DNA of 64,000 nt from Trichocoleus sp. (lineage in GTDB: Bacteria > Cyanobacteriota > Cyanobacteriia > Elainellales > Elainellaceae): the NCBI GenBank assembly GCA_036702865.1, contig DATNQD010000017.1, forward strand, positions 1 to 64,000, written 5' to 3'. Positions 1 through 64,000 of the stretch are shown piece by piece. The notes beneath the pieces are model-generated. The model was given only the letters and a program-made list of their open reading frames with translations. It made no database searches and was not told where the DNA came from. Numbering within the stretch: the stretch's first letter is position 1; each line of letters starts with the position of its first letter. The position numbers and the translations under genes are program-made.

Positions 1-80
1 TCATCTGCCCATCGCTCGACATCGTCAGTTGAAATTGGAGTCGCAGTTGTTGCCAGAATAGATTGATATGAAAGCGTCAC
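1..80 (-). CDS. possible 5' end of an unidentified gene running off the left edge
   Basis: A GTG at position 80 opens a frame that stays open to the window edge and reads like protein (starts VTLSYQSILATTATPIS). An AGGAG lies about 15 bases upstream, which is far for a ribosome binding site. It follows the stop of the large broken gene by about 40 bases on the same strand, so it could be the next gene of that operon. Only about 26 codons are visible and no family can be named. Confidence 0.35.
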   Translation of the reverse strand, partial: MTLSYQSILATTATPISTDDVERWAD

Positions 81-3000
81 AAAAAATACTTGTATCTCCT
101 GTTGTATCTCTATTCTAGCCGATCTACAACTGTAGTACTAGCTGAAGATGCAATTTGTTCTCCGTTTGAAATTCTTCCAGTGAGATAGTTTGCAGTTTTC
201 CTGGTTCGATCGGAGTGTCATCAGAAGGGAGCGGCAAACGTTTTGCAATTCCTTCCGTTAATTGAAACACCTGTAACTTTGCTTTGCGATCGTCAGTTTT
301 GAGATCATCATCCCAATCAAAGCGGAAGAAAACTTGACTATCGGGATTATATTCATGGCGCTCGCAGGCAAGCGTCACTGTTCGCGTCAACGCTGGGTTG
401 TTTTGAACCTGAACAATGCGGCTAGCATTCGCAGTAGATGAGGCAAGACGGCGGTTATATTCCGGGTCTTCAAACAGAATGAAATGGGGTTCTAATGGCA
501 AAGGCAAGTCCGTGTTACTCACGATTCGCAGTGGGAAGGTCAGCATTTGGAAGAATCGATCGCTGTCATTGCGTGGTTGAACCCGAACTTTTGCAGTAAC
601 GATCGAGCCAGAAACCAGAGTGCTGATCTGCTTGAGCAAATCTTCTACTGTTTTAGATTTGAACTCCCACTTTTCGAGCGGCTTCGGATCTTGATCTGGA
701 TTAGCTTGATCTGAATCTGGCTGAGTTGGCTTCTGGTTTTCCGACGGCTGAGGTACTGGAGTTGGAGACTCGAAAGGAAAGATGGTTCCGTTGACCTCTA
801 AGGAAAGTTGCATTTCCCAGTTAATTGCCCAATCGGGTTTTGTTTTAGAGAGTTTCAGTTCAGGTTTCACTACAAATATCAGCGTTCCGTCCCAGTTAAT
901 CGGAATTTCGCCATGCTTAAGATTCGCGATCGTCATTTGTAAGCGACGAGTTGGAGTGGTGCTTGAAGCCGCAAAGAAAGCTTCATCGGCAGGAGCATCA
1001 GTACCTAAATGATTGGCTGTTGGCTCAAAGTAACTTGCCCAAGTTTGCAGCGCACTCTCTGATTTTTTGTCCTGATTTGGTGGTAGGGGAACTGGACGGG
1101 GAATGCGGTGCTGCACAGGGATACTACCAGAAACCAATGACTCACCAGCTGTTGTTTCCTCAGGCTTGATTCCACTTTGGCGCAGCAGTTGATTACGGAT
1201 GGCAAACATTGCACCCGATCGCGCACCTAACAGCAGATAGCGCAGAGAGGCAGGTAAAACAGGTTGCCAGGAGTTAGTCTTGCCATTAAGCAACAACGAA
1301 GGTTGATCAAACGTGCCTTTAGTAATCGTAGGCAACGGTAAGTTGGGCAGTACGGGCAGCAAACTAGAAATTGCATTGGCTCGGAAGTACGGCAGTAAAC
1401 CTGCTTTTGCCCGATCGTCCTGACTCGATCGAAATTGAACTTGATGTTGCGGAGCCTGCCACCAGAGCGTTGTTGCTTGAGCCGTTGCAGATCCATTGGT
1501 TGCTTCGTCTGTTGCTCCATTGGTTGCTCGATTCAGCTTACCGATCGCTGCTTGCTCACCATATTGCACACTCAACCGTAGGGCACTTAAGCCCCAGTCC
1601 CAGGTTTGTTGAGTGGCTGTAGCCGGGCGTTGCGTCAGGTGAATTGGCTGTACGCTGTCACTTGGGGAGGAGCAAGCTCAAACGGTTTGATAGCAGTGGG
1701 CATTGTGAATGCGCCAAGTTGTCCTTCTCGGAAGCGGAGTTGAGCCACGGTCGATCGTAACTGAACAACGTGCTTCACCAAACGTCGGGGTTGCTCCAGG
1801 TCAGTTACCAGGGCAAAGCGGTAAGTTGTGAGTAGCGGATCGATCGGTTGTTTATTTGTTGTCTGAGCATTCGCTGGATCGATTTCTTGCACCATTTCTT
1901 GTAGTTCGCGGAAGCGCAGAATGGCGATCGGAGAATTGGGACAGAGACGACTGTGGGTTTCGCGTGCCCAGGTTTGGCTTGTGCTGTAATAGGTTGCTGA
2001 AGATGGTGCTTGGCTTTCGGTGTTTGTTTCGGCAACTGCCCACATATGGCTGGCAGCAGGAAGGAACTTTCCGGTGGTGCGATTGAGGCAAAGCAGTTCG
2101 GCGGTGAGTAATCGTAGTTGGGCTTTTTGGTTGGGTAAAACAGGGCGAAATTCTAAACCCAGATAGGGGCTGACTGCTAAATTCACCGGGAGCGGATTTG
2201 CTTGATTGCCAACGCGCAGACGAGCCGGGAGTTCTGTTGCTGCTGCATGATGGGCAACTTGTAGGTTGGGCTTTGCCTGAGACAGATTACCCGTAAAAAT
2301 TTGCAGTCCTACCGTAGACCAGGGATAAGCAAGCCGCTGTTGACCGCGTGAAGCGGAACCAACCCCCCGATCGAACCGTTGTTTGACCTCGGTTGCAGGT
2401 AAGGCACGATTAAAAATGGCAATCTGTCGATAGTCACCCAGCCAGGGACGATCGCCCACAATTTCATTTGCTAAACCAAAGCGGAAGGTCTGGTCAGTAT
2501 TTTGATTGGCGTAAACCGGGAAAAGTTTGTTTGGAACTGTATTGCTGGCTTGCTCCTGCCCGTCAATGTAGACCTTCATTAGCCCATCTGCCCGACGGGT
2601 AAAGACCAGATGAGACAGACCTGATTTTGCTGAGCCAGGATTGGTGGCGATCGGCGCAGAACCGTTGAGTAAAGTGCCGTTCGAATTGGTGTTGCTGTCG
2701 CTGCGGAGCCGAATGGTGAATAGATTGCCCGGTTTATCGTCGTTTCTGCCTTGTGCCAGGGTGAAATAGCGGTTGTTGGGGTCGCTCGATAGCGTCACGA
2801 TCGGGGTCAGCCCTTTTGCCACCATTTGATTCGGTTCTAGCTGAATCCAGGCTTCGATCGTCAGTTCATTAGTGGTGCGACAGGCTTGAATAATTTTGAG
2901 CGCAGGCTGGTCTGCTTTAAGCAAGGTGGGTTGCTTGATTCGGAGTCCACCTCCATTCAGCCACTCAACAACGATCGGTTGAGCATCAGAGGGAATTAGC

Positions 3001-4620
3001 TTCAAGCCACCGAATAAAGACACCGATTCTGCGGAAATAGCAGACGTATTGGGCAACAGGGGAAAATGGATTCGAGCCGCAAAAGTCGATCGGGGCAAAC
3101 TGAGATCACCAAGTCGGACTTGCAGGAAGAAATCAAGCGCATGGTTACCCTTATCGAGATCCAGTTTCAGCGTCGTGCGATCGGGCAATAGGGCGGCTGG
3201 GCTGGGATTGGAGAAAGTGTAGGTCTGTTGAAGATCCGTATCTCCTTGACGGAATGTGAGTGGACTGAGGGCGATCGTCCAGTTTGTTTCAAACAGCGTA
3301 AACGCCAGTTCCAGATCGCGGATGACGATGCCATCTTTTGCCGGAGTCGGTTCAACCGTTTTCCATAGCAAGAGCGGAGACTCTGAAGACTCACTGCCCT
3401 CCAGCGCCAGGAACCATTCCCCGATCGGCGAAACTCGCTCAATCTGGTCAAACTGAAGCTGCCCGGAGGCATTGCGCTTAAACGTCACCTGCACCGCATT
3501 ATTGAATTGCTCCTAGTTCTTTGCGACCAGGCAACGGTAGCTGTAGCCGACCGACGATCCTTACTTCATCGATTTGATCATTGATAAAAACAACCTTCTC
3601 TAGCGTCAGGGGAAAGAAATCGAGCGAAAACAGGGAATTACCGACAAGCCGCCATTCGTAGCCTTCTAGATAGTTGAACTTGCGCGACAGAGCATCAGGA
3701 TCGTTCACATCCTGTGCAACTTGAGAACGAACCTTGGCGCGATCGAAGCTGCTGGCTTTCACAGGTAGATCACGGCACCAGAATTGCCAGTTTGCATTAC
3801 CAGGGAAGTTGAGGGAAACGGTTGTCAGGAGCGAAGTCATTTCATAGTCAGTACTGTCTTCCTGCAAGCGAACGGGGGTTTTCAGTAAGTTGGAATTTGC
3901 GGTTGATAAATGGGTCGCACTGCGAAGCAAACCCCGCTGATCGTGGAATGTGCCATCTGGATCGCGATGGGCTGCTATGCTTTCCGCTTCGATGTGAAAG
4001 GGATTATCAGCAGAAGATCCATCTGGGAGCCGATCGATCCGGTTTTGCGTCACGGCAAAATCCCCAGAAATGCCCTTAAGTGCGGTGTCTCCGGTGAGCA
4101 GTAAAGCGGCACTATTATCCTGATTTGCAAAATTGAGTGAACCCGGATAAGCATTGAGATCAGTCGTCAGCTTCACTTGCCAATCAAACGGCTCTATTAG
4201 ATGACGAATCAGGGTTTGATTGTTTTGAAGTACGATCGCATCCGTCGCATCGCTGCTTGCCAAAGATGCCTGTTCGCTGAGCTGTTGCCAGTGGCTTGCC
4301 AGGGTTTCTCGCGTCAGGGGTTGGGGTGGTTGCGGCTGTGGATCGTCTGGAAGTGGCGAAACTTGCTTCGGATCACGCGGAATTTTGGGCAGTTGGGCAA
4401 GCGCATTAATTTCGTCGCTGTAGGGTAGATCAAAGCGATATTCAGCGGCAGTTTTGTACCCTCGTCACTCGGTAGATTGTTACCTGAACGATTTGGATCA
4501 AGCACGACTCTCGGAATTGACAAAGCGACTAACGGTAAGTCTGCCAGGGTTTGCCACGCTGTGGCAGGTGCAATCGCTGTCTCAGCCGAAACTGTACACC
4601 AGGAAGCCGCGCCTGCTTGA

Positions 4621-5810
4621 GGGGTGCATCCCAGTCTTGTAAGTGTCAGGTTGAGAATTGCCCATTGAGATAGGCACAACGCTGGAGCAGAACTTGAGGC
4701 ACGTTTTCTGCTTTCCACTGTGCCCCCGACAGCTTGATGCGTGCTCCAATCTGTTTGACCGTCGATTCAACGGTGCCTGAGCCAATGGAAATCCCCTCGG
4801 ATTGGAAGTAAGCGTAGTTGACGATGCGATGACGATGCTTGTTGAGGTAGGCAATGAAATTATCGACCTGCCCATCCGACCAGTCTTTGACCTGTTCTAT
4901 CGCTCCGTCGACATCTCCCTTCCATAGCAGTGCCTCTACTGCGGCTAATCGTTGCAGTGACCCTCCCACCTTGTGGAGATTCTCAACCAGGTGAAACCAA
5001 TCTAAAATCTCTCGTCGCTGACTTGGAATAGCAATCCTTCTAAATAAATTCCAGATGCCGTCATGACCATCTCCTAAACAACTGACTGGAGTAGCGAGAG
5101 GCTGTCCATTGACCCACTCCATCAATTGCTCATTGTCCTGCAAAAATGCTTCACAGCAATGACCATGCAAATTAACCGCTTTGTAATCTTGCCATCGACA
5201 AACTCTCCTTTTGGTGTTCGTATCCGTACCTTTCCACCATCAATACTGATTTCCTCAACGTCATCCTCAGCAGTCGGTAATTCAAAGAGTTGCCGTTGGA
5301 CTAAACGTTGTTGTGTTCCTCGTGAAACTGGCATTCCAATCAATACTGCAATGTCTCGAACCGCCCGTTCGTAGGAGACAGTAGCACTGACCAGTAAGCA
5401 GCATTTTTCTAGATAAGGACTCAATTGGGTTCGCGCTTTAACTTGGAGGACTTTCGCTTGCTTTTCACTAATGCTGATGGTTCCGAGGATGCTTTTGAGT
5501 TGCCGACTTCGTCCACTATTGGTGCCACTTGCTGTTGTGATAAAAAATGACCGATTTCGGGACTAACATGCTCCAGAATGTGCCCCCGAACGGCTTGTTC
5601 AATTCCCTCCAGTGTTGTCAACTGTTCAGGGGCAGTTTCGTCGTACAGTAAAGCAGCAATGGCACGGGCGTAGGCTTGGATTTGTTGCAGTTTTTGGGTG
5701 TCCATGCCTTGGCTCTCTTGAGGAGTAAATGGGTTACCCCCAGCATAGTAGAACTGTTCTCGAATTGAGATTCTGAGTATTCTACTCACTGCATAATTGG
5801 GATGCACCCC
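4621..5810 (-). mobile_element. ISKra4-like insertion sequence, 1,190 bp
   Basis: The ends carry perfect 13-bp inverted repeats: GGGGTGCATCCCA at 4621-4633 and its complement at 5798-5810. The element interrupts the LamG-type gene exactly where its reading frame is cut on both sides. No clear target duplication is visible (flanks CTGCTTGA and TTTTCGCG). It contains one decayed transposase gene on the minus strand. Confidence 0.85.
4646..5705 (-). pseudogene. ISKra4-family transposase, frameshifted
   Basis: The ATG at 5705 begins MDTQKLQQIQAYA. The frame ends at 5421 and resumes in the next frame at about 5424 (SPYLEKCCLLVSATVSYERA, then ISIDGGKVRIRTPKGEF). It shifts again near 5190 to WQDYKAVNLHGH and continues through CLGDGHDGIWNLF, ILDWFHLVENLHK and GSGTVESTVKQIGARIKLSG. 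The Asp in ISIDGG, the D in LGDGHDG and the E in TVEST fit the DDE residues of ISKra4-type transposases. The first shift follows an A-rich stretch and could be programmed; the second looks like a one-base deletion, so this copy is probably inactive. Confidence 0.75.
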
Positions 5811-6422
5811 TTTTCGCGCTTCTAGATAAATAAACAGACAATTCCATTCCCGGATCGCCACCAAACTCAGCCGCTTGCGGAATAAACCCGATCGCCCGCA
5901 ATTCCATTTCAAAGCAGCCCAGGAAGTTGAATGACTTGGGTTTGGGTAGCTCAATTACAAACTTGACGTGCTTCCCAATTACACGAGCATCGCCAGTCAG
6001 TGGGCATTCCACCAGATCGATTTTGATTACTTGCAGTAGGGCTAAGGCAAAATTGCTGTTATCGGAGGGGAGCGGCGTAAACTGGGCACTGCCGGTTAGG
6101 GTAAAGTAAAGATGGAATTTGCCATCGTTAACGAACTTCAAGCCCAACGCATCGATCGCAAAATGAAAGCGAGTTCCCTGACATTTCAGCAGTTGGTTGC
6201 CTTTGAGTTTGGCACTGCCTGCAACGAGAGTCAGATTACCTGTTGACTAAATTGCAGCGCAATATCGGCGGTTGCATCTCCCACAAGTGCTGGAGGTAAA
6301 GGACCTGAGCCACTCAACGTGAAGTCGTTAATTTGGTTTTCTTTAATGTATTGAGTCTGGGAATCTGAATGACAGTACTGTAAAGCTTTTTGGCTGGCAA
6401 ACGTCTGAGAATTGATGTCCAT

Positions 6423-6876
6423 CGTTGTCCTTCATTACTGAACAACTGTTAGCAAATCTTGGCTGAAGTGATTGAAGAATATGAACAACAGTAACAGACA
6501 AGGGAAATACGAGTTTTTGCAACAGAACTACTCAAGAAATATCACGTCGATCCCACGGCTCATGCCGCTAATCATGCTACAGACTCGACATCTAGTGGCG
6601 ACCCCTTCCAGATTAAGAGGGGTTAGCAGTTTCGATCGTTTTTGTAAGCTAAAACTATTTGCAGCAGGATAAATAGATATTTAATGGATACAAAGGGTGC
6701 CACTTTAAGATTGTTGTACCATTAAAAAATTTCGTGGCGCAACTCGATGATTTATGTCCTGCATTGGATTTGGTCAGCAAACCCCTACCCGGCAAAATAC
6801 CTTGTAGGGGTATGGTTTCCCCACTCTTTATGAAGAAGTTTTGTTAGTCAACCAAGGTTAATACTAACCCTGTGAA
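6423..6876. other. intergenic, 454 bp, with one hairpin
   Basis: This is the divergent upstream side of the broken gene and the downstream side of the RTX-like gene. ACCCCTAC at 6781-6788 pairs with GTAGGGGT at 6804-6811. On the minus strand this hairpin could end transcription of the RTX-like gene, but the T-run after it is poor. I see no convincing coding region. Confidence 0.4.
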
Positions 6877-8331
6877 TTAAACTCCCTGAGTCAGAGTAAA
6901 GTCAGTTTTGGTTAGCGGGCTGTCAGAACGAACGATAGCAAATGCACTGCCGCCACCTAGCCCGGGAGCATTACTGTTTTTGTTGAAGAATAAGGATTGC
7001 GAACTCTTGCTGTAGACGATCTGAGCACGGCTAGTTGCAACCTTACTATCATTTTTTACAGTACCAAAGCTCAACTGTTGCCCACGTAGCTGAAAAACCT
7101 TCTGATCAAGTGCAATTTTGTCTACACCGTGATTGAAATCGGTGATCAAATCAACTCCCATCTTGCGACCCGCCTTTCCTTTACCACGAGTAAATGCAAA
7201 GGTATCTGTGCCTTTACCGCCAGTTAACACATCTCGGCTATCAAGTCCAACGAGTTTATCGTTACCATCACCACCCGTTAGAGTATCTTTGCGATTGGTG
7301 CCAATCTTAACGGAATTACTGGGAGTCGAGCTACCACCTGTTGTACCGCCCATGCCACCTGTTGTACCGCCCATGCCACCCGTTGTACCACCTGTGCCGC
7401 CCGTGCCACCTGTTGTACCGCCTGTGCCACCTGTTGTACCGCCCGTAGTGCCACCTGTACCGCCCGTAGTACCGCCAGACTTTCCGGTGAAAATCGTTTT
7501 ACTCAAATCTTGCAAATCATCAACCCTTGAGTTGATTTGTCCTAACAAATTTGTTGCTGTTGGAACAACGCCATCATTGATATCGGCGATCGTACGATTC
7601 AAGCTGCCCACCAGTTCCTGCAAACCATCAACCAACTGATTGACAGGAGCACTATTAGTACCTAGGAGTGTGTTACTCAAAGCTTGAGCATCATTGACAG
7701 CCTTGTTTAAGGAATTGGTTACATCCTGAGGAGACTCAACTACACCATCTAGCAAACCATTTTGAACACCAAGTAGTTGCTTGGTAATACCATCGACGGC
7801 TTGCTTCGTGCTATCTGTACTGGCTCCCAAATTTTGGACGAGACTGCCTGCAAGCGCAGAATTACCAGTCAATCCATCAATGAGAGACCCCGTGGCACTG
7901 TTGCCCATCAGGGTATCAACCAAATCATCCAAATCATTGGCAGCCGAGCCAATTGAAGTAGTAAGTTCTCCTGCTGAAGGAATCGAGCCATTATCAATGC
8001 CACTGACAACTGCATTGAGGTTATCTGCCATTGTGTTGAGAGCAGTAACAAGCTGACCAACATTTGGGCTATTGCTTCCCGTCAGGCTTTTCACAAGCCC
8101 TTGTGTATTGGTAATAGCTGCGTTCAGGTTCTCCTTCAAGCTGGCAGGAGAGTTCATCAGGCTGGGTAGATTGCTGACTACGGTGTCTAGATTGTTGCGG
8201 ATAATCTCAGCGTTGCCAACAACCGCATTCAGGTTACTGCCCAAGTCATTCACTAATCCACTTAAAGTAGATGCATTAGCGAGTACTCCATCTAATGCAG
8301 AACCAATGTTGCCAGTCTCTAGTAAAGGCAT
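6877..8331 (-). CDS. RTX-like calcium-binding protein with a Gly/Thr repeat linker
   Basis: 484 residues, start ATG at 8331 with GGAAG upstream. Residues 1-280 are a helical, repetitive region built of loosely related units (LVNDLGSNLNAVV, LVQNLG, LLGQINSRVDDL). A low-complexity linker follows at about 284-334, made of GGTTGG and GGMGG units and encoded by an imperfect tandem DNA repeat. The C-terminal third has nonapeptide-like Ca2+-binding motifs (TGGDGNDKL, LTGGKGTDTF, residues about 345-375) and a tail like that of cyanobacterial hemolysin-type proteins (residues about 375-484). There is no N-terminal signal peptide, which fits type I secretion (family knowledge). The helical part may form a fibrous or coiled structure. 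The function is unknown; an exoprotein or surface protein is inferred. Confidence 0.8.
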   Translation of the reverse strand: MPLLETGNIGSALDGVLANASTLSGLVNDLGSNLNAVVGNAEIIRNNLDTVVSNLPSLMNSPASLKENLNAAITNTQGLVKSLTGSNSPNVGQLVTALNTMADNLNAVVSGIDNGSIPSAGELTTSIGSAANDLDDLVDTLMGNSATGSLIDGLTGNSALAGSLVQNLGASTDSTKQAVDGITKQLLGVQNGLLDGVVESPQDVTNSLNKAVNDAQALSNTLLGTNSAPVNQLVDGLQELVGSLNRTIADINDGVVPTATNLLGQINSRVDDLQDLSKTIFTGKSGGTTGGTGGTTGGTTGGTGGTTGGTGGTGGTTGGMGGTTGGMGGTTGGSSTPSNSVKIGTNRKDTLTGGDGNDKLVGLDSRDVLTGGKGTDTFAFTRGKGKAGRKMGVDLITDFNHGVDKIALDQKVFQLRGQQLSFGTVKNDSKVATSRAQIVYSKSSQSLFFNKNSNAPGLGGGSAFAIVRSDSPLTKTDFTLTQGV

Positions 8332-9127
8332 TCTTACACTTCCTTAATTTTTTGATGGTGCGACTGAGTTCGCTCTAGCTTCGAGTTTGCAGAACACTTA
8401 ATTCGAAAAAATTGGAGCTATCTAGACGTCTGATTACTCGCTGCTATTCAGCTAGATTGGCTCAATGTAAAACATCGAGAGTTTTGAAGCATATTAGACG
8501 AGAAAAGCCTGATAGTTCTAACTTGGGTGAAATGGGAGGTGGGTGGTGAACGGAAGATGAACTGCTTACTGATTCCTTTATCCAAAATCAAACCTTAATC
8601 AAACCTTAAAGAATTCCTCACGAGGGATTTAGGAGAAATTACAAAAAGCTTTGCTGTTAGAGAGTTTCAAGAGGAACTATCGATCGATACTATTTTTGTT
8701 TTGCACCGAGATAACAACCTACTTTTTGTTGGTAGAGCCGCTTCTCCCAACCGTTCTGAATGTCATTCTCGTCATAATTCTGTTGTTTATCCTCCGTAGA
8801 AACAACGATTTTTAAAGTTTAATTTCAGGGATATTCAGTGATCTTTAAAGTGATCAAGATTACAAATTAATTCTGTAGCAACTCAAAACCACAACGTTTT
8901 TTCGTTGGATCATTAGGCTTTAGGAGTTGTTGGCTTCACTTCACATTATTTGTTTCCAGGTTTTCTCAATTTTCTGTTCTTGAGTTTTCTCACTTCTGAG
9001 ACAGCACGGTAATTAGAGTATGCATCGATCGCAGCTAGGATCAGTTCACGCCATCTTATACACCCTGTAGAAAACTGTCAGATCTCGCGACTCAAATTGA
9101 TAGCAGAAGCTCCTGCTTGATAAACAG
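8332..9127. other. intergenic, about 800 bp, no feature seen
   Basis: AT-rich spacer upstream of the RTX-like gene with stop codons in all frames. I see no RNA gene, repeat or convincing coding sequence here. Confidence 0.5.
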
Positions 9128-9254
9128 TTGCAATCGAATTGAACTGATTGTCGATCGCTTAAAGCAGTTTCAACGCATTGCCACCCGTTATGAGAAACGG
9201 ACAGAGAATTATCTCGCTATGCTCACCCTGGCTGCAATTCTCTTTTGGCTCTAG
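9128..9254 (+). pseudogene. C-terminal remnant of an IS5-type transposase
   Basis: Translation of 9128-9254 gives NRIELIVDRLKQF, IATRYEKRTENYLAML and TLAAILFWL followed by a stop. The order 'NRIE..RLKQFRRIATRYEK..NYLAMLTLAAILIWL' is the typical C-terminus of IS5-family transposases. No upstream part survives in frame, so this is a short fossil. I infer a past insertion between the RTX-like gene and the P-loop kinase gene. Confidence 0.75.
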
Positions 9255-9367
9255 GTTTTAAAGCACGCCCCAGTAATGTCAGCAAGAACAGTACAGAAAT
9301 TTTTGATGCACATCAGATTACTGACGACTATATGGCTTCAATGCTGAGCGAAGACCTCGTCTTCAGT

Positions 9368-9889
9368 TTAGGGCTTAGTTTCAATCAACTTAAAGAATTG
9401 CGAAATCTGCTCGGTTGTTTTGATATGGTAGACGCTTTTGGTGCTGCGAGCTTGCTCAACATACTCCCGATATTTTGGCGTCAAATATTTGTGGCATAAC
9501 CAAAGCGCCCGGTAACTACTCATCGAACTCTTGAAGATTGGGCTCTTTTCAGGCCAGCCTGCAGGTGGACTAAAGTAACCTGTGATCATTCGCTTCGTCA
9601 CCCACCAGAAATGGACATAGAGCGGTAAATCAACAAACACAAGACTATCTGCCTCATCGAGCCGTGGCCAAAGGGTTTCCATGGAGCCAAAACCATCGAT
9701 GATCCATTGATCCGTTGCCAGAACTTTCTGATGAATCTGCTGATAGTCTTCCTGCGAAACCTCAACACCCCCTGATTTATATTTAATCTTGTCTAAGACG
9801 TAAAGTGGCAAACCTGTAATTTCTGATAATCTCTTGCTTAGCGTTGATTTGCCACCTCCAGCATTGCCAAATACTGCTACTTTTTTCAT
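9368..9889 (-). CDS. P-loop NTPase, adenylate-kinase/FlaR-like
   Basis: 173 residues from the ATG at 9889 (MKKVAVFGNAGGG). A start ten codons further up is possible but adds non-conserved sequence. The Walker A motif GNAGGGKST is at the N-terminus, and the order GLPLYVLDKI, WIIDGFGSMETLWPRLDEAD, LVFVDLPLYVHFWWVTKRMI and YRALWLCHKYLTPKY matches small bacterial kinases annotated as topology modulation (FlaR-like) or adenylate kinase. The family phosphorylates a small nucleotide-like substrate, but the true substrate is unknown. It is a single gene whose 3' end lies next to the IS5-type fossil. The plus-strand ORF covering its 3' end is a shadow. Confidence 0.8.
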   Translation of the reverse strand: MKKVAVFGNAGGGKSTLSKRLSEITGLPLYVLDKIKYKSGGVEVSQEDYQQIHQKVLATDQWIIDGFGSMETLWPRLDEADSLVFVDLPLYVHFWWVTKRMITGYFSPPAGWPEKSPIFKSSMSSYRALWLCHKYLTPKYREYVEQARSTKSVYHIKTTEQISQFFKLIETKP

Positions 9890-10211
9890 TGCTATGCTCC
9901 TTTGAATGCAAGCTAACAAGTTTTTATGATATCTATTGTGCTTCCGGCGAAGGTCGTTCTCCTATGACACGTTTGAAAGCATTACATATCAAAGATTGCA
10001 TTGGCTAGTGATTGCTGACATCACCCGATCGGTCATACCAGATAATTAATTTATTGACAGTCGCATCAAGGGAAGTGATATTCGGTTAGGGAATAAAGGC
10101 AATTGGAGTTACAAAATACCTTTGCAGAGTTGATGCTAAAATAGCGATTCCTCTCATGTTGATTTGCGACATTCAAGATCCCGTAAGATTTATCCAGGAA
10201 TGTTGGAATGA
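9890..10211. other. intergenic, 320 bp
   Basis: AT-rich spacer between the S41 protease gene and the P-loop kinase gene. No RNA gene or strong promoter is recognised. Confidence 0.4.
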
Positions 10212-11519
10212 TTAACGTTGGCTTTGCTGCTCAATTGCGCTAACCAACGTAACGATCGCCTGCTGTTTTTGTGGATCAACGCCTGCTGCATATTCCAATG
10301 GAAAATCGACAGAAATGTCTGGAGTTACTCCTTTTCCTTCTAATCGCTGATTTCCATCCACCAATACATCGGCAACAGCAACATACAACAAACCAGCATC
10401 TTGCATCACAAATGCGCGTCCTGCCACAACTGCGCCTGCGGTCGTCTTGCCGACCAAAGCACCAATTTTAGATTGCTGAAAACCAAACGCAATAATTTCC
10501 TTGCTGCTTCTGCTGCCCTCATTCATTAGAAGAACAACAGGTTTTTTCCAGTGATAATCAGCGACAAACGTTTTTCCATCTCGTCTAATACTGGTTATGC
10601 TTGGACTCTCACCCGTAAAGAAATTGAGAGAACCGATCGAACCACCCCCCCATCCGTCACGGATATCTAACACTAAACCATCCACATCAGCAAGTTTGCC
10701 GAACATCAAATCGTCCATCATTTGCTGCTGGTGAAGATCAGCCGCGTTTGACCAAATATGAATATAGCCAACCCGTTTGCCTTGTTGCTCAATGACCTGT
10801 GTGCTTTCCTTCTGAGCCTCTTTCAAAAAGGTTGTTGCATCGAATTTTTGAGGAGTAACGTTAATCTCTTGCTGACTTGTTGGATCGGTCGATCGCTGAA
10901 TCAAGAGTGTTACACTTTGTCCTGTTTTACCTGCAAATGATTCAATTTGGTGAAAGGGCTTACCGTCTACAAGCAGCAATTCGTCGCCTACCACTAAACC
11001 TGCTTTTGCTGCCGGACTACCATCTAAAACTCCGCTGATAAATGTTTTGTCATAATTGATCTTCGTAAAGATACCAATGCCGGTGTACTCGTATTTACCG
11101 TTTGGAAATAATGCTTTTGCGGCAGGCGGTAAATCTTTATTGTCAGGCTGAAAAATTCCTAACAGTTGATAATAAGCTGCTTCCTCTGGAGTATAAAAAT
11201 GAGTATGAGAGGTTCGTAGCTCGGCTAGCATCTGGTTAATGACATCTGCAAGCTGTTGACGATTTTGTGTCCCTGTTGCTTGAGATTTGTATTTGTCTTG
11301 CATTGCTGCCCAGTCAATGCCATTAAAATTTTCATCATAAAAATTCTCATTGACAGTTTGCCAAACTTCGTTAAACACTTTCTCTTCTAAAGATTCCTGA
11401 GACAAAGCAGGAGACATGAACCAAAGCAGAAGCAACGCTGCAAAGCCAATAAGGGCGATCGCAGAAAATCTTGTTGCTCTAGAAAAACGAGAAAAATTGT
11501 GTATCATTTTGAATATCAA
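10212..11519 (-). CDS. S41-family peptidase with PDZ domain, exported
   Basis: 435 residues. A membrane or signal segment lies at residues 17-40 (ALIGFAALLLLWFMSPALSQ). The helical region FNEVWQTVNENFYD..F.G.DW is the usual N-terminal part of carboxy-terminal processing proteases. A PDZ domain follows at about 150-215 (GVLDGSPAAKAGLVVGDELLLVDGK), then the protease core (LVLDIRDGWGGG). The catalytic serine is expected in NEGSRSSKE near residue 334 and the lysine in GKTTAG near 356, matching the serine-lysine spacing of the family. It probably cleaves proteins at their C-terminus in the periplasm. It is shorter and more divergent than the D1-processing protease CtpA, so its substrate is unknown. 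Confidence 0.85.
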   Translation of the reverse strand: MIFKMIHNFSRFSRATRFSAIALIGFAALLLLWFMSPALSQESLEEKVFNEVWQTVNENFYDENFNGIDWAAMQDKYKSQATGTQNRQQLADVINQMLAELRTSHTHFYTPEEAAYYQLLGIFQPDNKDLPPAAKALFPNGKYEYTGIGIFTKINYDKTFISGVLDGSPAAKAGLVVGDELLLVDGKPFHQIESFAGKTGQSVTLLIQRSTDPTSQQEINVTPQKFDATTFLKEAQKESTQVIEQQGKRVGYIHIWSNAADLHQQQMMDDLMFGKLADVDGLVLDIRDGWGGGSIGSLNFFTGESPSITSIRRDGKTFVADYHWKKPVVLLMNEGSRSSKEIIAFGFQQSKIGALVGKTTAGAVVAGRAFVMQDAGLLYVAVADVLVDGNQRLEGKGVTPDISVDFPLEYAAGVDPQKQQAIVTLVSAIEQQSQR

Positions 11520-12140
11520 AAATCTTCAAGGTTGGTCAATTACGGCTATTGCTAACTTCAAGCTGCCGACCTTAATCTGTTATTGCAATGCTAACCCACA
11601 TAGCCCTGCAAGATCGGAGCAGCGATCGCATTATTTGCTTCAATATTGTCAAAACTGGATGCCTAATGTTCGGAACTGAAATACCGGATTAAATGGTGTA
11701 AGTCAGCTCGTTCATCAAGCTCTGATTCTGGAGGATAAACAGTATTATAAGCTTGATAAAATTTGTTGGAAAAATCTCTAGCAAACAGATTAGGTAGGAT
11801 TAGAAAGAGTAGCCTCGATCGCACTGTTACCTTAAGCAGACAGAAAAACTAGATAAAAATAGAGATAGAAACTAACCGATTGATTTCAAACGAAGCGATC
11901 TCAAGCGATAAGGCACATGATGTAAACTTCGCCACCAATGAAATAGCCCCCTGTCACTTGCTGACAGAAGGTCAGTGCCATTCATCTATAACTCTCAGAA
12001 CTAGACTATTCGCTCAAGACAGCATTAGGACATTAAGCTTCAGCAGCATTATCCTTAGTAATGACGTCAACAAAGATACAGGGCATTCACTTGATAAATG
12101 CCCACAATTGACAAAACTATCAGACTTCTACTCAGAAAAC
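11520..12140. other. intergenic, about 620 bp
   Basis: A long open frame crosses this stretch on the plus strand (from 11880) but continues antisense through the L,D-transpeptidase gene and shows no family motif, so I do not call it. No RNA gene or repeat is recognised. Confidence 0.4.
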
Positions 12141-12728
12141 TTACAGCTCCACAGTAACAGGTGTTCCCAGGTCAACGAGTTCATAAAGCTTCCGAACATC
12201 TTCGTTATACATCCGAACACAGCCATGGGAGGCAGCCGTTCCGACAGATTCGCGATTGGGCGTTCCGTGGAAGCCAACCCAATTGAGCCCATCTGTCCAG
12301 AAACCAATCCATCGTTCGCCCAGCGGGTTATCGGTACCTGGTGGCATCTGTTCCCCAGTGATAGGATTCGTCCAGCCTGGGTTTTCCAGCTTTTGCCTAA
12401 CCTCAAAACGACCTGTCGGGGTTTCCCAACCTGCTCTACCGATCGCAACGGGGTAGCTGACTTTCACTTTGTTGTCCTCATAGACATACACACGCCGCTC
12501 GCGCAGCTTTATCACCAGTCGTACGGTTGAAGTTGCTGGCAGAACCGGCTTGATCTCGGGCAGCTCGGGTGTCAAAAAAGGCAATGGGCTGCCTAGGACA
12601 GGTGTAGATGATTCTGCTGGAGGCATCGCAGCTTGAGAAGTTTGTGCGACTGCGGGCAGTGCCACTGCTATCAGGAGGCTAGCTCCTAGAGGGATTTGGA
12701 GAAAACGAGTAAAAAAAGACACAATCAC
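12141..12728 (-). CDS. L,D-transpeptidase (YkuD domain)
   Basis: 195 residues with a signal peptide at about 1-28 (GASLLIAVALPAVAQTSQA). The YkuD catalytic domain covers about residues 65-195. The active-site signature is complete: HGTPN followed by SHGCVRMYNEDV, with the nucleophile cysteine near residue 168. The family makes meso-Dap to meso-Dap crosslinks in peptidoglycan or attaches proteins to it, in the periplasm. A Pro/Ser-rich stretch at about 30-60 links the export signal to the domain. The neighbours are not obviously related, so it is likely transcribed alone. Confidence 0.92.
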   Translation of the reverse strand: MIVSFFTRFLQIPLGASLLIAVALPAVAQTSQAAMPPAESSTPVLGSPLPFLTPELPEIKPVLPATSTVRLVIKLRERRVYVYEDNKVKVSYPVAIGRAGWETPTGRFEVRQKLENPGWTNPITGEQMPPGTDNPLGERWIGFWTDGLNWVGFHGTPNRESVGTAASHGCVRMYNEDVRKLYELVDLGTPVTVEL

Positions 12729-12991
12729 AGTTGGGTAGAGAAATGACTTAGTTAGCTTTGCAGAGCTTCCTGAACCAGTTTTAAACTATCTATACACTGA
12801 TTTCAATGTGTCAGGTTCTTACACCAGGGTAAAGCGCTACAGGCAGAGAAACAGGGAGGCAATCCTATACATCGAGAACCTCCTCATCTCTCTAATCCTT
12901 CGGTAGAAAGGGTACGCTTAGCGCCCTCTCTTACCCTTCACTACACCGATCGATTGAAGTTCCGCTCGATTGCGTTACTGCACAATGAGAG

Positions 12992-13444
12992 CTACCACAA
13001 AGCGCGAGGGCTGTTGTTACTGTTGTTTGGGGAGGTTGTGTTGGGTGCAGGCGTAGTTCGAGAGGGTGCAGGCGTGGTGCGTGGTGTAGTCAGCCCTGGA
13101 GAAGCGGGAGAAGGAGCAGGCGTGGTGCGTGGCGTAGTCAGCCTGGGAGAAGCGGGAGAAGGCGTTGGCGTTGGCTCAGGGACCAAATCAGGCGAGGGAG
13201 AAGGTGTCGGTGCAGGCGTAGTGCTTGGTGTGATCAGGTCTGGCAAGGGAGAAGGCGTCGGCGTTGGCTCGGGGGTCGAATCAGGGGAGGGAGAAGTCGG
13301 CGTTGGAGAGACGGGAGAAGGCGTCGGCGTTGGTTCAGGGGCATCTTGCGCCAGTCCCTTTTGCATATAACCGACCCCGGTCGTAAGCAGCAGGGCGGTT
13401 AGGGACAATGAAACCTTGAGGAAAGCGGACGATTGCTTAGCCAT
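12992..13444 (-). CDS. exported Pro/Thr/Ser-rich repeat protein
   Basis: 150 residues from the ATG at 13444, chosen because TTAGGAG lies just upstream and the product then begins [20 protein letters not shown], a good signal peptide. The mature part is almost entirely short repeats ([20 protein letters not shown]) encoded by imperfect tandem DNA repeats of about 39-45 bp. No domain is recognisable. Such low-complexity exported proteins are often cell-wall or sheath linkers (inference). The plus-strand ORF over this region is the Gly/Val-rich shadow of the repeat. Confidence 0.65.
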
Positions 13445-13565
13445 AATCACTCCTAACATCAGTGTTTTAGTTAATGTTGTCACTTCAAAGGGGGGCATTG
13501 ACTGGCATGACGTTGAACTTTGCGCTACTTCAGAGTTAGGTAGCTCTTAAAGTTAGGTAGCTCCT

Positions 13566-15293
13566 TCAACCATCACACGACAGATTACCATCAACCAATT
13601 TGCCATTTTGCCAGATGCCACGCTGCGATCGATTATCGCTAAAAAGAAAAATTCCTTCTCCATTACAGCGATTGTCCTTAAACGCACCTACATAACGATT
13701 GCCGCCTCCTACAAGCCAAATGCCTAGACCCTCAAAGCGATCGGCTTTGAACTGTCCAATATAGCGTTTACCGCTAGAGAAACTATAGGTGCCGCATCCT
13801 TCGCGCCGACCATTCCGGAATTCTCCGTCATAACGGTTGCCTTTAGGAGACACCATTGTGCCCCGTCCGTCAGCAGGGCGATTCGCCTCTACGCGTCCGT
13901 AGTAGCGGGTGCCGTCGGCATACTGATAGTCGGGTTTGCCAGACGGTAAAGGAGGGGGTGGAGGTTCCCGGCAGGGTAGGTTGGGGAGGAGGGAAGCTTG
14001 GGTAGAAGGTTGCTGCGTTGGCACAATGGACTGGAAGCGGGAGGGTGCCAAGTTCGTGGATAGCGCAGTTGCAACGGCAATGACACCACCTACAGTCAGC
14101 AGCGTCCAGAGAGGAATGCGAGATTTGGTGAGCGTTGGTGCTTTGGGAGCGACTGCCAGGGTGCGCGGAATCGAAAGTAGGCTAGGGGAGGGGTCGGGGA
14201 GAACTTCTGGGGGTAAGGAATCTTTGGAATTGGGCAGGCTCTCTAAATTCTTATTCGCAGGAACGGCTTCTTCGAGACTTTGGTTCACTGTCTCTGAGGT
14301 AACTTCTGCAACGGTGGGAAATGGCTCAGTTGCCGAACCCAAAGATACCATCGCTTCTGTTCCTTGCTCTGGCTTCCAAAGCATCGTTGGATTCGTTAAA
14401 TCCTCGATTTCCTCAGGTTCCTCATCAAGGGATTCGCCCTGATCAATAATCAGTTGCTCGATCGCCTGTAGGGGTTCATCGACTGTTTGATAGCGATCTT
14501 TAAAGTGGTAGCGCACCATGCGATCAAGAATTTCGGCAAATGCTGGTCTGATGGATGGATTGAGCGTTTGCCAAAGGATTTCGCCAGTCTGTGAATCGCG
14601 TTGAAGCTGGCTAGGATGAACCCCCGTCAACGCTTGAATCCCAATCATACCGACAGCATAAAGGTCGCTGTTGTAGCGCGGATTGCCGCTGATCTGCTCA
14701 GGTGGCATATAGCCGTGTGTGCCGATCGAAACTGTTAACGATTGTTCTAATAGTGAATCATCTAACGGAGTACTAACTTGCTTTACGGCTCCAAAGTCAA
14801 TGAGTACGAGCTTGCCATCTTTACGGCGGCGAATTAAATTAGAGGGCTTAATGTCTCGATGAATTACCTTCTGCCGATGTACAAAAGACACAGTCCCTAA
14901 AATATCGTGCAGTCGTCGCATCGTTTGTCTTTCTGTCCAACGAGGCAGGTAGCGATCGTCGAGCGGTTCACCTTCAATAAATTCTTGAACTAGAAAAAAC
15001 TCTTGGTCTTCTTCAAAATGGGCGAGCAAACGCGGAATCTGATCATGATCGCCCAGTCGATAGAGTACTGCTGCCTCTGCATCAAACAACCGCTTGGCGA
15101 CTTGCCATCGTGCCATATTTTTGGCTTGAGGCTTAAGCTGCTTGACCACGCACAAAGGCTGCCCTGGCAACTGTGTGTCTTTTGCCAGAAAAGTTTGACT
15201 AAATCCCCCAGCCCCTAGTTGCCGAACTAAGTCATAGCGCCCACTCAGGAGCCGATTGGGTAGCAGCTTTTGCAATCGCTTAATAGAGTCCAA
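13566..15293 (-). CDS. Ser/Thr protein kinase with C-terminal MORN repeats
   Basis: 575 residues. The kinase domain (about 18-285) has the glycine loop LGAGGFSQTF, the lysine in VVKQLKP, the catalytic loop HRDIKPSNLI (near 146), DFG within LIDFGAVKQV, and GTHGYMPPEQ in the activation region. A disordered linker leads to one membrane helix (about 393-415, LWTLLTVGGVIAVATAL). The outer part carries four to five MORN-type units (YADGTRYYGRV, GNRYDGEFRNGRREG, GKRYIGQFKADRFEG, GNRYVGAFKDNRCNG). This is the usual layout of cyanobacterial Hanks-type kinases, with the kinase in the cytoplasm and a sensor or scaffold outside. The substrate and signal are unknown. Confidence 0.93.
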   Translation of the reverse strand: MDSIKRLQKLLPNRLLSGRYDLVRQLGAGGFSQTFLAKDTQLPGQPLCVVKQLKPQAKNMARWQVAKRLFDAEAAVLYRLGDHDQIPRLLAHFEEDQEFFLVQEFIEGEPLDDRYLPRWTERQTMRRLHDILGTVSFVHRQKVIHRDIKPSNLIRRRKDGKLVLIDFGAVKQVSTPLDDSLLEQSLTVSIGTHGYMPPEQISGNPRYNSDLYAVGMIGIQALTGVHPSQLQRDSQTGEILWQTLNPSIRPAFAEILDRMVRYHFKDRYQTVDEPLQAIEQLIIDQGESLDEEPEEIEDLTNPTMLWKPEQGTEAMVSLGSATEPFPTVAEVTSETVNQSLEEAVPANKNLESLPNSKDSLPPEVLPDPSPSLLSIPRTLAVAPKAPTLTKSRIPLWTLLTVGGVIAVATALSTNLAPSRFQSIVPTQQPSTQASLLPNLPCREPPPPPLPSGKPDYQYADGTRYYGRVEANRPADGRGTMVSPKGNRYDGEFRNGRREGCGTYSFSSGKRYIGQFKADRFEGLGIWLVGGGNRYVGAFKDNRCNGEGIFLFSDNRSQRGIWQNGKLVDGNLSCDG

Positions 15294-16233
15294 GATTCCC
15301 TAATCTCTAAAAAATTCCACCTAGCTAAGCCAACAGACGTAGATGCACTCTACAACAATAATTATCTCTGACCAAGGGTGCAATCTTCACTTAGATAGGG
15401 AAAAGAGGTGTGTTACAAAACTATTGAGTAACAAGTAAGAGGTGCTGATCGCATTGCTTTAAGCCGTAATGCCAGGGATTGCTTCAGTGGACTGGGCTTG
15501 AAAGGCACTCGCTTGTTGCACAGTATCACTAAGCTTTGAGCAGTTGAAAGTGTTTGAAACATGGTTCAGAATACGTCGTGCGGGGGAGTTCTTCCCTTTA
15601 CCTGCTTGTTGATGAAACTGTCTGGACTCAACCTGAGCTAAGAGACAAAATGCTAACCCGTTAGGAGGCAACTAGCATTATTGCAATTTTGGGCAGGATC
15701 ATTTGTCGTTCGCGATTCCCTTCCATTATTAATTTGAGTGAAGTTAACGTCCTTCTCCTCTCACAATGCGTTTGCAGATCAAAAGCGGGTTAAGTCATAA
15801 AAACTCTAGATAATAAAAATTCGCCTTTTCGCGTTACCTTAAGCAATAATTTTAACGATAAGTTTGGGTTAGTTAAGTACATGTTTGATGTTTGAGTTAG
15901 CCACTCATTGTCAAACCTTTACTTTTGCCAAGGCTTTTATGTACGGCTACTGTTCATGTCCTATCTAGTCTAGCTGTAGCTCAAGAGCGACTTCATAAAT
16001 TTGCTGAATCGTATTGTTGGGGTCGCAATTAAATTACAGCGATTCGCAGAAAGATTGTGAGCGGCAACAGTGAAATGACGGGGAGGGGCGATCGCTTCAC
16101 TTGCAAATAGATAGACGTTTATAGCCTGGTTCCTCAAAATAGTATCTACGAAGTTCGATATTATGAGTCTGACTGCACTGTAGCTCCCTCGCTTCAATAG
16201 TCGTTAATAGTCGTTCGTTTTAAGGTGCTCCCT
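15294..16233. other. intergenic, about 940 bp, no gene seen
   Basis: The stretch separates the kinase gene from the divergently transcribed ECF operon and must carry both promoters. A 70-codon minus-strand ORF at 15459-15671 shows no family features and no ribosome binding site and is not called. Confidence 0.4.
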
Positions 16234-16782
16234 ATGCAAAATTCCTGGCAGTTGAGAGACTTTGTGTTTGCTGCCTTCATGACGATCGGGATGATTCTTG
16301 GAGTGGTCGTTGTCGGTCCGTTTGCTCCACCTGGGTTACAACTCCTAGCCTGGGCACCTTTGGGCGGCATTTTTCTGACGCTGGGCATGGCACGTTTGCA
16401 GCGTCGCGGGAGCATTGCCCTCATGATTTTGCCGCTTGCTCTGTTGCTTGGATTATTTTCCCCAATTATTACGCTTTATCTTGCGGTAACGGTTTTAATT
16501 GCTGAAGGTGTAATGTTTTTCATCGGCAACTACCGCAATAAACGGCATCGGTTACTGGGCAATGTTCTGTTTTTTTGTAGCGCTAATTTAGGTGGAATAT
16601 TGCTCGGTGCTTACCTGATTCGAGGAGAAAGGTCTGCTCCATTTGTGCAATTTGTGAGTCAGCCGCTTGTTCTGCTGTTGCTCACGGTTGCGGCTGGACT
16701 AGCGGGGGCACTCGGTTGGTGGCTGGGAGAGTTGGCGGTGAAGCAACTTCGTAAAGCTGGGAAAATGGATGTAGATGCCTAA
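16234..16782 (+). CDS. ECF transporter substrate-binding (S) component, MptD/Trep_Strep type
   Basis: 182 residues, start ATG at 16234 with AAGG eight bases upstream. It is an integral membrane protein with five to six hydrophobic segments (DFVFAAFMTIGMILGVVVVG, GLFSPIITLYLAVTVLIAEG, and others). Length and order resemble the MptD-family S components, which bind a small vitamin-like substrate and dock on the EcfT-EcfA module. It overlaps the T-component gene by 8 bases and heads a complete S-T-AA operon, so the module is probably dedicated to this one substrate. The substrate cannot be told from sequence. Confidence 0.7.
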   Translation: MQNSWQLRDFVFAAFMTIGMILGVVVVGPFAPPGLQLLAWAPLGGIFLTLGMARLQRRGSIALMILPLALLLGLFSPIITLYLAVTVLIAEGVMFFIGNYRNKRHRLLGNVLFFCSANLGGILLGAYLIRGERSAPFVQFVSQPLVLLLLTVAAGLAGALGWWLGELAVKQLRKAGKMDVDA

Positions 16783-17467
16783 ACCTCAGCAATTACGATC
16801 CAAGATGCTCAGTCAAATTAATCCACTGCTCAAATTGATGGTTTGTCTGAGCGTGACCATCGTGGCTCTACTCCTACATCAGCTTGCTGCGATCGCGCTT
16901 CTGGTGGGTAGTTTGCTGTTGTTAGCACTCTTCTCTGTTCGCCTCTCGTTCAAGGTGTGGGCCTACGGCGCGATCGCGATGATGAGCGGGGTTGTGCTCC
17001 TGGTCATCTTACGAGACGTAGATATCGCGCTACTGAGTGTTCTACGGCTGATGGCGATCGCCTTACCTGCGCCATTGCTGGCAAGCACAACTGCACCGAG
17101 TGACTTAGTGAGAGCGTTACAGGCAGTGCGATTACCAGGTTTCTTGGTGCTGAGCGTCATGCTGATTTGGCGATTTTTACCGTTGATGCAGCAAGAAGTT
17201 CAACGGATTGTAGACGCGAATCAATTACGCGGAGTCAATCTGGCTCGTCAGCCCCGGCAATGGTTTCCTGGGCTATTTCTGCCGCTGATCTTTCGGATGG
17301 TGGCATATGCGGATGACGTGACGATCGGATTGGAAACGCGAGGCTACGATCCAACTGCTCCCCGCAGCAACAGCCGTCCGCTCAAATGGCAATTCTCTGA
17401 TACCCTCTTTACCATAGGTGCTGTTGTATTGCTCAGTGGAATAGGATATCTCGAATGGAACGCATAG
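16775..17467 (+). CDS. ecfT: ECF transporter transmembrane (T) component
   Basis: 230 residues with at least five membrane segments. The coupling helices of the T component are visible near the C-terminal half: DANQLRGV with flanking basic residues, and ADDVTIGLETRGYDP, which contains the conserved ETRGY motif that contacts the ATPases. It transmits ATP hydrolysis to the S component. It overlaps the S gene by 8 bases and the ATPase gene by 13 bases, indicating translational coupling. Confidence 0.9.
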   Translation: MPKPQQLRSKMLSQINPLLKLMVCLSVTIVALLLHQLAAIALLVGSLLLLALFSVRLSFKVWAYGAIAMMSGVVLLVILRDVDIALLSVLRLMAIALPAPLLASTTAPSDLVRALQAVRLPGFLVLSVMLIWRFLPLMQQEVQRIVDANQLRGVNLARQPRQWFPGLFLPLIFRMVAYADDVTIGLETRGYDPTAPRSNSRPLKWQFSDTLFTIGAVVLLSGIGYLEWNA

Positions 17468-18822
17468 CCCCATCCACTCAGCACCCTGTATTGGAAGTCA
17501 GCGATCTCACATTTCGGCACCCCAACAGTTCTCAACCCACGCTTCAGGGAGTGAACTTGAGTGTTTATCCAGGTGAACTCGTGCTCATTGCAGGCGCAAC
17601 AGGGAGCGGCAAAAGCACCTTGCTGAACTGTATTGCGGGAATTGCTCCTAATCATCTTGGAGGAAGACTCAGCGGCAGCATTGTCTATCAAGGAACAGAG
17701 ATCAGTCAGTTATCGGTGCGTCAGCGATCGCAATTCTTTTGCACAGTACTACAAAATGTAGAACTGCAAATTTTTACCGATCGGGTCTGGGAAGAGGTGG
17801 TGTTTGGACTCGAAAATTGGCAAGTTCCGCCTCAGCAAATTCCGGCATTAACGGATGCAGCTCTGAGCGAATTTGGCTTGACGGCACAGCGGCAATGGTC
17901 AATCCAGCAGCTTTCGGCGGGACAGAAGCAACGGCTGCTGATTGCTTGTTTGTTGACGTTGGGGCAACCCGTGCTGTTGTTAGACGAACCATTGGCATAT
18001 CTCGATGCATCTGGCGTTGAGCAATTACTGCACTTGCTGCGATCGCGCGTGGATCAGGGACAAACGGTGCTCTTGGTGGAACATCGAATTGAGATCGTCC
18101 ATCAGATTTGCGATCGAGCCTTCCTGGTTCGTGACGGTCAGCTCTGTGAGCAATCCACGCAAACACTACTCCCTAAAATTAATCCAGTCATTCAACCTCA
18201 ACCCTCAGCATCCTCTACCTTGCTGCTGCAAACTCAGCAACTCAGTTGGAATGGCTACCCTCCTTTTCCCGATCTTCAGGCTCATCTAGGGGAAACCATT
18301 TTGCTCAAGGGGGATAACGGCTGTGGGAAGACAACCCTCCTCAAACTCCTCAGTGGTTTGCTCAAGCCCGCTACGGGTCGGCTGGAAATTCTGGGAAGAG
18401 AGATGAGTAAACGCAGTGTAGTTGAGATTGCAGCCGTTGTGGGGTTCGTCTTGCAAAATCCCAATCATCAGTTGTTTGCAGACAGTGTGCGATCGGAAGT
18501 CTTGCAGCCGGGTGTATCACCTCAGAGAGCGGATACTTTGTTAGAGCAACTGAGCCTAAATGAGTTTGCCGAACAACATCCTCAATCGCTTTCACAGGGG
18601 CAAAAACGGCGTTTAGCATTGGCAGCCGTATTGGCAAGACAGCCCCAAATCTGCTTGTTAGATGAGATTACAGTTGGACAAGACCCTCACTCGTTAGGGC
18701 TGATGCTGCAAGTGCTCCAGCAGTTTACCCAGGAAGGAGGTGCTTTGATTCTCACATCCCATGATCCGATCGCTGCTGCTTCTTTACAGGCAAGACAGAT
18801 CGAATTACCCCGTGCGACTTGA
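17455..18822 (+). CDS. ECF transporter ATPase, two fused ABC domains
   Basis: 455 residues containing two complete ATPase domains. Domain 1 (about 8-235) has Walker A GATGSGKST, signature LSAGQKQRL and Walker B VLLLDEP. Domain 2 (about 245-450) has Walker A GDNGCGKTT, signature LSQGQKRRL and LLDE. In domain 2 the residue after LLDE is I (ITVGQD) instead of the usual P. Fusion of EcfA1 and EcfA2 into one chain is known in several lineages. It drives uptake with the upstream T and S components. It is the last gene of the operon. Confidence 0.92.
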   Translation: MERIAPSTQHPVLEVSDLTFRHPNSSQPTLQGVNLSVYPGELVLIAGATGSGKSTLLNCIAGIAPNHLGGRLSGSIVYQGTEISQLSVRQRSQFFCTVLQNVELQIFTDRVWEEVVFGLENWQVPPQQIPALTDAALSEFGLTAQRQWSIQQLSAGQKQRLLIACLLTLGQPVLLLDEPLAYLDASGVEQLLHLLRSRVDQGQTVLLVEHRIEIVHQICDRAFLVRDGQLCEQSTQTLLPKINPVIQPQPSASSTLLLQTQQLSWNGYPPFPDLQAHLGETILLKGDNGCGKTTLLKLLSGLLKPATGRLEILGREMSKRSVVEIAAVVGFVLQNPNHQLFADSVRSEVLQPGVSPQRADTLLEQLSLNEFAEQHPQSLSQGQKRRLALAAVLARQPQICLLDEITVGQDPHSLGLMLQVLQQFTQEGGALILTSHDPIAAASLQARQIELPRAT

Positions 18823-19066
18823 AGTGCATCAGATTGCGTGGGTCAATTCTGCTTAACTGTGAGTTTGACTTGGCTTTTTCCGGCAGCAAGCCCTGTACTT
18901 GTGTCGTGAATTCTGTCCCAGCATTCGTTAGCCCAGCGGTGAAAGGGGATAAAAACTTCTGCGTTTCGCTCACGAAATTCTGATACTGCTCAGCCATGTC
19001 CTGCCCGAAACCACCGCGTTCAATATGTCGGATGACGGACTGAAGGATAGGGACAGCAATGCTCAT
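18752..19066 (-). CDS. small hypothetical protein, overlapping the ECF ATPase end
   Basis: 104 codons from an ATG at 19066 (MSIAVPILQSVIRHIERGG). The first 75 residues look like real protein; the last 25 are antisense to the 3' end of the ECF ATPase gene. No ribosome binding site stands out. No family is recognised. It may be a real gene whose tail overlaps its convergent neighbour, or chance. Confidence 0.35.
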   Translation of the reverse strand: MSIAVPILQSVIRHIERGGFGQDMAEQYQNFVSETQKFLSPFTAGLTNAGTEFTTQVQGLLPEKAKSNSQLSRIDPRNLMHFKSHGVIRSVLPVKKQQRSDHGM

Positions 19067-19168
19067 GCCGATATCGAGAGCGATCGGTTTCCGCTAGGGC
19101 AACATATTGCCAGGCTCACTCAACATACAAACGCTACATCTGTGTAGGGTGAGGGTCGCGTTCTGTGG

Positions 19169-19441
19169 TTAGCTTGAGAAGTTAGACATCAGAGAATTTA
19201 CGTCAAGACTTTCTACAAGCTGAATCACATCCTGAGGTAAATTGCTAATCTCACCCCACAACTGACCTGGGCTAATGCCAAAGAAATATTGCAATACCAG
19301 CACGATCGCCAAAATTGACAGAATTAATCCTGAATTGGCTTTCAAGATTTTAATTAACAGCGTTAGCAGTAAGAACAACAATACGATCGCTGCAATGACT
19401 AGTACTGTTTGCGAATTAACTGACTCAATCAAAGAATCCAT
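19169..19441 (-). CDS. small membrane protein, two hydrophobic helices
   Basis: 90 residues. Two membrane helices at about 10-32 and 37-55 (VLVIAAIVLLFLLLTLLIKIL and LILSILAIVLVLQYFFG) are followed by an amphipathic acidic tail (LPQDVIQLVESLDVNSL). It resembles small conserved cyanobacterial membrane proteins of unknown function. It stands alone with an AT-rich upstream region. Confidence 0.65.
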   Translation of the reverse strand: MDSLIESVNSQTVLVIAAIVLLFLLLTLLIKILKANSGLILSILAIVLVLQYFFGISPGQLWGEISNLPQDVIQLVESLDVNSLMSNFSS

Positions 19442-19607
19442 ATTTCAATCAGTGTTTAATCAGTAATACCTAATGATAAAAGCAAGAGTTAATCGAGATG
19501 ATTAAACGAAACTGGCTCGGACTTAGATACGCTGCATCTTGAAGGTAGATAGACTGTTTTAGCCAACGCACAAATAAGCCAGCCAAGAAACGTAGGGACT
19601 ACTCCCA

Positions 19608-19748
19608 TCATACATCTCGACAAGAATAACCAGAGGCGATCGGACGGCTGCACGTCGCAGCTAAGGGAGCAGCATTATCAACCAATAGCACCGTCTCTAA
19701 AGCAACGAGCGCCAGGAGAGTCAACACGGTGTTTAGTAAAACAGTCAT
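19608..19748 (-). CDS. possible 46-residue exported peptide
   Basis: The ATG at 19748 (MTVLLNTVLTLLALVALE) has AAGAG just upstream. The product has a hydrophobic N-terminus that could be a signal peptide or membrane anchor, and a short tail with two cysteines (CSRPIASGYSC). No homology is recognised. Confidence 0.35.
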   Translation of the reverse strand: MTVLLNTVLTLLALVALETVLLVDNAAPLAATCSRPIASGYSCRDV

Positions 19749-20008
19749 CCCTTACTCTTAATGCTTTAGTTTTATTTTACGGATTCAAGCTTTATAAGAA
19801 CAAATACTCTTTTTTGTTAAATCAATAAATTCAATTGATTGAGAGCCGCAAACGTTTATTTGAGAAGTGCAAAATCCAGTAGAGAACTGATAGACTGTTT
19901 CTGGAAAACGACAAGTAATGTGTGATACGTATATGAATTTAGCAAGAGTGAGGATAGAAAGCTTGAAAACCTCTTTTTGTAAGATCTTCAGGGTTTTTTA
20001 CTGCGACA

Positions 20009-20476
20009 TTATTGTGTGAAAAAGTCGCTAACAAAAAGTGGCTGCTCAAAATCATCCGCTGTTTCAACCAGCACTAACTCTATATCTGGATGATGATTTA
20101 TGGCTTCTACCAACCAGTCAAACACCGTTGGTCCTTGTCTTTTTAGAGCTGTTCGCAGTGCCCAGGCAGTTCTAATTAATGCAGTAGGAGGGCAATCCCG
20201 TAACTGTTGCAGCAGTTGACGGACGGTCTCGTCATAGCCTAAAGCTGCTCTTGCATAATTCACCTCTTGCCACACTAATCGGAACGCTTCAGGTAAGCCT
20301 CCGTAATCGCCACGAAGCACAGCATGGAAACCATCGAGGTCTTCATCCCAGGGTTGCCCCGCCAACAAAACCTGTCCAACTTCAACGTAAAACGCTTTAA
20401 GTGTTGTGGTGCGACGACCATCAAGGATGTACTCTGGTTTCAACTCCCTTATTCCCTCACCAAATTCCTTCAACAA
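20009..20476 (-). CDS. barstar-like ribonuclease inhibitor
   Basis: 155 residues from a TTG start at 20476; no ATG exists in frame, and a stop lies just upstream. The region ILDGRRTTTLKAFYVEVGQVL, WDEDLDGFHAVLRGDYGG and FRLVWQEVNYARAALG matches the barstar fold, in which an acidic helix and loop plug the active site of barnase-type RNases. A C-terminal extension of about 65 residues (from about 90) is not part of barstar. No barnase-like gene is adjacent, so it may be an orphan immunity protein against a toxin made elsewhere. Confidence 0.7.
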   Translation of the reverse strand: MLKEFGEGIRELKPEYILDGRRTTTLKAFYVEVGQVLLAGQPWDEDLDGFHAVLRGDYGGLPEAFRLVWQEVNYARAALGYDETVRQLLQQLRDCPPTALIRTAWALRTALKRQGPTVFDWLVEAINHHPDIELVLVETADDFEQPLFVSDFFTQ

Positions 20477-20623
20477 CGGATGGGGAACGTTCTACCGATC
20501 CTTTTACTCCGAGTTTTTTCACTGATAACGCAATTATTTGTTGGTAGATACTGTCATTGTTGCCTTCACGTAAAAGAAGAGAATTGTTGCCCTCCAATCT
20601 TCAGCATAACGAAATTTAGATAA

Positions 20624-21976
20624 CTACAAACGTTGCGAGAATCCTTCTTCAGCAGTAACCCTGATTGCCGTCTGGTCTCGTCCGCCTTGATGCAGGATGA
20701 CACGTGAAGCTTTGCCTGTTTCTTCCACCACAAATGTCAGTTGAGCATCAACTACTTTCACAAAGAAATGAGTTGCCGATTCTGGAAAAATCTCGATCCG
20801 GTTCTGTCCCGTCAACTGGACAAAGATACCTTGGGATTCAGTTGTTACTGACAGGATAATCCCAGGAGCAAACTCGTAATCTCCGACATAGGTTTCATAA
20901 GTTGCGGGATCAAGGACGATCGTCTGACGTTTCTGGGGCAATTCATACTCTCTGCCAAATAGAATTGCAGCTAAATCATTGCTGATCCTGTCAACTGGAG
21001 CCGATTCCAGATTGCTAAGAACAATGATCGCAACCTGCTCATTAGGGTATCTGGCAATGCTGGTGGTGAAGCCATCAATTCGTCCTCCATGACCCACGCG
21101 ATCGTGCTCATAGGCATGGTCAATCACCCAGCCATAACCATAGTGAGCATTACCGCTCTCTTCACCCATCTCGACTGCGGGTGCAAACATCAATTGCCGA
21201 GAAGATTCACTCAGAACAGCGTCGGTATAAAGCGCCTGATCCCATCTGTACAGGTCTTCAACTGTGGAGTACAGTCCCCCTGCCCCCGAAGGAATGGACA
21301 TATCGATGAATGCAGCATGCTGGTAGCCCTCTTTTGCAGGTGCGTAACCCGAAGCTCGATGAGGCAGAATTGGCGCTAACTGGTCATAACCTGAATGGGT
21401 CATCCCAAGCGGCTCAAAAATGTGATGGTGCAGGTAATCAGCATAGGAATGCCCCGAAACTGCTTCAATCAACTTCGTCAGCAGAGTATAGCCAGAGTTG
21501 CTATAGCTGTAGCGATCGCCCGGTGAGAACTCTAATGGCTTATCGCTGAACCAGGTAATGATTTCATCCAGGCTCATAGCAGTTCGCTGCTTCTGGACAT
21601 AATCAGGAAAGCTGGTGTAGTTTGGGATGCCAGCCGTATGAGTCAGCAGGTGATGAACGGTAATCAACCCACCTTCCGGGTAATCGGGTAAATAGGCTGA
21701 AATAGGGCTATTGACCTTCAGTAAGCCCTGCTCTTGGAGTTGTAAAATTGCGGCGGCTGTAAATTGCTTGGTGACAGAGCCAAGACGGAATTTGGTCTGA
21801 GGCGAATTGGCAACGCCATGTTCCAGATTTGCCATCCCGTATCCACTCAGTAGCACTTCTCCAGCATGGGCAACCAGGACAGATCCCATAAAAAAACCTG
21901 TTTCCAAATACGCTTCGAGATAGGCAGCCATTTCATTGACAACGCCCTGATGATTTGTCCGGTCTGGAATCGCCAT
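20624..21976 (-). CDS. serine hydrolase, class C beta-lactamase/esterase family
   Basis: About 450 residues; ATG at 21976 (MAIPDRTNHQG) has GAGG upstream, though an ATG five codons earlier is possible. The beta-lactamase-like domain spans about 15-350: the catalytic SxxK is in GSVTKQFTAAA (near 75), the YxN motif in YSYSNSGYTLL (near 165), and HGG in VGHGGRIDGF (near 300). A C-terminal lipocalin-like domain (about 360-450) follows, as in many penicillin-binding-protein-related esterases. There is no signal peptide, so it is probably cytoplasmic or an esterase; antibiotic resistance should not be assumed. Confidence 0.88.
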   Translation of the reverse strand: MAIPDRTNHQGVVNEMAAYLEAYLETGFFMGSVLVAHAGEVLLSGYGMANLEHGVANSPQTKFRLGSVTKQFTAAAILQLQEQGLLKVNSPISAYLPDYPEGGLITVHHLLTHTAGIPNYTSFPDYVQKQRTAMSLDEIITWFSDKPLEFSPGDRYSYSNSGYTLLTKLIEAVSGHSYADYLHHHIFEPLGMTHSGYDQLAPILPHRASGYAPAKEGYQHAAFIDMSIPSGAGGLYSTVEDLYRWDQALYTDAVLSESSRQLMFAPAVEMGEESGNAHYGYGWVIDHAYEHDRVGHGGRIDGFTTSIARYPNEQVAIIVLSNLESAPVDRISNDLAAILFGREYELPQKRQTIVLDPATYETYVGDYEFAPGIILSVTTESQGIFVQLTGQNRIEIFPESATHFFVKVVDAQLTFVVEETGKASRVILHQGGRDQTAIRVTAEEGFSQRL

Positions 21977-22125
21977 AGCATTTAGCCTCATCTAACGCAA
22001 AGGATAGTCCACTGCTCGTTCATTCTAGGAGATGGGACTTTGGCAGGCTGGAAGGAATAATGGTTTACTGTTAACCCAACCCTGCTCGTTTTTTACATTC
22101 TCCCTGTTCATTGGTTTCTATAGCC

Positions 22126-22160
22126 AGGCGAGTATGTAAGCTTTTTGGGTGAGGGCACGA
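22126..22160. repeat. copy of the 5' end of the array tRNA-Cys and its leader
   Basis: The 21 bases 22126-22146 are identical to 26031-26051, which cover the start of the tRNA-Cys(GCA) gene. After a 6-base mismatch block, 8 more bases (GGGCACGA) match at the same spacing. The repeat lies just downstream of the 242-codon gene. It may be a recombination or attachment scar. Confidence 0.8.
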
Positions 22161-22168
22161 AGTGAGCC

Positions 22169-22897
22169 TTAGAGTTTAGACAGTTGATTTACAATAAATC
22201 GAATTTCCTTCTTGCTACACTGTCGTTTCTTCGCCGCATACCTTCTTTGACCATTTATCCATCTTGCAGCACTCCGAGAGATGGCACCTTCCAAAACATC
22301 TGTAACCCATTCTGTAGGTGAAGGCGGAAATTCTTCAAACGTAACTAGATACCAAATTTCATTAATTTGATGATACTGATGATATTCATCTAGAATCATC
22401 CTATCCCGCTGTGGTTGATTCCGTTTTTGCTTCCGAGGTGCCTTTGCAGACGCACACAAAATTCCAGTTTCAGGATGTACATAGAATTTGTCTTTGTAAT
22501 GGCTATCCAAACGATCGCGAGAGATCCAGTAAGGTTTACTGTAAGGAATGCCATCAATCAGTTCAACATGTCGCTCAACATAGTCCCACACATGATTCAA
22601 AACGTGCTGTCCTGCCATTGTGTTACCGTTCAATTGCTGGCACAGTTTGCTGTACACGTCGTTCCACGGTTGCCCAACGTGCGATCGCAAAAAACGACGT
22701 AAAGGACCAAGATGATCAGAGAGATATTTGGATTTATTTCTGGGTTTGATCAAGTAAGGGCTGAGTAATCCATCTTGACTGGCATCCTCGGTGAGTTTTT
22801 GCAATTGCTTCTTAAAGCCTTTCAGCTTCTTTAAGCTCATTCTCATTCCACGACGAGGACGTTCAAGCACAATTTCACTCAAACGATGTTCGCTCAT
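22169..22897 (-). CDS. conserved-looking protein of unknown function downstream of the tRNA array
   Basis: 242 residues from the ATG at 22897. It is basic and rich in Lys, Arg and Gln, with an Arg/Lys-rich N-terminus (RPRRGMRMSLKKLKGFKKQ), then WNDVYSKLCQQLNG, HVWDYVERHVELIDG and a C-terminal RSAARWINGQRRYAAKKRQCSKKE. The central region mentions 'HPETGILC' and reads like a nucleic-acid-associated protein, but no family is recognised. It is co-oriented with and directly downstream of the array, and bounded by the tRNA-Cys-derived repeat at 22126. Confidence 0.7.
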   Translation of the reverse strand: MSEHRLSEIVLERPRRGMRMSLKKLKGFKKQLQKLTEDASQDGLLSPYLIKPRNKSKYLSDHLGPLRRFLRSHVGQPWNDVYSKLCQQLNGNTMAGQHVLNHVWDYVERHVELIDGIPYSKPYWISRDRLDSHYKDKFYVHPETGILCASAKAPRKQKRNQPQRDRMILDEYHQYHQINEIWYLVTFEEFPPSPTEWVTDVLEGAISRSAARWINGQRRYAAKKRQCSKKEIRFIVNQLSKL

Positions 22898-23022
22898 ACT
22901 TCCGATAATTCAATTGCAGTTGTGTCGAAGTTAGTTTTGTCGTTGTGTTAGCGAACATCATTGAAATCACCTCCGTGTATGTGATTGAGTAAGAATTATT
23001 TGTGCTTGAATGAATGATTGAA

Positions 23023-23168
23023 ATTTCGCACAAGTTAGCAAAGCAGGATCACTTGGTGCTCTACCATTGAGCTACAGGAGCAAAACGAAGCTCCAGGCGG
23101 GAATCGAACCCACAACCTCCTGGTTAACAGCCGGATGTGTGTAGGCTTTACAGGTCAGGGTGCGAAAT
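23023..23168 (-). other. outer stem enclosing the inside-out tRNA-Asn
   Basis: ATTTCGCAC at 23023-23031 is the exact complement of GTGCGAAAT at 23160-23168. Inside it, a second block (GCTTT against AAAGC on the transcript) can pair. The paired ends would bring the break point of the permuted tRNA together in the RNA. Confidence 0.6.
23057..23135 (-). tRNA. tRNA-Asn(GUU) with 3' half before 5' half (circularly permuted layout)
   Basis: On the minus strand the 3' half comes first (23135-23090: anticodon arm with GUU, short variable loop, T arm GTGGG-TTCGATT-CCCGC, acceptor CTGGAGC). An 8-base linker follows, then the 5' half (23081-23057: acceptor GCTCCTG, D arm GCTCAATGGTAGAGC, base 26). Joined at positions 26/27, the halves make a full-length tRNA whose acceptor strands pair except for one T-T. 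Neither half has its missing part on the other side. It may instead be two truncated copies of a tandem duplicate. Confidence 0.6.
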
Positions 23169-23457
<289 letters not shown>

Positions 23458-23540
23458 CGGAAGGAGGAGTCGAACTTCAATAGCGTGACACTACCCTCTG
23501 ATCTTCCAAATCAGTTGGCGTCCACACAGCCGCACCTTCT
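23458..23540 (-). tRNA. tRNA-Ser(GGA), degenerate
   Basis: Anticodon loop TTGGAAG on a perfect 5-bp stem and a long variable arm. The T stem has two mismatches and the acceptor stem pairs over only about 5 bp, so it may be non-functional. Confidence 0.55.
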
Positions 23541-23544
23541 ATAG

Positions 23545-23628
23545 CGGAAACTGGAGGAATCGAACCTCTACAGCATGAACTGTACGCCTGTTTTCGAGGC
23601 AGGTTGTCACCCATCGACCGCAGCTTCC
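23545..23628 (-). tRNA. tRNA-Ser(CGA)
   Basis: Anticodon loop CTCGAAA, acceptor GGAAGCT/AGTTTCC, long variable arm with TACAG/CTGTA stem, T loop TTCGATT. Confidence 0.8.
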
Positions 23629-23634
23629 ATAAGG

Positions 23635-23711
23635 GGTGTCTAGCGGGACTTGAACCCTGCTAATGACTTGCTTCACAGGCAAGCGTCTCGACCACTTCGA
23701 CTTTAGACACC
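23635..23711 (-). tRNA. tRNA-His(GUG)
   Basis: Anticodon loop CTGTGAA, acceptor GTGTCTA/TAGACAC with the encoded G-1 typical of tRNA-His facing C73. Confidence 0.85.
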
Positions 23712-23719
23712 ACAAGGTG

Positions 23720-23791
23720 GATTCTGGTCGGATTTGAACCGACATCTTTCTGCTTGCAAGGCAGATGCTTTTCCAATTAAGCTACAGACCC
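23720..23791 (-). tRNA. tRNA-Ala(UGC)
   Basis: Anticodon loop CTTGCAA on a perfect TCTGC/GCAGA stem; T arm GTCGG-TTCAAAT-CCGAC. The acceptor stem has weak pairs near its end. Confidence 0.8.
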
Positions 23792-23825
23792 ATGATTGCC
23801 AAGCGGCAATAACTTAAACAAGTGG

Positions 23826-23899
23826 CAGGAGTGGTAGGACTCAAACCTACACCAGCCGATTTAGAAGATCGGTGCTCTGTTCGATTGAGCTACACTCCC
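23826..23899 (-). tRNA. tRNA-Arg(UCU)
   Basis: Anticodon loop CTTCTAA, acceptor GGGAGTG/CACTCCT, T loop TTTGAGT. A CCA is encoded after the discriminator base. Confidence 0.85.
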
Positions 23900-23907
23900 A
23901 TTGTTGG

Positions 23908-23979
23908 TAGTCCTGATAGGATTCGAACCTACAGCCCTCTGTTTGTAAGACAGATGCTCCACCCTTGAGCTACAGGACT
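23908..23979 (-). tRNA. tRNA-Val(UAC)
   Basis: Anticodon loop CTTACAA on TCTGT/ACAGA, acceptor AGTCCTG/CAGGACT, encoded ACCA. Confidence 0.88.
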
Positions 23980-23984
23980 ATGAG

Positions 23985-24056
23985 AGCGAACGGCGAGATT
24001 CGAACTCGCATCTGGAGATTGGCATACTCCGGTGTTAGCCCTTACACCACATTCGC
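23985..24056 (-). tRNA. tRNA-Gly(GCC)
   Basis: Anticodon loop ATGCCAA, acceptor GCGAATG/CGTTCGC, T arm GCGAG-TTCGAAT-CTCGC. No encoded CCA. Confidence 0.83.
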
Positions 24057-24071
24057 AAGATTTAAGATTGG

Positions 24072-24143
24072 AGCGAAAGACGAGACTCGAACTCGTGTCT
24101 CCTGGTTGGAAGCCAGGGATGCTTGCCGCTGCACCACATTCGC
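24072..24143 (-). tRNA. tRNA-Gly(UCC)
   Basis: Anticodon loop CTTCCAA on CCTGG/CCAGG, acceptor GCGAATG/CTTTCGC, encoded TCCA. Close relative of the preceding Gly gene. Confidence 0.88.
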
Positions 24144-24150
24144 ATTCTGG

Positions 24151-24222
24151 GGCTGGTGACAGGAGTTGAACCTGCAACCGACTGTTTACAAGACAGTTGC
24201 TCTACCGTTGAGCCACACCAGC
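24151..24222 (-). tRNA. tRNA-Thr(UGU)
   Basis: Anticodon loop CTTGTAA on ACTGT/ACAGT, acceptor GCTGGTG/CACCAGC, encoded CCA. Confidence 0.88.
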
Positions 24223-24228
24223 ATTTGG

Positions 24229-24302
24229 TGACGGAGGTGAGAATTGCACTCACTGATTTGAAGGGTATGAACCTTCCGAGCCACTGTTGCTCCATCTCCG
24301 CA
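24229..24302 (-). tRNA. tRNA with CAU anticodon (Met, or Ile if modified)
   Basis: Anticodon loop TTCATAC on GAAGG/CCTTC, T arm GTGAG-TGCAATT-CTCAC, encoded ACCA. No initiator features such as the three G-C pairs. The first acceptor pair is a mismatch. Confidence 0.75.
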
Positions 24303-24376
24303 TACCCCTGACAGGAATCGAACCTGCAGCACACTTGTTTTAAGCAAGCGATGTCTACCGATTGCATCACAGGGGC
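24303..24376 (-). tRNA. tRNA with UAA (Leu) anticodon but short variable loop
   Basis: Anticodon loop CTTAAAA, acceptor GCCCCTG/CAGGGGT, D arm containing the Leu-like GGTAGAC. The variable loop is only 5 bases, so the long arm of tRNA-Leu is missing. Confidence 0.78.
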
Positions 24377-24384
24377 ATGGTTGG

Positions 24385-24457
24385 TGGGTTGTATAGGGAT
24401 TGAACCTATGCACTTCCGCTTAAGAGGCGGCTGCTCTACCTACTGAGCTAACAGCCC
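24385..24457 (-). tRNA. tRNA-Lys(CUU)
   Basis: Anticodon loop CTCTTAA, acceptor GGGCTGT/ACAACCC, D arm GCTCAGTAGGTAGAGC, encoded ACCA. Confidence 0.87.
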
Positions 24458-24487
24458 GTTTGTTTATTGGTCAACCAAAGGTTTTGG

Positions 24488-24562
24488 TACACCGAGCAGG
24501 AGTCGAACCTGCTAATAACACGCTTATCGGGCGTGCGCGTCCACCACTTCCGCCTTCGGTGC
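24488..24562 (-). tRNA. tRNA with GAU (Ile) anticodon on a Leu-like body
   Basis: Anticodon loop CCGATAA on a perfect CACGC/GCGTG stem; position 33 is C, not the near-universal U. D region GGCGGAAGTGGTGGACGC resembles tRNA-Leu. Encoded ACCA. Confidence 0.7.
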
Positions 24563-24566
24563 TTGG

Positions 24567-24640
24567 TACTCCCGACAGGATTTGAACCTGCACAATCTAG
24601 GCTCTCGACCTAGCACGTATTCCGGTTCCGTCACGGGAGC
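24567..24640 (-). tRNA. tRNA with GAG (Leu) anticodon, short variable loop, C33
   Basis: Anticodon loop TCGAGAG on CTAGG/CCTAG, acceptor GCTCCCG/CGGGAGT, variable loop ATTGT (5 bases), encoded ACCA. Position 33 is C. Confidence 0.75.
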
Positions 24641-24645
24641 ATCAG

Positions 24646-24719
24646 TACCCTTGGTGGGATTTGAACCCACAAAATCTGGTCTCTGAAGCCAGCACGTATT
24701 CCAGTTCCGTCACAAGGGC
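24646..24719 (-). tRNA. tRNA with CAG (Leu) anticodon, short variable loop
   Basis: Anticodon loop TTCAGAG, acceptor GCCCTTG/CAAGGGT, variable loop ATTTT (5 bases). D region nearly identical to the GAG gene beside it, so the two are probably duplicates with a changed anticodon. Confidence 0.75.
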
Positions 24720-24784
24720 AAATGTTTTTGATTTTGTTAGGTAAGCGTGAAGCTCTCACTCAACAAAGAGGTAAGAGCAAATGG

Positions 24785-24857
24785 TCGGGATGGTAGGATT
24801 TGAACCCACGACTCCTTGGTCCCAAACCAAGGCTTCTGACCACTGAATTACATCCCG
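24785..24857 (-). tRNA. tRNA-Pro(UGG)
   Basis: Anticodon loop TTTGGGA on CTTGG/CCAAG, acceptor CGGGATG/CATCCCG, encoded ACCA. Confidence 0.88.
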
Positions 24858-24865
24858 ATGTTTGG

Positions 24866-24939
<74 letters not shown>

Positions 24940-24997
24940 AGACGATTTTGGATTTGCGATTTGCAATTTGGTGCTTCAATCCAAAATCTAAAATTGG

Positions 24998-25072
24998 TAC
25001 TCCTGGCAGGACTTGAACCCGCACATTGACTGGTTTTGAGACAGCCGCCTCTTCCGATTGGGCTACAGGAGT
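24998..25072 (-). tRNA. tRNA with CAA (Leu) anticodon, short variable loop
   Basis: Anticodon loop CTCAAAA, acceptor ACTCCTG/CAGGAGT, variable loop 5-6 bases, encoded ACCA. The D arm (GCCCAATCGGAAGAGG) is shared with the UAG gene. Confidence 0.77.
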
Positions 25073-25078
25073 GAGAAA

Positions 25079-25123
25079 TGGGAGGAATACAGGGGATTGA
25101 CCCAGGCGACTGTTTACCTCCCA
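25079..25123 (-). other. tRNA minihelix: acceptor stem plus T-arm-like hairpin only
   Basis: TGGGAGG at 25079-25085 pairs perfectly with CCTCCCA at 25117-25123. Inside are an ACAG/CTGT pairing and a GGG-TCAAT-CCC hairpin like a shortened T arm. The D and anticodon arms are absent. It sits at regular spacing in the array and looks like a deletion derivative of a tRNA gene. Confidence 0.5.
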
Positions 25124-25125
25124 AC

Positions 25126-25196
25126 TGCCCCGCCAGGGTTTGAACCTGGAATCTTCGCTTTCAAAGAGCGGGATGTTGCCAGTTACACCACAGGGC
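25126..25196 (-). tRNA. tRNA-Gln(UUG)
   Basis: Anticodon loop CTTTGAA, acceptor GCCCTGT/GCGGGGC, T arm CCAGG-TTCAAAC-CCTGG. No encoded CCA. Confidence 0.83.
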
Positions 25197-25231
25197 ACTA
25201 AATTTTGCCGATCGTGGGCGATCGAAATGGA

Positions 25232-25302
25232 TGCAGGAGTTGGGGTCGAACCAACCTCTCTCTGATTCAGAGTCAGAGCGACTTGCCGATCGTCCATCCT
25301 GC
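25232..25302 (-). tRNA. tRNA-Gln(CUG)
   Basis: Anticodon loop CTCTGAA on TCTGA/TCAGA, acceptor GCAGGAT/CTCCTGC, T arm GTTGG-TTCGACC-CCAAC. Confidence 0.83.
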
Positions 25303-25312
25303 AATAAATGGC

Positions 25313-25382
25313 TGCCCCAATAGGACTCGAACCTATAACCTTCCCGTTAACAGCGGGCTGCTCAACCGTTGAGCTATAGGGC
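25313..25382 (-). tRNA. tRNA-Asn(GUU)
   Basis: Anticodon loop CTGTTAA, acceptor GCCCTAT/TTGGGGC, T arm ATAGG-TTCGAGT-CCTAT. A complete Asn gene, unlike the permuted one at 23057-23135. Confidence 0.83.
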
Positions 25383-25388
25383 AATGAG

Positions 25389-25461
25389 TGGGAAGTGACA
25401 GGATCGAACTGCCTTCTCGCCGTCTTCAGCGGCACGTGAGCACCAGCTTCACCAACTTCCC
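25389..25461 (-). tRNA. tRNA-Phe(GAA)
   Basis: Anticodon loop CTGAAGA on TGCCG/CGGCG, acceptor GGGAAGT/ACTTCCC, T arm GGCAG-TTCGATC-CTGTC. Confidence 0.83.
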
Positions 25462-25466
25462 ACAAG

Positions 25467-25554
25467 CGGAGGCTAAGAGAATCGAACTCTTGACGGTGTA
25501 TTTCACCCGCAGGCGTTTTCAAGACGCTTTCCTCGTCCGTGCCGGACAACCTCC
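25467..25554 (-). tRNA. tRNA-Ser(UGA)
   Basis: Anticodon loop CTTGAAA, acceptor GGAGGTT/AGCCTCC, long variable arm (GGGTG..CACC). Normal class II structure, in contrast to the Leu-anticodon tRNAs. Confidence 0.85.
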
Positions 25555-25562
25555 AAGTTTGG

Positions 25563-25636
25563 CGAGAACGGAGGGATTCAAACCCCCACTCTTCAGGTTC
25601 GTAATCTGAGATGTTGTTCAGTTACACCACGTCCTC
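25563..25636 (-). tRNA. tRNA-Arg(ACG)
   Basis: Anticodon loop TTACGAA, acceptor GAGGACG/CGTTCTC, T arm GGGGG-TTTGAAT-CCCTC, encoded GCCA. A34 is probably deaminated to inosine. Confidence 0.82.
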
Positions 25637-25642
25637 ACGCAG

Positions 25643-25723
25643 CGGAGAGCAGTGGACTCGAACCACAATTGTTCATCCATCTGTTTAGCAAACAGCGCCA
25701 ATTGCCTAATTGGTTTACTCTCC
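25643..25723 (-). tRNA. tRNA-Ser(GCU)
   Basis: Anticodon loop TTGCTAA on CTGT/ACAG, acceptor GGAGAGT/GCTCTCC, variable arm about 15 bases. Confidence 0.83.
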
Positions 25724-25749
25724 ATGATTTTGTTAATCAAACCGATTGG

Positions 25750-25831
25750 TAGGTCGGGCAGGAGTCGCACCTGCAACGCAAAAAGCGGCTGTTTTACAGA
25801 CAGTTGCCCACGCTGATAGGCGAGCCGACCT
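25750..25831 (-). tRNA. tRNA-Tyr(GUA)
   Basis: Anticodon loop CTGTAAA on ACTGT/ACAGC, acceptor AGGTCGG/CCGACCT, long variable arm GCxxxxGC, encoded ACCA. Confidence 0.86.
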
Positions 25832-25869
25832 ATGTTTGTTTTGGTTGCTCATGTTTGAGCAAGTTTGGC

Positions 25870-25941
25870 AGTGCCGACGGGAGTTGAACCCGCAAACATC
25901 GACTTGAAAGATCGACGGCTTTACCAGTTTGCCTACGGCAC
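25870..25941 (-). tRNA. tRNA-Glu(UUC)
   Basis: Anticodon loop CTTTCAA on TCGAT/GTCGA, acceptor GTGCCGT/TCGGCAC, T arm GCGGG-TTCAACT-CCCGT. Confidence 0.83.
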
Positions 25942-25948
25942 CATTAAT

Positions 25949-26066
25949 GTCGTGCAAGTTGAAAAAGCTGTTGTTCACACACAGGATTTGAACCTGCATA
26001 GACTGTTTTGCAAACAGTTGCCCTACCATTAGGCGAGTATGTAAGCTTTTTCGATTCGGGCACGAC
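25949..26066 (-). other. extended hairpin enclosing tRNA-Cys
   Basis: GTCGTGC (25949-25955) is the complement of GCACGAC (26060-26066), and GAAAAAGCT (25961-25969) of AGCTTTTTC (26044-26052). The two perfect helices are separated by a 5 x 7 internal loop and continue into the acceptor stem of the tRNA. Confidence 0.75.
25973..26044 (-). tRNA. tRNA-Cys(GCA), imperfect acceptor stem
   Basis: Anticodon loop TTGCAAA on a perfect ACTGT/ACAGT stem, T arm GCAGG-TTCAAAT-CCTGT. The acceptor strands TTACATA and GTGTGAA pair only with a bulged base. Embedded in a long flanking hairpin. Confidence 0.72.
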
Positions 26067-26068
26067 AA

Positions 26069-26139
26069 CGCACAGACGAGGATTTGAACCTCGAACAACG
26101 GTTTTGGAGACCGTGATGTTGCCGTTACACCATCTGTGC
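26069..26139 (-). tRNA. tRNA-Trp(CCA)
   Basis: Anticodon loop CTCCAAA on ACGGT/ACCGT, acceptor GCACAGA/TCTGTGC, T arm CGAGG-TTCAAAT-CCTCG. Confidence 0.87.
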
Positions 26140-26145
26140 ATGGGT

Positions 26146-26216
26146 CGCAGTGGTGGGAGTCGAACCCACATATCCTCGGTTATGAGCCGAGTACCTTATC
26201 CGTTAGGTGACACTGC
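26146..26216 (-). tRNA. tRNA with CAU anticodon (Met, or Ile if modified)
   Basis: Anticodon loop CTCATAA on CTCGG/CCGAG, acceptor GCAGTGT/CACTGC, T arm GTGGG-TTCGACT-CCCAC. Its body differs from the other CAU gene, so one of the two may be tRNA-Ile(CAU). Confidence 0.78.
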
Positions 26217-26225
26217 AATAATTGG

Positions 26226-26298
26226 ACTCCAGGGTGGGGATTGAACCCACGAATAATCGGTTTTGCAGACCAACGCCTTCCCATTTGGCAACCTGGAG
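26226..26298 (-). tRNA. tRNA-Cys(GCA), second copy
   Basis: Anticodon loop CTGCAAA, acceptor CTCCAGG/CCTGGAG, T arm GTGGG-TTCAATC-CCCAC, encoded CCA. Body unrelated to the Cys gene at 25973. Confidence 0.83.
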
Positions 26299-26301
26299 AT
26301 G

Positions 26302-26385
26302 TGGTGGAGATGTGGGGAATTGAACCCCAGTCCTGCAACCGTCCGTTTGTTGGTTTCGGAGCAGGCGATCGCCAATCGCATCCCC
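26302..26385 (-). ncRNA. tRNA-like element with tmRNA-type 3' end and encoded CCA
   Basis: Acceptor GGGGATG/CATCTCC, T arm TGGGG-TTCAATT-CCCCA and encoded ACCA are perfect, and the 3' end reads like a tmRNA 3' terminus. The 5' part holds the palindrome GGCGATCGCC instead of a normal D arm. The position of the anticodon arm has a TCCG/CGGA stem with an 11-base loop and no U33. No amino acid can be assigned. Confidence 0.6.
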
Positions 26386-26390
26386 ATGAG

Positions 26391-26464
26391 CGAGGATGAC
26401 AGGGTATGAACCTGTGACCACTTGCTTCGGAAACAAGTACTCTGTCCATCTGAGCTGCATCCTG
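26391..26464 (-). tRNA. tRNA-Arg(CCG)
   Basis: Anticodon loop TTCCGAA on CTTGT/GCAAG, T arm ACAGG-TTCATAC-CCTGT. The outermost acceptor pair is a mismatch. Confidence 0.8.
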
Positions 26465-26465
26465 G

Positions 26466-26539
26466 GAGCCTCGACGGGAGTTGCACCCGCTGCTTTCTGG
26501 CTGAGAACCAGAACAACTTATCTATTCGTCCACGAGGCT
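26466..26539 (-). tRNA. tRNA-Glu(CUC)
   Basis: Anticodon loop TTCTCAG on TCTGG/CCAGA, acceptor AGCCTCG/CGAGGCT, T loop TGCAACT, encoded CCA. CUC is an unusual Glu anticodon in cyanobacteria. Confidence 0.8.
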
Positions 26540-26542
26540 ATA

Positions 26543-26616
26543 CGGGGATGATGGGATTTGAACCCACGATCTTTCGCTCGACAGGCGACTGCTTTGAGCC
26601 ACTAAGCTACACCCCC
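26543..26616 (-). tRNA. tRNA-Asp(GUC), first gene of the array
   Basis: Anticodon loop CTGTCGA on GTCGC/GCGAA, acceptor GGGGGTG/CATCCCC, T arm GTGGG-TTCAAAT-CCCAT. Confidence 0.84.
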
Positions 26617-26668
26617 AAAGGTGGCAATTCAGTTTTCAAGGTTCAGGTTTGCTGATGAATCAGCAGAA

Positions 26669-26863
26669 TTAGAAGAAGCAACGCCGTTCCAGATAATAGG
26701 TTTGATGAAGATTACGGAGTGCTTGTTTGTGTTGAGTGGAAGATAAATTTCCCTGATTCGATGCGTCATCTTGAAGTGGCATGGAAGTGCCAGAGCAATG
26801 AGTTTTTAAGAACTCTAAGAGCTTCAAGAGAGCGCTGTTTTGAGTAAGGGAATGAGTGTTCAT
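26669..26863 (-). CDS. small leader ORF of the tRNA array, 64 residues
   Basis: The ATG at 26863 has AAAGGAG eight bases upstream, and the promoter below places the transcript start near 26893, so this is probably translated. The product (MNTHSLTQNSALLKLLEFLK...) is short and hydrophilic with a helical leucine-rich start and no recognised family. The stop is about 50 bases before the first tRNA (Asp). It may be a leader peptide that couples translation to array expression (inference). The upstream in-frame ATG at 26887 lies only about 6 bases from the predicted start of transcription. Confidence 0.6.
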   Translation of the reverse strand: MNTHSLTQNSALLKLLEFLKTHCSGTSMPLQDDASNQGNLSSTQHKQALRNLHQTYYLERRCFF

Positions 26864-26891
26864 TGGATTGGCTCCTTTGTGTCTCATCTCA

Positions 26892-26941
26892 TACTACAAA
26901 TATAATACAATATACTACAAGGTGTCAAGAGGGTACTACAA
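26892..26941 (-). promoter_or_regulatory. sigma70-type promoter with three operator-like repeats
   Basis: On the minus strand TTGACA (26928-26923) and TTATAT (26905-26900) are 17 bases apart. The word TTGTAGTA occurs three times, at 26941-26934, 26920-26913 and 26899-26892, exactly 21 bp apart, that is on one face of the helix above, between and below the promoter boxes. This fits a repressor or activator site controlling the leader ORF and the tRNA array. Confidence 0.7.
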
Positions 26942-27012
26942 CTTTTTTTGAGAAGGGAGAGAACGACTGTCAAGAAGATACTTGTGCTGCCCTCTCCCAG
27001 CGGATTTGCCCA

Positions 27013-27426
27013 CTATGCCAGGGTGGAAATGTGGGCTTCGCTCATCTGCCACAGCTTGTAAATGAGCTGCTCAATCTGATCATTTGTCACAGCCAAAAAC
27101 ATCCCTTCGTGAGCCTCTTTGCTTTCAGCAATCCAACTTCCACTTAGCCCAACTTCCACAAACTCTTCATCCACAGGAATAAGGGTGACAGGTGAGCTAT
27201 ATTCCCGCTGTAGCGCCATCTCTAGGACTTCCAGTTCGGGAATATTGGCAGGCAGTAGAAAGGAGGCTTGACCGGGTTGAACATGGAGCGGTGCGAAGCA
27301 GTTCCCCCTTTGGGGTAAACGCCCTAACCGCATCGCCAAAAGAACCCGCTGGGCAATCAACAGTTCAGGGTTGGTTACAGTTTGCTCCATGTAAAGCCCA
27401 ATTTCGGTGTAGTTTAGCTTCAACAT
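27013..27426 (-). CDS. hypothetical protein upstream of the tRNA array
   Basis: 137 residues; AAGGAGG eight bases before the ATG at 27426 is an excellent ribosome binding site. The product has no signal peptide or membrane segment and a mixed alpha/beta look (QASFLLPANIPELEVLEMALQ, VTLIPVDEEFVEVGLSGSWI). No family is recognised. It directly follows the HNH nuclease gene (27 bases apart), so the two form an operon that ends before the array promoter. Confidence 0.75.
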   Translation of the reverse strand: MLKLNYTEIGLYMEQTVTNPELLIAQRVLLAMRLGRLPQRGNCFAPLHVQPGQASFLLPANIPELEVLEMALQREYSSPVTLIPVDEEFVEVGLSGSWIAESKEAHEGMFLAVTNDQIEQLIYKLWQMSEAHISTLA

Positions 27427-27452
27427 CGGTCTTGCCTCCTTTTCGGTTGAGG

Positions 27453-27983
27453 TCAGGGTTCGATCGATTGCGGTTCTTTCCAGAACTGTTCAGCGAACGC
27501 GATCGCAGGGTGAATCGGTGCTTTGGGTTTGGTTTTGAGTACCATTCCGGTTTCGTGTAAGAGGCGATCGCCTTTGGATGAATTGCACTTCTCACAAGCA
27601 GCTACTACGTTGTCCCAGGTATGGGTTCCGCCCTTTGAGCGGGGAATGACGTGATCCAGCGTCAGGTGCTTGGTGCTGCCGCAGTACTGACAGGTGTGGT
27701 TGTCACGACGAAAGATTTCCCGACGACTCACAGGGGGAATTTTCCAGTGCCGCTCTGGATTGCCGCTTGTCAAACGGATGTGATCAGGAATTTGTAGTAC
27801 GACACTGGGAGAGCGTACTTCCCATTGCTGAGTGCTGCTAAACTCCAAAGTCTCTGCTTGACCTGTGACGAGCAAAACGATCGCCCGTTTAATGTTGATT
27901 CGCGTCAGGGGCAGGTAGTTCTTAGAAAACACTACGACCTGGTTTTGGAGTATTGGAATCTTCTGTCGCTGCTGAATCTGCAT
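27453..27983 (-). CDS. HNH endonuclease
   Basis: 176 residues from the ATG at 27983, preceded by GAGGAG. The HNH domain occupies about residues 85-145: FRRDNHTCQYCGS, LTLDHVIPRSKGGTHTWDNVVAAC, EKCNSSKG, with two CxxC-type zinc pairs and the DH, N and K signature positions. The N-terminal part (KIPILQNQVVVFSKNYLPLTRINIKRAIVLL) is the layout common in cyanobacterial HNH proteins. It could cut DNA and help move the neighbouring array, or be a domesticated homing-type nuclease. It is co-transcribed with the 137-residue gene. Confidence 0.9.
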   Translation of the reverse strand: MQIQQRQKIPILQNQVVVFSKNYLPLTRINIKRAIVLLVTGQAETLEFSSTQQWEVRSPSVVLQIPDHIRLTSGNPERHWKIPPVSRREIFRRDNHTCQYCGSTKHLTLDHVIPRSKGGTHTWDNVVAACEKCNSSKGDRLLHETGMVLKTKPKAPIHPAIAFAEQFWKEPQSIEP

Positions 27984-27995
27984 GAGTTTTCTCCT

Positions 27996-28036
27996 CAAAA
28001 AACAACCCCCACCTCTGATTACCAGGAGCGGGGGTT
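27996..28036 (-). terminator. intrinsic terminator just before the HNH gene
   Basis: On the minus strand an AACCCCC...GGGGGTT stem of about 13 bp with a 7-base loop is followed by GTTTTTT. It lies between the upstream palindrome-bearing region and the ribosome binding site of the HNH gene, so it could act as an attenuator or end a short upstream RNA. Confidence 0.75.
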
Positions 28037-28058
28037 TGGGAAGTTGATATGCTTTTCC

Positions 28059-28274
28059 CTATGTTGGTGTCAGGATTGCCCTGCACCTCCCGCTGCTCGT
28101 AACTTGATCTGGATTGAGCCATCCGGCGATGGTGCTATCGATGCCTTCACTGGTGGATTTGCCGCCACTAAACCGATACATCTCCTCACAGGCGAACAGC
28201 GCCAATGCTCTGCCCGAATTTTGTTGGGGTCGAACATGGACGCTGTGTAAGGTGGCGAGAAGGATGCGTATCAT
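28059..28274 (-). CDS. possible small ORF, 71 codons
   Basis: ATG at 28274 (MIRILLATLHSVHVRPQQNSG) directly downstream of the palindrome region and upstream of the terminator. No ribosome binding site is visible and no family is recognised. It could equally be an untranslated RNA between the operator and the terminator. Confidence 0.28.
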   Translation of the reverse strand: MIRILLATLHSVHVRPQQNSGRALALFACEEMYRFSGGKSTSEGIDSTIAGWLNPDQVTSSGRCRAILTPT

Positions 28275-28282
28275 GGAAGGCT

Positions 28283-28332
28283 GTAGTATTTGTGTTACAA
28301 ACTCGAATGTTTACATACTACATTCGTAGTAT
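28283..28332. promoter_or_regulatory. GTAGTAT palindrome, same word as the array operator
   Basis: ATACTAC at 28315-28321 and GTAGTAT at 28326-28332 form an inverted repeat with a 4-base centre; another GTAGTAT is at 28283-28289, 43 bases (about two 21-bp steps) away. The core is the TGTAGTA word found in the array promoter. Confidence 0.55.
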
Positions 28333-28725
28333 TAGATTGTCCACCCTTGATTGAAATTTAGGATGTTCGGTTATGGATACAGGCAAGTGAGGTAGCACTT
28401 CGGAAATGCAGGTGATGAGGTTCTGGCTGGAACCCGAAATGACGGAAGGATGCTTCGTATCCCCAATTAGATGTAGCTCGAATCCAAGGTTGCTGAGTTT
28501 TTTGGCAATATAGGTGGCGATCGCCTACTCCGATTCGACTGATGGAATTGAGACAAGCGGCTGAAGGAATTCAGTGATTTCTTGAAGGGGAATTGGAGGA
28601 AGAATTAAAGCCACGCTATGGTCACTACTGCGTTACCCCAATCGTTTTGCCGGATTAAATGCAGCGTTGCGAAGGTAAATTGACTGGGTATTCTAAGGCT
28701 GTACTTCCATCAGGGGAAATCTTCA
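28333..28725. other. intergenic with a gene remnant
   Basis: A minus-strand frame at about 28330-28520 (AIATYIAKKLSNLGFELHLIG, then PSVISGSSQNLITCISEVLP) is open but has no start codon and ends at the operator. It looks like the tail of a lost gene. Nothing else is recognised. Confidence 0.3.
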
Positions 28726-29223
28726 ATGCTTGCGAACCAGATTAGTGCAACATTGACTCAAACAGACCGAGATGCGGTGATGGATGCGGTGGCGATGATT
28801 AAGGCAAAGCTACCGTTTTTAGTGGATTTGAGTGCTGATGAGCGGAAAGCTCTACCCAAGATGGGGGATAAGAGTCGGGCGTTTGTCAGTAAGGCGTTGG
28901 AGGTGGCGACGCAGAACCCGGACTTTTTGCCGAGGTCATTTAACCTGGAGGAGTTGCGGAAGGATGTGCAGCTATTTGAGGCGTTGTATCCGCTATTGCT
29001 GTCGATGACGCAGTTACAGGAGTTGTTGGACGATACTTGTATGGCTGTGGGTAGTGAGGCATATGCGGCGGCGTTGCAGGTGTATAACTACGCGAAGGCG
29101 AGTGGAAATGTGGGCGGGATGGATGCAGTAGTGGGTGAGATGGGGCAACGGTTTGCCCGGAAACCTCGGAAGGCGAAGAGCCAGGAGGCAACGGTGAAGA
29201 GTGGAGGAGCAACGATCGAGTAA
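28726..29223 (+). CDS. hypothetical cytoplasmic helical protein
   Basis: 165 residues from the ATG at 28726 with AGGGGAAA upstream. It is almost wholly helical: SATLTQTDRDAVMDAVAMIKAKLPFLVDLSADERKAL..., LSMTQLQELLDDTCMAVGSEAYAAALQVYNYAK, and a basic tail (RFARKPRKAKSQ). It resembles conserved cyanobacterial proteins of unknown function that are often found near accessory genes. It is oriented with the NACHT gene but separated from it by a repeat array. Confidence 0.75.
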   Translation: MLANQISATLTQTDRDAVMDAVAMIKAKLPFLVDLSADERKALPKMGDKSRAFVSKALEVATQNPDFLPRSFNLEELRKDVQLFEALYPLLLSMTQLQELLDDTCMAVGSEAYAAALQVYNYAKASGNVGGMDAVVGEMGQRFARKPRKAKSQEATVKSGGATIE

Positions 29224-29235
29224 AAAGCCTGATGA

Positions 29236-29420
29236 TTTGACTTTTGAAGCTGACAATTAAGGCTCAGAACTTGGCGGTTGGAGTAATTTGCTCGATCGAT
29301 CGGGTTCTGGGCTTCATTCTTGGAGTAAAAAGGTTGAAGTCTCAGGTTTAAAGGTTGAGCGTTTGGGTTCTGAAGCTGGAGTTTTCAATCAAGGGGTTGA
29401 AGTTTTAGATTCTTACCCAG
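29236..29420 (+). repeat. degenerate 21-bp repeat array, left of the NACHT gene
   Basis: Successive 21-base units such as AGGTTGAAGTCTCAGGTTTA(A) and AGGTTGAGCGTTTGGGTTCT(G) run through this gap. Each unit is itself three loose 7-mers of the form RGTTNNA. The phase is clearest at 29329-29413. The same family, on the other strand, follows the HEPN gene. Confidence 0.65.
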
Positions 29421-29541
29421 AAATTTCAAGCAAGTGATTAAACGAGACACTCGCAAAGGTCGTTGTTAAAATCTGAGGAAAAGTCAGGTGGAATTGTAAT
29501 CCTCTGTTCTACTCCTCCATACTCAACGATCGAAACTGCTT

Positions 29542-32500
29542 ATGTCTTTCTCTTTGCTTGCACTAAAAATTGTTGGGCCTCCGGTTGCGAAAAGGCTGCT
29601 GGAATTATTCGACATCAACTCTAGCTTGACGAATGCGGTGTTGGAACAAGCGATCGATGTTGGCGCAGATCATGTATTGAGTTCTCCCGAAGCAAGGAAG
29701 ACACTATCTCAGCAGATTGATCAAGTTGCTAAACGACTCGCAACAGATCTTCGACCTCTGTTTGACCATGAAGTTAGGGATGCAGAACACAATAGCCGAA
29801 ACGCGATTTTGCTAGGCGTAGCTGAAACGTTGATTAAGGCAAGGCTCTCGTCAGATACTTTGGCAGAGCTGAATTTTGATGCTGCCAAATTGAATCAATA
29901 TTTACTGCAAGCTAATCCAAGCGCAACTCGGTTGTTTTCGCAGGGTGAAACAGCTCTATATCATCAGGCGATCGAGGTCGTCAGTCAACGTTTGATTGAA
30001 GCTGCACCAGAGGTAGAAGGCTTTGAGTTGAGTAGCACATCAATCACCTTACGGCGGTTACAGGAAATAGCAGACTATCTGAAAGCTCAACGAGAGCAGG
30101 CAACTCGTGCAGCGAATAACTTTGCAGTCCGCTATCGTGGCATTGTTCAGAGTGAACTGGATCGCTTGGAAGTGTTTGGGTTGCAGCGCATGGATCGGCT
30201 AACGAGCCGTCAAAGTCTTAGTACGGCGTATATCACGCTATCGGTGAGCGGGGCGCGAGATGAAGAGGAAAAAGCAGCCTTAACGCTGATGGACGATGAG
30301 CGATCGGGACGAGAGGCAGGGCGACGATCGCGGCGAATTGATGAGGTGCTTTGTGACTGTCGTCGATTAGTGATTCGTGGAGGAGCGGGAGCCGGAAAAA
30401 GTACACTGCTGCAATGGTTGGCGGTACGGGCTGCAAAGCAAGATTTTCAAGGAAAATTGCAGCACTGGAACTATAAGATTCCCTTTTTTATTAGGCTACG
30501 AGATCTGGTTGACAAGGCGTTTCCCGCGCCTGAACAATTTCCAGCCCTGACTGCACGAAATTGCGCTGCCCAGATGCCCTCCCAAAATTGGGTTCATCAA
30601 TATCTGGAGCACGGACAGGCGCTGGTATTAATTGATGGGGTTGATGAATTACCGAGACAGGAACGGCAGGATTTCTTTGAGGCACTGAAAGATTTAGTGC
30701 GAGATTTTAGTGAGGCGATCTATATCGTGACTTCTCGTCCATCAGGCTTGAAGGATGCCCAGGGGGAAGTGTGGCAGGAGTGGGAAGATTGGGTTGAAGC
30801 ACAGGGTTTCGTCAACTTGAATATGGAACCCATGAGTCCTGCGAATATTGAGAAATTTGTTATGCGTTGGCACTCTGCTTTACCTGCCGATACTTCCTCA
30901 AGCGATCGATCCATTAACCATACTCAGATGGCAGAAAATCTGAAGTCTCAGTTGCGTCAGCGCTCGGAACTGCGGCGGTTGGCATCCACGCCATTGCTTT
31001 GTGCCATGATTTGTGCCTTGCACCGAGAGCGACGAGAAACGCTGCCTAGTGCAAGGCTACAGCTTTACAGGGAATGTATAGAGATGCTGCTAGATCGACG
31101 GGATGCAGGACGAGGTATCCCTCTAGACGAAACTTATCCCATCGGGCTAAACGAATTACAAAAAACTGATTTGCTTCAAAGCCTTGCCCTAAAGCTGATG
31201 CGCTTAAACCGTTCAAATTTAGAAACTGATCGAGTCGATGATCACTTTGCAACTGAGCTGAAAAAGACGAGCTTACCAGCATCCATCACCGGAAAACAAA
31301 TTCGGGAACTCTTTGTCGATCGCGCTGGATTGCTGCGTGCACCTATTGTTGGACAAATTGATTTCGCCCACCGAACCTTTCAGGAGTATTTAGCAGCAAA
31401 AGCGGCTCTTGATGACGACAGTCTGGAGGAGTTATTGCAGAAGGCTATGGATGATCAGTGGCGAGAGTCGATTATTGTAGCGGCAGGTCTAGCACGTCCT
31501 AAAGAGCGAGCCAAATTGCTGAATTTCCTCCTTGATCAAGGAGACAGCCAACCCGACAACAGACATCACCTGCACTTATTGGCAGTAGCTTGCCTGGAGA
31601 CAGCAACTTCGGTTGATCAAGAAATTCGCGATCGGGTTTTAGCTTCTGCTAAAGCACTACTGCCTCCCCAGGATGACGACGAAATCGCAATGGTAGCCAG
31701 AGCAGGGAATGAAATCGTTCCGCTGCTTCAATACGAACCGCACTATTCTGCTGATGAAGCCTGTAACTGCATTGAAGCATTGGTACAGATCGGCACTCCC
31801 ACTGCAATGCAATTTCTGGTGGACTATGCACAAGCCAGATTTGAGTCAGAGAATGATCAGCATTCAATTGGTCGTGCAATTGGCAGGGGCTGGGATATTT
31901 TTGACCAAAACATTTTTCTACCTAACGTTCTCACCCATTTGAAAATATTAGATTTAGGAGAAACTCAAATTTCAGATGTTAGTCCATTGAAGAATTTAAC
32001 TCAACTGACAAGACTAGATTTGGATGAAACCTCAGTAACGGATGTATCGCCCTTAAGTGAACTAACTCAGTTAAAGGCGTTGTATTTGTTTAGAGATCAG
32101 GTAATAGATGTATCGTCTTTAAGTAGGCTCACTCAGCTCACTCTATTGCATTTGTCTGAAACTCAGGTAACAGACCTATCAGCTTTGAGTGAACTCACTC
32201 AGCTCACTCGATTGTATTTGTCTGGAACTCAGGTAACAGACCTATCAGCTTTGAGCGGACTCACTCAGCTCACTCGATTGCATTTGTCTGGAACTCAGGT
32301 AACAGACCTATCAGCTTTGAGCGGACTCACTCAGCTCACTCTATTGCATTTGTCTAGAACTCAGGTAACAGACCTATCAGCTTTGAGCGAACTCACTCAG
32401 CTCACTCGATTGGATCTGTCTGGAACTCAGGTAACAGACCTATCAGCTTTGAGCGGACTCACTCAGCTCACTCGATTGTATTTGTCTGGAACTCAGGTAA

Positions 32501-32763
32501 CAGACCTATCAGCTTTGAGCGGACTCACTCAGCTCACTCAATTGGATTTGTCTAGAACTCAGGTAACAGACCTATCAGCTTTGAGCGGACTCACTCAGCT
32601 CACTCAATTGTATCTGTTTGGAACTCAGGTAACAGACCTATCAGCTTTGAGCGAACTCACTCAACTAAAAGAATTGGTTTTGTCGGAAACTCAGGAGATA
32701 GATGGGTCATGTCTAAAGCATTTACACAATCTCAGAATTATTAAAACCATTAGTATATTGTGA
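29542..32763 (+). CDS. NACHT NTPase with C-terminal leucine-rich repeats (NLR-like)
   Basis: 1,073 residues. The N-terminal 230 residues are helical with no enzyme motif seen (LALKIVGPPVAKRLLELFD, then a coiled region). The NACHT domain (about 270-460) has Walker A GGAGAGKST near 280, Walker B VLIDGVDELPR near 362 and the sensor-like YIVTSRP. A helical region (about 470-770) includes FAHRTFQEYLAAKAAL, typical of these STAND proteins. The C-terminus (about 800-1065) has about 11 leucine-rich repeats of 22 residues (LTQLTRLYLSGTQVTDLSAL). Bacterial NACHT proteins of this layout are known to defend against phages. The LRR part would be the sensor. No separate effector domain is recognisable, so the N-terminal helical region is the likely effector or partner-binding part. 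Confidence 0.92.
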   Translation: MSFSLLALKIVGPPVAKRLLELFDINSSLTNAVLEQAIDVGADHVLSSPEARKTLSQQIDQVAKRLATDLRPLFDHEVRDAEHNSRNAILLGVAETLIKARLSSDTLAELNFDAAKLNQYLLQANPSATRLFSQGETALYHQAIEVVSQRLIEAAPEVEGFELSSTSITLRRLQEIADYLKAQREQATRAANNFAVRYRGIVQSELDRLEVFGLQRMDRLTSRQSLSTAYITLSVSGARDEEEKAALTLMDDERSGREAGRRSRRIDEVLCDCRRLVIRGGAGAGKSTLLQWLAVRAAKQDFQGKLQHWNYKIPFFIRLRDLVDKAFPAPEQFPALTARNCAAQMPSQNWVHQYLEHGQALVLIDGVDELPRQERQDFFEALKDLVRDFSEAIYIVTSRPSGLKDAQGEVWQEWEDWVEAQGFVNLNMEPMSPANIEKFVMRWHSALPADTSSSDRSINHTQMAENLKSQLRQRSELRRLASTPLLCAMICALHRERRETLPSARLQLYRECIEMLLDRRDAGRGIPLDETYPIGLNELQKTDLLQSLALKLMRLNRSNLETDRVDDHFATELKKTSLPASITGKQIRELFVDRAGLLRAPIVGQIDFAHRTFQEYLAAKAALDDDSLEELLQKAMDDQWRESIIVAAGLARPKERAKLLNFLLDQGDSQPDNRHHLHLLAVACLETATSVDQEIRDRVLASAKALLPPQDDDEIAMVARAGNEIVPLLQYEPHYSADEACNCIEALVQIGTPTAMQFLVDYAQARFESENDQHSIGRAIGRGWDIFDQNIFLPNVLTHLKILDLGETQISDVSPLKNLTQLTRLDLDETSVTDVSPLSELTQLKALYLFRDQVIDVSSLSRLTQLTLLHLSETQVTDLSALSELTQLTRLYLSGTQVTDLSALSGLTQLTRLHLSGTQVTDLSALSGLTQLTLLHLSRTQVTDLSALSELTQLTRLDLSGTQVTDLSALSGLTQLTRLYLSGTQVTDLSALSGLTQLTQLDLSRTQVTDLSALSGLTQLTQLYLFGTQVTDLSALSELTQLKELVLSETQEIDGSCLKHLHNLRIIKTISIL
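32127..32654 (+). repeat. eight near-identical 66-bp LRR repeats
   Basis: Each 66-base unit encodes one 22-residue LRR, and neighbouring units differ at only a few bases (for example GATTG TATTTG versus GATTG CATTTG). This is far more similar than the flanking repeats, which points to recent expansion or gene conversion. Confidence 0.9.
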
Positions 32764-32867
32764 AATGCCGATCGGTTGAGATTTTGTAAGACAGGGCGAT
32801 CATTTAATTGATGCGATCGTTTATATGGGTTGACTGAAGCAGAAATTGCGATCGTGAAGGGTAGAGT

Positions 32868-33185
32868 ATGAAACTCAAAACAATTGAATTACCGATCGAA
32901 CAGATTCAACAATTTTGCGATCGCTGGCAAATCACCGAGTTTGCGTTGTTTGGTTCTGTCCTGCGAGATGATTTTCGTCCCGATAGTGATATTGATGTGC
33001 TGGTCACCTTTGCACCAGAGGCAAAGCGGGGGTTATCTGAAACACTACAAATGAAAGACGAATTGCAAGCCATCTTTGGTCGTAACGTTGATTTTATTGT
33101 CAAAGCTGCGATCGAACGCAGTGAGAATTGGTTGCGACGCAAGAACATTTTGGAATCTGCACAGGTTATCTATGCCACGCGATAA
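32868..33185 (+). CDS. MNT-type nucleotidyltransferase antitoxin (MntA-like)
   Basis: 105 residues. The minimal nucleotidyltransferase motif is complete: FALFGSVLRDDFRPDSDIDVLV, with the GS and the two aspartates, then DFIV with the third acidic residue. In HEPN/MNT pairs the MNT protein neutralises the HEPN RNase by attaching AMP residues to its tyrosine. It overlaps the next gene by 14 bases, the usual arrangement of the pair, and begins 104 bases after the NACHT gene with AGGGTAGAG just upstream of the ATG. Confidence 0.92.
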   Translation: MKLKTIELPIEQIQQFCDRWQITEFALFGSVLRDDFRPDSDIDVLVTFAPEAKRGLSETLQMKDELQAIFGRNVDFIVKAAIERSENWLRRKNILESAQVIYATR

Positions 33186-33513
33186 CGAATCATTAATTGA
33201 CATTGAACGGGCAGCCAGACGAGTTCTGCGCTATGCCGCTGATTGCGATCGCGCCAGTCTCGAAACAAACGACGAAAAAGTATCTGCTATTCTCTACCAA
33301 ATTACGATTATTGGTGAAGCAACGAAACGGCTATCTCAGGACTTTCGCCAACAACATCCAGAGATTCCCTGGCGAGAGATTGCAGGAATGAGGGATGTTA
33401 TTGTTCATGAGTATGATCAGGTTGATCTCGATGTCGTTTGGGATGTGGTGCAAAATAAACTGCCCAACTTACTAATTTCTCTTCAATCCTTGCTCCCATC
33501 AGAAGATTCATGA
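33172..33513 (+). CDS. HEPN ribonuclease toxin (HepT-like)
   Basis: 113 residues from the ATG at 33172 (MPRDNESLIDIERAARRVL), inside the end of the MNT gene. The active motif RX4HXY is intact: RDVIVHEY within GMRDVIVHEYDQVD, so Arg and His for RNA cleavage and Tyr for AMPylation are all present. Family knowledge: HepT toxins cleave RNA, and some HEPN/MNT toxins act on tRNA 3' ends. With a tRNA array 7 kb away, that substrate is of interest. The reading frame upstream of this ATG belongs to a longer spurious ORF. Confidence 0.92.
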   Translation: MPRDNESLIDIERAARRVLRYAADCDRASLETNDEKVSAILYQITIIGEATKRLSQDFRQQHPEIPWREIAGMRDVIVHEYDQVDLDVVWDVVQNKLPNLLISLQSLLPSEDS

Positions 33514-33559
33514 CTTTTATGAAGGGCAAGATCTAAACTCCAAAATGAGAGTAATTCTT

Positions 33560-33800
33560 GAGGAGGAACTGTCGATCGCCCTCCAATCCTCACCATTAGA
33601 CCCCAGAACAAGAAATTCCGAGTTCAAAAGCCGGAACTTGGATCTTTGCTCTCCAACATCCGAGATCGGAAGGCGAAACTTGGACTTCCGAACACAAAAC
33701 TTCGACATTTGCACTCCAAACTTTGACCTCAGAGCCGCAACCGTCAGCCTCACAGCTCGAAACGTGAGCCTCTGAACTCGAAACTTTCTCTTCCAAGCCT
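33560..33800 (-). repeat. degenerate 21-bp repeat array, right of the HEPN gene
   Basis: Read on the minus strand, at least nine consecutive 21-base units follow the form GTTTCGAGTTCAGAGGCTCA(C), GTTTCGAGCTGTGAGGCTGA(C), GTTTTGTGTTCGGAAGTCCA(A). It is the same family as the array at 29236-29420 but in the opposite orientation. The open frames here are heptad-repeat shadows of it. Confidence 0.7.
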
Positions 33801-33960
33801 CAACTACCGAAATCAGAAATGCTTCACCTCAGCACTTGACTCCATCCCATCGCTGGCTCTAAAGAACAATTGGGTGAACTAAAGCAGCAAAACTCACAAC
33901 TCCAGTTCACCCCCGACAGATTGCCAATCTGAAACTAATTTTAAGGGTTTCTGGCAAAAG

Positions 33961-34245
33961 TCAACGCTTTCGATCGGTTTTCACCCGCTTGTTCGGGTCT
34001 TGTTTGTGAACCCAGGACAGGAATTTTTGTAGCTGGGGGTCTTGCTTTAGCTTCTCCAGAGTATTCAGGTGCAGTGCCAGATGGGAGTTGTCGTAGAGCG
34101 TGTGGATTTGTCGGTGACAGGCAGAGCAAATTTGAATCGTGGGGCTGGGGTCAAGACCCTTGCGTTTCGTCTTTTGACGGGGAATCAGGTGATGTTCGGT
34201 GAGAGCAGGCATCTCTCGATGGCAAAGTTCGCAGGGTTGCGGCAT
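33961..34245 (-). CDS. small HNH-motif protein
   Basis: 94 residues from the ATG at 34245 (MPQPCELCHRE), chosen because the 12 codons above it lack conserved sequence. CELC and CSACH supply the zinc cysteines, and EHHLIPRQKT is the catalytic HH-type core. This matches short HNH proteins found in many bacteria with unknown substrate. It is alone on the minus strand, between the repeat array and a sensor kinase. Confidence 0.8.
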   Translation of the reverse strand: MPQPCELCHREMPALTEHHLIPRQKTKRKGLDPSPTIQICSACHRQIHTLYDNSHLALHLNTLEKLKQDPQLQKFLSWVHKQDPNKRVKTDRKR

Positions 34246-34609
34246 CGCTAGAAATGGGTGAATGGTGGGAAACAGTGACACATAACTTGATCCTAACGAT
34301 CGTCCTCCCAGTACGACATCACAAACCCATCAGATTCAGTTCCAGGCTGCAACTCCCAAAGAATTTACCGGGCAACGAAGAATGGCTCCCTTGAGCACGA
34401 TCGTCACTCTCCGTCGAATCGACTTTACTGGACACTGGTCAACAAACCTCAAATTGCGTTGAGACAGGAGTGTTATTTTATCGAGGCAATGTTGGAGTGA
34501 GTGTTTAAGACAATGAGATCGGCAGCGATCGTTTGTTGCGGGTATTTGCGATACAGCCGGAGAATGTGAATCGGGGTAGCGGTGAGTATTGCAAGGAGAG
34601 CAAGTTGGA
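34246..34609. other. intergenic, about 360 bp
   Basis: No RNA gene, repeat or convincing coding region is recognised. Confidence 0.4.
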
Positions 34610-36514
34610 CTAGGGCGAGTGGATGGGGACAGTTACAGCAATTATCGTGCCATTTCCAGGTTGAGTCTTTAGCTGAAACTGAGCGCCAATCTGCTCCGAT
34701 CGTTGCTGCATGTTGATTAAGCCAAATTGGCTATGGTGTTGGTCTGGGTCAAATCCGCATCCATTATCTTGCACAAGGAGCTGGATGTGGTTGGGGGCAT
34801 AGGTGAGGTGAACCTGAATCATATCTGCTTGGGCATGGCGCAGACTGTTAGTCAGGGATTCTTGAGCAATCCGTAGCAGGTTCATCCCAACTTCAGCCTG
34901 CAAACAGTAAGGTGCCCCTTGAATGTGAACCGTAGCCTGGATAGAAGTGCCTGTGGTCAGTTGTTGAACAATGCGGCTCAAGGTATCTGCAATGAAGCAG
35001 TAGTCGGTGTTTTCTTGACATAACGACCACACTGATAAGCGAGCTTCGGTTAAGCCTTCCCTGGCGAGGGTTTGAGCGCGAGTGATACAGTCTCGGGCTT
35101 GATCTGATTTACTGACAAAGAAGCGATCGGCAACTTGAAGCTGCATCAGCACACCAATAAAGGCTTGCGACAGAGAATCATGAATTTCTCCTGCCATGCG
35201 ATTGCGTTCTGCCAAAATTGCCGCTTGTTGCGCTGCTTCTGCAAGATGCATTAATTGAACGGCGAGTGTTGCCTGTTGTGCAAGTGCCTGGAAGAGTTCA
35301 AGATCAGTTTCTTTGAAGTTATCTTTGTGTCGGAAAGCAACCGCAATCTTTCCCAGTGGACGATCACCCAGCATCAATGCAGTGGCTAAGATACCATGAT
35401 GTCCCTGAGCACGATGCCACTCCAATGTGCCTTTTCCATACATTTCTGGATTGACATCAGGGTGAAAAAAGAGCGGTTTTCGAGTCTGTAGGAGTACCGA
35501 CCAGCCAGGATAGTCTGCTGTTGGTAATAAGTAGGGATATGCTTCTATGCCCATACCAACGGTAAGAGCCAACTGCTTTAATGTTTCATCATAAAGAAAG
35601 ATAGCACCAGCATCACAATTCACTTGACGGCAAGCTTCTGAGATAACGTGTCCAAGAAAGGCATTCAGCGATGGCTCATTGGCTAAGCGATCTGTTGTTC
35701 CCCGTAATGCCTCATTTGCTTTAGCCAGTTCTGCTGCGCGTTCTTGAGCCGCTTTTTCACGGAGCAACACTTGCCGCTCGGCTTCTTCCCTTGCCTCTTG
35801 CAGCCGTTGACGCACAATTGCACTGCCAATACAGTTCGCTGCCGTTTGTAATGCCGCCAGTTCTGTTGGGGTGCGATGCTTCGCCTCCTGACAGTCATTC
35901 AATGCTAAAATCCCCCACCATTGCTCATCCAGGCAGATAGGCACCGCATACAGGGATTTGACCTCCAGCGCATGAAATAACATCTGTAGCGATTCATCCC
36001 ACTCTGAGAGCAGACCGCCAAACCCTTTGTTCTGCACAAACGTCTCAAAGAAGCTTTCTAAATTTCTTGTGTCTACTTGTGTGGCTTGAATGCGCGATCG
36101 CTCTTGCACTGTACCGGGTCTAATCCATTCGTAAAGCACATTGTGATAACGCGAGAACGGACGATCGGGATCATCGAAAAGGCTCTCCAGGATTTGGGTG
36201 CGATCGGTTTCCAGAGCCTCTCCCAAAATTTGCAGGGCGATGGTGATGGCTTGGTCAAAGTCATTGATGGTCAGTAAAGCATTGGCAACAGAGACAGTAG
36301 CTTCTAGCAAGCGATGCTCTGAAGCAAAATTGCTACTCTTTGATTGCTGGGTTGATTGCTGGGTTGATTGCTGGGTTGATTGCTGAATTGCTTGGGATTG
36401 CTCATAGGACTGGAGACGCGATCGTAGTTCACGGTTCTCCTGCTTTAGCATTGCAAGTTGGGCTTGCAGGTCAGCCATTGGCTCATTCGGTGGATAGATG
36501 GGTGGCTCTGACAT
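34610..36514 (-). CDS. GAF-domain sensor histidine kinase (NarX/HisKA_3 type)
   Basis: 634 residues. Coiled coil at about 10-45 containing a microsatellite of four QSTQ units (36340-36387). Two GAF domains follow (about 75-245 and 285-425). The dimerisation domain carries the phospho-acceptor histidine in AGEIHDSLSQAF near 441. The HATPase domain is at about 530-632 with VQDNGCGFDP and GTIIAVTV. No membrane segment is seen, so it is a soluble sensor. The response regulator is not in the window; nothing flanking it on this strand encodes one. Confidence 0.92.
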   Translation of the reverse strand: MSEPPIYPPNEPMADLQAQLAMLKQENRELRSRLQSYEQSQAIQQSTQQSTQQSTQQSKSSNFASEHRLLEATVSVANALLTINDFDQAITIALQILGEALETDRTQILESLFDDPDRPFSRYHNVLYEWIRPGTVQERSRIQATQVDTRNLESFFETFVQNKGFGGLLSEWDESLQMLFHALEVKSLYAVPICLDEQWWGILALNDCQEAKHRTPTELAALQTAANCIGSAIVRQRLQEAREEAERQVLLREKAAQERAAELAKANEALRGTTDRLANEPSLNAFLGHVISEACRQVNCDAGAIFLYDETLKQLALTVGMGIEAYPYLLPTADYPGWSVLLQTRKPLFFHPDVNPEMYGKGTLEWHRAQGHHGILATALMLGDRPLGKIAVAFRHKDNFKETDLELFQALAQQATLAVQLMHLAEAAQQAAILAERNRMAGEIHDSLSQAFIGVLMQLQVADRFFVSKSDQARDCITRAQTLAREGLTEARLSVWSLCQENTDYCFIADTLSRIVQQLTTGTSIQATVHIQGAPYCLQAEVGMNLLRIAQESLTNSLRHAQADMIQVHLTYAPNHIQLLVQDNGCGFDPDQHHSQFGLINMQQRSEQIGAQFQLKTQPGNGTIIAVTVPIHSP

Positions 36515-36947
36515 GCTCTCCCCAAGAGAAATTGGCTGACTCGTACTTGTGTATTTAACTCAAAATAAACTGCTCGCTTGTTCTCAGTTTAATCGGATTT
36601 GCTCTATCTAGCGTTATAGATAATGCAAAATTAAATCTCTATGCTTGGTAAGCAATGCTTTAAATTGCGGCATAACTGTTCGATCTTAACTGGTCATTCC
36701 TGGATTCAGGCTGGAAACTAATAGATACCTAATCTACCATCGACAGTTTCGGTAGATGATCCACCAGGATTGACTATGATTACCATTTGCATTGAAGCTG
36801 ATAGCCTTTGCAAAATTGAGATTTCCAACGGCAAAATTTGGGGCACGTAAACCTTTCAGTATTCGCATTTTGGCAATCGCGCGATCGCAATATCCTGGCG
36901 ATTTCATACCTAGTTTTATCCCTAATCTCCAGCCAAATCCCTCAACC
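36515..36947. other. intergenic, about 430 bp, divergent promoters
   Basis: It lies between two oppositely oriented genes and should hold both promoters. No RNA or repeat is recognised. Confidence 0.4.
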
Positions 36948-37868
36948 ATGCAGCATTGGAAAGCTCAATCACTCCAGAGTTCTGAAACCTTGCGAAGACT
37001 CCAACGTTTAGTTCAACTTAGCGATATTCGTTTATTGAGAGTTGCTTTCGCTGTTTTAACCCGCTATCAACCTTGGTTTATGGGAGCTTTATTTGGAATA
37101 ATGCTGATCCTTGCAATCCAATATCCTGAACCCTGGATGGTAATCAAGAGAGAAGTGGCGATCGAGTTCTTCTCGGCAGTTTCACAATCTCTGGCAGCAT
37201 TATTGGGGGTTTTAATCGTTTTCCTTACCGTCAGCAGTCAGTTAATATCCCAGCGGCGACGGGATGATTATCGTGCTCTGCAAATGCAAATTGAACAGCT
37301 TATTCATTTAACTCAATTGCTTCCGTCTGAGCTCAATGCGTTTGATGAAAGGTTAGTGGAGGTTATCAATTACTTAGTCCCGCTGCAAATGAAGGATTTC
37401 CCAACCTGGTCATCTATTACCGCTGACAAAGAGACCATCATTCTGGAAAAACTACTGGCAAAGTTCAAACAAGAATGGGCTGAAAAACAACAGCAACTTT
37501 CCTTAACCGCTCGCCTACACCTGCAACAAATTCTTTTGACTCTCAACAATATGGAAGAAATCCTTGAGGGATTCCTGATGCTCTATAACCGTATTTTAGA
37601 AATGGGGCGGTTTGTTCTGGCGATCGCTCGCTTATCCTTTCTGCTCGGAATCTCACTATTGTTTTTGTTGCTGTTTGGTATTGTTGAATTACAAGATAGT
37701 CTTCCTGATCTTAGTCTGCCAATCATCGTTACTCTAGCAGCTTGGGTATTGATTGCCTTGCTGGAATTAGTGAGCGATTCCTGGTTTGTATATAAAAGCT
37801 TCCACGGTTCTTGGAGCCGTTCAATCCATTGTTGGTATCATCAATCCCGCGCTAGACTGCCGAGATGA
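36948..37868 (+). CDS. membrane protein of unknown function
   Basis: About 306 residues from the ATG at 36948 (MQHWKAQSLQSSETLRRL); the 52 codons above it look non-coding. Four membrane segments are visible: two near 50-110 (FMGALFGIMLILAIQ and SLAALLGVLIVFLTVSSQ) and two near 225-290 (LSFLLGISLLFLLLFGI and IIVTLAAWVLIALLELV), around a long helical cytoplasmic region (about 115-220). No family is recognised. The next gene starts 65 bases after its stop. Confidence 0.7.
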   Translation: MQHWKAQSLQSSETLRRLQRLVQLSDIRLLRVAFAVLTRYQPWFMGALFGIMLILAIQYPEPWMVIKREVAIEFFSAVSQSLAALLGVLIVFLTVSSQLISQRRRDDYRALQMQIEQLIHLTQLLPSELNAFDERLVEVINYLVPLQMKDFPTWSSITADKETIILEKLLAKFKQEWAEKQQQLSLTARLHLQQILLTLNNMEEILEGFLMLYNRILEMGRFVLAIARLSFLLGISLLFLLLFGIVELQDSLPDLSLPIIVTLAAWVLIALLELVSDSWFVYKSFHGSWSRSIHCWYHQSRARLPR

Positions 37869-37933
37869 AAAGATCAGCAGGAATGGGAATAGAATCGTTT
37901 TTCATTCATATTATAAGTTCTTGGAGAATTTTT

Positions 37934-38359
37934 ATGTTCAGCTCGATCAAATCTCAGATCAGGTTGTTAATAGATTCAATTCCAGTATCTTTAGGATCAC
38001 TAATGGCATATTTATTGCTAATTATTTTTATTGAATTAAATCTATTGATCTTCTATTCACTACCTGCTGATGCAAACAGCCTATCCACAGACGATGCTTT
38101 GAATCAGGCGATGATTTCAATGAATACTGGAATGTCTAGTACTTCTATGACTGGAAATTCAGATGTTGATTTTGCTCTCATGATGATTCCTCATCATCGG
38201 GGTGCGGTAGAGATGGCAAAGATTGAACTGAAGTACGGGACTGATTCTCGTTTACGGCGATTGGCTCAAGAAATTATTGTGACCCAGCAATCAGAAATTG
38301 CATTAATGCAGTTCATTTTGGAGCAATCGTTGTCTATTCAATCTTCATCGTCCCCGTGA
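37934..38359 (+). CDS. DUF305 ferritin-like membrane-anchored protein
   Basis: 141 residues from the ATG at 37934 (MFSSIKSQIRLLIDS), chosen for GGAG seven bases upstream. One membrane helix (about 15-40, SLGSLMAYLLLIIFIEL) is followed by DUF305: DVDFALMMIPHHRGAVEMAKIELKYG, with the conserved MIPHH and EMA pattern thought to bind metal. Such proteins often go with copper or oxidative-stress genes. It lies with a beta-propeller gene in the same orientation. Confidence 0.85.
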   Translation: MFSSIKSQIRLLIDSIPVSLGSLMAYLLLIIFIELNLLIFYSLPADANSLSTDDALNQAMISMNTGMSSTSMTGNSDVDFALMMIPHHRGAVEMAKIELKYGTDSRLRRLAQEIIVTQQSEIALMQFILEQSLSIQSSSSP

Positions 38360-38484
38360 ACGTAGTTCTTCACACACTCATTTTTGACAGAGCAAAAGCG
38401 GTCTTCTAGATGCTCCATCATCGTCACCGTTTCACCGTTTAATAATTGCCTATAACTGCCTCTTTAAACATCGGAAGAAGTCCA

Positions 38485-39957
38485 ATGAAGCTCCGCCTAA
38501 TCATTAGTTTTGTATTCGTAATTCTACTCAGTATTGCCATTCCTACTCTGGCAGGTCAAGCTCCTTTTTCAGCTTCTATGCAAGATATTCCCATAAGCTC
38601 CCGCGATCGCGTTTATACCGCTGATCAAACTTCTAATACAGTTTCGGTTCACGATCCACAAACCAACAAACTTTTAGGAGTCATTCGCTTAGGTGAAGCA
38701 TTGCCAGACAATCTTAGCCCCTTGTACAAGGGACAATTACTGGTGCACGGAATGGGCTTTTCTCCAGATCACCAAACGCTGGATGTCGTTTCTGTTGGCT
38801 CAAATTCGGTTGCGTTCATTGATACTCAAACGAATCAGGTGAAGCACATTACTTATGTGGGTCGATCTCCACATGAAGCGTTTTTTACACCCGATGGTGA
38901 GGAGGTTTGGGTAACGGTTCGGGGAGAAGATTATGTTTCTGTTCTGGATGGAAATACCTATGAGGAGAAGTTGCACATTCCAGTAGGAAATGGACCTGGA
39001 ATGACAATTTTTCGTCCAGATGGTAAGTATGGCTTTGTTTGCTCCAGTTTTACACCCGAAACCAAAGTCGTTGAAGTAAAAACTCACCAGATTGTGGCAA
39101 ATGTTCCCCAAGCCTCGCCCTTCTGTCCCAACATTGCGGCAACACCTGATGGAAAGCAAGTCTGGTTCACGCTAAAAGATGTTGGCAAGACACAAGTGTT
39201 TAGTGCAGAACCACCTTTCAATGTCATTAGCACCTTAGATACTGGACCTATTACTAATCATGTCAACTTTGCCCACAATCAAAATGGACAGTTCGCTTAC
39301 ATCACGATCGGGGGCGAGAATGTTGTAAAAGTCTATACGACAACCAATACTCCTAATCTGGTAACAACCATTCCAGTTGGTGATTTGCCGCATGGATTGT
39401 GGCCCTCAGGGGATGGTACACGGATGTATGTTGCCCTGGAAAATGGAACGGGGATGACTACGATCGATACCCTGACCAACAAAGTTATTGCGACTAATCC
39501 GGGTGGACAATCTTCACAGGCACTCGTGTATGTGCCCAACGCAGTTCCGCAAGGAGATGGGCTAGATAATCTAACGCCATTAGGTGATTCAGGGCTTGCA
39601 GCGCATGTAGTGATGGGACCACCCGGATCATCCCCTGAGCAATCTCCTACAACGGTCAGTATCAATAACCAGGGATTAATTGATTTAGTAGAAGCAGCCG
39701 TGACTGGGTTACAGCCAAAACAACAATATCAACTGGTACTTGTAGAACGTCCCACTTCACCCTACGGAGAAATCCAGCCGCTAGAGACATTTCAAACCAA
39801 CCCTGCTGGAGCTGCAGTGGTTAATACGGTAGGACCCATTAAACGAATCGTAGCCGATAGTCCGGAACTTCAACGGCGCTATTTGGCGATCGTCTCTGTT
39901 GGAGATCCTAATCAGGCAATACCTGTGCAGGTTCAACTAGGTCTGAAGTCGATGTGA
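38485..39957 (+). CDS. exported YVTN/YncE-type beta-propeller protein
   Basis: 490 residues from the ATG at 38485 (MKLRLIISFVFVILLSIAIP), with GGAAGAAG upstream and a signal peptide at 1-26. Residues about 40-350 hold repeated blades with the order VYTADQTSNTVSVHDPQTNKLLG, VWVTVRGEDYVSVLDG and MYVALENGTGMTTIDTLTNKVI, typical of the 40-residue YVTN family. The C-terminal 130 residues form a separate domain (YQLVLVERP, PIKRIVADSPEL). It probably acts outside the cytoplasm; the ligand is unknown. Confidence 0.88.
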   Translation: MKLRLIISFVFVILLSIAIPTLAGQAPFSASMQDIPISSRDRVYTADQTSNTVSVHDPQTNKLLGVIRLGEALPDNLSPLYKGQLLVHGMGFSPDHQTLDVVSVGSNSVAFIDTQTNQVKHITYVGRSPHEAFFTPDGEEVWVTVRGEDYVSVLDGNTYEEKLHIPVGNGPGMTIFRPDGKYGFVCSSFTPETKVVEVKTHQIVANVPQASPFCPNIAATPDGKQVWFTLKDVGKTQVFSAEPPFNVISTLDTGPITNHVNFAHNQNGQFAYITIGGENVVKVYTTTNTPNLVTTIPVGDLPHGLWPSGDGTRMYVALENGTGMTTIDTLTNKVIATNPGGQSSQALVYVPNAVPQGDGLDNLTPLGDSGLAAHVVMGPPGSSPEQSPTTVSINNQGLIDLVEAAVTGLQPKQQYQLVLVERPTSPYGEIQPLETFQTNPAGAAVVNTVGPIKRIVADSPELQRRYLAIVSVGDPNQAIPVQVQLGLKSM

Positions 39958-40039
39958 TAGCTGCACCATCGGACATTAGCAAAAAGTGTCGCCAGCGATG
40001 GAGTAGACATTAGAGGGAGAGAGGTTAAACGAGACAATT

Positions 40040-41284
40040 TCAAAGCACCGAGTCGAGGTGTTTTATCAGGCGATCGACTTCTTCTAGGCTGTTGTAATGC
40101 ACCATGCTGATCCGCACCACACCTCCCTGGTTCTGCAATCCCAGATCCTTAATCAACCGCTTGGCATAAAAATCGCCGTACCGGATACCGATCTTGTAAG
40201 GGTCAATTTGGGGCGGAATGGTGGCACTATTGATGCCATTCACGACAAAAGAAACTGTGGGAACCCGCTGAGTGCGATCGGCAGTGGGCTGTCCAATGAT
40301 CCGAACGTTGGGTTTGCGATTGAGGTAATTGAGCAGATATTCTCCGAGCCGTTCTTCGTGGATGCTAATTAAGTCAAACGCTTGTTTCATTTGTTGGCGC
40401 AGATCAAGTGCCGTTCGATCGCCATAATGTTGCCGCGCCAGATCACTTAAATACTCGCAGAGTCCCAGCATCCCATAGCTCAGTTCATAATTCACGTTGC
40501 CTGGCTGGAACTTGTAAGGAATATTAGTGGAATCAATAAAGTAATGGTTGATGCCGGGCAAATTCAGCAAATGTTCGCGTTTTCCATAAAGCAAAGCATG
40601 GTGTGGTCCATAGACTTTGTAAAAGCTAAACACATAGAAATCAACATCTGACTCTTGCACATCCACCAGGCGGTGAGGAGCATAAGCAACCCCATCCACG
40701 CAAATTAAAGCCCCTTGAGCATGAGCCAGGTCAGCGATCGCTTTAATCGGGTTAATCGTTCCCAGAACATTGGAGGCATGAGTGACAGCAACCAACCGAG
40801 TCCGAGGACTCAACAAAGCCTTGAGATCTTCTAAATCTAGCTCTAGCGTATCTGGGTTCAGGTGCCAAACCTTGAGCTGTATCCCCTGTTTTTCCAGGTC
40901 AAGCCAAACGCCAATATTGGCCTCATGATCGCAGTTCGTCACAATAATCTCATCACCTGGTTCAAAGGTTTGCACCAGACAGAGAGAAAGAATCCGCAGC
41001 AGCATGGTGGTAGATGGACCCATGATCACTTCAGTTGGATCGGCTGCATGAATCAAAGTCGCCATGGCTTGAGTCGCTTTAGCAAGACGCTCTCCAGCGA
41101 ATTGAGACACACCATAAGATGCTCCTAACTGCACGTTAGAAGTTAGCAAAAATTCGCTGATCCGATCCACTACCCGCTTGAGAGTTTGGGAACCGCCAGC
41201 GTTGTCAAAAAAAGTCCAGTCGCCCGACAAGGCTGGAAACTGTTCACGGACAAAGTCGAGCTGTAAGGTTAGGGAATTAGTCAT
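40040..41284 (-). CDS. cysteine desulfurase-like PLP enzyme
   Basis: 414 residues, class V aminotransferase fold. The PLP lysine lies in DFYVFSFYKVYGPH near residue 221, with the aspartate in ALICVDGVAYAPHR and NAGGSQ in the N-terminal region. It belongs to the cysteine-desulfurase-like group rather than to IscS or SufS. It follows three genes of an amino-acid ABC importer in one operon (17 bases from the ATPase gene), which suggests that it degrades the imported sulfur amino acid (inference). Confidence 0.9.
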   Translation of the reverse strand: MTNSLTLQLDFVREQFPALSGDWTFFDNAGGSQTLKRVVDRISEFLLTSNVQLGASYGVSQFAGERLAKATQAMATLIHAADPTEVIMGPSTTMLLRILSLCLVQTFEPGDEIIVTNCDHEANIGVWLDLEKQGIQLKVWHLNPDTLELDLEDLKALLSPRTRLVAVTHASNVLGTINPIKAIADLAHAQGALICVDGVAYAPHRLVDVQESDVDFYVFSFYKVYGPHHALLYGKREHLLNLPGINHYFIDSTNIPYKFQPGNVNYELSYGMLGLCEYLSDLARQHYGDRTALDLRQQMKQAFDLISIHEERLGEYLLNYLNRKPNVRIIGQPTADRTQRVPTVSFVVNGINSATIPPQIDPYKIGIRYGDFYAKRLIKDLGLQNQGGVVRISMVHYNSLEEVDRLIKHLDSVL

Positions 41285-41301
41285 AGATATATCTAAGAAA
41301 G

Positions 41302-42039
41302 CTAGTGATACAGGACAGCCTTGAGAAATGATTGAGTTCGCTGATGCTGGGGAGAGTCAAAAAAGACATTTGGAGGAGCTTGTTCGATGATTTCTCCAGC
41401 TTCCATAAAAATGACTCGATCGGCGACTCGGCGAGCAAACCCCATCTCATGAGTGACAACTATCATCGTTACTCCAGTTCTGGCCAGTTGTTGCATGACA
41501 TCTAACACCTCACTGACAATTTCTGGATCAAAGGCAGAAGTCGGTTCATCAAACAAGAGTCCTTTCGGTTCTAAAGCCAGGGCACGAGCGATCGCCACGC
41601 GCTGCTGCTGTCCACCCGAAAGCTGAGGCGGATGTTTGTGCGCCTGTTCCGCAATGCCAACCTGTTGCAGCAACGCTAGCGCCTGGATTTCTGCCTGTTG
41701 TGCCGAGAGTCCTCTAACCCGCATCGGAGCCAGCGCTACATTGCGAAGAACAGTCAGATGTGGAAATAGGTTAAATTGCTGAAACACCATCCCCACTTTG
41801 CGACGCACTGCCGCTAGTTCAGCTCCAGGCTGCACCCGAATGCCATCAACAAACACATCTCCAGCATCGTAGGTTTCTAACAAATTAATACAGCGAAGCA
41901 AAGTAGATTTGCCTGACCCACTGGGTCCAATCACCACGACCACTTCGCCATCTGCCACATCTAAATTGATATTGTGCAAAACCGGGAATTTGCCAAAACG
42001 TTTTGAAAGGTTGCACAGTTGGATGAAGGGGCGGGTCAT
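41302..42039 (-). CDS. amino-acid ABC transporter ATP-binding protein
   Basis: 245 residues. Walker A GPSGSGKST near 38, signature LSGGQQQRVA near 143, Walker B GLLFDEPTSAFD, and the H-loop in VVTHEMGF. It closely fits polar-amino-acid uptake ATPases (GlnQ/HisP group). It overlaps the permease gene by 4 bases. Confidence 0.95.
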   Translation of the reverse strand: MTRPFIQLCNLSKRFGKFPVLHNINLDVADGEVVVVIGPSGSGKSTLLRCINLLETYDAGDVFVDGIRVQPGAELAAVRRKVGMVFQQFNLFPHLTVLRNVALAPMRVRGLSAQQAEIQALALLQQVGIAEQAHKHPPQLSGGQQQRVAIARALALEPKGLLFDEPTSAFDPEIVSEVLDVMQQLARTGVTMIVVTHEMGFARRVADRVIFMEAGEIIEQAPPNVFFDSPQHQRTQSFLKAVLYH

Positions 42040-42734
42040 CGAAATTTTTGCTCTAGAAACACAACGAATCGCACCAGGGGCAGCAGCAGCAATAAGTACA
42101 ATAGCCCAGCCCCCAATAAAGGAGTCGGATTTGCTGCCAAAGACTGCTGTTGGGTCGCTTGCTTAAGCAACTCAGGCATGGCTACGACAGAGGCAAGGGC
42201 AGTGTCCTTAATCAGGGAAATTGCATTATTGGTCAAAGGGGGTACTACTATTTTGAGAGCTTGTGGCAGCACCACATCTCCCATTTGCCGCCAGTAATTT
42301 AATCCTAGCGCCTGAGCAGCTTCTATCTGTCCCTTGGGAATCGCCTGAATCCCCGCCCGAAATATTTCGGCAGCGTAAGCACTACCCACCAAGGAAATTG
42401 CCGATAGTGCAGCTGAAAAAGGGTCTAACGTGATTCCTACGAAAGGTAAAGCGTAGTATACCAAGATCAACATCACGAGCAAGGGCATCGCTCGCATAAT
42501 GTCGATGTAGGCGATCGCGATCGCTCTTATCCATCGGGGAGGGTAGAGCCTCAGCAGGGCAATCCCCAGTCCCAGCAGACTGCTGACCAAAATACTCGCT
42601 AACCCCAAGGTAATGGTTAGGCGTAAACCCGTGAGCAGAGCAGGCAGAGACTCCTGTAAAACTTGCCAGTTAAAGAAGGTGTCAATGATTTTCATAGGTT
42701 TAGAGCCTCTTATCACTGCTAATGGGTAGAGCAA
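42036..42734 (-). CDS. amino-acid ABC transporter permease
   Basis: 232 residues, five to six membrane helices. The binding-protein-dependent transport signature is present near residues 135-165 (EAAQALGLNYWRQMGDVVLPQALK), the loop that contacts the ATPase. It forms the channel of the importer. Confidence 0.93.
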   Translation of the reverse strand: MLYPLAVIRGSKPMKIIDTFFNWQVLQESLPALLTGLRLTITLGLASILVSSLLGLGIALLRLYPPRWIRAIAIAYIDIMRAMPLLVMLILVYYALPFVGITLDPFSAALSAISLVGSAYAAEIFRAGIQAIPKGQIEAAQALGLNYWRQMGDVVLPQALKIVVPPLTNNAISLIKDTALASVVAMPELLKQATQQQSLAANPTPLLGAGLLYLLLLLPLVRFVVFLEQKFR

Positions 42735-42841
42735 AGAGGCTCAGGAGACGGCTGCCCTAAGGGACTGGAGCAGGGACAGGGAGGAAGGTTGGCTTTTCAA
42801 GCATGAAGCGCCTGAAAAACGAACTTTCAAATCAGTTAGCG

Positions 42842-43714
42842 CTAGGGGCTAGGGCTGGGTAAAGGTAACTCTTCAACGGTAGAAGTTCCGGCTTCGGGAG
42901 CGCTGCCAAACCATTTTTCGTAAATTTTAGCCAGCGTACCGTCCTTCTTCATCGCAGCAATTTGCTGATTGAACTCGTCGCGCAGGGGACTGCCCTTCGC
43001 AAACATAATGCTATATTGCTCTCCTGTTTTGAGCCGCTCCACAACCTTGAGTTCAGGCTTGTCTTTGGTGTAATAAAGCGTGGCAGGAATGTCTGAAATA
43101 TAGCCATCAAACCGACCTGCAGCCAGATCCAGCATGGCAGGGTTCAGTCCTTCAAATCGCCTTACATCTTTGAAACCATACTCTTGCATGTGTTCCTTGA
43201 CCCAGATATCGCCAGTTGAACCCGTGTCAACGGCAACCACCTTGCCTTTCATGTCTTTAGCTGGCTTGATGCCGCTATCTGCTTTAACGGTTAAAGACTG
43301 ATCGCTGTCATAGTAGGGCTGCGCGAAGTCCAGCGTTTGTAGCCGTTTTGGGGTGATGGTGATTGAAGAAACTGCTGCATCAATCCGATTGGACGAAATG
43401 GCAGGAAACAGTCCTGTGAAGGGTGTGTTGACGAACTCAATTTTGCGATTCAAGCGTTTGCCAATCTCATTAACCAAATCCACCTCGAAACCCACAAGTT
43501 GCCCGCTTTTGTCTTCAAACTCCCAGGGGACATTGCCCACATTGGCTCCCACTTTCAGAGGTTGAGCGGCAGAATCAGGGACAGCACTGGGCGATGGTGT
43601 AGCGGCAGAATTATTAGTTGGGGCAGCACAGGCACTAAACATGAAGGCACTGGCAAATCCAGCAACGCCTGCCAAAAATGTTTTTCTAGAAATTTTAGTA
43701 GCGGAGGGAATCAT
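42842..43714 (-). CDS. periplasmic amino-acid-binding lipoprotein
   Basis: 290 residues from the ATG at 43714 (MIPSATKISRKTFLAG); 35 codons above it do not look coding. The lipobox FMFSAC predicts a lipoprotein signal. The solute-binding fold follows: VGANVGNVPWEFEDKSGQLVGFEVDLVNEIGKRLNR, DAAVSSITITPKRLQTLDFAQPYY, and the C-terminal YEKWFG. It captures a polar amino acid, perhaps cystine given the desulfurase-like gene in the operon. Confidence 0.93.
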   Translation of the reverse strand: MIPSATKISRKTFLAGVAGFASAFMFSACAAPTNNSAATPSPSAVPDSAAQPLKVGANVGNVPWEFEDKSGQLVGFEVDLVNEIGKRLNRKIEFVNTPFTGLFPAISSNRIDAAVSSITITPKRLQTLDFAQPYYDSDQSLTVKADSGIKPAKDMKGKVVAVDTGSTGDIWVKEHMQEYGFKDVRRFEGLNPAMLDLAAGRFDGYISDIPATLYYTKDKPELKVVERLKTGEQYSIMFAKGSPLRDEFNQQIAAMKKDGTLAKIYEKWFGSAPEAGTSTVEELPLPSPSP

Positions 43715-44023
43715 ACGACTTTTCACAAATTCGCTTAATTGAGGAAAAATTGAGTCCTGGTGAGCGTAACAAAAACAAATCCTCGTAAATGTATCTTTAA
43801 TTACCTCTACTGCCCACAACCCATACCCTCAGTTCACCTGCTGCTTAATTTTTTTCATGCTCTCCACATTCCCAAACATCATCTTAGGATTGAGCAGTGA
43901 CATATATAAACTGAGTTGTTGGATTATTCATTAAACTTAAAAGTAATTCATTAAACGCATCAACCAACTTCAGCAGATTCCCTTTCAGTCAGTGAGCAAT
44001 TGGTGAATGCGCCTGCATATACA
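43715..44023. other. intergenic, about 310 bp
   Basis: Contains the promoter region of the ABC operon. No RNA gene or repeat is recognised. Confidence 0.4.
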
Positions 44024-46672
44024 TCAGCACAAAACACTCGCGATCGCTTGCAGTGATTCTGGATATTGAAGCAGCAGTTGATGGATTTCCTGTTCGGCAG
44101 TAGTGGAAATTGCAGCAGATGTGGCATTCGCTGTAGGCTGAGTATGCCAAAACGGTGTCCATTGCTGGAAGCCAGACAAATTGGGAGGAAAGCTGGTTGC
44201 AGCTTCTTTAATCAGGGTTTGCAATAGGGGAGCGTGAGATCGTAGCCGCAACACCAAACTAGGCAGCCAGGGCAGCAGCACCGAGTCGGGCACCGAGGCA
44301 AACAGCTTGCTCAACAGTTCCACCACAAAGCGACTGATGCGAGGGGCAAAGTTGAGTGCCAAAATAAACCCGTTGAGATAATCAGGAAATGTTTGGATCA
44401 ACAGAGGGTTGTTCAGAACATGATCAAAGAATTCACGCATTTGTTCTAATGTGCGTAAATTAAGCAACCACTCCGTTGTCCACAACAAACCCAACTTTGC
44501 TGGATCACTCTCTTCCTGAGCCGCCTGGTTGATCCCGATTAAAAGCTGGCTGCGCTGACATCCAAGCGAGAGGGCTAAACTTTCCAACGTGAAAATGAAG
44601 CCTAGCATTCCGGCAATTTGAGCGGGTGTGGTGCCACGATCGCCAAAGGCTTTGGGGAGCAGTGTAGCGTAGTGGCAATATCCGGTTGCCACGAATCGTT
44701 CAATCCAGGTAGGGAGTCCCGCAGGCGTAGTGCGATAGTAATGCACCAGACGACGCACCCGCTCAAAAATTTGCGGAGCATCTTCAGCACCCGTTTCGTG
44801 AGATAGCAAGGCGATCGCTTGTTCCCCCAGTTCCTCTGTCAGACGCGGATGGTTGAGCAACAGGACACTATCTTCTGCTGCTGCCAGCGCTGTACTCGCA
44901 TGGGATTGGGCATCGAAGGCAGCCCGCCGCAACTGTCGCTCCAGCACTTGCTCCAGCGTCACACCTTCATAACCCAGCATGATCAAATCGCGCTGATGTT
45001 TGCCAATCCGAATTTCCCAGGACTCCTGAATCGGGGTATGCCCCAGACTACGTTCTCCCATAATCGGTTGCACCAGACGGTCACCCACTAAGTAGTTGAG
45101 CCGCCACAACACATCAGAGCAGGACAACAGTGCAGATTGCTGCTTCAGATCCATCAAGGCACGCTGATTCGTTTGTGCCAGCAAATTCACCTTCAGCGGA
45201 GCAAGGCGATCGTACACATCCTGCGCTAAGGGCGGCAAAGATGCGTAGCCCACTACCCCAATGCGATCGCCTCCCAGCAATATTTTGCAAATCTGCTCAA
45301 CGTTGCGCTTTTTAGGCGTGCGGTCTTTTTCCAGACAGGTAATTGCCGCATCTTGGAAGTCGTAGGGGGTGGGGTGGGGGCGGTGACGCAGATTTGCCAG
45401 CAGAATCGCAGTTTCGTAAATGGCGATCGAGTCGGCGGTAGTGGCTAGATACCCATTTTTGCGGGCAAGGGCAACAATTTCTGCACACCATTGCAGAAGT
45501 TGGTCGGTGTCAACGGCAGCATAGTGAGGGGGACGGGTAAGGAAGGCGGAGAGGCTGGGGGTGTTTGGGGGTGGGAGTGTTTGAGCGTGGGAGGAGGTGT
45601 GGGAATCAAAGGGTTTAGGGGTTGAGGCTTTAAGGCTTTTTTTCCAGGTAGATTCTGCTAGAGAAACGGTGCCAGAAGGGAGAGCAAACTGGTGTTCGAT
45701 CGCGACAAAGCTAGAGGGAATTAAGCCATAGAGCCATTTAGTTGCTGTGCGATCGGGAATTTCCCAGGTCAGAGCAGTTTGAGTGCCAAATTCAGCGACA
45801 GGGCTGGCAATATGGGCGGCACCGCAGATATAAAGGGCAGACTCTGGCGGAAGCTGGTTAGCAGTCAGATGCTGCTTCATCCTTGTCCACATATAGCGTT
45901 CCCGCTGCTGATCGATCGTTTCTCGATCACGTCGTCCCAACCGCCGCATCAGGCTTCCCACCAGGCTCATCACCTGACGATAGGTGTCGTAGTCTGCCCC
46001 GATCAATGCCTGCTCAACGTACTGATCCCACCATTCCGCGAAATGGCGCGTGTTGGAGTTGTGGAGCAGAAATTCTAAAAACTGGTCAAAGGTGGGCGTT
46101 AAATTTCCGACTTCCACGCCAACTGCTGAACCGTGTAGTTGGGTTTCTGCGTCATCACTTTGAGGGGCTTCAGGAGACGGAACAACATTCCCTTGCGCCT
46201 GCCACTGAAACACAAAATCTATAGCCCGATCGACAAATACAAGCTGAGTTTCGGGGTGTTGCAGCGCGTAAGCGATCGCCTGATATTCTGCTGAAGCTTC
46301 AGTCAGGGGGGCTACGACGCTCAGGGGCATCTGCTCTGGGAGATAGGTTTCGGATTCCGACGCGAAGGCTTGCAGCGCTACAGGCAGTTTACAGTCGCGC
46401 AGATCAGCAACGATTGGCAGCAAATCCTCACAGAGTTCGATATAGATCACCTGGGGCGCTTTGTGGCGTAACCGTTGCACCAGATGCAGCGCAGAAGCCG
46501 GGGAATGATGACAAACCGGAAAAATTTCTAGCGGTTCGGTCATCACTCGTTCCACATCCTGCACCATTGCCGTCAACAAGTTTCCTAACGGCTGAGCATC
46601 AGTAGCAAAGCGTTCGGCTGCCTCCAGCAGTTGGGCTTGTAGTGGATTGAGGGATTTGGGTAATTCCAGCAT
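44024..46672 (-). CDS. DUF5682-like large protein with TraB/ChaN-like N-terminus
   Basis: 882 residues. The N-terminal domain has FPVCHHSPASALHLVQRLRHKAPQVIYIELCEDLL and LVFVDRAIDF, the histidine, serine, VELC-like and VDR pattern of the TraB/TIKI/ChaN/EreA-type hydrolase-like superfamily. The rest is long and mainly helical (about 380-880) with no recognised domain. Last gene of a five-gene block with SWIM, VWA and MoxR proteins. The same combination recurs in other bacteria (family knowledge). It could be the effector or substrate-handling part of an AAA-VWA machine; the activity is inference. Confidence 0.75.
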   Translation of the reverse strand: MLELPKSLNPLQAQLLEAAERFATDAQPLGNLLTAMVQDVERVMTEPLEIFPVCHHSPASALHLVQRLRHKAPQVIYIELCEDLLPIVADLRDCKLPVALQAFASESETYLPEQMPLSVVAPLTEASAEYQAIAYALQHPETQLVFVDRAIDFVFQWQAQGNVVPSPEAPQSDDAETQLHGSAVGVEVGNLTPTFDQFLEFLLHNSNTRHFAEWWDQYVEQALIGADYDTYRQVMSLVGSLMRRLGRRDRETIDQQRERYMWTRMKQHLTANQLPPESALYICGAAHIASPVAEFGTQTALTWEIPDRTATKWLYGLIPSSFVAIEHQFALPSGTVSLAESTWKKSLKASTPKPFDSHTSSHAQTLPPPNTPSLSAFLTRPPHYAAVDTDQLLQWCAEIVALARKNGYLATTADSIAIYETAILLANLRHRPHPTPYDFQDAAITCLEKDRTPKKRNVEQICKILLGGDRIGVVGYASLPPLAQDVYDRLAPLKVNLLAQTNQRALMDLKQQSALLSCSDVLWRLNYLVGDRLVQPIMGERSLGHTPIQESWEIRIGKHQRDLIMLGYEGVTLEQVLERQLRRAAFDAQSHASTALAAAEDSVLLLNHPRLTEELGEQAIALLSHETGAEDAPQIFERVRRLVHYYRTTPAGLPTWIERFVATGYCHYATLLPKAFGDRGTTPAQIAGMLGFIFTLESLALSLGCQRSQLLIGINQAAQEESDPAKLGLLWTTEWLLNLRTLEQMREFFDHVLNNPLLIQTFPDYLNGFILALNFAPRISRFVVELLSKLFASVPDSVLLPWLPSLVLRLRSHAPLLQTLIKEAATSFPPNLSGFQQWTPFWHTQPTANATSAAISTTAEQEIHQLLLQYPESLQAIASVLC

Positions 46673-46702
46673 AGTGCTTCTCAGGAGAGGTGGAAAACAG
46701 GC

Positions 46703-47887
46703 TTATTTCCGCAGGCTGCTCATAGCATCTTTGCCGCCTTGCAGGAAGGCTTGCCATTCGCCCTGCTGCTCTTTACTGCGTTGTTCAACAACGGCGTGCC
46801 AGAACTGATTGAGGACGGCAACATCTTCGGGCAAGCGACGCACCAGAGTTCCGACCAACGACCGCCCTAGTGCATTGGATTCCAGGGTGGTTGCGCCAAA
46901 AAATCGGCTGTGCAAGATTGCGTCCTCCAGCACCCCAATTTGCTCGGCAGTGGAGAGTGCAGATTCCAATCGCTGATCGTCAGAACTGGCAGCAGTGCTG
47001 GCTTCTCGTAAATCGGCGAAGGTTTGCAGCAGCACATCCAGAAGTGTCGGAGGCACATCGACCTCAAATCCGTGTCGTCCCATCAGTTCGCGCGTGCGGA
47101 ACAAAATAATTTCTTTCTCTTGCTTTTTGTTCGTTACGACAGGCATGTGGACAAAGTTAAAGCGGCGTTTCAGCGCAGAGGAAAGTTCATTTACCCCGCG
47201 ATCGCGGCTGTTGGCGGTGGCGATGACGTTAAATCCGGGCTGGGCAAACACCACGCTATCGCCCTTCAGTTCGGGAATGGCAATGTATTTTTCACTCAGA
47301 ATGGAGATCAGCGCATCCTGGACATCCGACGTGCAGCGGGTTAGCTCCTCAAACCTGCCCATTGCACCCGATTGCATTGCTGTCATCAACGGTGAGGGAA
47401 TCAGGGAGTCTCGCGACTGTCCAGCAGCGATTACCATTGCCACGTTCCAGGAGTATTTAATCTGGTCTTCGGTGGTGCCTGCGGTACCTTGCACAACATA
47501 GGTCGAGTTGCCACAAATTGCAGCAGCAAGCAATTCTGCCAGCCAGCTTTTGCCTGTGCCTGGGTCGCCAATGAGCAACAAACCTCGATCGGAAGCTAGG
47601 GTGACGATAGCACGTTCAGCGATCGCTGTGTCCCCATACCATTTTTGTTGAATCGGACGATCGAGCTTCTGAGAGGGCGTGCTGCCCAGCACAAAGGTTC
47701 GCACCATCTGCGGCGACAGTTGCCAGGAAAAGGGTTTACTGCCCTGGTCGATGGACATGAGATAGTCCAGTTCTTCCCGATATTTGATTTCAGCGGGTTG
47801 ACGCAGCATAACAACGTCTGTTTTCATTGTCTTTTCTGTTGCTTTTTCGATCGCTTTTTCGGTTGTTTTTGCTGTTTGTCTTGGCAT
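46703..47887 (-). CDS. MoxR-type AAA+ ATPase
   Basis: 394 residues from an ATG at 47887 (MPRQTAKTTEKAIEK); starts at 47827 and 47809 are also possible. Walker A GDPGTGKSWL near residue 115, Walker B-like RFEELTRC, sensor 1 ATANSRDRG, and the arginine-finger region LKRRFNFVHMP fit the MoxR family of chaperone ATPases, which work with VWA proteins. A low-complexity TEKA/EKT stretch sits at the N-terminus. Confidence 0.9.
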   Translation of the reverse strand: MPRQTAKTTEKAIEKATEKTMKTDVVMLRQPAEIKYREELDYLMSIDQGSKPFSWQLSPQMVRTFVLGSTPSQKLDRPIQQKWYGDTAIAERAIVTLASDRGLLLIGDPGTGKSWLAELLAAAICGNSTYVVQGTAGTTEDQIKYSWNVAMVIAAGQSRDSLIPSPLMTAMQSGAMGRFEELTRCTSDVQDALISILSEKYIAIPELKGDSVVFAQPGFNVIATANSRDRGVNELSSALKRRFNFVHMPVVTNKKQEKEIILFRTRELMGRHGFEVDVPPTLLDVLLQTFADLREASTAASSDDQRLESALSTAEQIGVLEDAILHSRFFGATTLESNALGRSLVGTLVRRLPEDVAVLNQFWHAVVEQRSKEQQGEWQAFLQGGKDAMSSLRK

Positions 47888-48005
47888 TCGCCTGATCCTC
47901 AATAAAGTATTTGCGACATTGCTCGATGAAAATATGAACCTTTAAGCTTCTCAATCCCGCAGCTCTTTCAATTCCGCGATTTTGGAGACTTTGAAACAAA
48001 CTGAT

Positions 48006-49505
48006 TTATGTAACGATCGCTTTCTTTAACTCCTGGATTAACTTTTTGGGACTACCTGTCAGAATTGGCATACCCAGTTCTTTGAGACGATCGCGGAACC
48101 ATTGATTGACGCTGAAATAACCGGAACTGGTAACGGCTCCCACCGGAATGAAATGAACGCCTGATTCTTTCAGCGACTTAATGCGGTCAAACAACACCTG
48201 ATCACTTCCTCCTTCGTAGAAATCTGAAATCAGCACCAGCGCAGTGTGTCGAGGCTCTTGAATCTTTTCCATCGCGATCGTCAGCGCACCATCGATGTAA
48301 GTGCCGCCGCCCAGGTTCGTGCGAAGCAATACCTCAAACGGGTCGTGAACCCAGGCAGTCAGGTCAATCACTGTTGTATCGAACGCCAGCAAATGGACAT
48401 CTACATTCGGTAATCCTGCAAAAATGGATGCCAGAATCGTACATTGCACCATTGCATCGACCATCGAACCCGATTGATCCACAACCACGATCAAACGAGT
48501 CGGCGTTTTCTTTTTGGCTGTGTGGCGGTAATAGAGGCGATTAACATAGAGCCGCTGGTCTTCAGGATTCCAGTGAATCAGGTTGCTCCAGAGGGTACGT
48601 TTCAAATCTAGATTGCGAAACACGCGCTTGGGTGGAACGCTGTAATCAACCTTACCCACAACCGTTTGAGCAACTTGCAATCGCAATACCTGCACCAGTT
48701 CATCAACATATTCCTGAATTAATCGCTTAGCATTCTTAAGTGCGTTCCCTGAAAGATTTGCTTTATCGCGCAGCAGTTGTTCTACCAATGCCATTGAAGG
48801 CGTTAACTGTCCTGCCAATCGATCGTCTTTTAACACCTCTCGCAATGCCATCCGGCGCACCAGCTCACCCTCCAGAGTCTTCAGTGTGGCGCGTAGCTGT
48901 TCTTCTGTAACAGTAAATCCTTCTCCACGTCCCAGCCCAGCTCCATCGCTGCCATGTCCCTGCGATCGCCCTTCTGTCCCTTTGCCTCCTGCACCCCTGC
49001 CATTTTCTGTAGAACCAATCTGAGGACTCTGCCCACGCAAGCTTCCTTGCGTACAACCCAATGCTTTCTCCAGATACCCCACATCCTTGAGCCACTGGGC
49101 ATACTGTTGTGCTGTTACCACAGCGCACTGAGTATTAGGACCAAACGCATTCAGCAACAGTTTGGAAAAGACCAAGGCACGGCGGAGCGTTGTCGTATCG
49201 CTAGGAGAAGGATCAGCAGGTAGAGGAGAGGGCGAGTCTGTATTGTCTGTATTGTCTGTTTCCCTGATATCTGCCTCTTGCTCTGGGAGAAGAGCAGTCG
49301 TGAAGTCTGCTTGCAGTTCTGGATAGCGATGCAGCAAATTTTCGATGCTGATATTGGGATCGAGGATTAGCGCAGGTAGCCCTAACTCATCCACAATTTC
49401 CCCAGACATGTGCTCAAAATTTGCCCCCTGCTCAGTTAAGCCAAACATCGCGCTCAACAATCGCCAATAAAGCACCTGACGACGCTGCCCAATTCCATCC
49501 ATCAC
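48006..49505 (-). CDS. VWA-domain protein (CoxE-like), partner of the AAA ATPase
   Basis: 499 residues. The C-terminal VWA domain has the metal site DxSxS in VVDQSGSMVDAM near 341, TNLGGGTYIDGAL near 400, and LVLISDFYEGG. The N-terminal half is helical, with a low-complexity Gly-rich segment at about 190-215 (GAGGKGTEGRSQGHGS). MoxR/VWA pairs act together to remodel or insert cofactors in proteins. Fourteen bases separate it from the next gene upstream. Confidence 0.9.
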   Translation of the reverse strand: MMDGIGQRRQVLYWRLLSAMFGLTEQGANFEHMSGEIVDELGLPALILDPNISIENLLHRYPELQADFTTALLPEQEADIRETDNTDNTDSPSPLPADPSPSDTTTLRRALVFSKLLLNAFGPNTQCAVVTAQQYAQWLKDVGYLEKALGCTQGSLRGQSPQIGSTENGRGAGGKGTEGRSQGHGSDGAGLGRGEGFTVTEEQLRATLKTLEGELVRRMALREVLKDDRLAGQLTPSMALVEQLLRDKANLSGNALKNAKRLIQEYVDELVQVLRLQVAQTVVGKVDYSVPPKRVFRNLDLKRTLWSNLIHWNPEDQRLYVNRLYYRHTAKKKTPTRLIVVVDQSGSMVDAMVQCTILASIFAGLPNVDVHLLAFDTTVIDLTAWVHDPFEVLLRTNLGGGTYIDGALTIAMEKIQEPRHTALVLISDFYEGGSDQVLFDRIKSLKESGVHFIPVGAVTSSGYFSVNQWFRDRLKELGMPILTGSPKKLIQELKKAIVT

Positions 49506-49518
49506 AATTTGCCTCCCC

Positions 49519-50946
49519 TCATTTCTGTCTCAGCAACCGACTCGCCCGTTCCTGCAAAATTCCCACGGTACTTGTCTTGGGTGGGCTTTTGAGGACTTTC
49601 GCAGCGGTTTGTCCAGTCACGATCGTCTTTTTACCCACCGTGACAGCCAACGGTTGTACAGCCCATCGCCCCGCATCAAAACGCAGTAGCCCAAACAGCT
49701 CGCTGGAGTTTGCGATCGTCTCTGCCGTCATCGATGACAGTCTTCCTAGCCGTTCGATAGCGATGGGAACTGCTGGTCTGTCTGCCCAATGAAGGGTTAA
49801 CGAATCGGTTGACTGAACCTTGTAATCCTTGAGAAAAATAGGTTCTGCTAGATGAATCGGATGGCGATCGCGCGGATGCAACCCGCAGGCTGTGGACACA
49901 CCAGACGCACCTACAGCAAAGTATGCTGCTGCCCGTTTCATCAAATCGTATTTACCGCCTACTGCACCCTTACCACTCAAAAGCAGGTCTGCCCCTGGCA
50001 GCAACAAATCTCCGGTAGGCAGCATCAGCACCTCATTAAGGCGGAGCGTTTTAGTTTGGGCAAATGCATCCAGCAATGTCGTTGCCTGGGGAAATAAAAG
50101 CCAGATTTCAGCTATCTGAATGGCATCCACTTTGTAGGCAGAAAGGGTCAGACGAGTGAACTGAATTTCTCCATCCACCGTCAATAATCCATAAGCAACA
50201 AGGCTGGCTAGATTAGCGTGCTGTTGTAGATCGATTCCCAGCAATTCCAACGTACCGGAGACAGGTTTAGCCGCTTCAAGCGGCAGCAGCGATCGTGCTC
50301 CGATCATGGCACGAGTCCACAGGTCTACCCAACGGCAAAGAGGCAGGCTATCCGAGTCGACGATCGATCGTTTTGATACCAGTTCGTTGAACAGTCCCGT
50401 TAATAGTGCAGCCTGTCTGATCAGTAATGGTTCTGCCTGGAGTTTCTCCAATGTTGTTGTGAATAGCAGCAGCGTTGAAGTTTCCAATCGAGTGAATCCA
50501 ATTAATGCCATCTCCATTAACCACTGACGAACGCTTTCGAGTAGCGATTGAAGATGACTCGGAACATCAGCTGTTGAGGGTTGGGAGACTGCAGCGGTGA
50601 TAGTCGGTTGCTTCGCAGTTGCATTTTGTGCTGATCGCCCTAACTCACTTTGCATCTGGTGTTGTAACTGGTCGAATACTGCGCCTTGTAAAGCAGCCCG
50701 CAGACCAGCAATAACCGCAAAATGGGACTCTGAAAACTCATACTGCTGGAGGGCAGCGATCGCCTCCTCACAAGATTGTTGCAGCAGCGTGCCATTAAAA
50801 ATCCGTTGGAGAGCTTGTAGTGTCGCTTGATGAGATAGCTCTAGATTGGCAAAGCCGACTCGAAAGCACTGATCCAGGTCATCCACCAGATTGAGGACTG
50901 CCTGGGCAGGAGTAGGGAGCGTGACGAGGGTTGCAGGTAGGGTCAT
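49519..50946 (-). CDS. hypothetical component of the SWIM-VWA-MoxR-DUF5682 block
   Basis: 475 residues, no signal peptide and no membrane segment. The first 300 residues are helical (VLNLVDDLDQCFRVGFANLE, QALQRIFNGTLLQ...) and the last 150 contain beta-rich stretches (TLHWADRPAVPIAIERLGRL, RFDAGRWAVQPLAVTVGKK). No named domain is recognised. It sits between the SWIM gene (12 bases) and the VWA gene (13 bases), so it is part of the same transcription unit and probably of the same complex. Confidence 0.7.
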   Translation of the reverse strand: MTLPATLVTLPTPAQAVLNLVDDLDQCFRVGFANLELSHQATLQALQRIFNGTLLQQSCEEAIAALQQYEFSESHFAVIAGLRAALQGAVFDQLQHQMQSELGRSAQNATAKQPTITAAVSQPSTADVPSHLQSLLESVRQWLMEMALIGFTRLETSTLLLFTTTLEKLQAEPLLIRQAALLTGLFNELVSKRSIVDSDSLPLCRWVDLWTRAMIGARSLLPLEAAKPVSGTLELLGIDLQQHANLASLVAYGLLTVDGEIQFTRLTLSAYKVDAIQIAEIWLLFPQATTLLDAFAQTKTLRLNEVLMLPTGDLLLPGADLLLSGKGAVGGKYDLMKRAAAYFAVGASGVSTACGLHPRDRHPIHLAEPIFLKDYKVQSTDSLTLHWADRPAVPIAIERLGRLSSMTAETIANSSELFGLLRFDAGRWAVQPLAVTVGKKTIVTGQTAAKVLKSPPKTSTVGILQERASRLLRQK

Positions 50947-50958
50947 AGCTTTTGCTTC

Positions 50959-51480
50959 CTAAACAAACCAGCCCATTTCAGGAATTGGACGATGAGAAGC
51001 TGCCAACTCCAAGTAGCGTAGATAGTTCAAAAAGCGGCTGAAAACTTCCCCAGCAGGCTCCTTTTTGACGGTTCCCTTGTGGGCAATAATGTCTGCTGTA
51101 CTCTGGATTCGAGTGACATCTCCTGGCACCTTCAAGAACTGCGCGACAGCCTCGATACCGTACTGAGCGATCGCTTCATCTAGCAACGTCTGGAGATGCT
51201 TACAGGGATAACCGCCTAGCCCGCCACAAGGACGATTATTGTTGGTACTGCAATAGAAATCGAGGGACTCTGCAGCAAAAAACGAGACATAAACTCGCTC
51301 AATATCAGAACCACTGGAGACAACACCCTGCAAGCGATCGTTGAACAGTTCAACAAATGGCACTTTTTTGATGTCCCGTTTACCAGGAGCAGCGGTAGAG
51401 CCAAGCATAAACGATGAATTTGTCATTACATCAGCCCGTATAACCGAACTCAGTATGCCCAGAGATGAATTGAAAGGCAC
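50959..51480 (-). CDS. SWIM-type zinc-finger protein, first gene of the block
   Basis: 173 residues. A zinc-binding cluster DFYCSTNNNRPCGGLGGYPCKHLQTLL (residues about 77-104) has the C...C...CxH order of SWIM domains, which bind DNA or other proteins. The rest is mixed. Other SWIM proteins are encoded beside MoxR and VWA partners, so it likely supplies targeting. An in-frame ATG 19 codons later is an alternative start. Confidence 0.78.
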   Translation of the reverse strand: MPFNSSLGILSSVIRADVMTNSSFMLGSTAAPGKRDIKKVPFVELFNDRLQGVVSSGSDIERVYVSFFAAESLDFYCSTNNNRPCGGLGGYPCKHLQTLLDEAIAQYGIEAVAQFLKVPGDVTRIQSTADIIAHKGTVKKEPAGEVFSRFLNYLRYLELAASHRPIPEMGWFV

Positions 51481-51869
51481 AAACCAACCAGCTGCTAATC
51501 CAGTTTGTTAGATAAGCTGCACGACAGAGAATAATTGCCTGAGGTCAATATAGTACAAATAAACTACTATTTGCTAGCCCTAATTTTGAATTAGTGAGCG
51601 TTGCTCAATGGCGGGATGAACTTCCCATAGAAGTGCTTGAGTCATTGAACCCACTTTGTCTTTGCTCAGTAACCGCTGATAGAGAAAAAGGCTCGCTGCT
51701 GGTAAACCAGGCGAACTCGGAAGGGGATAGGGAGTAAAACAAATTACTGATAAACGACTTTGAGGAGGGGAGGTAATCGATCGCGCTAGGGTGCAGCAGC
51801 TTCAAATGCAGCGGAAGCTTTTAGAACCAATGAATCGTGGAGATGGCGATCGGTGTCTGGCGGGAAGCT
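51481..51869. other. intergenic, about 390 bp
   Basis: Between the SWIM gene and the transposase fossil. A 66-codon minus-strand ORF (51605-51805) shows no family features. Nothing is called. Confidence 0.35.
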
Positions 51870-52320
51870 TATCTGACAAAACGGATATCAAAGTCAAGGG
51901 AAAGTGGAACGATCTGAACCTGTGCCTTGGAGTCTGAGGGCAACTCATTGAACTTGATGCTCAGGGCAAAACGAGATGGCAAAGCGGTGGCGCAATGCTT
52001 CCGTAAAGTGCTAAAAGCCAGTCATGTCAATAAACCGCGCGCGATAATACAGCTTCTTCGGTTGCGATGGAAACGCTGAAAAACGATCAAATGTTGTCCT
52101 CAGAGACTCAACTAAGGCAGGTGAAGTTTTTGAATAACAGGATTGAGCAAGATCATCGGAAGATCAAGCGAATGACAGAGCTTTTTGACATTGATTGCTT
52201 CGGTTCTGACACTTATTTCTTCGCCCCATACCAAAGGTTGTGAAGCTCATTGTGCGACCTCCTCAAAAATTGAGAATAGGGGTGCTGCGCTTGATCTAGC
52301 AAAGGCATTCGGTTGGCTCT
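51870..52320 (+). pseudogene. remnant of an IS6/IS240-type transposase
   Basis: Broken frames give TDIKVKGKWNDL near 51880 and SETQLRQVKFLNNRIEQDH with KIKRM near 52105-52180. The order 'LRQVKYLNNIVEQDHR.IKR' is the hallmark of IS6-family transposases. There are stops and frame changes throughout, so it is a fossil. It ends next to the flavin monooxygenase genes. Confidence 0.75.
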
Positions 52321-53682
52321 TTACACCCCGACGGGTTCGGGCAAACGAGAGTAAGGCGTTAAGTTGGCTTTCCCTAATCCCAGATGATCACGCAACGTCT
52401 TGCCAGTATATTCCTGGCGGAACAAGCCCCGTCGTTGTAATTCGGGCACGACAAATTCAACAAATTCGTCAAACGCACCTGGAAGAAACGCTGGAGAGAT
52501 AATGAAGCCATCTGCCTCGCCATTTTTGAAGCTTTCTTCTAATTGATCCGCGATCTGCGTAGGGGTACCCACAATATGGGGTAACAAAATGCCTTCTGCA
52601 TAGAGCCTGCCGATGTCTCTGAGCGTTAATCCGTCTTTCTTGCTTAACCGCAGAGCAACTTCAAACAGTCCCTTAATGCCCCCCACTTCCACATCCTGTA
52701 CAGGTGCATCCAGCTCATGCTGCAAAAAGTCGTAGTCCATGTGACTGGAAAGGGTGATGAGTCCTGATATGGGATCAACCAGTTCATTGTGATAGGCTTG
52801 CTTTTCACGGGCGATCGTTTCAGTTTCGCCAATAAAGGGAATCACAGCCGGAAAGATTTTGATGTCATCGGGTCTGCGTCCATACTTCACGACACGGGAT
52901 TTCACATCGTCATAGTAAGCTTTACGACCTTCGGGGGTGGGATCAATTTCAAAGATAATTTCTGCCCAACGAGCCGCAAACTCCTTACCCCGCTCCGACG
53001 ATCCAGCTTGCATGATGGCAGGACGCCCTTGAGGCGATCGCGGCACTGTCAGCGGACCTTTTGACTTATACCATCGTCCTTCGTGGTTGACGTGGTGAAC
53101 CTTTGTAGGATCAGCAAACAGTCCCGTTTCTTTGTCTAAGACCAGGGCATCTTCCTGCCAGCTATCCCAGAGTTTATACGTCAGTTCGACAAATTCATCG
53201 GCGCGATCGTAGCGGCTTTCATGCTCCAGATGTGCCTCTAGCCCGAAGTTGTATGCTTCCCCGATATTGTGAGAGGTGACCACATTCCAGGCAATCCGAC
53301 CATTAGATAGGTGATCTAAGGTGGCAAATGCTCGCGCTAGTTCGTAGGGTTGATAGTAGGTCGTCGATCGGGTAATGCCCAACCCAATATGTTGCGTGGC
53401 GGCTGCCATGATGGCGACGACATAGGAAGGGTCTATCAGTACTGCCCCCTGAGTACCCCGCCGCAGGGTTTCTTCAATGCTGTTGCCGTAACGATGAGGC
53501 ACTGCTAAGGCATCGGCAAAAAATACATAGTCAAACTTGCCCCGTTCCAGCACTCTGCCCAGGTTCTGGTAAAACTCTGGACGCAGAAAGTTTAAATCGT
53601 TGCGGGGATGTCGCCATTGAGGATGGCTGTGGGTCAGTTGGGAAGCAATCAGAAAACCTGCGAGATGAAGTTGCTTGCTCAT
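52321..53682 (-). CDS. flavin-dependent monooxygenase, NtaA/SnaA/DszA group
   Basis: 453 residues from the ATG at 53682 (MSKQLHLAGF), because the residues above it arise from the upstream tandem repeats. The LLM (luciferase-like) fold is clear: FDYVFFADAL, LIDPSYVVAIMAAATQHIGLGITRS, LDHLSNGRIAWNVVTS and a C-terminal PTQIADQLEESFKNGEADGFI. The group uses FMNH2 to oxidise substrates such as nitrilotriacetate, or sulfur compounds (DszA). It is the most distal gene of a sulfur-related cluster. Confidence 0.9.
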   Translation of the reverse strand: MSKQLHLAGFLIASQLTHSHPQWRHPRNDLNFLRPEFYQNLGRVLERGKFDYVFFADALAVPHRYGNSIEETLRRGTQGAVLIDPSYVVAIMAAATQHIGLGITRSTTYYQPYELARAFATLDHLSNGRIAWNVVTSHNIGEAYNFGLEAHLEHESRYDRADEFVELTYKLWDSWQEDALVLDKETGLFADPTKVHHVNHEGRWYKSKGPLTVPRSPQGRPAIMQAGSSERGKEFAARWAEIIFEIDPTPEGRKAYYDDVKSRVVKYGRRPDDIKIFPAVIPFIGETETIAREKQAYHNELVDPISGLITLSSHMDYDFLQHELDAPVQDVEVGGIKGLFEVALRLSKKDGLTLRDIGRLYAEGILLPHIVGTPTQIADQLEESFKNGEADGFIISPAFLPGAFDEFVEFVVPELQRRGLFRQEYTGKTLRDHLGLGKANLTPYSRLPEPVGV

Positions 53683-53696
53683 TGAGAAACCTTTGA

Positions 53697-53763
53697 AGAG
53701 TAATGAAGGAATGAACGAGTAATGAAGGAATCGAAGAGTAGTGAAGGAATGAAGGAGTAGATC
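53697..53763 (-). repeat. 19-bp tandem repeats upstream of the monooxygenase
   Basis: Three to four copies of a 19-base unit like GAGTAATGAAGGAATGAAC lie in the 5' region of the gene. They contain repeated purine-rich GAAGGA words that could affect ribosome binding or be replication slippage. Confidence 0.75.
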
Positions 53764-53907
53764 AGGTATACAACGTAAAAAGAGGTATAACGGTTTAAGC
53801 CATGGTAAAAGCGGGTATAGGTGTAAAAAAAGCAACTAGAGGTGATGGATCGAGTACTATTCAAACGGCATAACCTCTAATTGCTAGACCGTTGAGAGGA
53901 TAGGATG

Positions 53908-54393
53908 TTATGCCGTAACGGGCTGTCGCACAGACCAGTGGTTGGTGATAGTGACACCACTTCTGAGAAACAACTGATAGATGGGGCAACGTCGCTCGGT
54001 TTCTTGGCGCAATTGCTCAAGTTGGGCTTTAGAACCATCAGTTTCGACGATCGCATGAATTTCAACCCGTTCAAAGTTGGCGTTTCCTTCTAGTGCTCCA
54101 TGAACCAAAACGGCAGTGTCAAGTTCTGCTTTGATGTCAAATTCAAATCCGTCGAGTTGTACCCCTAAATCTTTAGCAACCAGTTGAGAAGTGACTTGAG
54201 AGCAGGAAACAAGCGCACTGAGGGCATAGGCGATCGGGCTAGGATGTTCATCTTTACCGCCAAACGCTGGAGCCGCATCAACCCGAATTGTGTGAACAGA
54301 ACCCTCTTGGTGAATGGTTTGGGCAACGTTCGTTCCGGTGGAATGGAGATGGAAAGTCGCAATAGAACTTTTGGCTCTAATTGTTGAAGTCAT
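53908..54393 (-). CDS. OsmC-family peroxide-reducing protein
   Basis: 161 residues. The conserved cysteines are in SALVSCSQVTSQLV near residue 63 and ERRCPIYQLF near 135. OsmC/Ohr proteins reduce organic hydroperoxides using a cysteine pair. It is located between flavin monooxygenase genes, which could reflect protection against peroxide made by uncoupled flavins (inference). Confidence 0.88.
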   Translation of the reverse strand: MTSTIRAKSSIATFHLHSTGTNVAQTIHQEGSVHTIRVDAAPAFGGKDEHPSPIAYALSALVSCSQVTSQLVAKDLGVQLDGFEFDIKAELDTAVLVHGALEGNANFERVEIHAIVETDGSKAQLEQLRQETERRCPIYQLFLRSGVTITNHWSVRQPVTA

Positions 54394-54519
54394 GAGTGAT
54401 ATTTGAGTAAAGATGATAATGAATTGATGAATGACAGGAGGAACAACGGTAGACAGAAATTGCTAGAGGAAATTAATGCATCATGAATGATTGGATCTTC
54501 ATATCGAGTAATCGATCGC

Positions 54520-55615
54520 TCACGCCACTGGCTCTAAAACTGAATTGCGTTTTGCTTCCAGTTGTTGCACTAATGGAATCACTTTGCGACCAAATTCGGG
54601 TAGCTCATCGCTAAAGTGGAGAAATGAACTGAGAATCAAATCGACCCCCACTTCGTAATACTGCCGGATGCGATCGGCGATTAACTCTGCCGAACCAATC
54701 AAGCCAGTCTTAAAGCCATCATTCGGCTGCACCAAATCCTCAAAGGTAGAGTTCTCCCACATGCCCACCTTTTCGCGGGTGGACTGTCCGGCATTCTTCG
54801 CCTGATCCGCAAACCCCTGAATGATCTTCGGATCAGCGTGATTAATGATGTCTCTCAGTTGAGCACGGGCTTCTGCTTCTGTGTCGCGCAAAATCACAAA
54901 TCCGTTCAGTCCAAATTTGACCTGACGATTGTGCTGTCGGGCGATCGCCGAAATTTCTTCAATTTGCGCTTTGATATTTTCGACCGAATTACCGTTCATA
55001 AAATACCAATCGGAATACTTACCCGCCATCCGCCGCGCTGCTTTAGAATTGCCCCCCTGAAAGATTTCAGGATGCGGTTTGGAGACAGGTTGCGGTCTGA
55101 AGATGGAACCGTTGATGCGGAAAAAGTCACCATTGAAATAAAACGGTTCTTCCGATGTCCACAATCCTTTCAAGACCTGAATAAATTCCTCAGACTGGCG
55201 ATACCGCTCGTCATGATCGAGCCAGGGACGGTTAAAGTGACGATACTCTTCCTTCAACCAACCGCTGAGAATATTGATGGCAAACCGACCGTTAGAGGCA
55301 ATATCGATTGTCGGCTCCTGTTTTTGCCACCATTGCCGGATGCCATAACCCCGTATGCACCGCACTGATTACTTTCAGGCGTTGAGTAGCTCCAAGCACG
55401 AAGGCGGTACTGGCGAGGGCATCATGCTGTCCATCCCCCGCTTCCAGTGCCATAAATCGAGCCGGGGCAAGACTATAATCAAACCCTAATGCTTCTGCGG
55501 TTTGCGCTAGTTTAATATTGGACTGAATATCCCAGGGGGTGCGCTGGGAGAGAGTACTGATGACATATCCCCCGCTAATAATGGGCATCCAGTAGCCAAA
55601 GCGAATATCAACCAT
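54520..55615 (-). pseudogene. second flavin monooxygenase (SfnG-like), broken by one frameshift
   Basis: The frame 55615-55292 (MVDIRFGYWMPIISGGYVIS) runs into TGADNRYCL and stop. The following frame (55365-54520) carries the rest, and aligns with the intact neighbour at 55693-56781 from IDIASNGRFAINILSGW to the end. Removing one base near 55312-55314 restores one continuous protein of about 362 residues. The neighbour has the matching junction (GATIDNYSGGRFAINILSG). It is a recent duplicate of that gene that has lost function, unless the extra base is an assembly error. Confidence 0.8.
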
Positions 55616-55692
55616 CTTTCACCTTTCGTCTTCCACCTTGAGTGCAGTTTATTGATGCAGCTTGTTTGTACAGTTTTTGCAATGAGCTTGGG

Positions 55693-56781
55693 TTATGCAA
55701 CTTGCTCTAGAACAGGACGGCTGGTATTCAATTGCCGCACCAAGGGAATGACTCTGCGACCAAATTCGGGTAATTCATCCGTGTAGTGCAGGAAGGAGCA
55801 CAAGATTAGATCGACCCCAGCCTCGTAATACTGCCGGATGCGATCGGCAATGACTTCCGGTGGGCCAAACAACTTAGTTTTGAAACCATCGTTCGGCTGC
55901 ACTAAATTCGCGAAATCTGAATCTGCCCACATCCCGACTTTTTCACGAGTAGAAGCACCCGCCTGTTTCACCTGTTCTCCAAAAGCATTGACAATTTTGG
56001 GGTCGGCGTTGGTAATAATTTCTTGCAGTTGAGCGTAGGCTTCTTCTTCGGTATCCCGCAAAATCACAAAACCATTTAACCCAAACTTGACAGTTCTGCC
56101 TTCCTGACGGGCGATCGCCGAAATTTCGTCAATCTGCTCCTTCACCGCTTCCACCGAGTTGCCATTCATGAAGTACCAATCAGAATACTTCCCTGCCATG
56201 CGCCGTGCGGCTTTAGAGTTGCCACCCTGAAAGATCTCTGGGTGAGGTTTAGAAATGGGTCGGGGCTTTAGCCAACCCTGATTGATCCGGAAGAAATCGC
56301 CCTTGAATGTGAATTCATCCTGCGTCCACATCCCTTTGAGCACCTGGATAAACTCCTCCGATCGCCGATAGCGTTCATCATGATCGAGCCAGGGTTCACC
56401 AAAGGCACGGTACTCATCTTTAAACCAACCGCTGAGAATGTTGATGGCAAATCGCCCACCTGAATAGTTGTCGATCGTCGCACCCATTTTTGCCACGACT
56501 GCCGGATGCCACAGCCCAGTATGCACCGCACTGATTAATTTCAATCGATGAGTCTGGGCAGATAACACCGCCGTACAGGTGATTGCCTCCTGCTGATATT
56601 CCCAACCGTGGCTGGCAATAAATCGGGCAGGGGCTAAACCGTAATCAAATCCCAAATCTTCTGCCGTTTGAGCCAGTTTAGCGTTGTAATCCAGACTCCA
56701 ATCTGTCCGTTGGGGAATGCTGCTAATCACATAGCCACCGCTTCCTAGGGGCATCCAGTAGCCAAAGTGAATACCGACCAT
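55693..56781 (-). CDS. flavin monooxygenase, SfnG-like (dimethylsulfone-type)
   Basis: 362 residues, luciferase-like fold with FGYWMPLGSGGYVISSIPQRTDW, LAQTAEDLGFDYGLAPARF and LISAVHTGLWHPAVVAKMGATIDNYSGG. Length and order fit SfnG, the FMNH2-dependent dimethylsulfone monooxygenase, or related alkanesulfonate-type enzymes. It is followed by a near-duplicate (54520-55615). With the sulfate transporter and TauE-type exporter further on, a role in scavenging organosulfur is inferred. Confidence 0.88.
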   Translation of the reverse strand: MVGIHFGYWMPLGSGGYVISSIPQRTDWSLDYNAKLAQTAEDLGFDYGLAPARFIASHGWEYQQEAITCTAVLSAQTHRLKLISAVHTGLWHPAVVAKMGATIDNYSGGRFAINILSGWFKDEYRAFGEPWLDHDERYRRSEEFIQVLKGMWTQDEFTFKGDFFRINQGWLKPRPISKPHPEIFQGGNSKAARRMAGKYSDWYFMNGNSVEAVKEQIDEISAIARQEGRTVKFGLNGFVILRDTEEEAYAQLQEIITNADPKIVNAFGEQVKQAGASTREKVGMWADSDFANLVQPNDGFKTKLFGPPEVIADRIRQYYEAGVDLILCSFLHYTDELPEFGRRVIPLVRQLNTSRPVLEQVA

Positions 56782-56862
56782 TACATTAATCTCCTGCTAC
56801 AGCGAAGTTTGTGCAATTTGTGCAATTAAAGTTTGTGTAATTCAAGAAACGACTGAGCTGAA

Positions 56863-57423
56863 TTACGGAGTTAAGATTTGATCATCCTCAGAGGATGAAT
56901 TGCCTGATGCTTCAGTGAGCGATCGTTGCGCTGCATTGTGATATTTCAATGCCTGTTTATACTTGTGAACATCAATTTCCATCGACACAATCACGACGAT
57001 CGGGCCGAGCAAACAAAGTACAGGACCAATGTAGAGAAGTAGAGATGCCCAACCATAGGCAGAGATGATTAATGCCGAAACAACTACTAACAACAAGGAG
57101 CCAACAATGAGAATACGGCTAGCAGTTTCACGCTTGTATGGAACATCTGTGTTGATGTCAAATCCAATATCATACGTTTCTGAGGCATAGTGCAAAACTA
57201 AATACATGCCCCGAATATAGAAAATTGAAATGATGACACCAATCAGGATTGCTAGAATCGTATCTACTGAAAGCCCCTTTTGAACCGCAGTAGCCGCCGG
57301 ATTTGAGCTAGTAGCCTGCGCCGCTTGAGATAACAGAATGAATGCGCCTGCACTGGCACTAAAGTAACCGACTCGCTTCGTCCATTGTCCAAACTGGCGA
57401 TCGACAATCCTTTTTGTATCCAT
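56863..57423 (-). CDS. membrane protein linked to a sodium symporter
   Basis: 186 residues with three to four membrane helices (about 25-40, 55-78, 105-130, 130-155) and a hydrophilic tail. No family is recognised. It lies 40 bases downstream of the symporter gene in the same operon, so it may be an accessory subunit. Confidence 0.6.
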   Translation of the reverse strand: MDTKRIVDRQFGQWTKRVGYFSASAGAFILLSQAAQATSSNPAATAVQKGLSVDTILAILIGVIISIFYIRGMYLVLHYASETYDIGFDINTDVPYKRETASRILIVGSLLLVVVSALIISAYGWASLLLYIGPVLCLLGPIVVIVSMEIDVHKYKQALKYHNAAQRSLTEASGNSSSEDDQILTP

Positions 57424-57463
57424 GTTTATGAGCCTATCTTCTTCAAAGGGTTTGTAACGATGG

Positions 57464-58939
57464 CTAGATGTCTTTCGCCTTTGCCAGTATTGAATAATCG
57501 AAGCGATCGCGATTTAGAGAGCCAATAATTAGGGGAAGAACAGCACTCACTACAATCACAACGGATGTACTCACCAATTCACCGGGGAAAAAGACACGCG
57601 CAATCAATCCGGCAATCAAGGCGACGATCGTGCCACTGGTAAAGGCAAGCGCGTTCATTTTGTCCCACATAATCGAGAGAATGAGCGGCACCAAGACTGC
57701 CCCGCGAATCACAGAGGTCACCAGCAACAGCGTCACAAAATCGACTCCCGAAAGCACGACTGCAACCGAAATCAGAATCGTGATCACCATGGATAGGCGT
57801 GTCCAGAAAATCAGTTTGTTATCGCGAATGTGTGGGAAAAAGCGATGAAGCACATCTACCGCAGTAATCGCGCTTACACCTGTCAACGCTCCATCCACCG
57901 TTGAATAGCAAGCAGATAAAACAATGATGACGAACAGATAAATCACCCAATTCGGTAATCCAAGGTGGGAGATCAGAAAAGGGGCAAGGGCAGCCGAATC
58001 ATTGCCCAAATCCTTCACGACATCCACATTGAGCGCAATGCCTACCAGTCCCAGAAGACCTAAGCAAAGGGCGATCGGATAATAAAGCGCACCACCCCAG
58101 AAGAATGTCCGACCCAATTCATTTTCCCGCAAGCCCCAGGCAACATTCCAAAACTCCTGCCCAGCAACCGTTGCCGTGATTAACGCCAGGGTAAAGGTAA
58201 TGCCAAAATTGTCAAACGCATCTTGCCGAGTTACGGTCAGCAATCCTTCCCCTTTCGCGGCTACCACCTGCCAGATGGCATCTACGCCTCCCACCTGACC
58301 CACTGCTGCTAAAACCACGATCGCGGTTGGCACCATAATCAGCAGGCACATCAGGGTAGAAGTTGCGATCGATGCCCATAGCCCACCTAAGACGATGTAA
58401 GCCAGCACCACAATCGAGGAGATAATGGCAACTGCTCCTTCATTCATCCCAAAAATGGTGGCTACAACCAGGGATGCCCCTTTCAGGTTGACAATGACTG
58501 CCTGAAGCGTGCCAAATAGGATACCTGCAACAACGACAATCGTCGCCAGCTTAGACCCTCCATAGCGCAGGCTGACAAACTCGCTAATCGTATATCCATG
58601 GGGCATCAGGGCTTTCAGCTTTCGGGCAAACGGCATGACTGCTACCACAGATAATCCATTTGGCACCGTAAACCACCACAACCCTGACAACCCAAACGAG
58701 AAGGTTGTCGCAGCAGGCATCAAAATTCCAACGACCCATGTCCAGACAGAGAGTAACCCGGCAACTCCAAACCCAAACCCTAGCTTACGTCCCGCAATTA
58801 CAAAGTCATGCGTATTTTTAACCAGTTTTGCCCGGGTAAAGTTTGCCAGAACCAGCATTGCCAGTCCCAATCCAAACAATGTAATGACTCCCTGCAAAGG
58901 ACCTAATGGGTTCCCTGCCGCTAACTCAATTCCTTGCAT
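57464..58939 (-). CDS. sodium:solute symporter (SSS family)
   Basis: 491 residues with 12-13 membrane helices. The SSS order is visible: FVIAGRKLGFGFGVAGLLSVWTW near the start, VSLRYGGSKLA, and STVDGALTGVSAITAVDVLHRFFP in the middle of the last third. Substrates of the family include urea, proline, sugars and carboxylates. The neighbouring organosulfur oxidases suggest an organosulfur or organic-acid substrate, but that is inference. Confidence 0.88.
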   Translation of the reverse strand: MQGIELAAGNPLGPLQGVITLFGLGLAMLVLANFTRAKLVKNTHDFVIAGRKLGFGFGVAGLLSVWTWVVGILMPAATTFSFGLSGLWWFTVPNGLSVVAVMPFARKLKALMPHGYTISEFVSLRYGGSKLATIVVVAGILFGTLQAVIVNLKGASLVVATIFGMNEGAVAIISSIVVLAYIVLGGLWASIATSTLMCLLIMVPTAIVVLAAVGQVGGVDAIWQVVAAKGEGLLTVTRQDAFDNFGITFTLALITATVAGQEFWNVAWGLRENELGRTFFWGGALYYPIALCLGLLGLVGIALNVDVVKDLGNDSAALAPFLISHLGLPNWVIYLFVIIVLSACYSTVDGALTGVSAITAVDVLHRFFPHIRDNKLIFWTRLSMVITILISVAVVLSGVDFVTLLLVTSVIRGAVLVPLILSIMWDKMNALAFTSGTIVALIAGLIARVFFPGELVSTSVVIVVSAVLPLIIGSLNRDRFDYSILAKAKDI

Positions 58940-59462
58940 CCTGATACCTTTCCTTTGAAGAATTGCAATTGATCACCTGATAGATTCATGAGGCTTCCAG
59001 TCCAGGTTTTGTTCAAAGTCTCCCTGAATTGGGAATTTGGGTTGGGTAAGCATTTTGACCCTTAAAACGTCCTCTAAAGTTCAGCATTTAATCTAATGCA
59101 GACTAGCTTCCAGCAATAAGTTCACCTATCAAGCAAACACCTGAACTGATTGAAAAACCTGCCAGAAAGAGTTAAGACAACTGTAAGTGTTTGATTCGAT
59201 CGGGGTTGAATTAACCCATGTCAGAGTCTCAACTGCGGAATTTTTACCATTCAATCAAAAGCCGATCGTTCTTCACCCCGTTAATCAGCAAAAGGAACAC
59301 ATCTTTAAATGCTCTCCTCCTGCTCATAAGGAATTTTTTAAAGATGCTTACAAAGAGGTGAAGCAAAAACAGAACACTGCTTACTTGTCCACAACCTTTT
59401 ACCCTTTCAACAATCTCCTACTGAAACAAGCCATTCTAGTGATATAAATCCAGCTATATCGT

Positions 59463-59738
59463 AAACTACTAAATATCGATAGATTTACCGGAGTTAATAA
59501 CGGATAGCAGAAATATTACTAGTCAAATATTAATGAGTCAAGCCCTAAAAAAACATTTTTGGAGATATCGTTAACTTTTTATGATCCCAAATAGCGGAAA
59601 GATAACGGAAATAAAGTAGTCGAAGCTGACAAATTTAATAAACGGCTTTAGAAATGCTTAGATAACCCTCTTGCTTTTCAATAAATCTCATGATAAATTC
59701 TCAATATCTCAAACTACTAAATATTGGTAGATTTACCG
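59463..59738. repeat. pair of 28-bp imperfect direct repeats
   Basis: The sequences at 59463-59490 and 59711-59738 match at 26 of 28 positions (AAACTACTAAATAT then a TAGATTTACCG tail). They are 248 bp apart. Confidence 0.8.
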
Positions 59739-60065
59739 TAGATTAAAATAAAATTAAAATAATTTAGGTATTAATAGTGGAAATCGATCGACTTAAGCAG
59801 TACCAAAAGTAGTGTCGATGCCGTTGGCGAATTCACCATCAGAGGTGGCGATCGCAAAAGTGAAGTGTGTCAGATACCAATAATTCGATATCAGTCGCAA
59901 CATCTTAGCTCCTTGGCTAAAATGGAAAGCACAAATGGGAAACTATCAAGCCATTACCCATTTCTAGATTTGTTCTTTAATCGTTTTGTGACAAAGCTTT
60001 ATTTGACAAAGTAGTTTCTAAACAATTCTGAATTGCTAAAGTATGATTTAACATGATTGGGATAG

Positions 60066-60095
60066 ATGCTCAGTCTTCATCGCCTGAGCATTTTT
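60066..60095 (+). terminator. hairpin with T-run between the intergenic region and mgtC
   Basis: ATGCTCAG (60066-60073) pairs with CTGAGCAT (60084-60091), followed on the plus strand by TTTTT. It lies 26 bases beyond the stop of the MgtC gene, so it may stop transcription from both sides. Confidence 0.5.
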
Positions 60096-60121
60096 ATTGC
60101 TAAAAACAGCTGACAAAGCCA

Positions 60122-60703
60122 TTAATTAGATTCTTCAGGAATTGTTTTCTCATTTCGAGAAGATTTTTTCTCCAGTCCACTTTTCTGAGACACTTTCGTG
60201 TTTTTACGGCTTCTACGATTATGGATATGAAATCGATAAACTGGAGCACGCTTGAGTTGTTTAACCCCACTCAGAATAATGAGTGTAACGATCGTGCCAA
60301 TTAAACTGGTACGCCATAAACCACAACCTGCAGCCGTTCCTAATCCTGCTGTTAACCAAAGTGCTGCGGCTGAGGTAAGCCCTTTCACCTGGGGTTTCAA
60401 ATTTTGCCGGGATTGTTGCAAGATAATACCGCCACCCACAAAGCCGACCCCAGTTGCAACTCCTTGAATGGTACGGCTGAGCGCATTAGTGGAGTTGATA
60501 TCGATCGCGGCTTGCAACGGCAACATCACAAATAAAGCTGAACCCACACTGATCGTCATATATGTTCTTAACCCTGCAGGTCTACCGGGCTGCTGACGAT
60601 TTAAACCCACTGCACCGCCAACTAACAGCGCAACTGCCAAACGGAACGCAATGGTCAGCCAATCATCAGGGCTGAAAAACATCATATTAGTGCCATTTGT
60701 CAT
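60122..60703 (-). CDS. MgtC/SapB-family membrane protein
   Basis: 193 residues. MgtC hallmarks are present: LLVGGAVGLNRQQPGRPAGLRTYMTISVGSALF and VGFVGGGIILQQSR, plus ALWLTAGLGTAAGCGL. Four to five helices, then a basic tail from about residue 150. Known in magnesium-limited growth and virulence in other bacteria; the exact activity is debated. Confidence 0.92.
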   Translation of the reverse strand: MTNGTNMMFFSPDDWLTIAFRLAVALLVGGAVGLNRQQPGRPAGLRTYMTISVGSALFVMLPLQAAIDINSTNALSRTIQGVATGVGFVGGGIILQQSRQNLKPQVKGLTSAAALWLTAGLGTAAGCGLWRTSLIGTIVTLIILSGVKQLKRAPVYRFHIHNRRSRKNTKVSQKSGLEKKSSRNEKTIPEESN

Positions 60704-60988
60704 ATTGAAACTCCGGTAACCCGATCGACTAATAAGATCATAAGGTTAAAAACAGGTTAAGAGCAAGTTAAATAGTAGGAGCGAAGCATTTATCTAAGGC
60801 ACTCCGAAATGAGCCAACCAATTAGTGCAAATTCAACACGAGTTGTGAGTGATGCAGGTTAAGCAAGACTCGTGAAGCAGGCAAAATTAAATTACATTCC
60901 TCAACGCAAATTGGTGCATGACGTTATCATTCATACACCGACAATTTCATCCAATTTTTTCATTTCAAGCGAGTTAATCTCTCCTTAC

Positions 60989-61744
60989 TTAGTCATTCGC
61001 TGCAACCTCTGACAAAGTCTTTTCCTCTTCCAATGTCAGTGCGGCTTCATCAGTAGGTTGAGGCTGAGTTAAGTGCGGTTTAATGACTAGACTAACCCCG
61101 ATCGCCCAGGCGATTGAAGCCAGCCATCCCGCTAAAATATCGCTGGGAAAATGAACTCCGAGATATAGACGAGTCCAACCAATGGTTGCTACAAAAGCTC
61201 CACCTAAAAGCAATACTACGAATCGCCATTGGCTATGCCATAGCAAAATGACCAGCACCGCAACCAGCCCCATACTTGCCATTGCATGACCGCTGGGAAA
61301 GGAGTAATCAGAATGAGGTGCGATCGAATCCCATAAATCGGGGCGCACTCGATGCCACAGCAGCTTTGCAACTCGGTTAATTGTGCCACTGCCTACCAGC
61401 GCCACAAGCACGTAAATCAAGGATCGCCAGCGTTTTAGCCACCATAAAACTAAACTCAAGGCAATCGTCAAAATCGTAATTCCTTTACCACCACCCAAGT
61501 GAGTAAATGTTGCTGCAAATGCATCAAGTTGGGGATTTGCCATTTTGTGGAGCAATAGCAAGAATTCTGCATCCCAACCAAAGCTATTCTCATCCCGCCA
61601 AATCACGATCGCTAATTGTTCAAATGCCATTAGCGGTAAGCAAACCCCAAGCAGCAACAATAACAACGTCCGCCAGTGCGCTTGTAAAACCCGCTGTAGG
61701 AATAGTGGAAAATTAGAAAATGAATTCCAGTTTAGTTGAATCAT
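60989..61744 (-). CDS. PAP2-family phosphatase, membrane-bound
   Basis: 251 residues from the ATG at 61744 (MIQLNWNSFSNFPLF). Five to six helices and the three acid-phosphatase motifs: KLLWHRVRPDL, PSGHAM, and RLYLGVHFPSDILAG (catalytic His in the last). It probably removes phosphate from a lipid such as undecaprenyl diphosphate or phosphatidate, in the membrane. The exporter gene upstream (TauE-like) stops at 61747, 3 bases before this ATG, so the two are translated as one unit. Confidence 0.9.
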   Translation of the reverse strand: MIQLNWNSFSNFPLFLQRVLQAHWRTLLLLLLGVCLPLMAFEQLAIVIWRDENSFGWDAEFLLLLHKMANPQLDAFAATFTHLGGGKGITILTIALSLVLWWLKRWRSLIYVLVALVGSGTINRVAKLLWHRVRPDLWDSIAPHSDYSFPSGHAMASMGLVAVLVILLWHSQWRFVVLLLGGAFVATIGWTRLYLGVHFPSDILAGWLASIAWAIGVSLVIKPHLTQPQPTDEAALTLEEEKTLSEVAAND

Positions 61745-61746
61745 TG

Positions 61747-62541
61747 CTAGACAAGGACAAGTTTCCAACTCACCATCATGAGGAGACTATAGATAACTGC
61801 TTGCAGAGGTCGCTGAGGAGCAAAAGAGCAAAGCTGTGCCCCAACCCAAACTCCCGGTAGCGAACCAAGCCAAATTGCGCTCACCAATCCCCAATCTACT
61901 GTGCCTAAGCTGAGATGTCCAAGAGCTGTGAAGCCAAGTAAAATGGCTGCCTGGGTAATGTCTGTCCCCACCAGTTTCCGCGCTTCTAACTGAAAGCAGC
62001 TTACCAGCACTAAGGCAAACATGGAGCCAGAGGATACGCTTGTCATCCCAACCAACAATCCTAAGGTAGCCCCAACCGTAGCTGTAAGCATCCGTCCTGA
62101 GTTTGTTTCAAGATCAAACTTTGGGAAGCTTGGCAGTTGCCATTGAGGCAGGACGACAGAAATTGCTAGACGAATCAGCGAAATAAGCGTGATACAGAGG
62201 ATCATCATCCCGATCGATCGCAGCAGAAACATATCCCTACTCTCGATGCCCAAGTGTCTTAGCAAATGGAGAATACCAACTCCTGATAGTGCACCTGGGA
62301 CGCTACCCAACGCCAACCATTTCACCACTTGCGGTTCCAACGTTTGCTGTCGCCAATGCTGCATGCTGCCAACAATTTTCATTAAAGCAACAGCAACGAC
62401 ATCAGAACTGATCGCAACAGTTACCGGAACATTGAACACAAAAATGAGCATGGGTGTAACGAGCGAAGCGCCACCAATCCCGGTTAAACCAACAACGATG
62501 CCAACTACAAAGCTCAGGCAAGAAAGCAGAGGATAATTCAT
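61747..62541 (-). CDS. TauE/SafE-family sulfite/sulfonate exporter
   Basis: 264 residues from the ATG at 62541 (MNYPLLSCLSFVVGI); a GTG/ATG choice a few codons earlier is possible. Eight membrane helices. The N-terminal motif SFVVGIVVGLTGIGGASLVTPMLIF and the repeat half with VGATLGLLVGMTSVSSGSMFALVLV are those of TauE/SafE transporters. The family exports sulfite, sulfoacetate or similar anions. It sits among organosulfur genes. Confidence 0.88.
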   Translation of the reverse strand: MNYPLLSCLSFVVGIVVGLTGIGGASLVTPMLIFVFNVPVTVAISSDVVAVALMKIVGSMQHWRQQTLEPQVVKWLALGSVPGALSGVGILHLLRHLGIESRDMFLLRSIGMMILCITLISLIRLAISVVLPQWQLPSFPKFDLETNSGRMLTATVGATLGLLVGMTSVSSGSMFALVLVSCFQLEARKLVGTDITQAAILLGFTALGHLSLGTVDWGLVSAIWLGSLPGVWVGAQLCSFAPQRPLQAVIYSLLMMVSWKLVLV

Positions 62542-62584
62542 ACCATTCATTCGATTTTGTCAGCAGACGGCTATCACAGGGCAA

Positions 62585-63079
62585 TTACCAGGGCAGTAGT
62601 GATCGAAAACCTGCAAATGCTTCGTCGCTAAAAAGATCAGGAGTATTGAATATGTTTAAGCGGACTAATGCCAGGATGACGAGCGTGTAAGCAGTAGAGG
62701 AAATGAGACCTGTCATAAGCTCTTGCTTGAAATTGCGCTCTTTGTCTTGTTCTTGAGCGACATCAATTATGCCTGCTTGCATCAGCAGGACGCCCAAAAC
62801 ATTAGAGAGCCAGTAGCCTGCGATCGTTGCAGGAATAAACCAATCTGAATGAATCAGGTGGCAAAGATAGCCAAACAAATAGGCAACGGGCAGATTAAAG
62901 ATCAGATCATTCCACCAGGAGAGGGGCGACAGCAGAAACCCAACCACAATTAGCAGGCCACCTCTCAACTTTTTGAAGCTGAATTTCCTGATGCTGTCTG
63001 AATCTAGGCTTTGTGGTGATACGGCAATCGTTTGCTGGCGCTGGTTTAGATCCAGGTCTGGCTTCTGGAGTAACGGCAT
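62585..63079 (-). CDS. membrane protein of unknown function
   Basis: 164 residues from the ATG at 63079 (MPLLQKPDLDLNQ). An N-terminal soluble part is followed by four hydrophobic segments (GGLLIVVGFLLSPLSWW, FNLPVAYLFGYLCHLIH, ATIAGYWLSNVLGVLLMQAG, MTGLISSTAYTLVILALVRL). No family is recognised. It is 44 bases upstream of the TauE-like gene, same strand, so likely in its operon. Confidence 0.7.
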   Translation of the reverse strand: MPLLQKPDLDLNQRQQTIAVSPQSLDSDSIRKFSFKKLRGGLLIVVGFLLSPLSWWNDLIFNLPVAYLFGYLCHLIHSDWFIPATIAGYWLSNVLGVLLMQAGIIDVAQEQDKERNFKQELMTGLISSTAYTLVILALVRLNIFNTPDLFSDEAFAGFRSLLPW

Positions 63080-63552
63080 ATCTCTCAATGTACGGTAAGT
63101 TGACTGGATTACCGTATATTAACAAGGATTGATCCCCGTGTCACCCCATATCTTCCTTTGGATAAAATCTTCTAGAACCCTTCGATCCTCGCTGACCTGG
63201 ATTATTCATCACTTCTCGCAAAAAACTTCAGAATCAAGGCTGCATCAAGCTCTGAGCGAGCGATTCCGAAAACAGACTGTTCTTTGACCGACCTATGATG
63301 CAGACAGGGCGAAGCATTTACAGCAAAACGGTTGCACTAATTAGAATCCATTCACCGATCGGTGGTGCAGACAGGGGTAAGGGCGAAGCATTTGCAGCAA
63401 AACGGTTGCACTAATTAAAATCCATTGGCGCAAATGCTTCGCCCCTACGCGAGGATTCAATCATGCCCAAATGGAATTGCAACGCTTCGTAGCTTCGCAC
63501 TTCTAGGACGAACCCCTCATACAAGTGACAATATTTGCTCTAGAGTCAAGAG
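63080..63552. other. intergenic with duplicated palindromic unit
   Basis: Between the sulfate-transporter ATPase gene and the TauE-linked operon, this stretch holds the direct and inverted copies of the GGGCGAAGCATT unit described under repeats. No gene is seen. Confidence 0.5.
63307..63446. repeat. MITE-like repeat: two direct copies plus an inverted copy
   Basis: GGGCGAAGCATTTRCAGCAA with the following CACTAATT block occurs at about 63308-63355 and again at about 63383-63430, nearly identical over about 48 bases. The complement of its first part (GCAAATGCTTCGCCC) is at 63431-63445. Similar units are common in cyanobacterial genomes, so it is probably a non-coding mobile or REP-like unit. 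Confidence 0.8.
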
Positions 63553-64000
63553 TTAAATACCTGCGTTAAAGGCGAAGGCTCTTGCTGTTTTCGGCTTCAC
63601 ATAAACCTGCTGAAGTGCAGTGAGGTTGAGTCGATCGAACTGTTCTCGCGGCAAGTAAGCGTTCATCGATTCCCCATCATGTAATTGCAGTTCAACGCGT
63701 ACCTCCCAGCCCAGGTAAACCACTCGGCTAATCGTTGCAGCGACCGCTTCATCTGTCGGCGATTTTTCAATAATGACATCATGCGGACGGATAAAGACCT
63801 CTGGTTGGTCTGCGGGCTGAGGGTGATGTAAAAAGGCTGTACGGCTGGACAACACGTTGACAGGACCAATAAAGCTCATGACAAAGGGAGTCGCAGGTTT
63901 ATCGTAAATCTCAACGGGTGTGCCTACTTGCTCAACCCGACCCTTGTTCATCACGACCAACTTATCTGCAACTTCCATCGCTTCTTCCTGATCATGGGTG
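63553..64000 (-). CDS. cysA: sulfate/thiosulfate ABC transporter ATPase, 3' part
   Basis: The gene is cut by the right edge. The visible 149 codons start at [27 protein letters not shown], the H-loop and D-loop end of the ATPase domain, and continue through [13 protein letters not shown] and the C-terminal OB-type domain with [10 protein letters not shown] and [15 protein letters not shown]. This order fits CysA, which powers sulfate uptake. Molybdate or other anion ATPases are less likely but possible. Walker A lies outside the window. Confidence 0.8.

What the first reader, a model, noticed from the sequence alone, without database searches (positions are those of the whole stretch)
23023..23168. 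Inside-out tRNA-Asn: 3' half encoded before the 5' half, in a paired outer stem
On the minus strand a 3' half (anticodon GUU, T arm, acceptor 3' strand) is followed after 8 bases by a 5' half (acceptor 5' strand, D arm). Together they make a whole tRNA with acceptor strands that pair in six of seven positions. Flanking sequences form a 9-bp perfect inverted repeat (23023-23031 and 23160-23168) with a second inner pairing. Circularly permuted tRNA genes are known in some algae and archaea, processed through special junctions; I know of none in bacteria. An alternative is a tandem duplicate with both outer halves deleted.
Basis: partly seen in the sequence, partly recalled or inferred. Interest (0 to 1): 0.8.

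Follow-up and report, generated by a model that had tools for sequence, protein, structure and literature searches.

The report
tRNA-mimic RNA of Ro60-like system
The "inside-out tRNA" is real, but it is not a gene for a working tRNA: it is one of a large, previously undescribed (as far as I could find) set of small cyanobacterial RNAs that carry imitation tRNAs and pieces of ribosomal RNA on a common stem, encoded with a distant relative of the Ro60 protein and probably switched on when protein synthesis is under stress.

Summary
On the minus strand, 23168-23023 encodes T arm, acceptor 3' strand, 8-nt loop, acceptor 5' strand and D arm inside a perfect 9-bp stem. It is not a relic. Twenty-six homologous permuted elements show strong compensatory change in the acceptor, T and outer stems (116 double-change cells against 30 in shuffles, 0/500).

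Its tRNA-like part matches Rfam YrlA, the bacterial Y RNA that mimics tRNA, but below the cut-off (37 against 69 bits). Outer stems of this sequence type recur about 4.6 times per locus beside a roughly 480-aa vWA protein (383 elements against 3 in reversed sequence, all on the protein's strand). That protein is a remote Ro60 homologue: hhalign probability 96%, and all five PDB hits are Ro60/TROVE chains. The host genome has this protein but no Pfam TROVE gene.

The cargoes differ. They are tRNAs with the stem grafted at the acceptor, D arm or anticodon, 23S sarcin-ricin loop plus GTPase centre, and 23S H69-H71. TrcR boxes suggest control by translational stress.

Best reading: a Y-RNA-like tRNA mimic in a divergent Ro60 RNP with an enlarged set of translation-RNA mimics. 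Whether it acts as decoy, sensor or tether is inferred.

The parts
23023..23168 (-). Y-RNA-like ncRNA carrying a permuted (inside-out) tRNA mimic; RNA 5' end at 23168
   Evidence: (RF02553 YrlA 37 bits, E 8e-7)
23160..23168 (-). 5' strand of the outer stem (handle); conserved CCYRAY and AAGCYUACAYAC follow
   Evidence: 9/9 pairs with 23023-23031; helix 1 covaries
23023..23031 (-). 3' strand of the outer stem, preceded by conserved ACUU
23145..23149 (-). 5' strand of inner handle stem AAAGC
   Evidence: Pairs with 23040-23044; 98.5% of cells paired over 26 sequences
23040..23044 (-). 3' strand of inner handle stem GCUUU
23119..23135 (-). anticodon-arm-like hairpin UCCGG-CUGUUAA-CCAGG (GUU)
   Evidence: Sequence; not conserved in all relatives
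23097..23113 (-). T arm GUGGG-UUCGAUU-CCCGC
   Evidence: 100% of cells paired
23090..23096 (-). acceptor stem 3' strand
   Evidence: All 7 pairs show double changes across relatives
23075..23081 (-). acceptor stem 5' strand, after an 8-nt closing loop 23082-23089
   Evidence: 6/7 pairs here
23058..23072 (-). D arm GCUC-AAUGGUA-GAGC
25947..26068 (-). second element of the family: tRNA body in normal order with the handle replacing the acceptor stem; ARAGORN calls it tRNA-Cys 25973-26043
22127..22164 (-). degenerate 5' handle of a third element just after the 242-aa ORF
   Evidence: no good 3' partner found
22169..22897 (-). FAM C, 242-aa protein of unknown function, conserved neighbour of the system (51 of 80 loci)
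   Evidence: no family hit
23177..23440 (-). damaged copy of FAM A (66-aa, ubiquitin-like by inference; intact C-terminal [17 protein letters not shown]-terminal part out of frame)
   Evidence: intact copy on contig C68
23544..26617 (-). tRNA array upstream of the element
26891..26919 (-). two TGTAGTAT boxes (26891-26898, 26912-26919) at the array promoter, identical to the TrcR site of the Anabaena trn operon
   Evidence: PMC10272220

Best explanation
The element encodes a stable non-coding RNA of about 146 nt that works like a bacterial Y RNA. Its 5' and 3' ends form a basal stem (handle) for binding a divergent Ro60-like vWA protein. The far end is a circularly permuted tRNA mimic closed at the acceptor, so it cannot be aminoacylated or translate. 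It is one member of a bank of handle RNAs that each display a different translation RNA: tRNA grafted at acceptor, D arm or anticodon; 23S sarcin-ricin loop plus GTPase centre; 23S H69-H71. The bank is encoded with the Ro60-like protein, a small protein with a conserved C-terminal Gly, a ThiF-type E1 and tRNA arrays, under TrcR-type boxes. Shown: structure, covariation, cargo identity, linkage, remote Ro60 homology, boxes. Inferred: protein binding, induction by translational stress, and function. I think it most likely baits or senses enzymes that attack tRNA and rRNA; tethering processing enzymes, as in RYPER, is the main alternative. The confidence given is for the Y-RNA-like mimic in a divergent Ro60 system; for the decoy/sensor step alone I would say about 0.45.
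For: RF02553 YrlA match to the tRNA-like part. Covariation: 116 double-change cells against 30.2, covariation score 0.457 against 0.200, 0/500 shuffles; RNAalifold recovers the outer, inner, T and acceptor stems unaided. Loci chosen by the protein alone hold 383 handle elements, all on its strand, against 3 in reversed sequence. In 388 cyanobacterial genomes the handle motif is in 35 and the protein (E<1e-20) in 38, overlapping in 29; about 3.4 expected. The protein resembles Ro60: hhalign probability 96.1, E 3.1e-9, 249 columns; the only PDB hits up to E=10 are five Ro60/TROVE sequences, best E 9e-5. Own genome has it on contig C68 and lacks PF05731. 23S cargo: LSU rRNA E 1e-10 in own genome and 52.5 bits, over the cut-off, in L207. 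TrcR box upstream of the first element in 57 of 80 loci against 8 and 15 in controls.
Against: No expression or binding data. In the host genome the Ro60-like gene is on another contig, and FAM A next to the element is broken, so this copy may be partly detached. The handle differs from the canonical Y RNA Ro60 site (CCY instead of a single bulged C; the canonical site is from general knowledge). Decoy or sensor function rests on the choice of cargoes and regulation only.
Confidence: 0.85

Rival explanations
1. RYPER-like tether: the tRNA and rRNA mimics are docking modules that bring PNPase or RNA-modifying or repair enzymes to RNA held by the Ro60-like ring, and are not decoys. (Shares the identity of the RNA with the best explanation; differs in function.)
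For: This is the described mechanism of YrlA with Rsr and PNPase (PMC8394870). KptA lies in 11 of 80 loci, and KptA and NADAR lie in the own-genome cluster.
Against: A single docking partner does not explain why the handle moves around the tRNA, or why two separate 23S centres are copied. No PNPase gene was noted in the loci, but this was not searched for.
Confidence: 0.35
2. Circularly permuted tRNA gene, as in red algae and some archaea: the transcript is circularised at the outer stem and cut in the acceptor loop to give a working tRNA-Asn.
For: 3' half before 5' half; GUU hairpin present; intervening loop of 8 nt lies in the range of algal genes (1-74 bp, PMC3978253).
Against: A genuine tRNA-Asn is in the same array (25309-25383). 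Most permuted relatives lack an intact anticodon hairpin (39/121) and other-order cargoes show anticodons such as CUA (22 of 154). The same handle carries 23S fragments. The algal pathway uses the tRNA-splicing endonuclease, not known in bacteria.
Confidence: 0.03
3. Decayed tandem tRNA duplicate in a tRNA array, with a chance outer inverted repeat.
For: Sits just after a 31-tRNA array; nearby FAM A is broken; small palindromic insertions nearby.
Against: 29 distinct acceptor combinations all pair in at least 6/7 positions against 62% for swapped partners; neighbours in the array pair at 50%. Handle and covariation conserved across many genera.
Confidence: 0.02

Closest known systems
YrlA / bacterial Y RNAs with Ro60 (Rsr) and PNPase (Rfam RF02553)
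   Same: Basal stem made by the two ends; tRNA-like domain in permuted order with T, acceptor and D arms; Ro60-type partner gene as neighbour in relatives.
   Different: Scores 37 bits against a gathering score of 69 and matches only model positions 24-84; the partner is not recognised by Pfam TROVE; the handle has a CCY bulge; several cargo types, including 23S rRNA mimics, on one handle.
Y RNA-like arrays beside canonical rsr (TROVE) in other cyanobacteria (G333, G154, G259; seen here)
   Same: tRNA halves combined with a Y-type stem, in cyanobacteria, beside Ro60.
   Different: There the tRNA is in normal order with CCA and the Y stem is closed by a hairpin in the anticodon region, the opposite permutation; the partner is a true TROVE protein.
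Circularly permuted tRNA genes of red algae and archaea
   Same: 3' half encoded before the 5' half; short intervening sequence at the acceptor end.
   Different: Those mature to working tRNAs through a BHB junction and a circle; here the anticodon is often missing and the outer stem is a conserved protein-type handle.
Anabaena trn operon with TrcR control
   Same: Large tRNA array; TGTAGTAT box at the promoter; HNH gene nearby (27453-27998, compare all8564).
   Different: The handle RNAs and Ro60-like protein are not described in the paper on that operon (terms tRNA-like and Ro60 absent from the text).

Membership tests
YrlA Y RNA (RF02553) | tRNA-like domain with T arm, acceptor hairpin, D arm in that order | tested here: met
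   alignment to model positions 24-84; covariation
YrlA Y RNA (RF02553) | Reaches the Rfam gathering score | tested here: not met
   37 bits against 69; 0 of 388 cyanobacterial genomes over the cut-off
YrlA Y RNA (RF02553) | Basal stem formed by the 5' and 3' ends | tested here: met
   9/9 pairs; helix 1 covaries; but the Rfam basal-stem positions are not matched
YrlA Y RNA (RF02553) | Encoded with a Ro60/Rsr (TROVE) gene | tested here: not met
   No PF05731 in own genome; no TROVE homologue in the 80 loci
Ro60-like RNP (wider sense) | Partner protein homologous to Ro60 | tested here: met
   Remote: hhalign 96.1%, E 3.1e-9; PDB profile hits all Ro60/TROVE; on another contig in own genome
Ro60-like RNP (wider sense) | RNA bound by the protein through the stem | not testable with these tools
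Circularly permuted tRNA gene | 3' half precedes 5' half with pairing acceptor strands | tested here: met
Circularly permuted tRNA gene | Complete anticodon arm so that joining yields a tRNA | tested here: not met
   GUU hairpin here (4/5 pairs) but intact in only 39 of 121 permuted relatives
Circularly permuted tRNA gene | BHB junction and circular intermediate | not tested
   BHB not scored; the circle needs RT-PCR

The most novel reading that the evidence does not exclude
A bacterial and phage system in which a divergent Ro60-like RNP, with a ubiquitin-like protein and E1, displays a library of handle-borne mimics of the RNA sites attacked by ribotoxins (anticodon loops, sarcin-ricin loop, GTPase centre, H69-H71) as decoys or damage sensors, induced by translational stress. 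No described system known to me, or found in the paper searches, uses grafted copies of 23S rRNA centres in this way.
Probability: 0.45. Interest if true: 0.95.

Novelty: new variant of a known kind. Interest (0 to 1): 0.85.

Why it matters
Y RNAs were known as tRNA mimics in bacteria. Here the same design appears with tRNA grafted at several different points and with two functional centres of 23S rRNA, which suggests a general display platform for translation RNAs. It links tRNA arrays, a Ro60-like protein, an E1/ubiquitin-like pair and the TrcR translational-stress regulon, and gives testable answers to what Y-type RNAs are for. It also warns that tRNA finders annotate these mimics as tRNAs.

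Tried and rejected
Chance or tandem-tRNA artefact: rejected by covariation and swapped-partner tests; YrlA hits in E. coli and other controls were not looked at one by one, and several of the weaker cyanobacterial hits (L015, L026, L028, L029, L035, L036, L038-L041) are or look like tandem tRNAs and were set aside. Permuted working tRNA: rejected, see rivals. Canonical Ro60 system: no TROVE gene in the genome. The 'PK' cargo (18 elements) was compared with E. coli 16S and 23S and gave no convincing match. Early profile comparison with close sequences only was weak (36%); adding phage homologues made it 96%. Searches of plasmids and phages with the DNA element gave only short matches, about 27-30% of the query. 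The exact handle pattern gave no hit in viral contigs, though phage loci carry a variant handle. Key papers (Chen 2014, Burroughs and Aravind 2016) are not held.

Full report
WHAT IS THERE. The finding is real at the stated place. Read on the minus strand from 23168, the RNA has an outer stem strand AUUUCGCAC, conserved CCUGAC and AAAGCCUACACAC motifs, a GUU anticodon-type hairpin, the T arm, the 3' acceptor strand, an 8-nt loop, the 5' acceptor strand, the D arm, GCUUUGCUAACUU and the closing strand GUGCGAAAU. The outer stem pairs 9/9, the acceptor 6/7. A single-strand fold keeps the outer stem, with z = -2.3 against shuffles. It lies after a tRNA array of 31 ARAGORN genes.

FIRST IDENTIFICATION. 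Rfam's YrlA model (Y RNA-like, a known bacterial tRNA mimic) matches positions 23120-23055 with 37 bits, E 8e-7, over model positions 24-84; its curated score is 69. YrlA has a basal stem that binds Rsr (Ro60) and a tRNA-like domain that binds PNPase (PMC8394870). YrlA hits also occur in E. coli and other control genomes. Several weaker cyanobacterial hits turned out on inspection to be tandem tRNAs, so the score alone was not trusted. The host genome has no Pfam TROVE gene.

CONSERVATION. Whole-element relatives at 68-69% identity exist in other cyanobacteria, and others were found with the YrlA model. They share a 5' handle motif and a 3' motif ACUUGYRCG. Twenty-six permuted elements were aligned. 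With the tRNA and handle helices written out, 96.3% of cells pair against 83.7% in shuffles; 116 cells are double changes against 30.2; 0 of 500 shuffles reach the values, and slid structures fall to 33-47%. All seven acceptor pairs show changes on both sides. RNAalifold found the outer, inner, T and acceptor stems without guidance. Choosing permuted elements by sequence order only gives 29 distinct acceptor combinations, all with 6 or 7 of 7 pairs; swapped partners give 62.4%, and tandem neighbours in the window 50%. A deletion relic cannot explain this.

THE FAMILY. Scanning the relatives showed that the same handle recurs several times per locus with different contents. Among 503 unique elements a heuristic sorting gives: tRNA bodies in normal order with the handle replacing the acceptor (145); permuted tRNAs with the handle at the anticodon side (69), as here; handle at the D arm (37) or D loop (6); other tRNA forms (37); 23S sarcin-ricin loop with GTPase-associated centre (44); 23S H71-containing pieces (37); an unidentified pseudoknot-like cargo (18); short ones (75); others (35). 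The 23S identity is supported by alignment to E. coli 23S 1022-1114 and 1916-1941 and by Rfam LSU hits of E 1e-10 in the host genome and 52.5 bits, above the cut-off of 50, in a relative. In the H71 class the cargo appears itself permuted, with the handle in the H69 loop; I read this from the sequence ends and did not test it formally.

THE PARTNER. Nine of the 14 first relative loci shared a 66-aa ORF (FAM A) near the RNA, and seven a roughly 480-aa protein (FAM B) with a C-terminal vWA domain. Eighty loci were then fetched by the protein alone from named genomes (Nostoc, Microcoleus, Moorena, Oculatella and others), plus six viral contigs. They hold 383 handle elements, all on the protein's strand; reversed sequence gives 3. 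In 388 genomes of the class, 35 have the handle motif, 38 the protein, 29 both. Pfam sees only a vWA_CoxE-type domain. With phage homologues added, hhalign against cyanobacterial Ro60 gives probability 96.1 and E 3.1e-9 over 249 columns, and the profile's only PDB hits up to E 10 are five Ro60/TROVE sequences. I take it as a divergent Ro60. The host genome carries the protein on contig C68, 91% identical to its relative, with four more handle elements, KptA and NADAR genes.

SURROUNDINGS AND CONTROL. In the 80 loci the 66-aa FAM A (C-terminal Gly in the copies listed) is in 71, FAM D (280 aa, unknown) in 61, a ThiF-type E1 in 60, FAM C (the 242-aa ORF of the window) in 51 and KptA in 11, all on the same strand. 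FAM A as a ubiquitin-like protein is my inference from size, C-terminal Gly and the E1. The Anabaena trn tRNA operon is repressed by TrcR through TGTAGTAT at its -10 box and is induced by translation-blocking antibiotics, together with rtcB (PMC10272220). The window has two such boxes just upstream of the array, 26891-26898 and 26912-26919, and contig C68 has one upstream of its tRNA genes. In 57 of 80 loci a box on the coding strand lies within 1600 nt upstream of the first element, against 8 for the reversed box and 15 for the other strand; 21 boxes lie 11-26 nt before an element.

HOW IT PROBABLY WORKS. Shown: structure, family, cargo types, linkage, boxes. Inferred: the handle is bound by the Ro60-like protein, and the mimics are made under translational stress. 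The cargoes copy sites that toxins and antibiotics attack (general knowledge), they cannot act as tRNAs, and very large phage contigs carry the system too. Decoy or damage sensor is therefore my first choice; Wolin and colleagues have suggested that YrlA may competitively inhibit an anticodon nuclease (PMC7790460). Tethering of PNPase or repair enzymes is the main alternative.

LIMITS. No expression or binding data. In this window the neighbouring FAM A copy is broken and the Ro60-like gene is on another contig, so this element may be a partly detached member; its own helices are intact. Element counts depend on one regular-expression finder. Absence from the literature was judged from an open-access library that lacks the key Y RNA papers.

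Noticed in passing
window 25973-26043; L068 11507-11579: ARAGORN annotates handle-borne tRNA mimics as tRNA-Cys(GCA) and tRNA-Ile(UAU); such entries in tRNA catalogues are probably not tRNAs.
   Followed up: yes
L057 (G333) 6300-7500, L037, L032: Arrays beside canonical rsr (TROVE) in cyanobacteria: tRNA halves in normal order with CCA, split by a Y-type stem (CUUGCC-loop-GGCCGA) in the anticodon region, i.e. the reverse permutation of YrlA.
   Followed up: partly
L068 10963-11106 and 17 similar elements: A conserved H-type-pseudoknot-like cargo (CUCUCCACC..GGUGCGUAUCUGGAGGGAUACGCUGC) upstream of the Ro60-like gene; origin unknown.
   Followed up: partly
L068 4075-6707: KptA (RNA 2'-phosphotransferase), NADAR, a 280-aa unknown protein and a frameshifted ThiF follow the system in the host genome.
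   Followed up: partly
window 23177-23440: FAM A copy next to the element is interrupted by short palindromic insertions; similar insertions occur inside handle RNAs of other genomes (e.g. L182, L183).
   Followed up: no
L232-L234, L239 (LR756511, 595 kb phage): Large phage contigs carry the Ro60-like protein, tRNA genes and handle RNAs with a variant stem (CCGUCCCC..ACUUGGACGG).
   Followed up: partly
H71-class elements, e.g. L054 12531-12736: The 23S cargo seems permuted with the handle in the H69 loop, paralleling the anticodon-loop position in the permuted tRNAs.
   Followed up: partly
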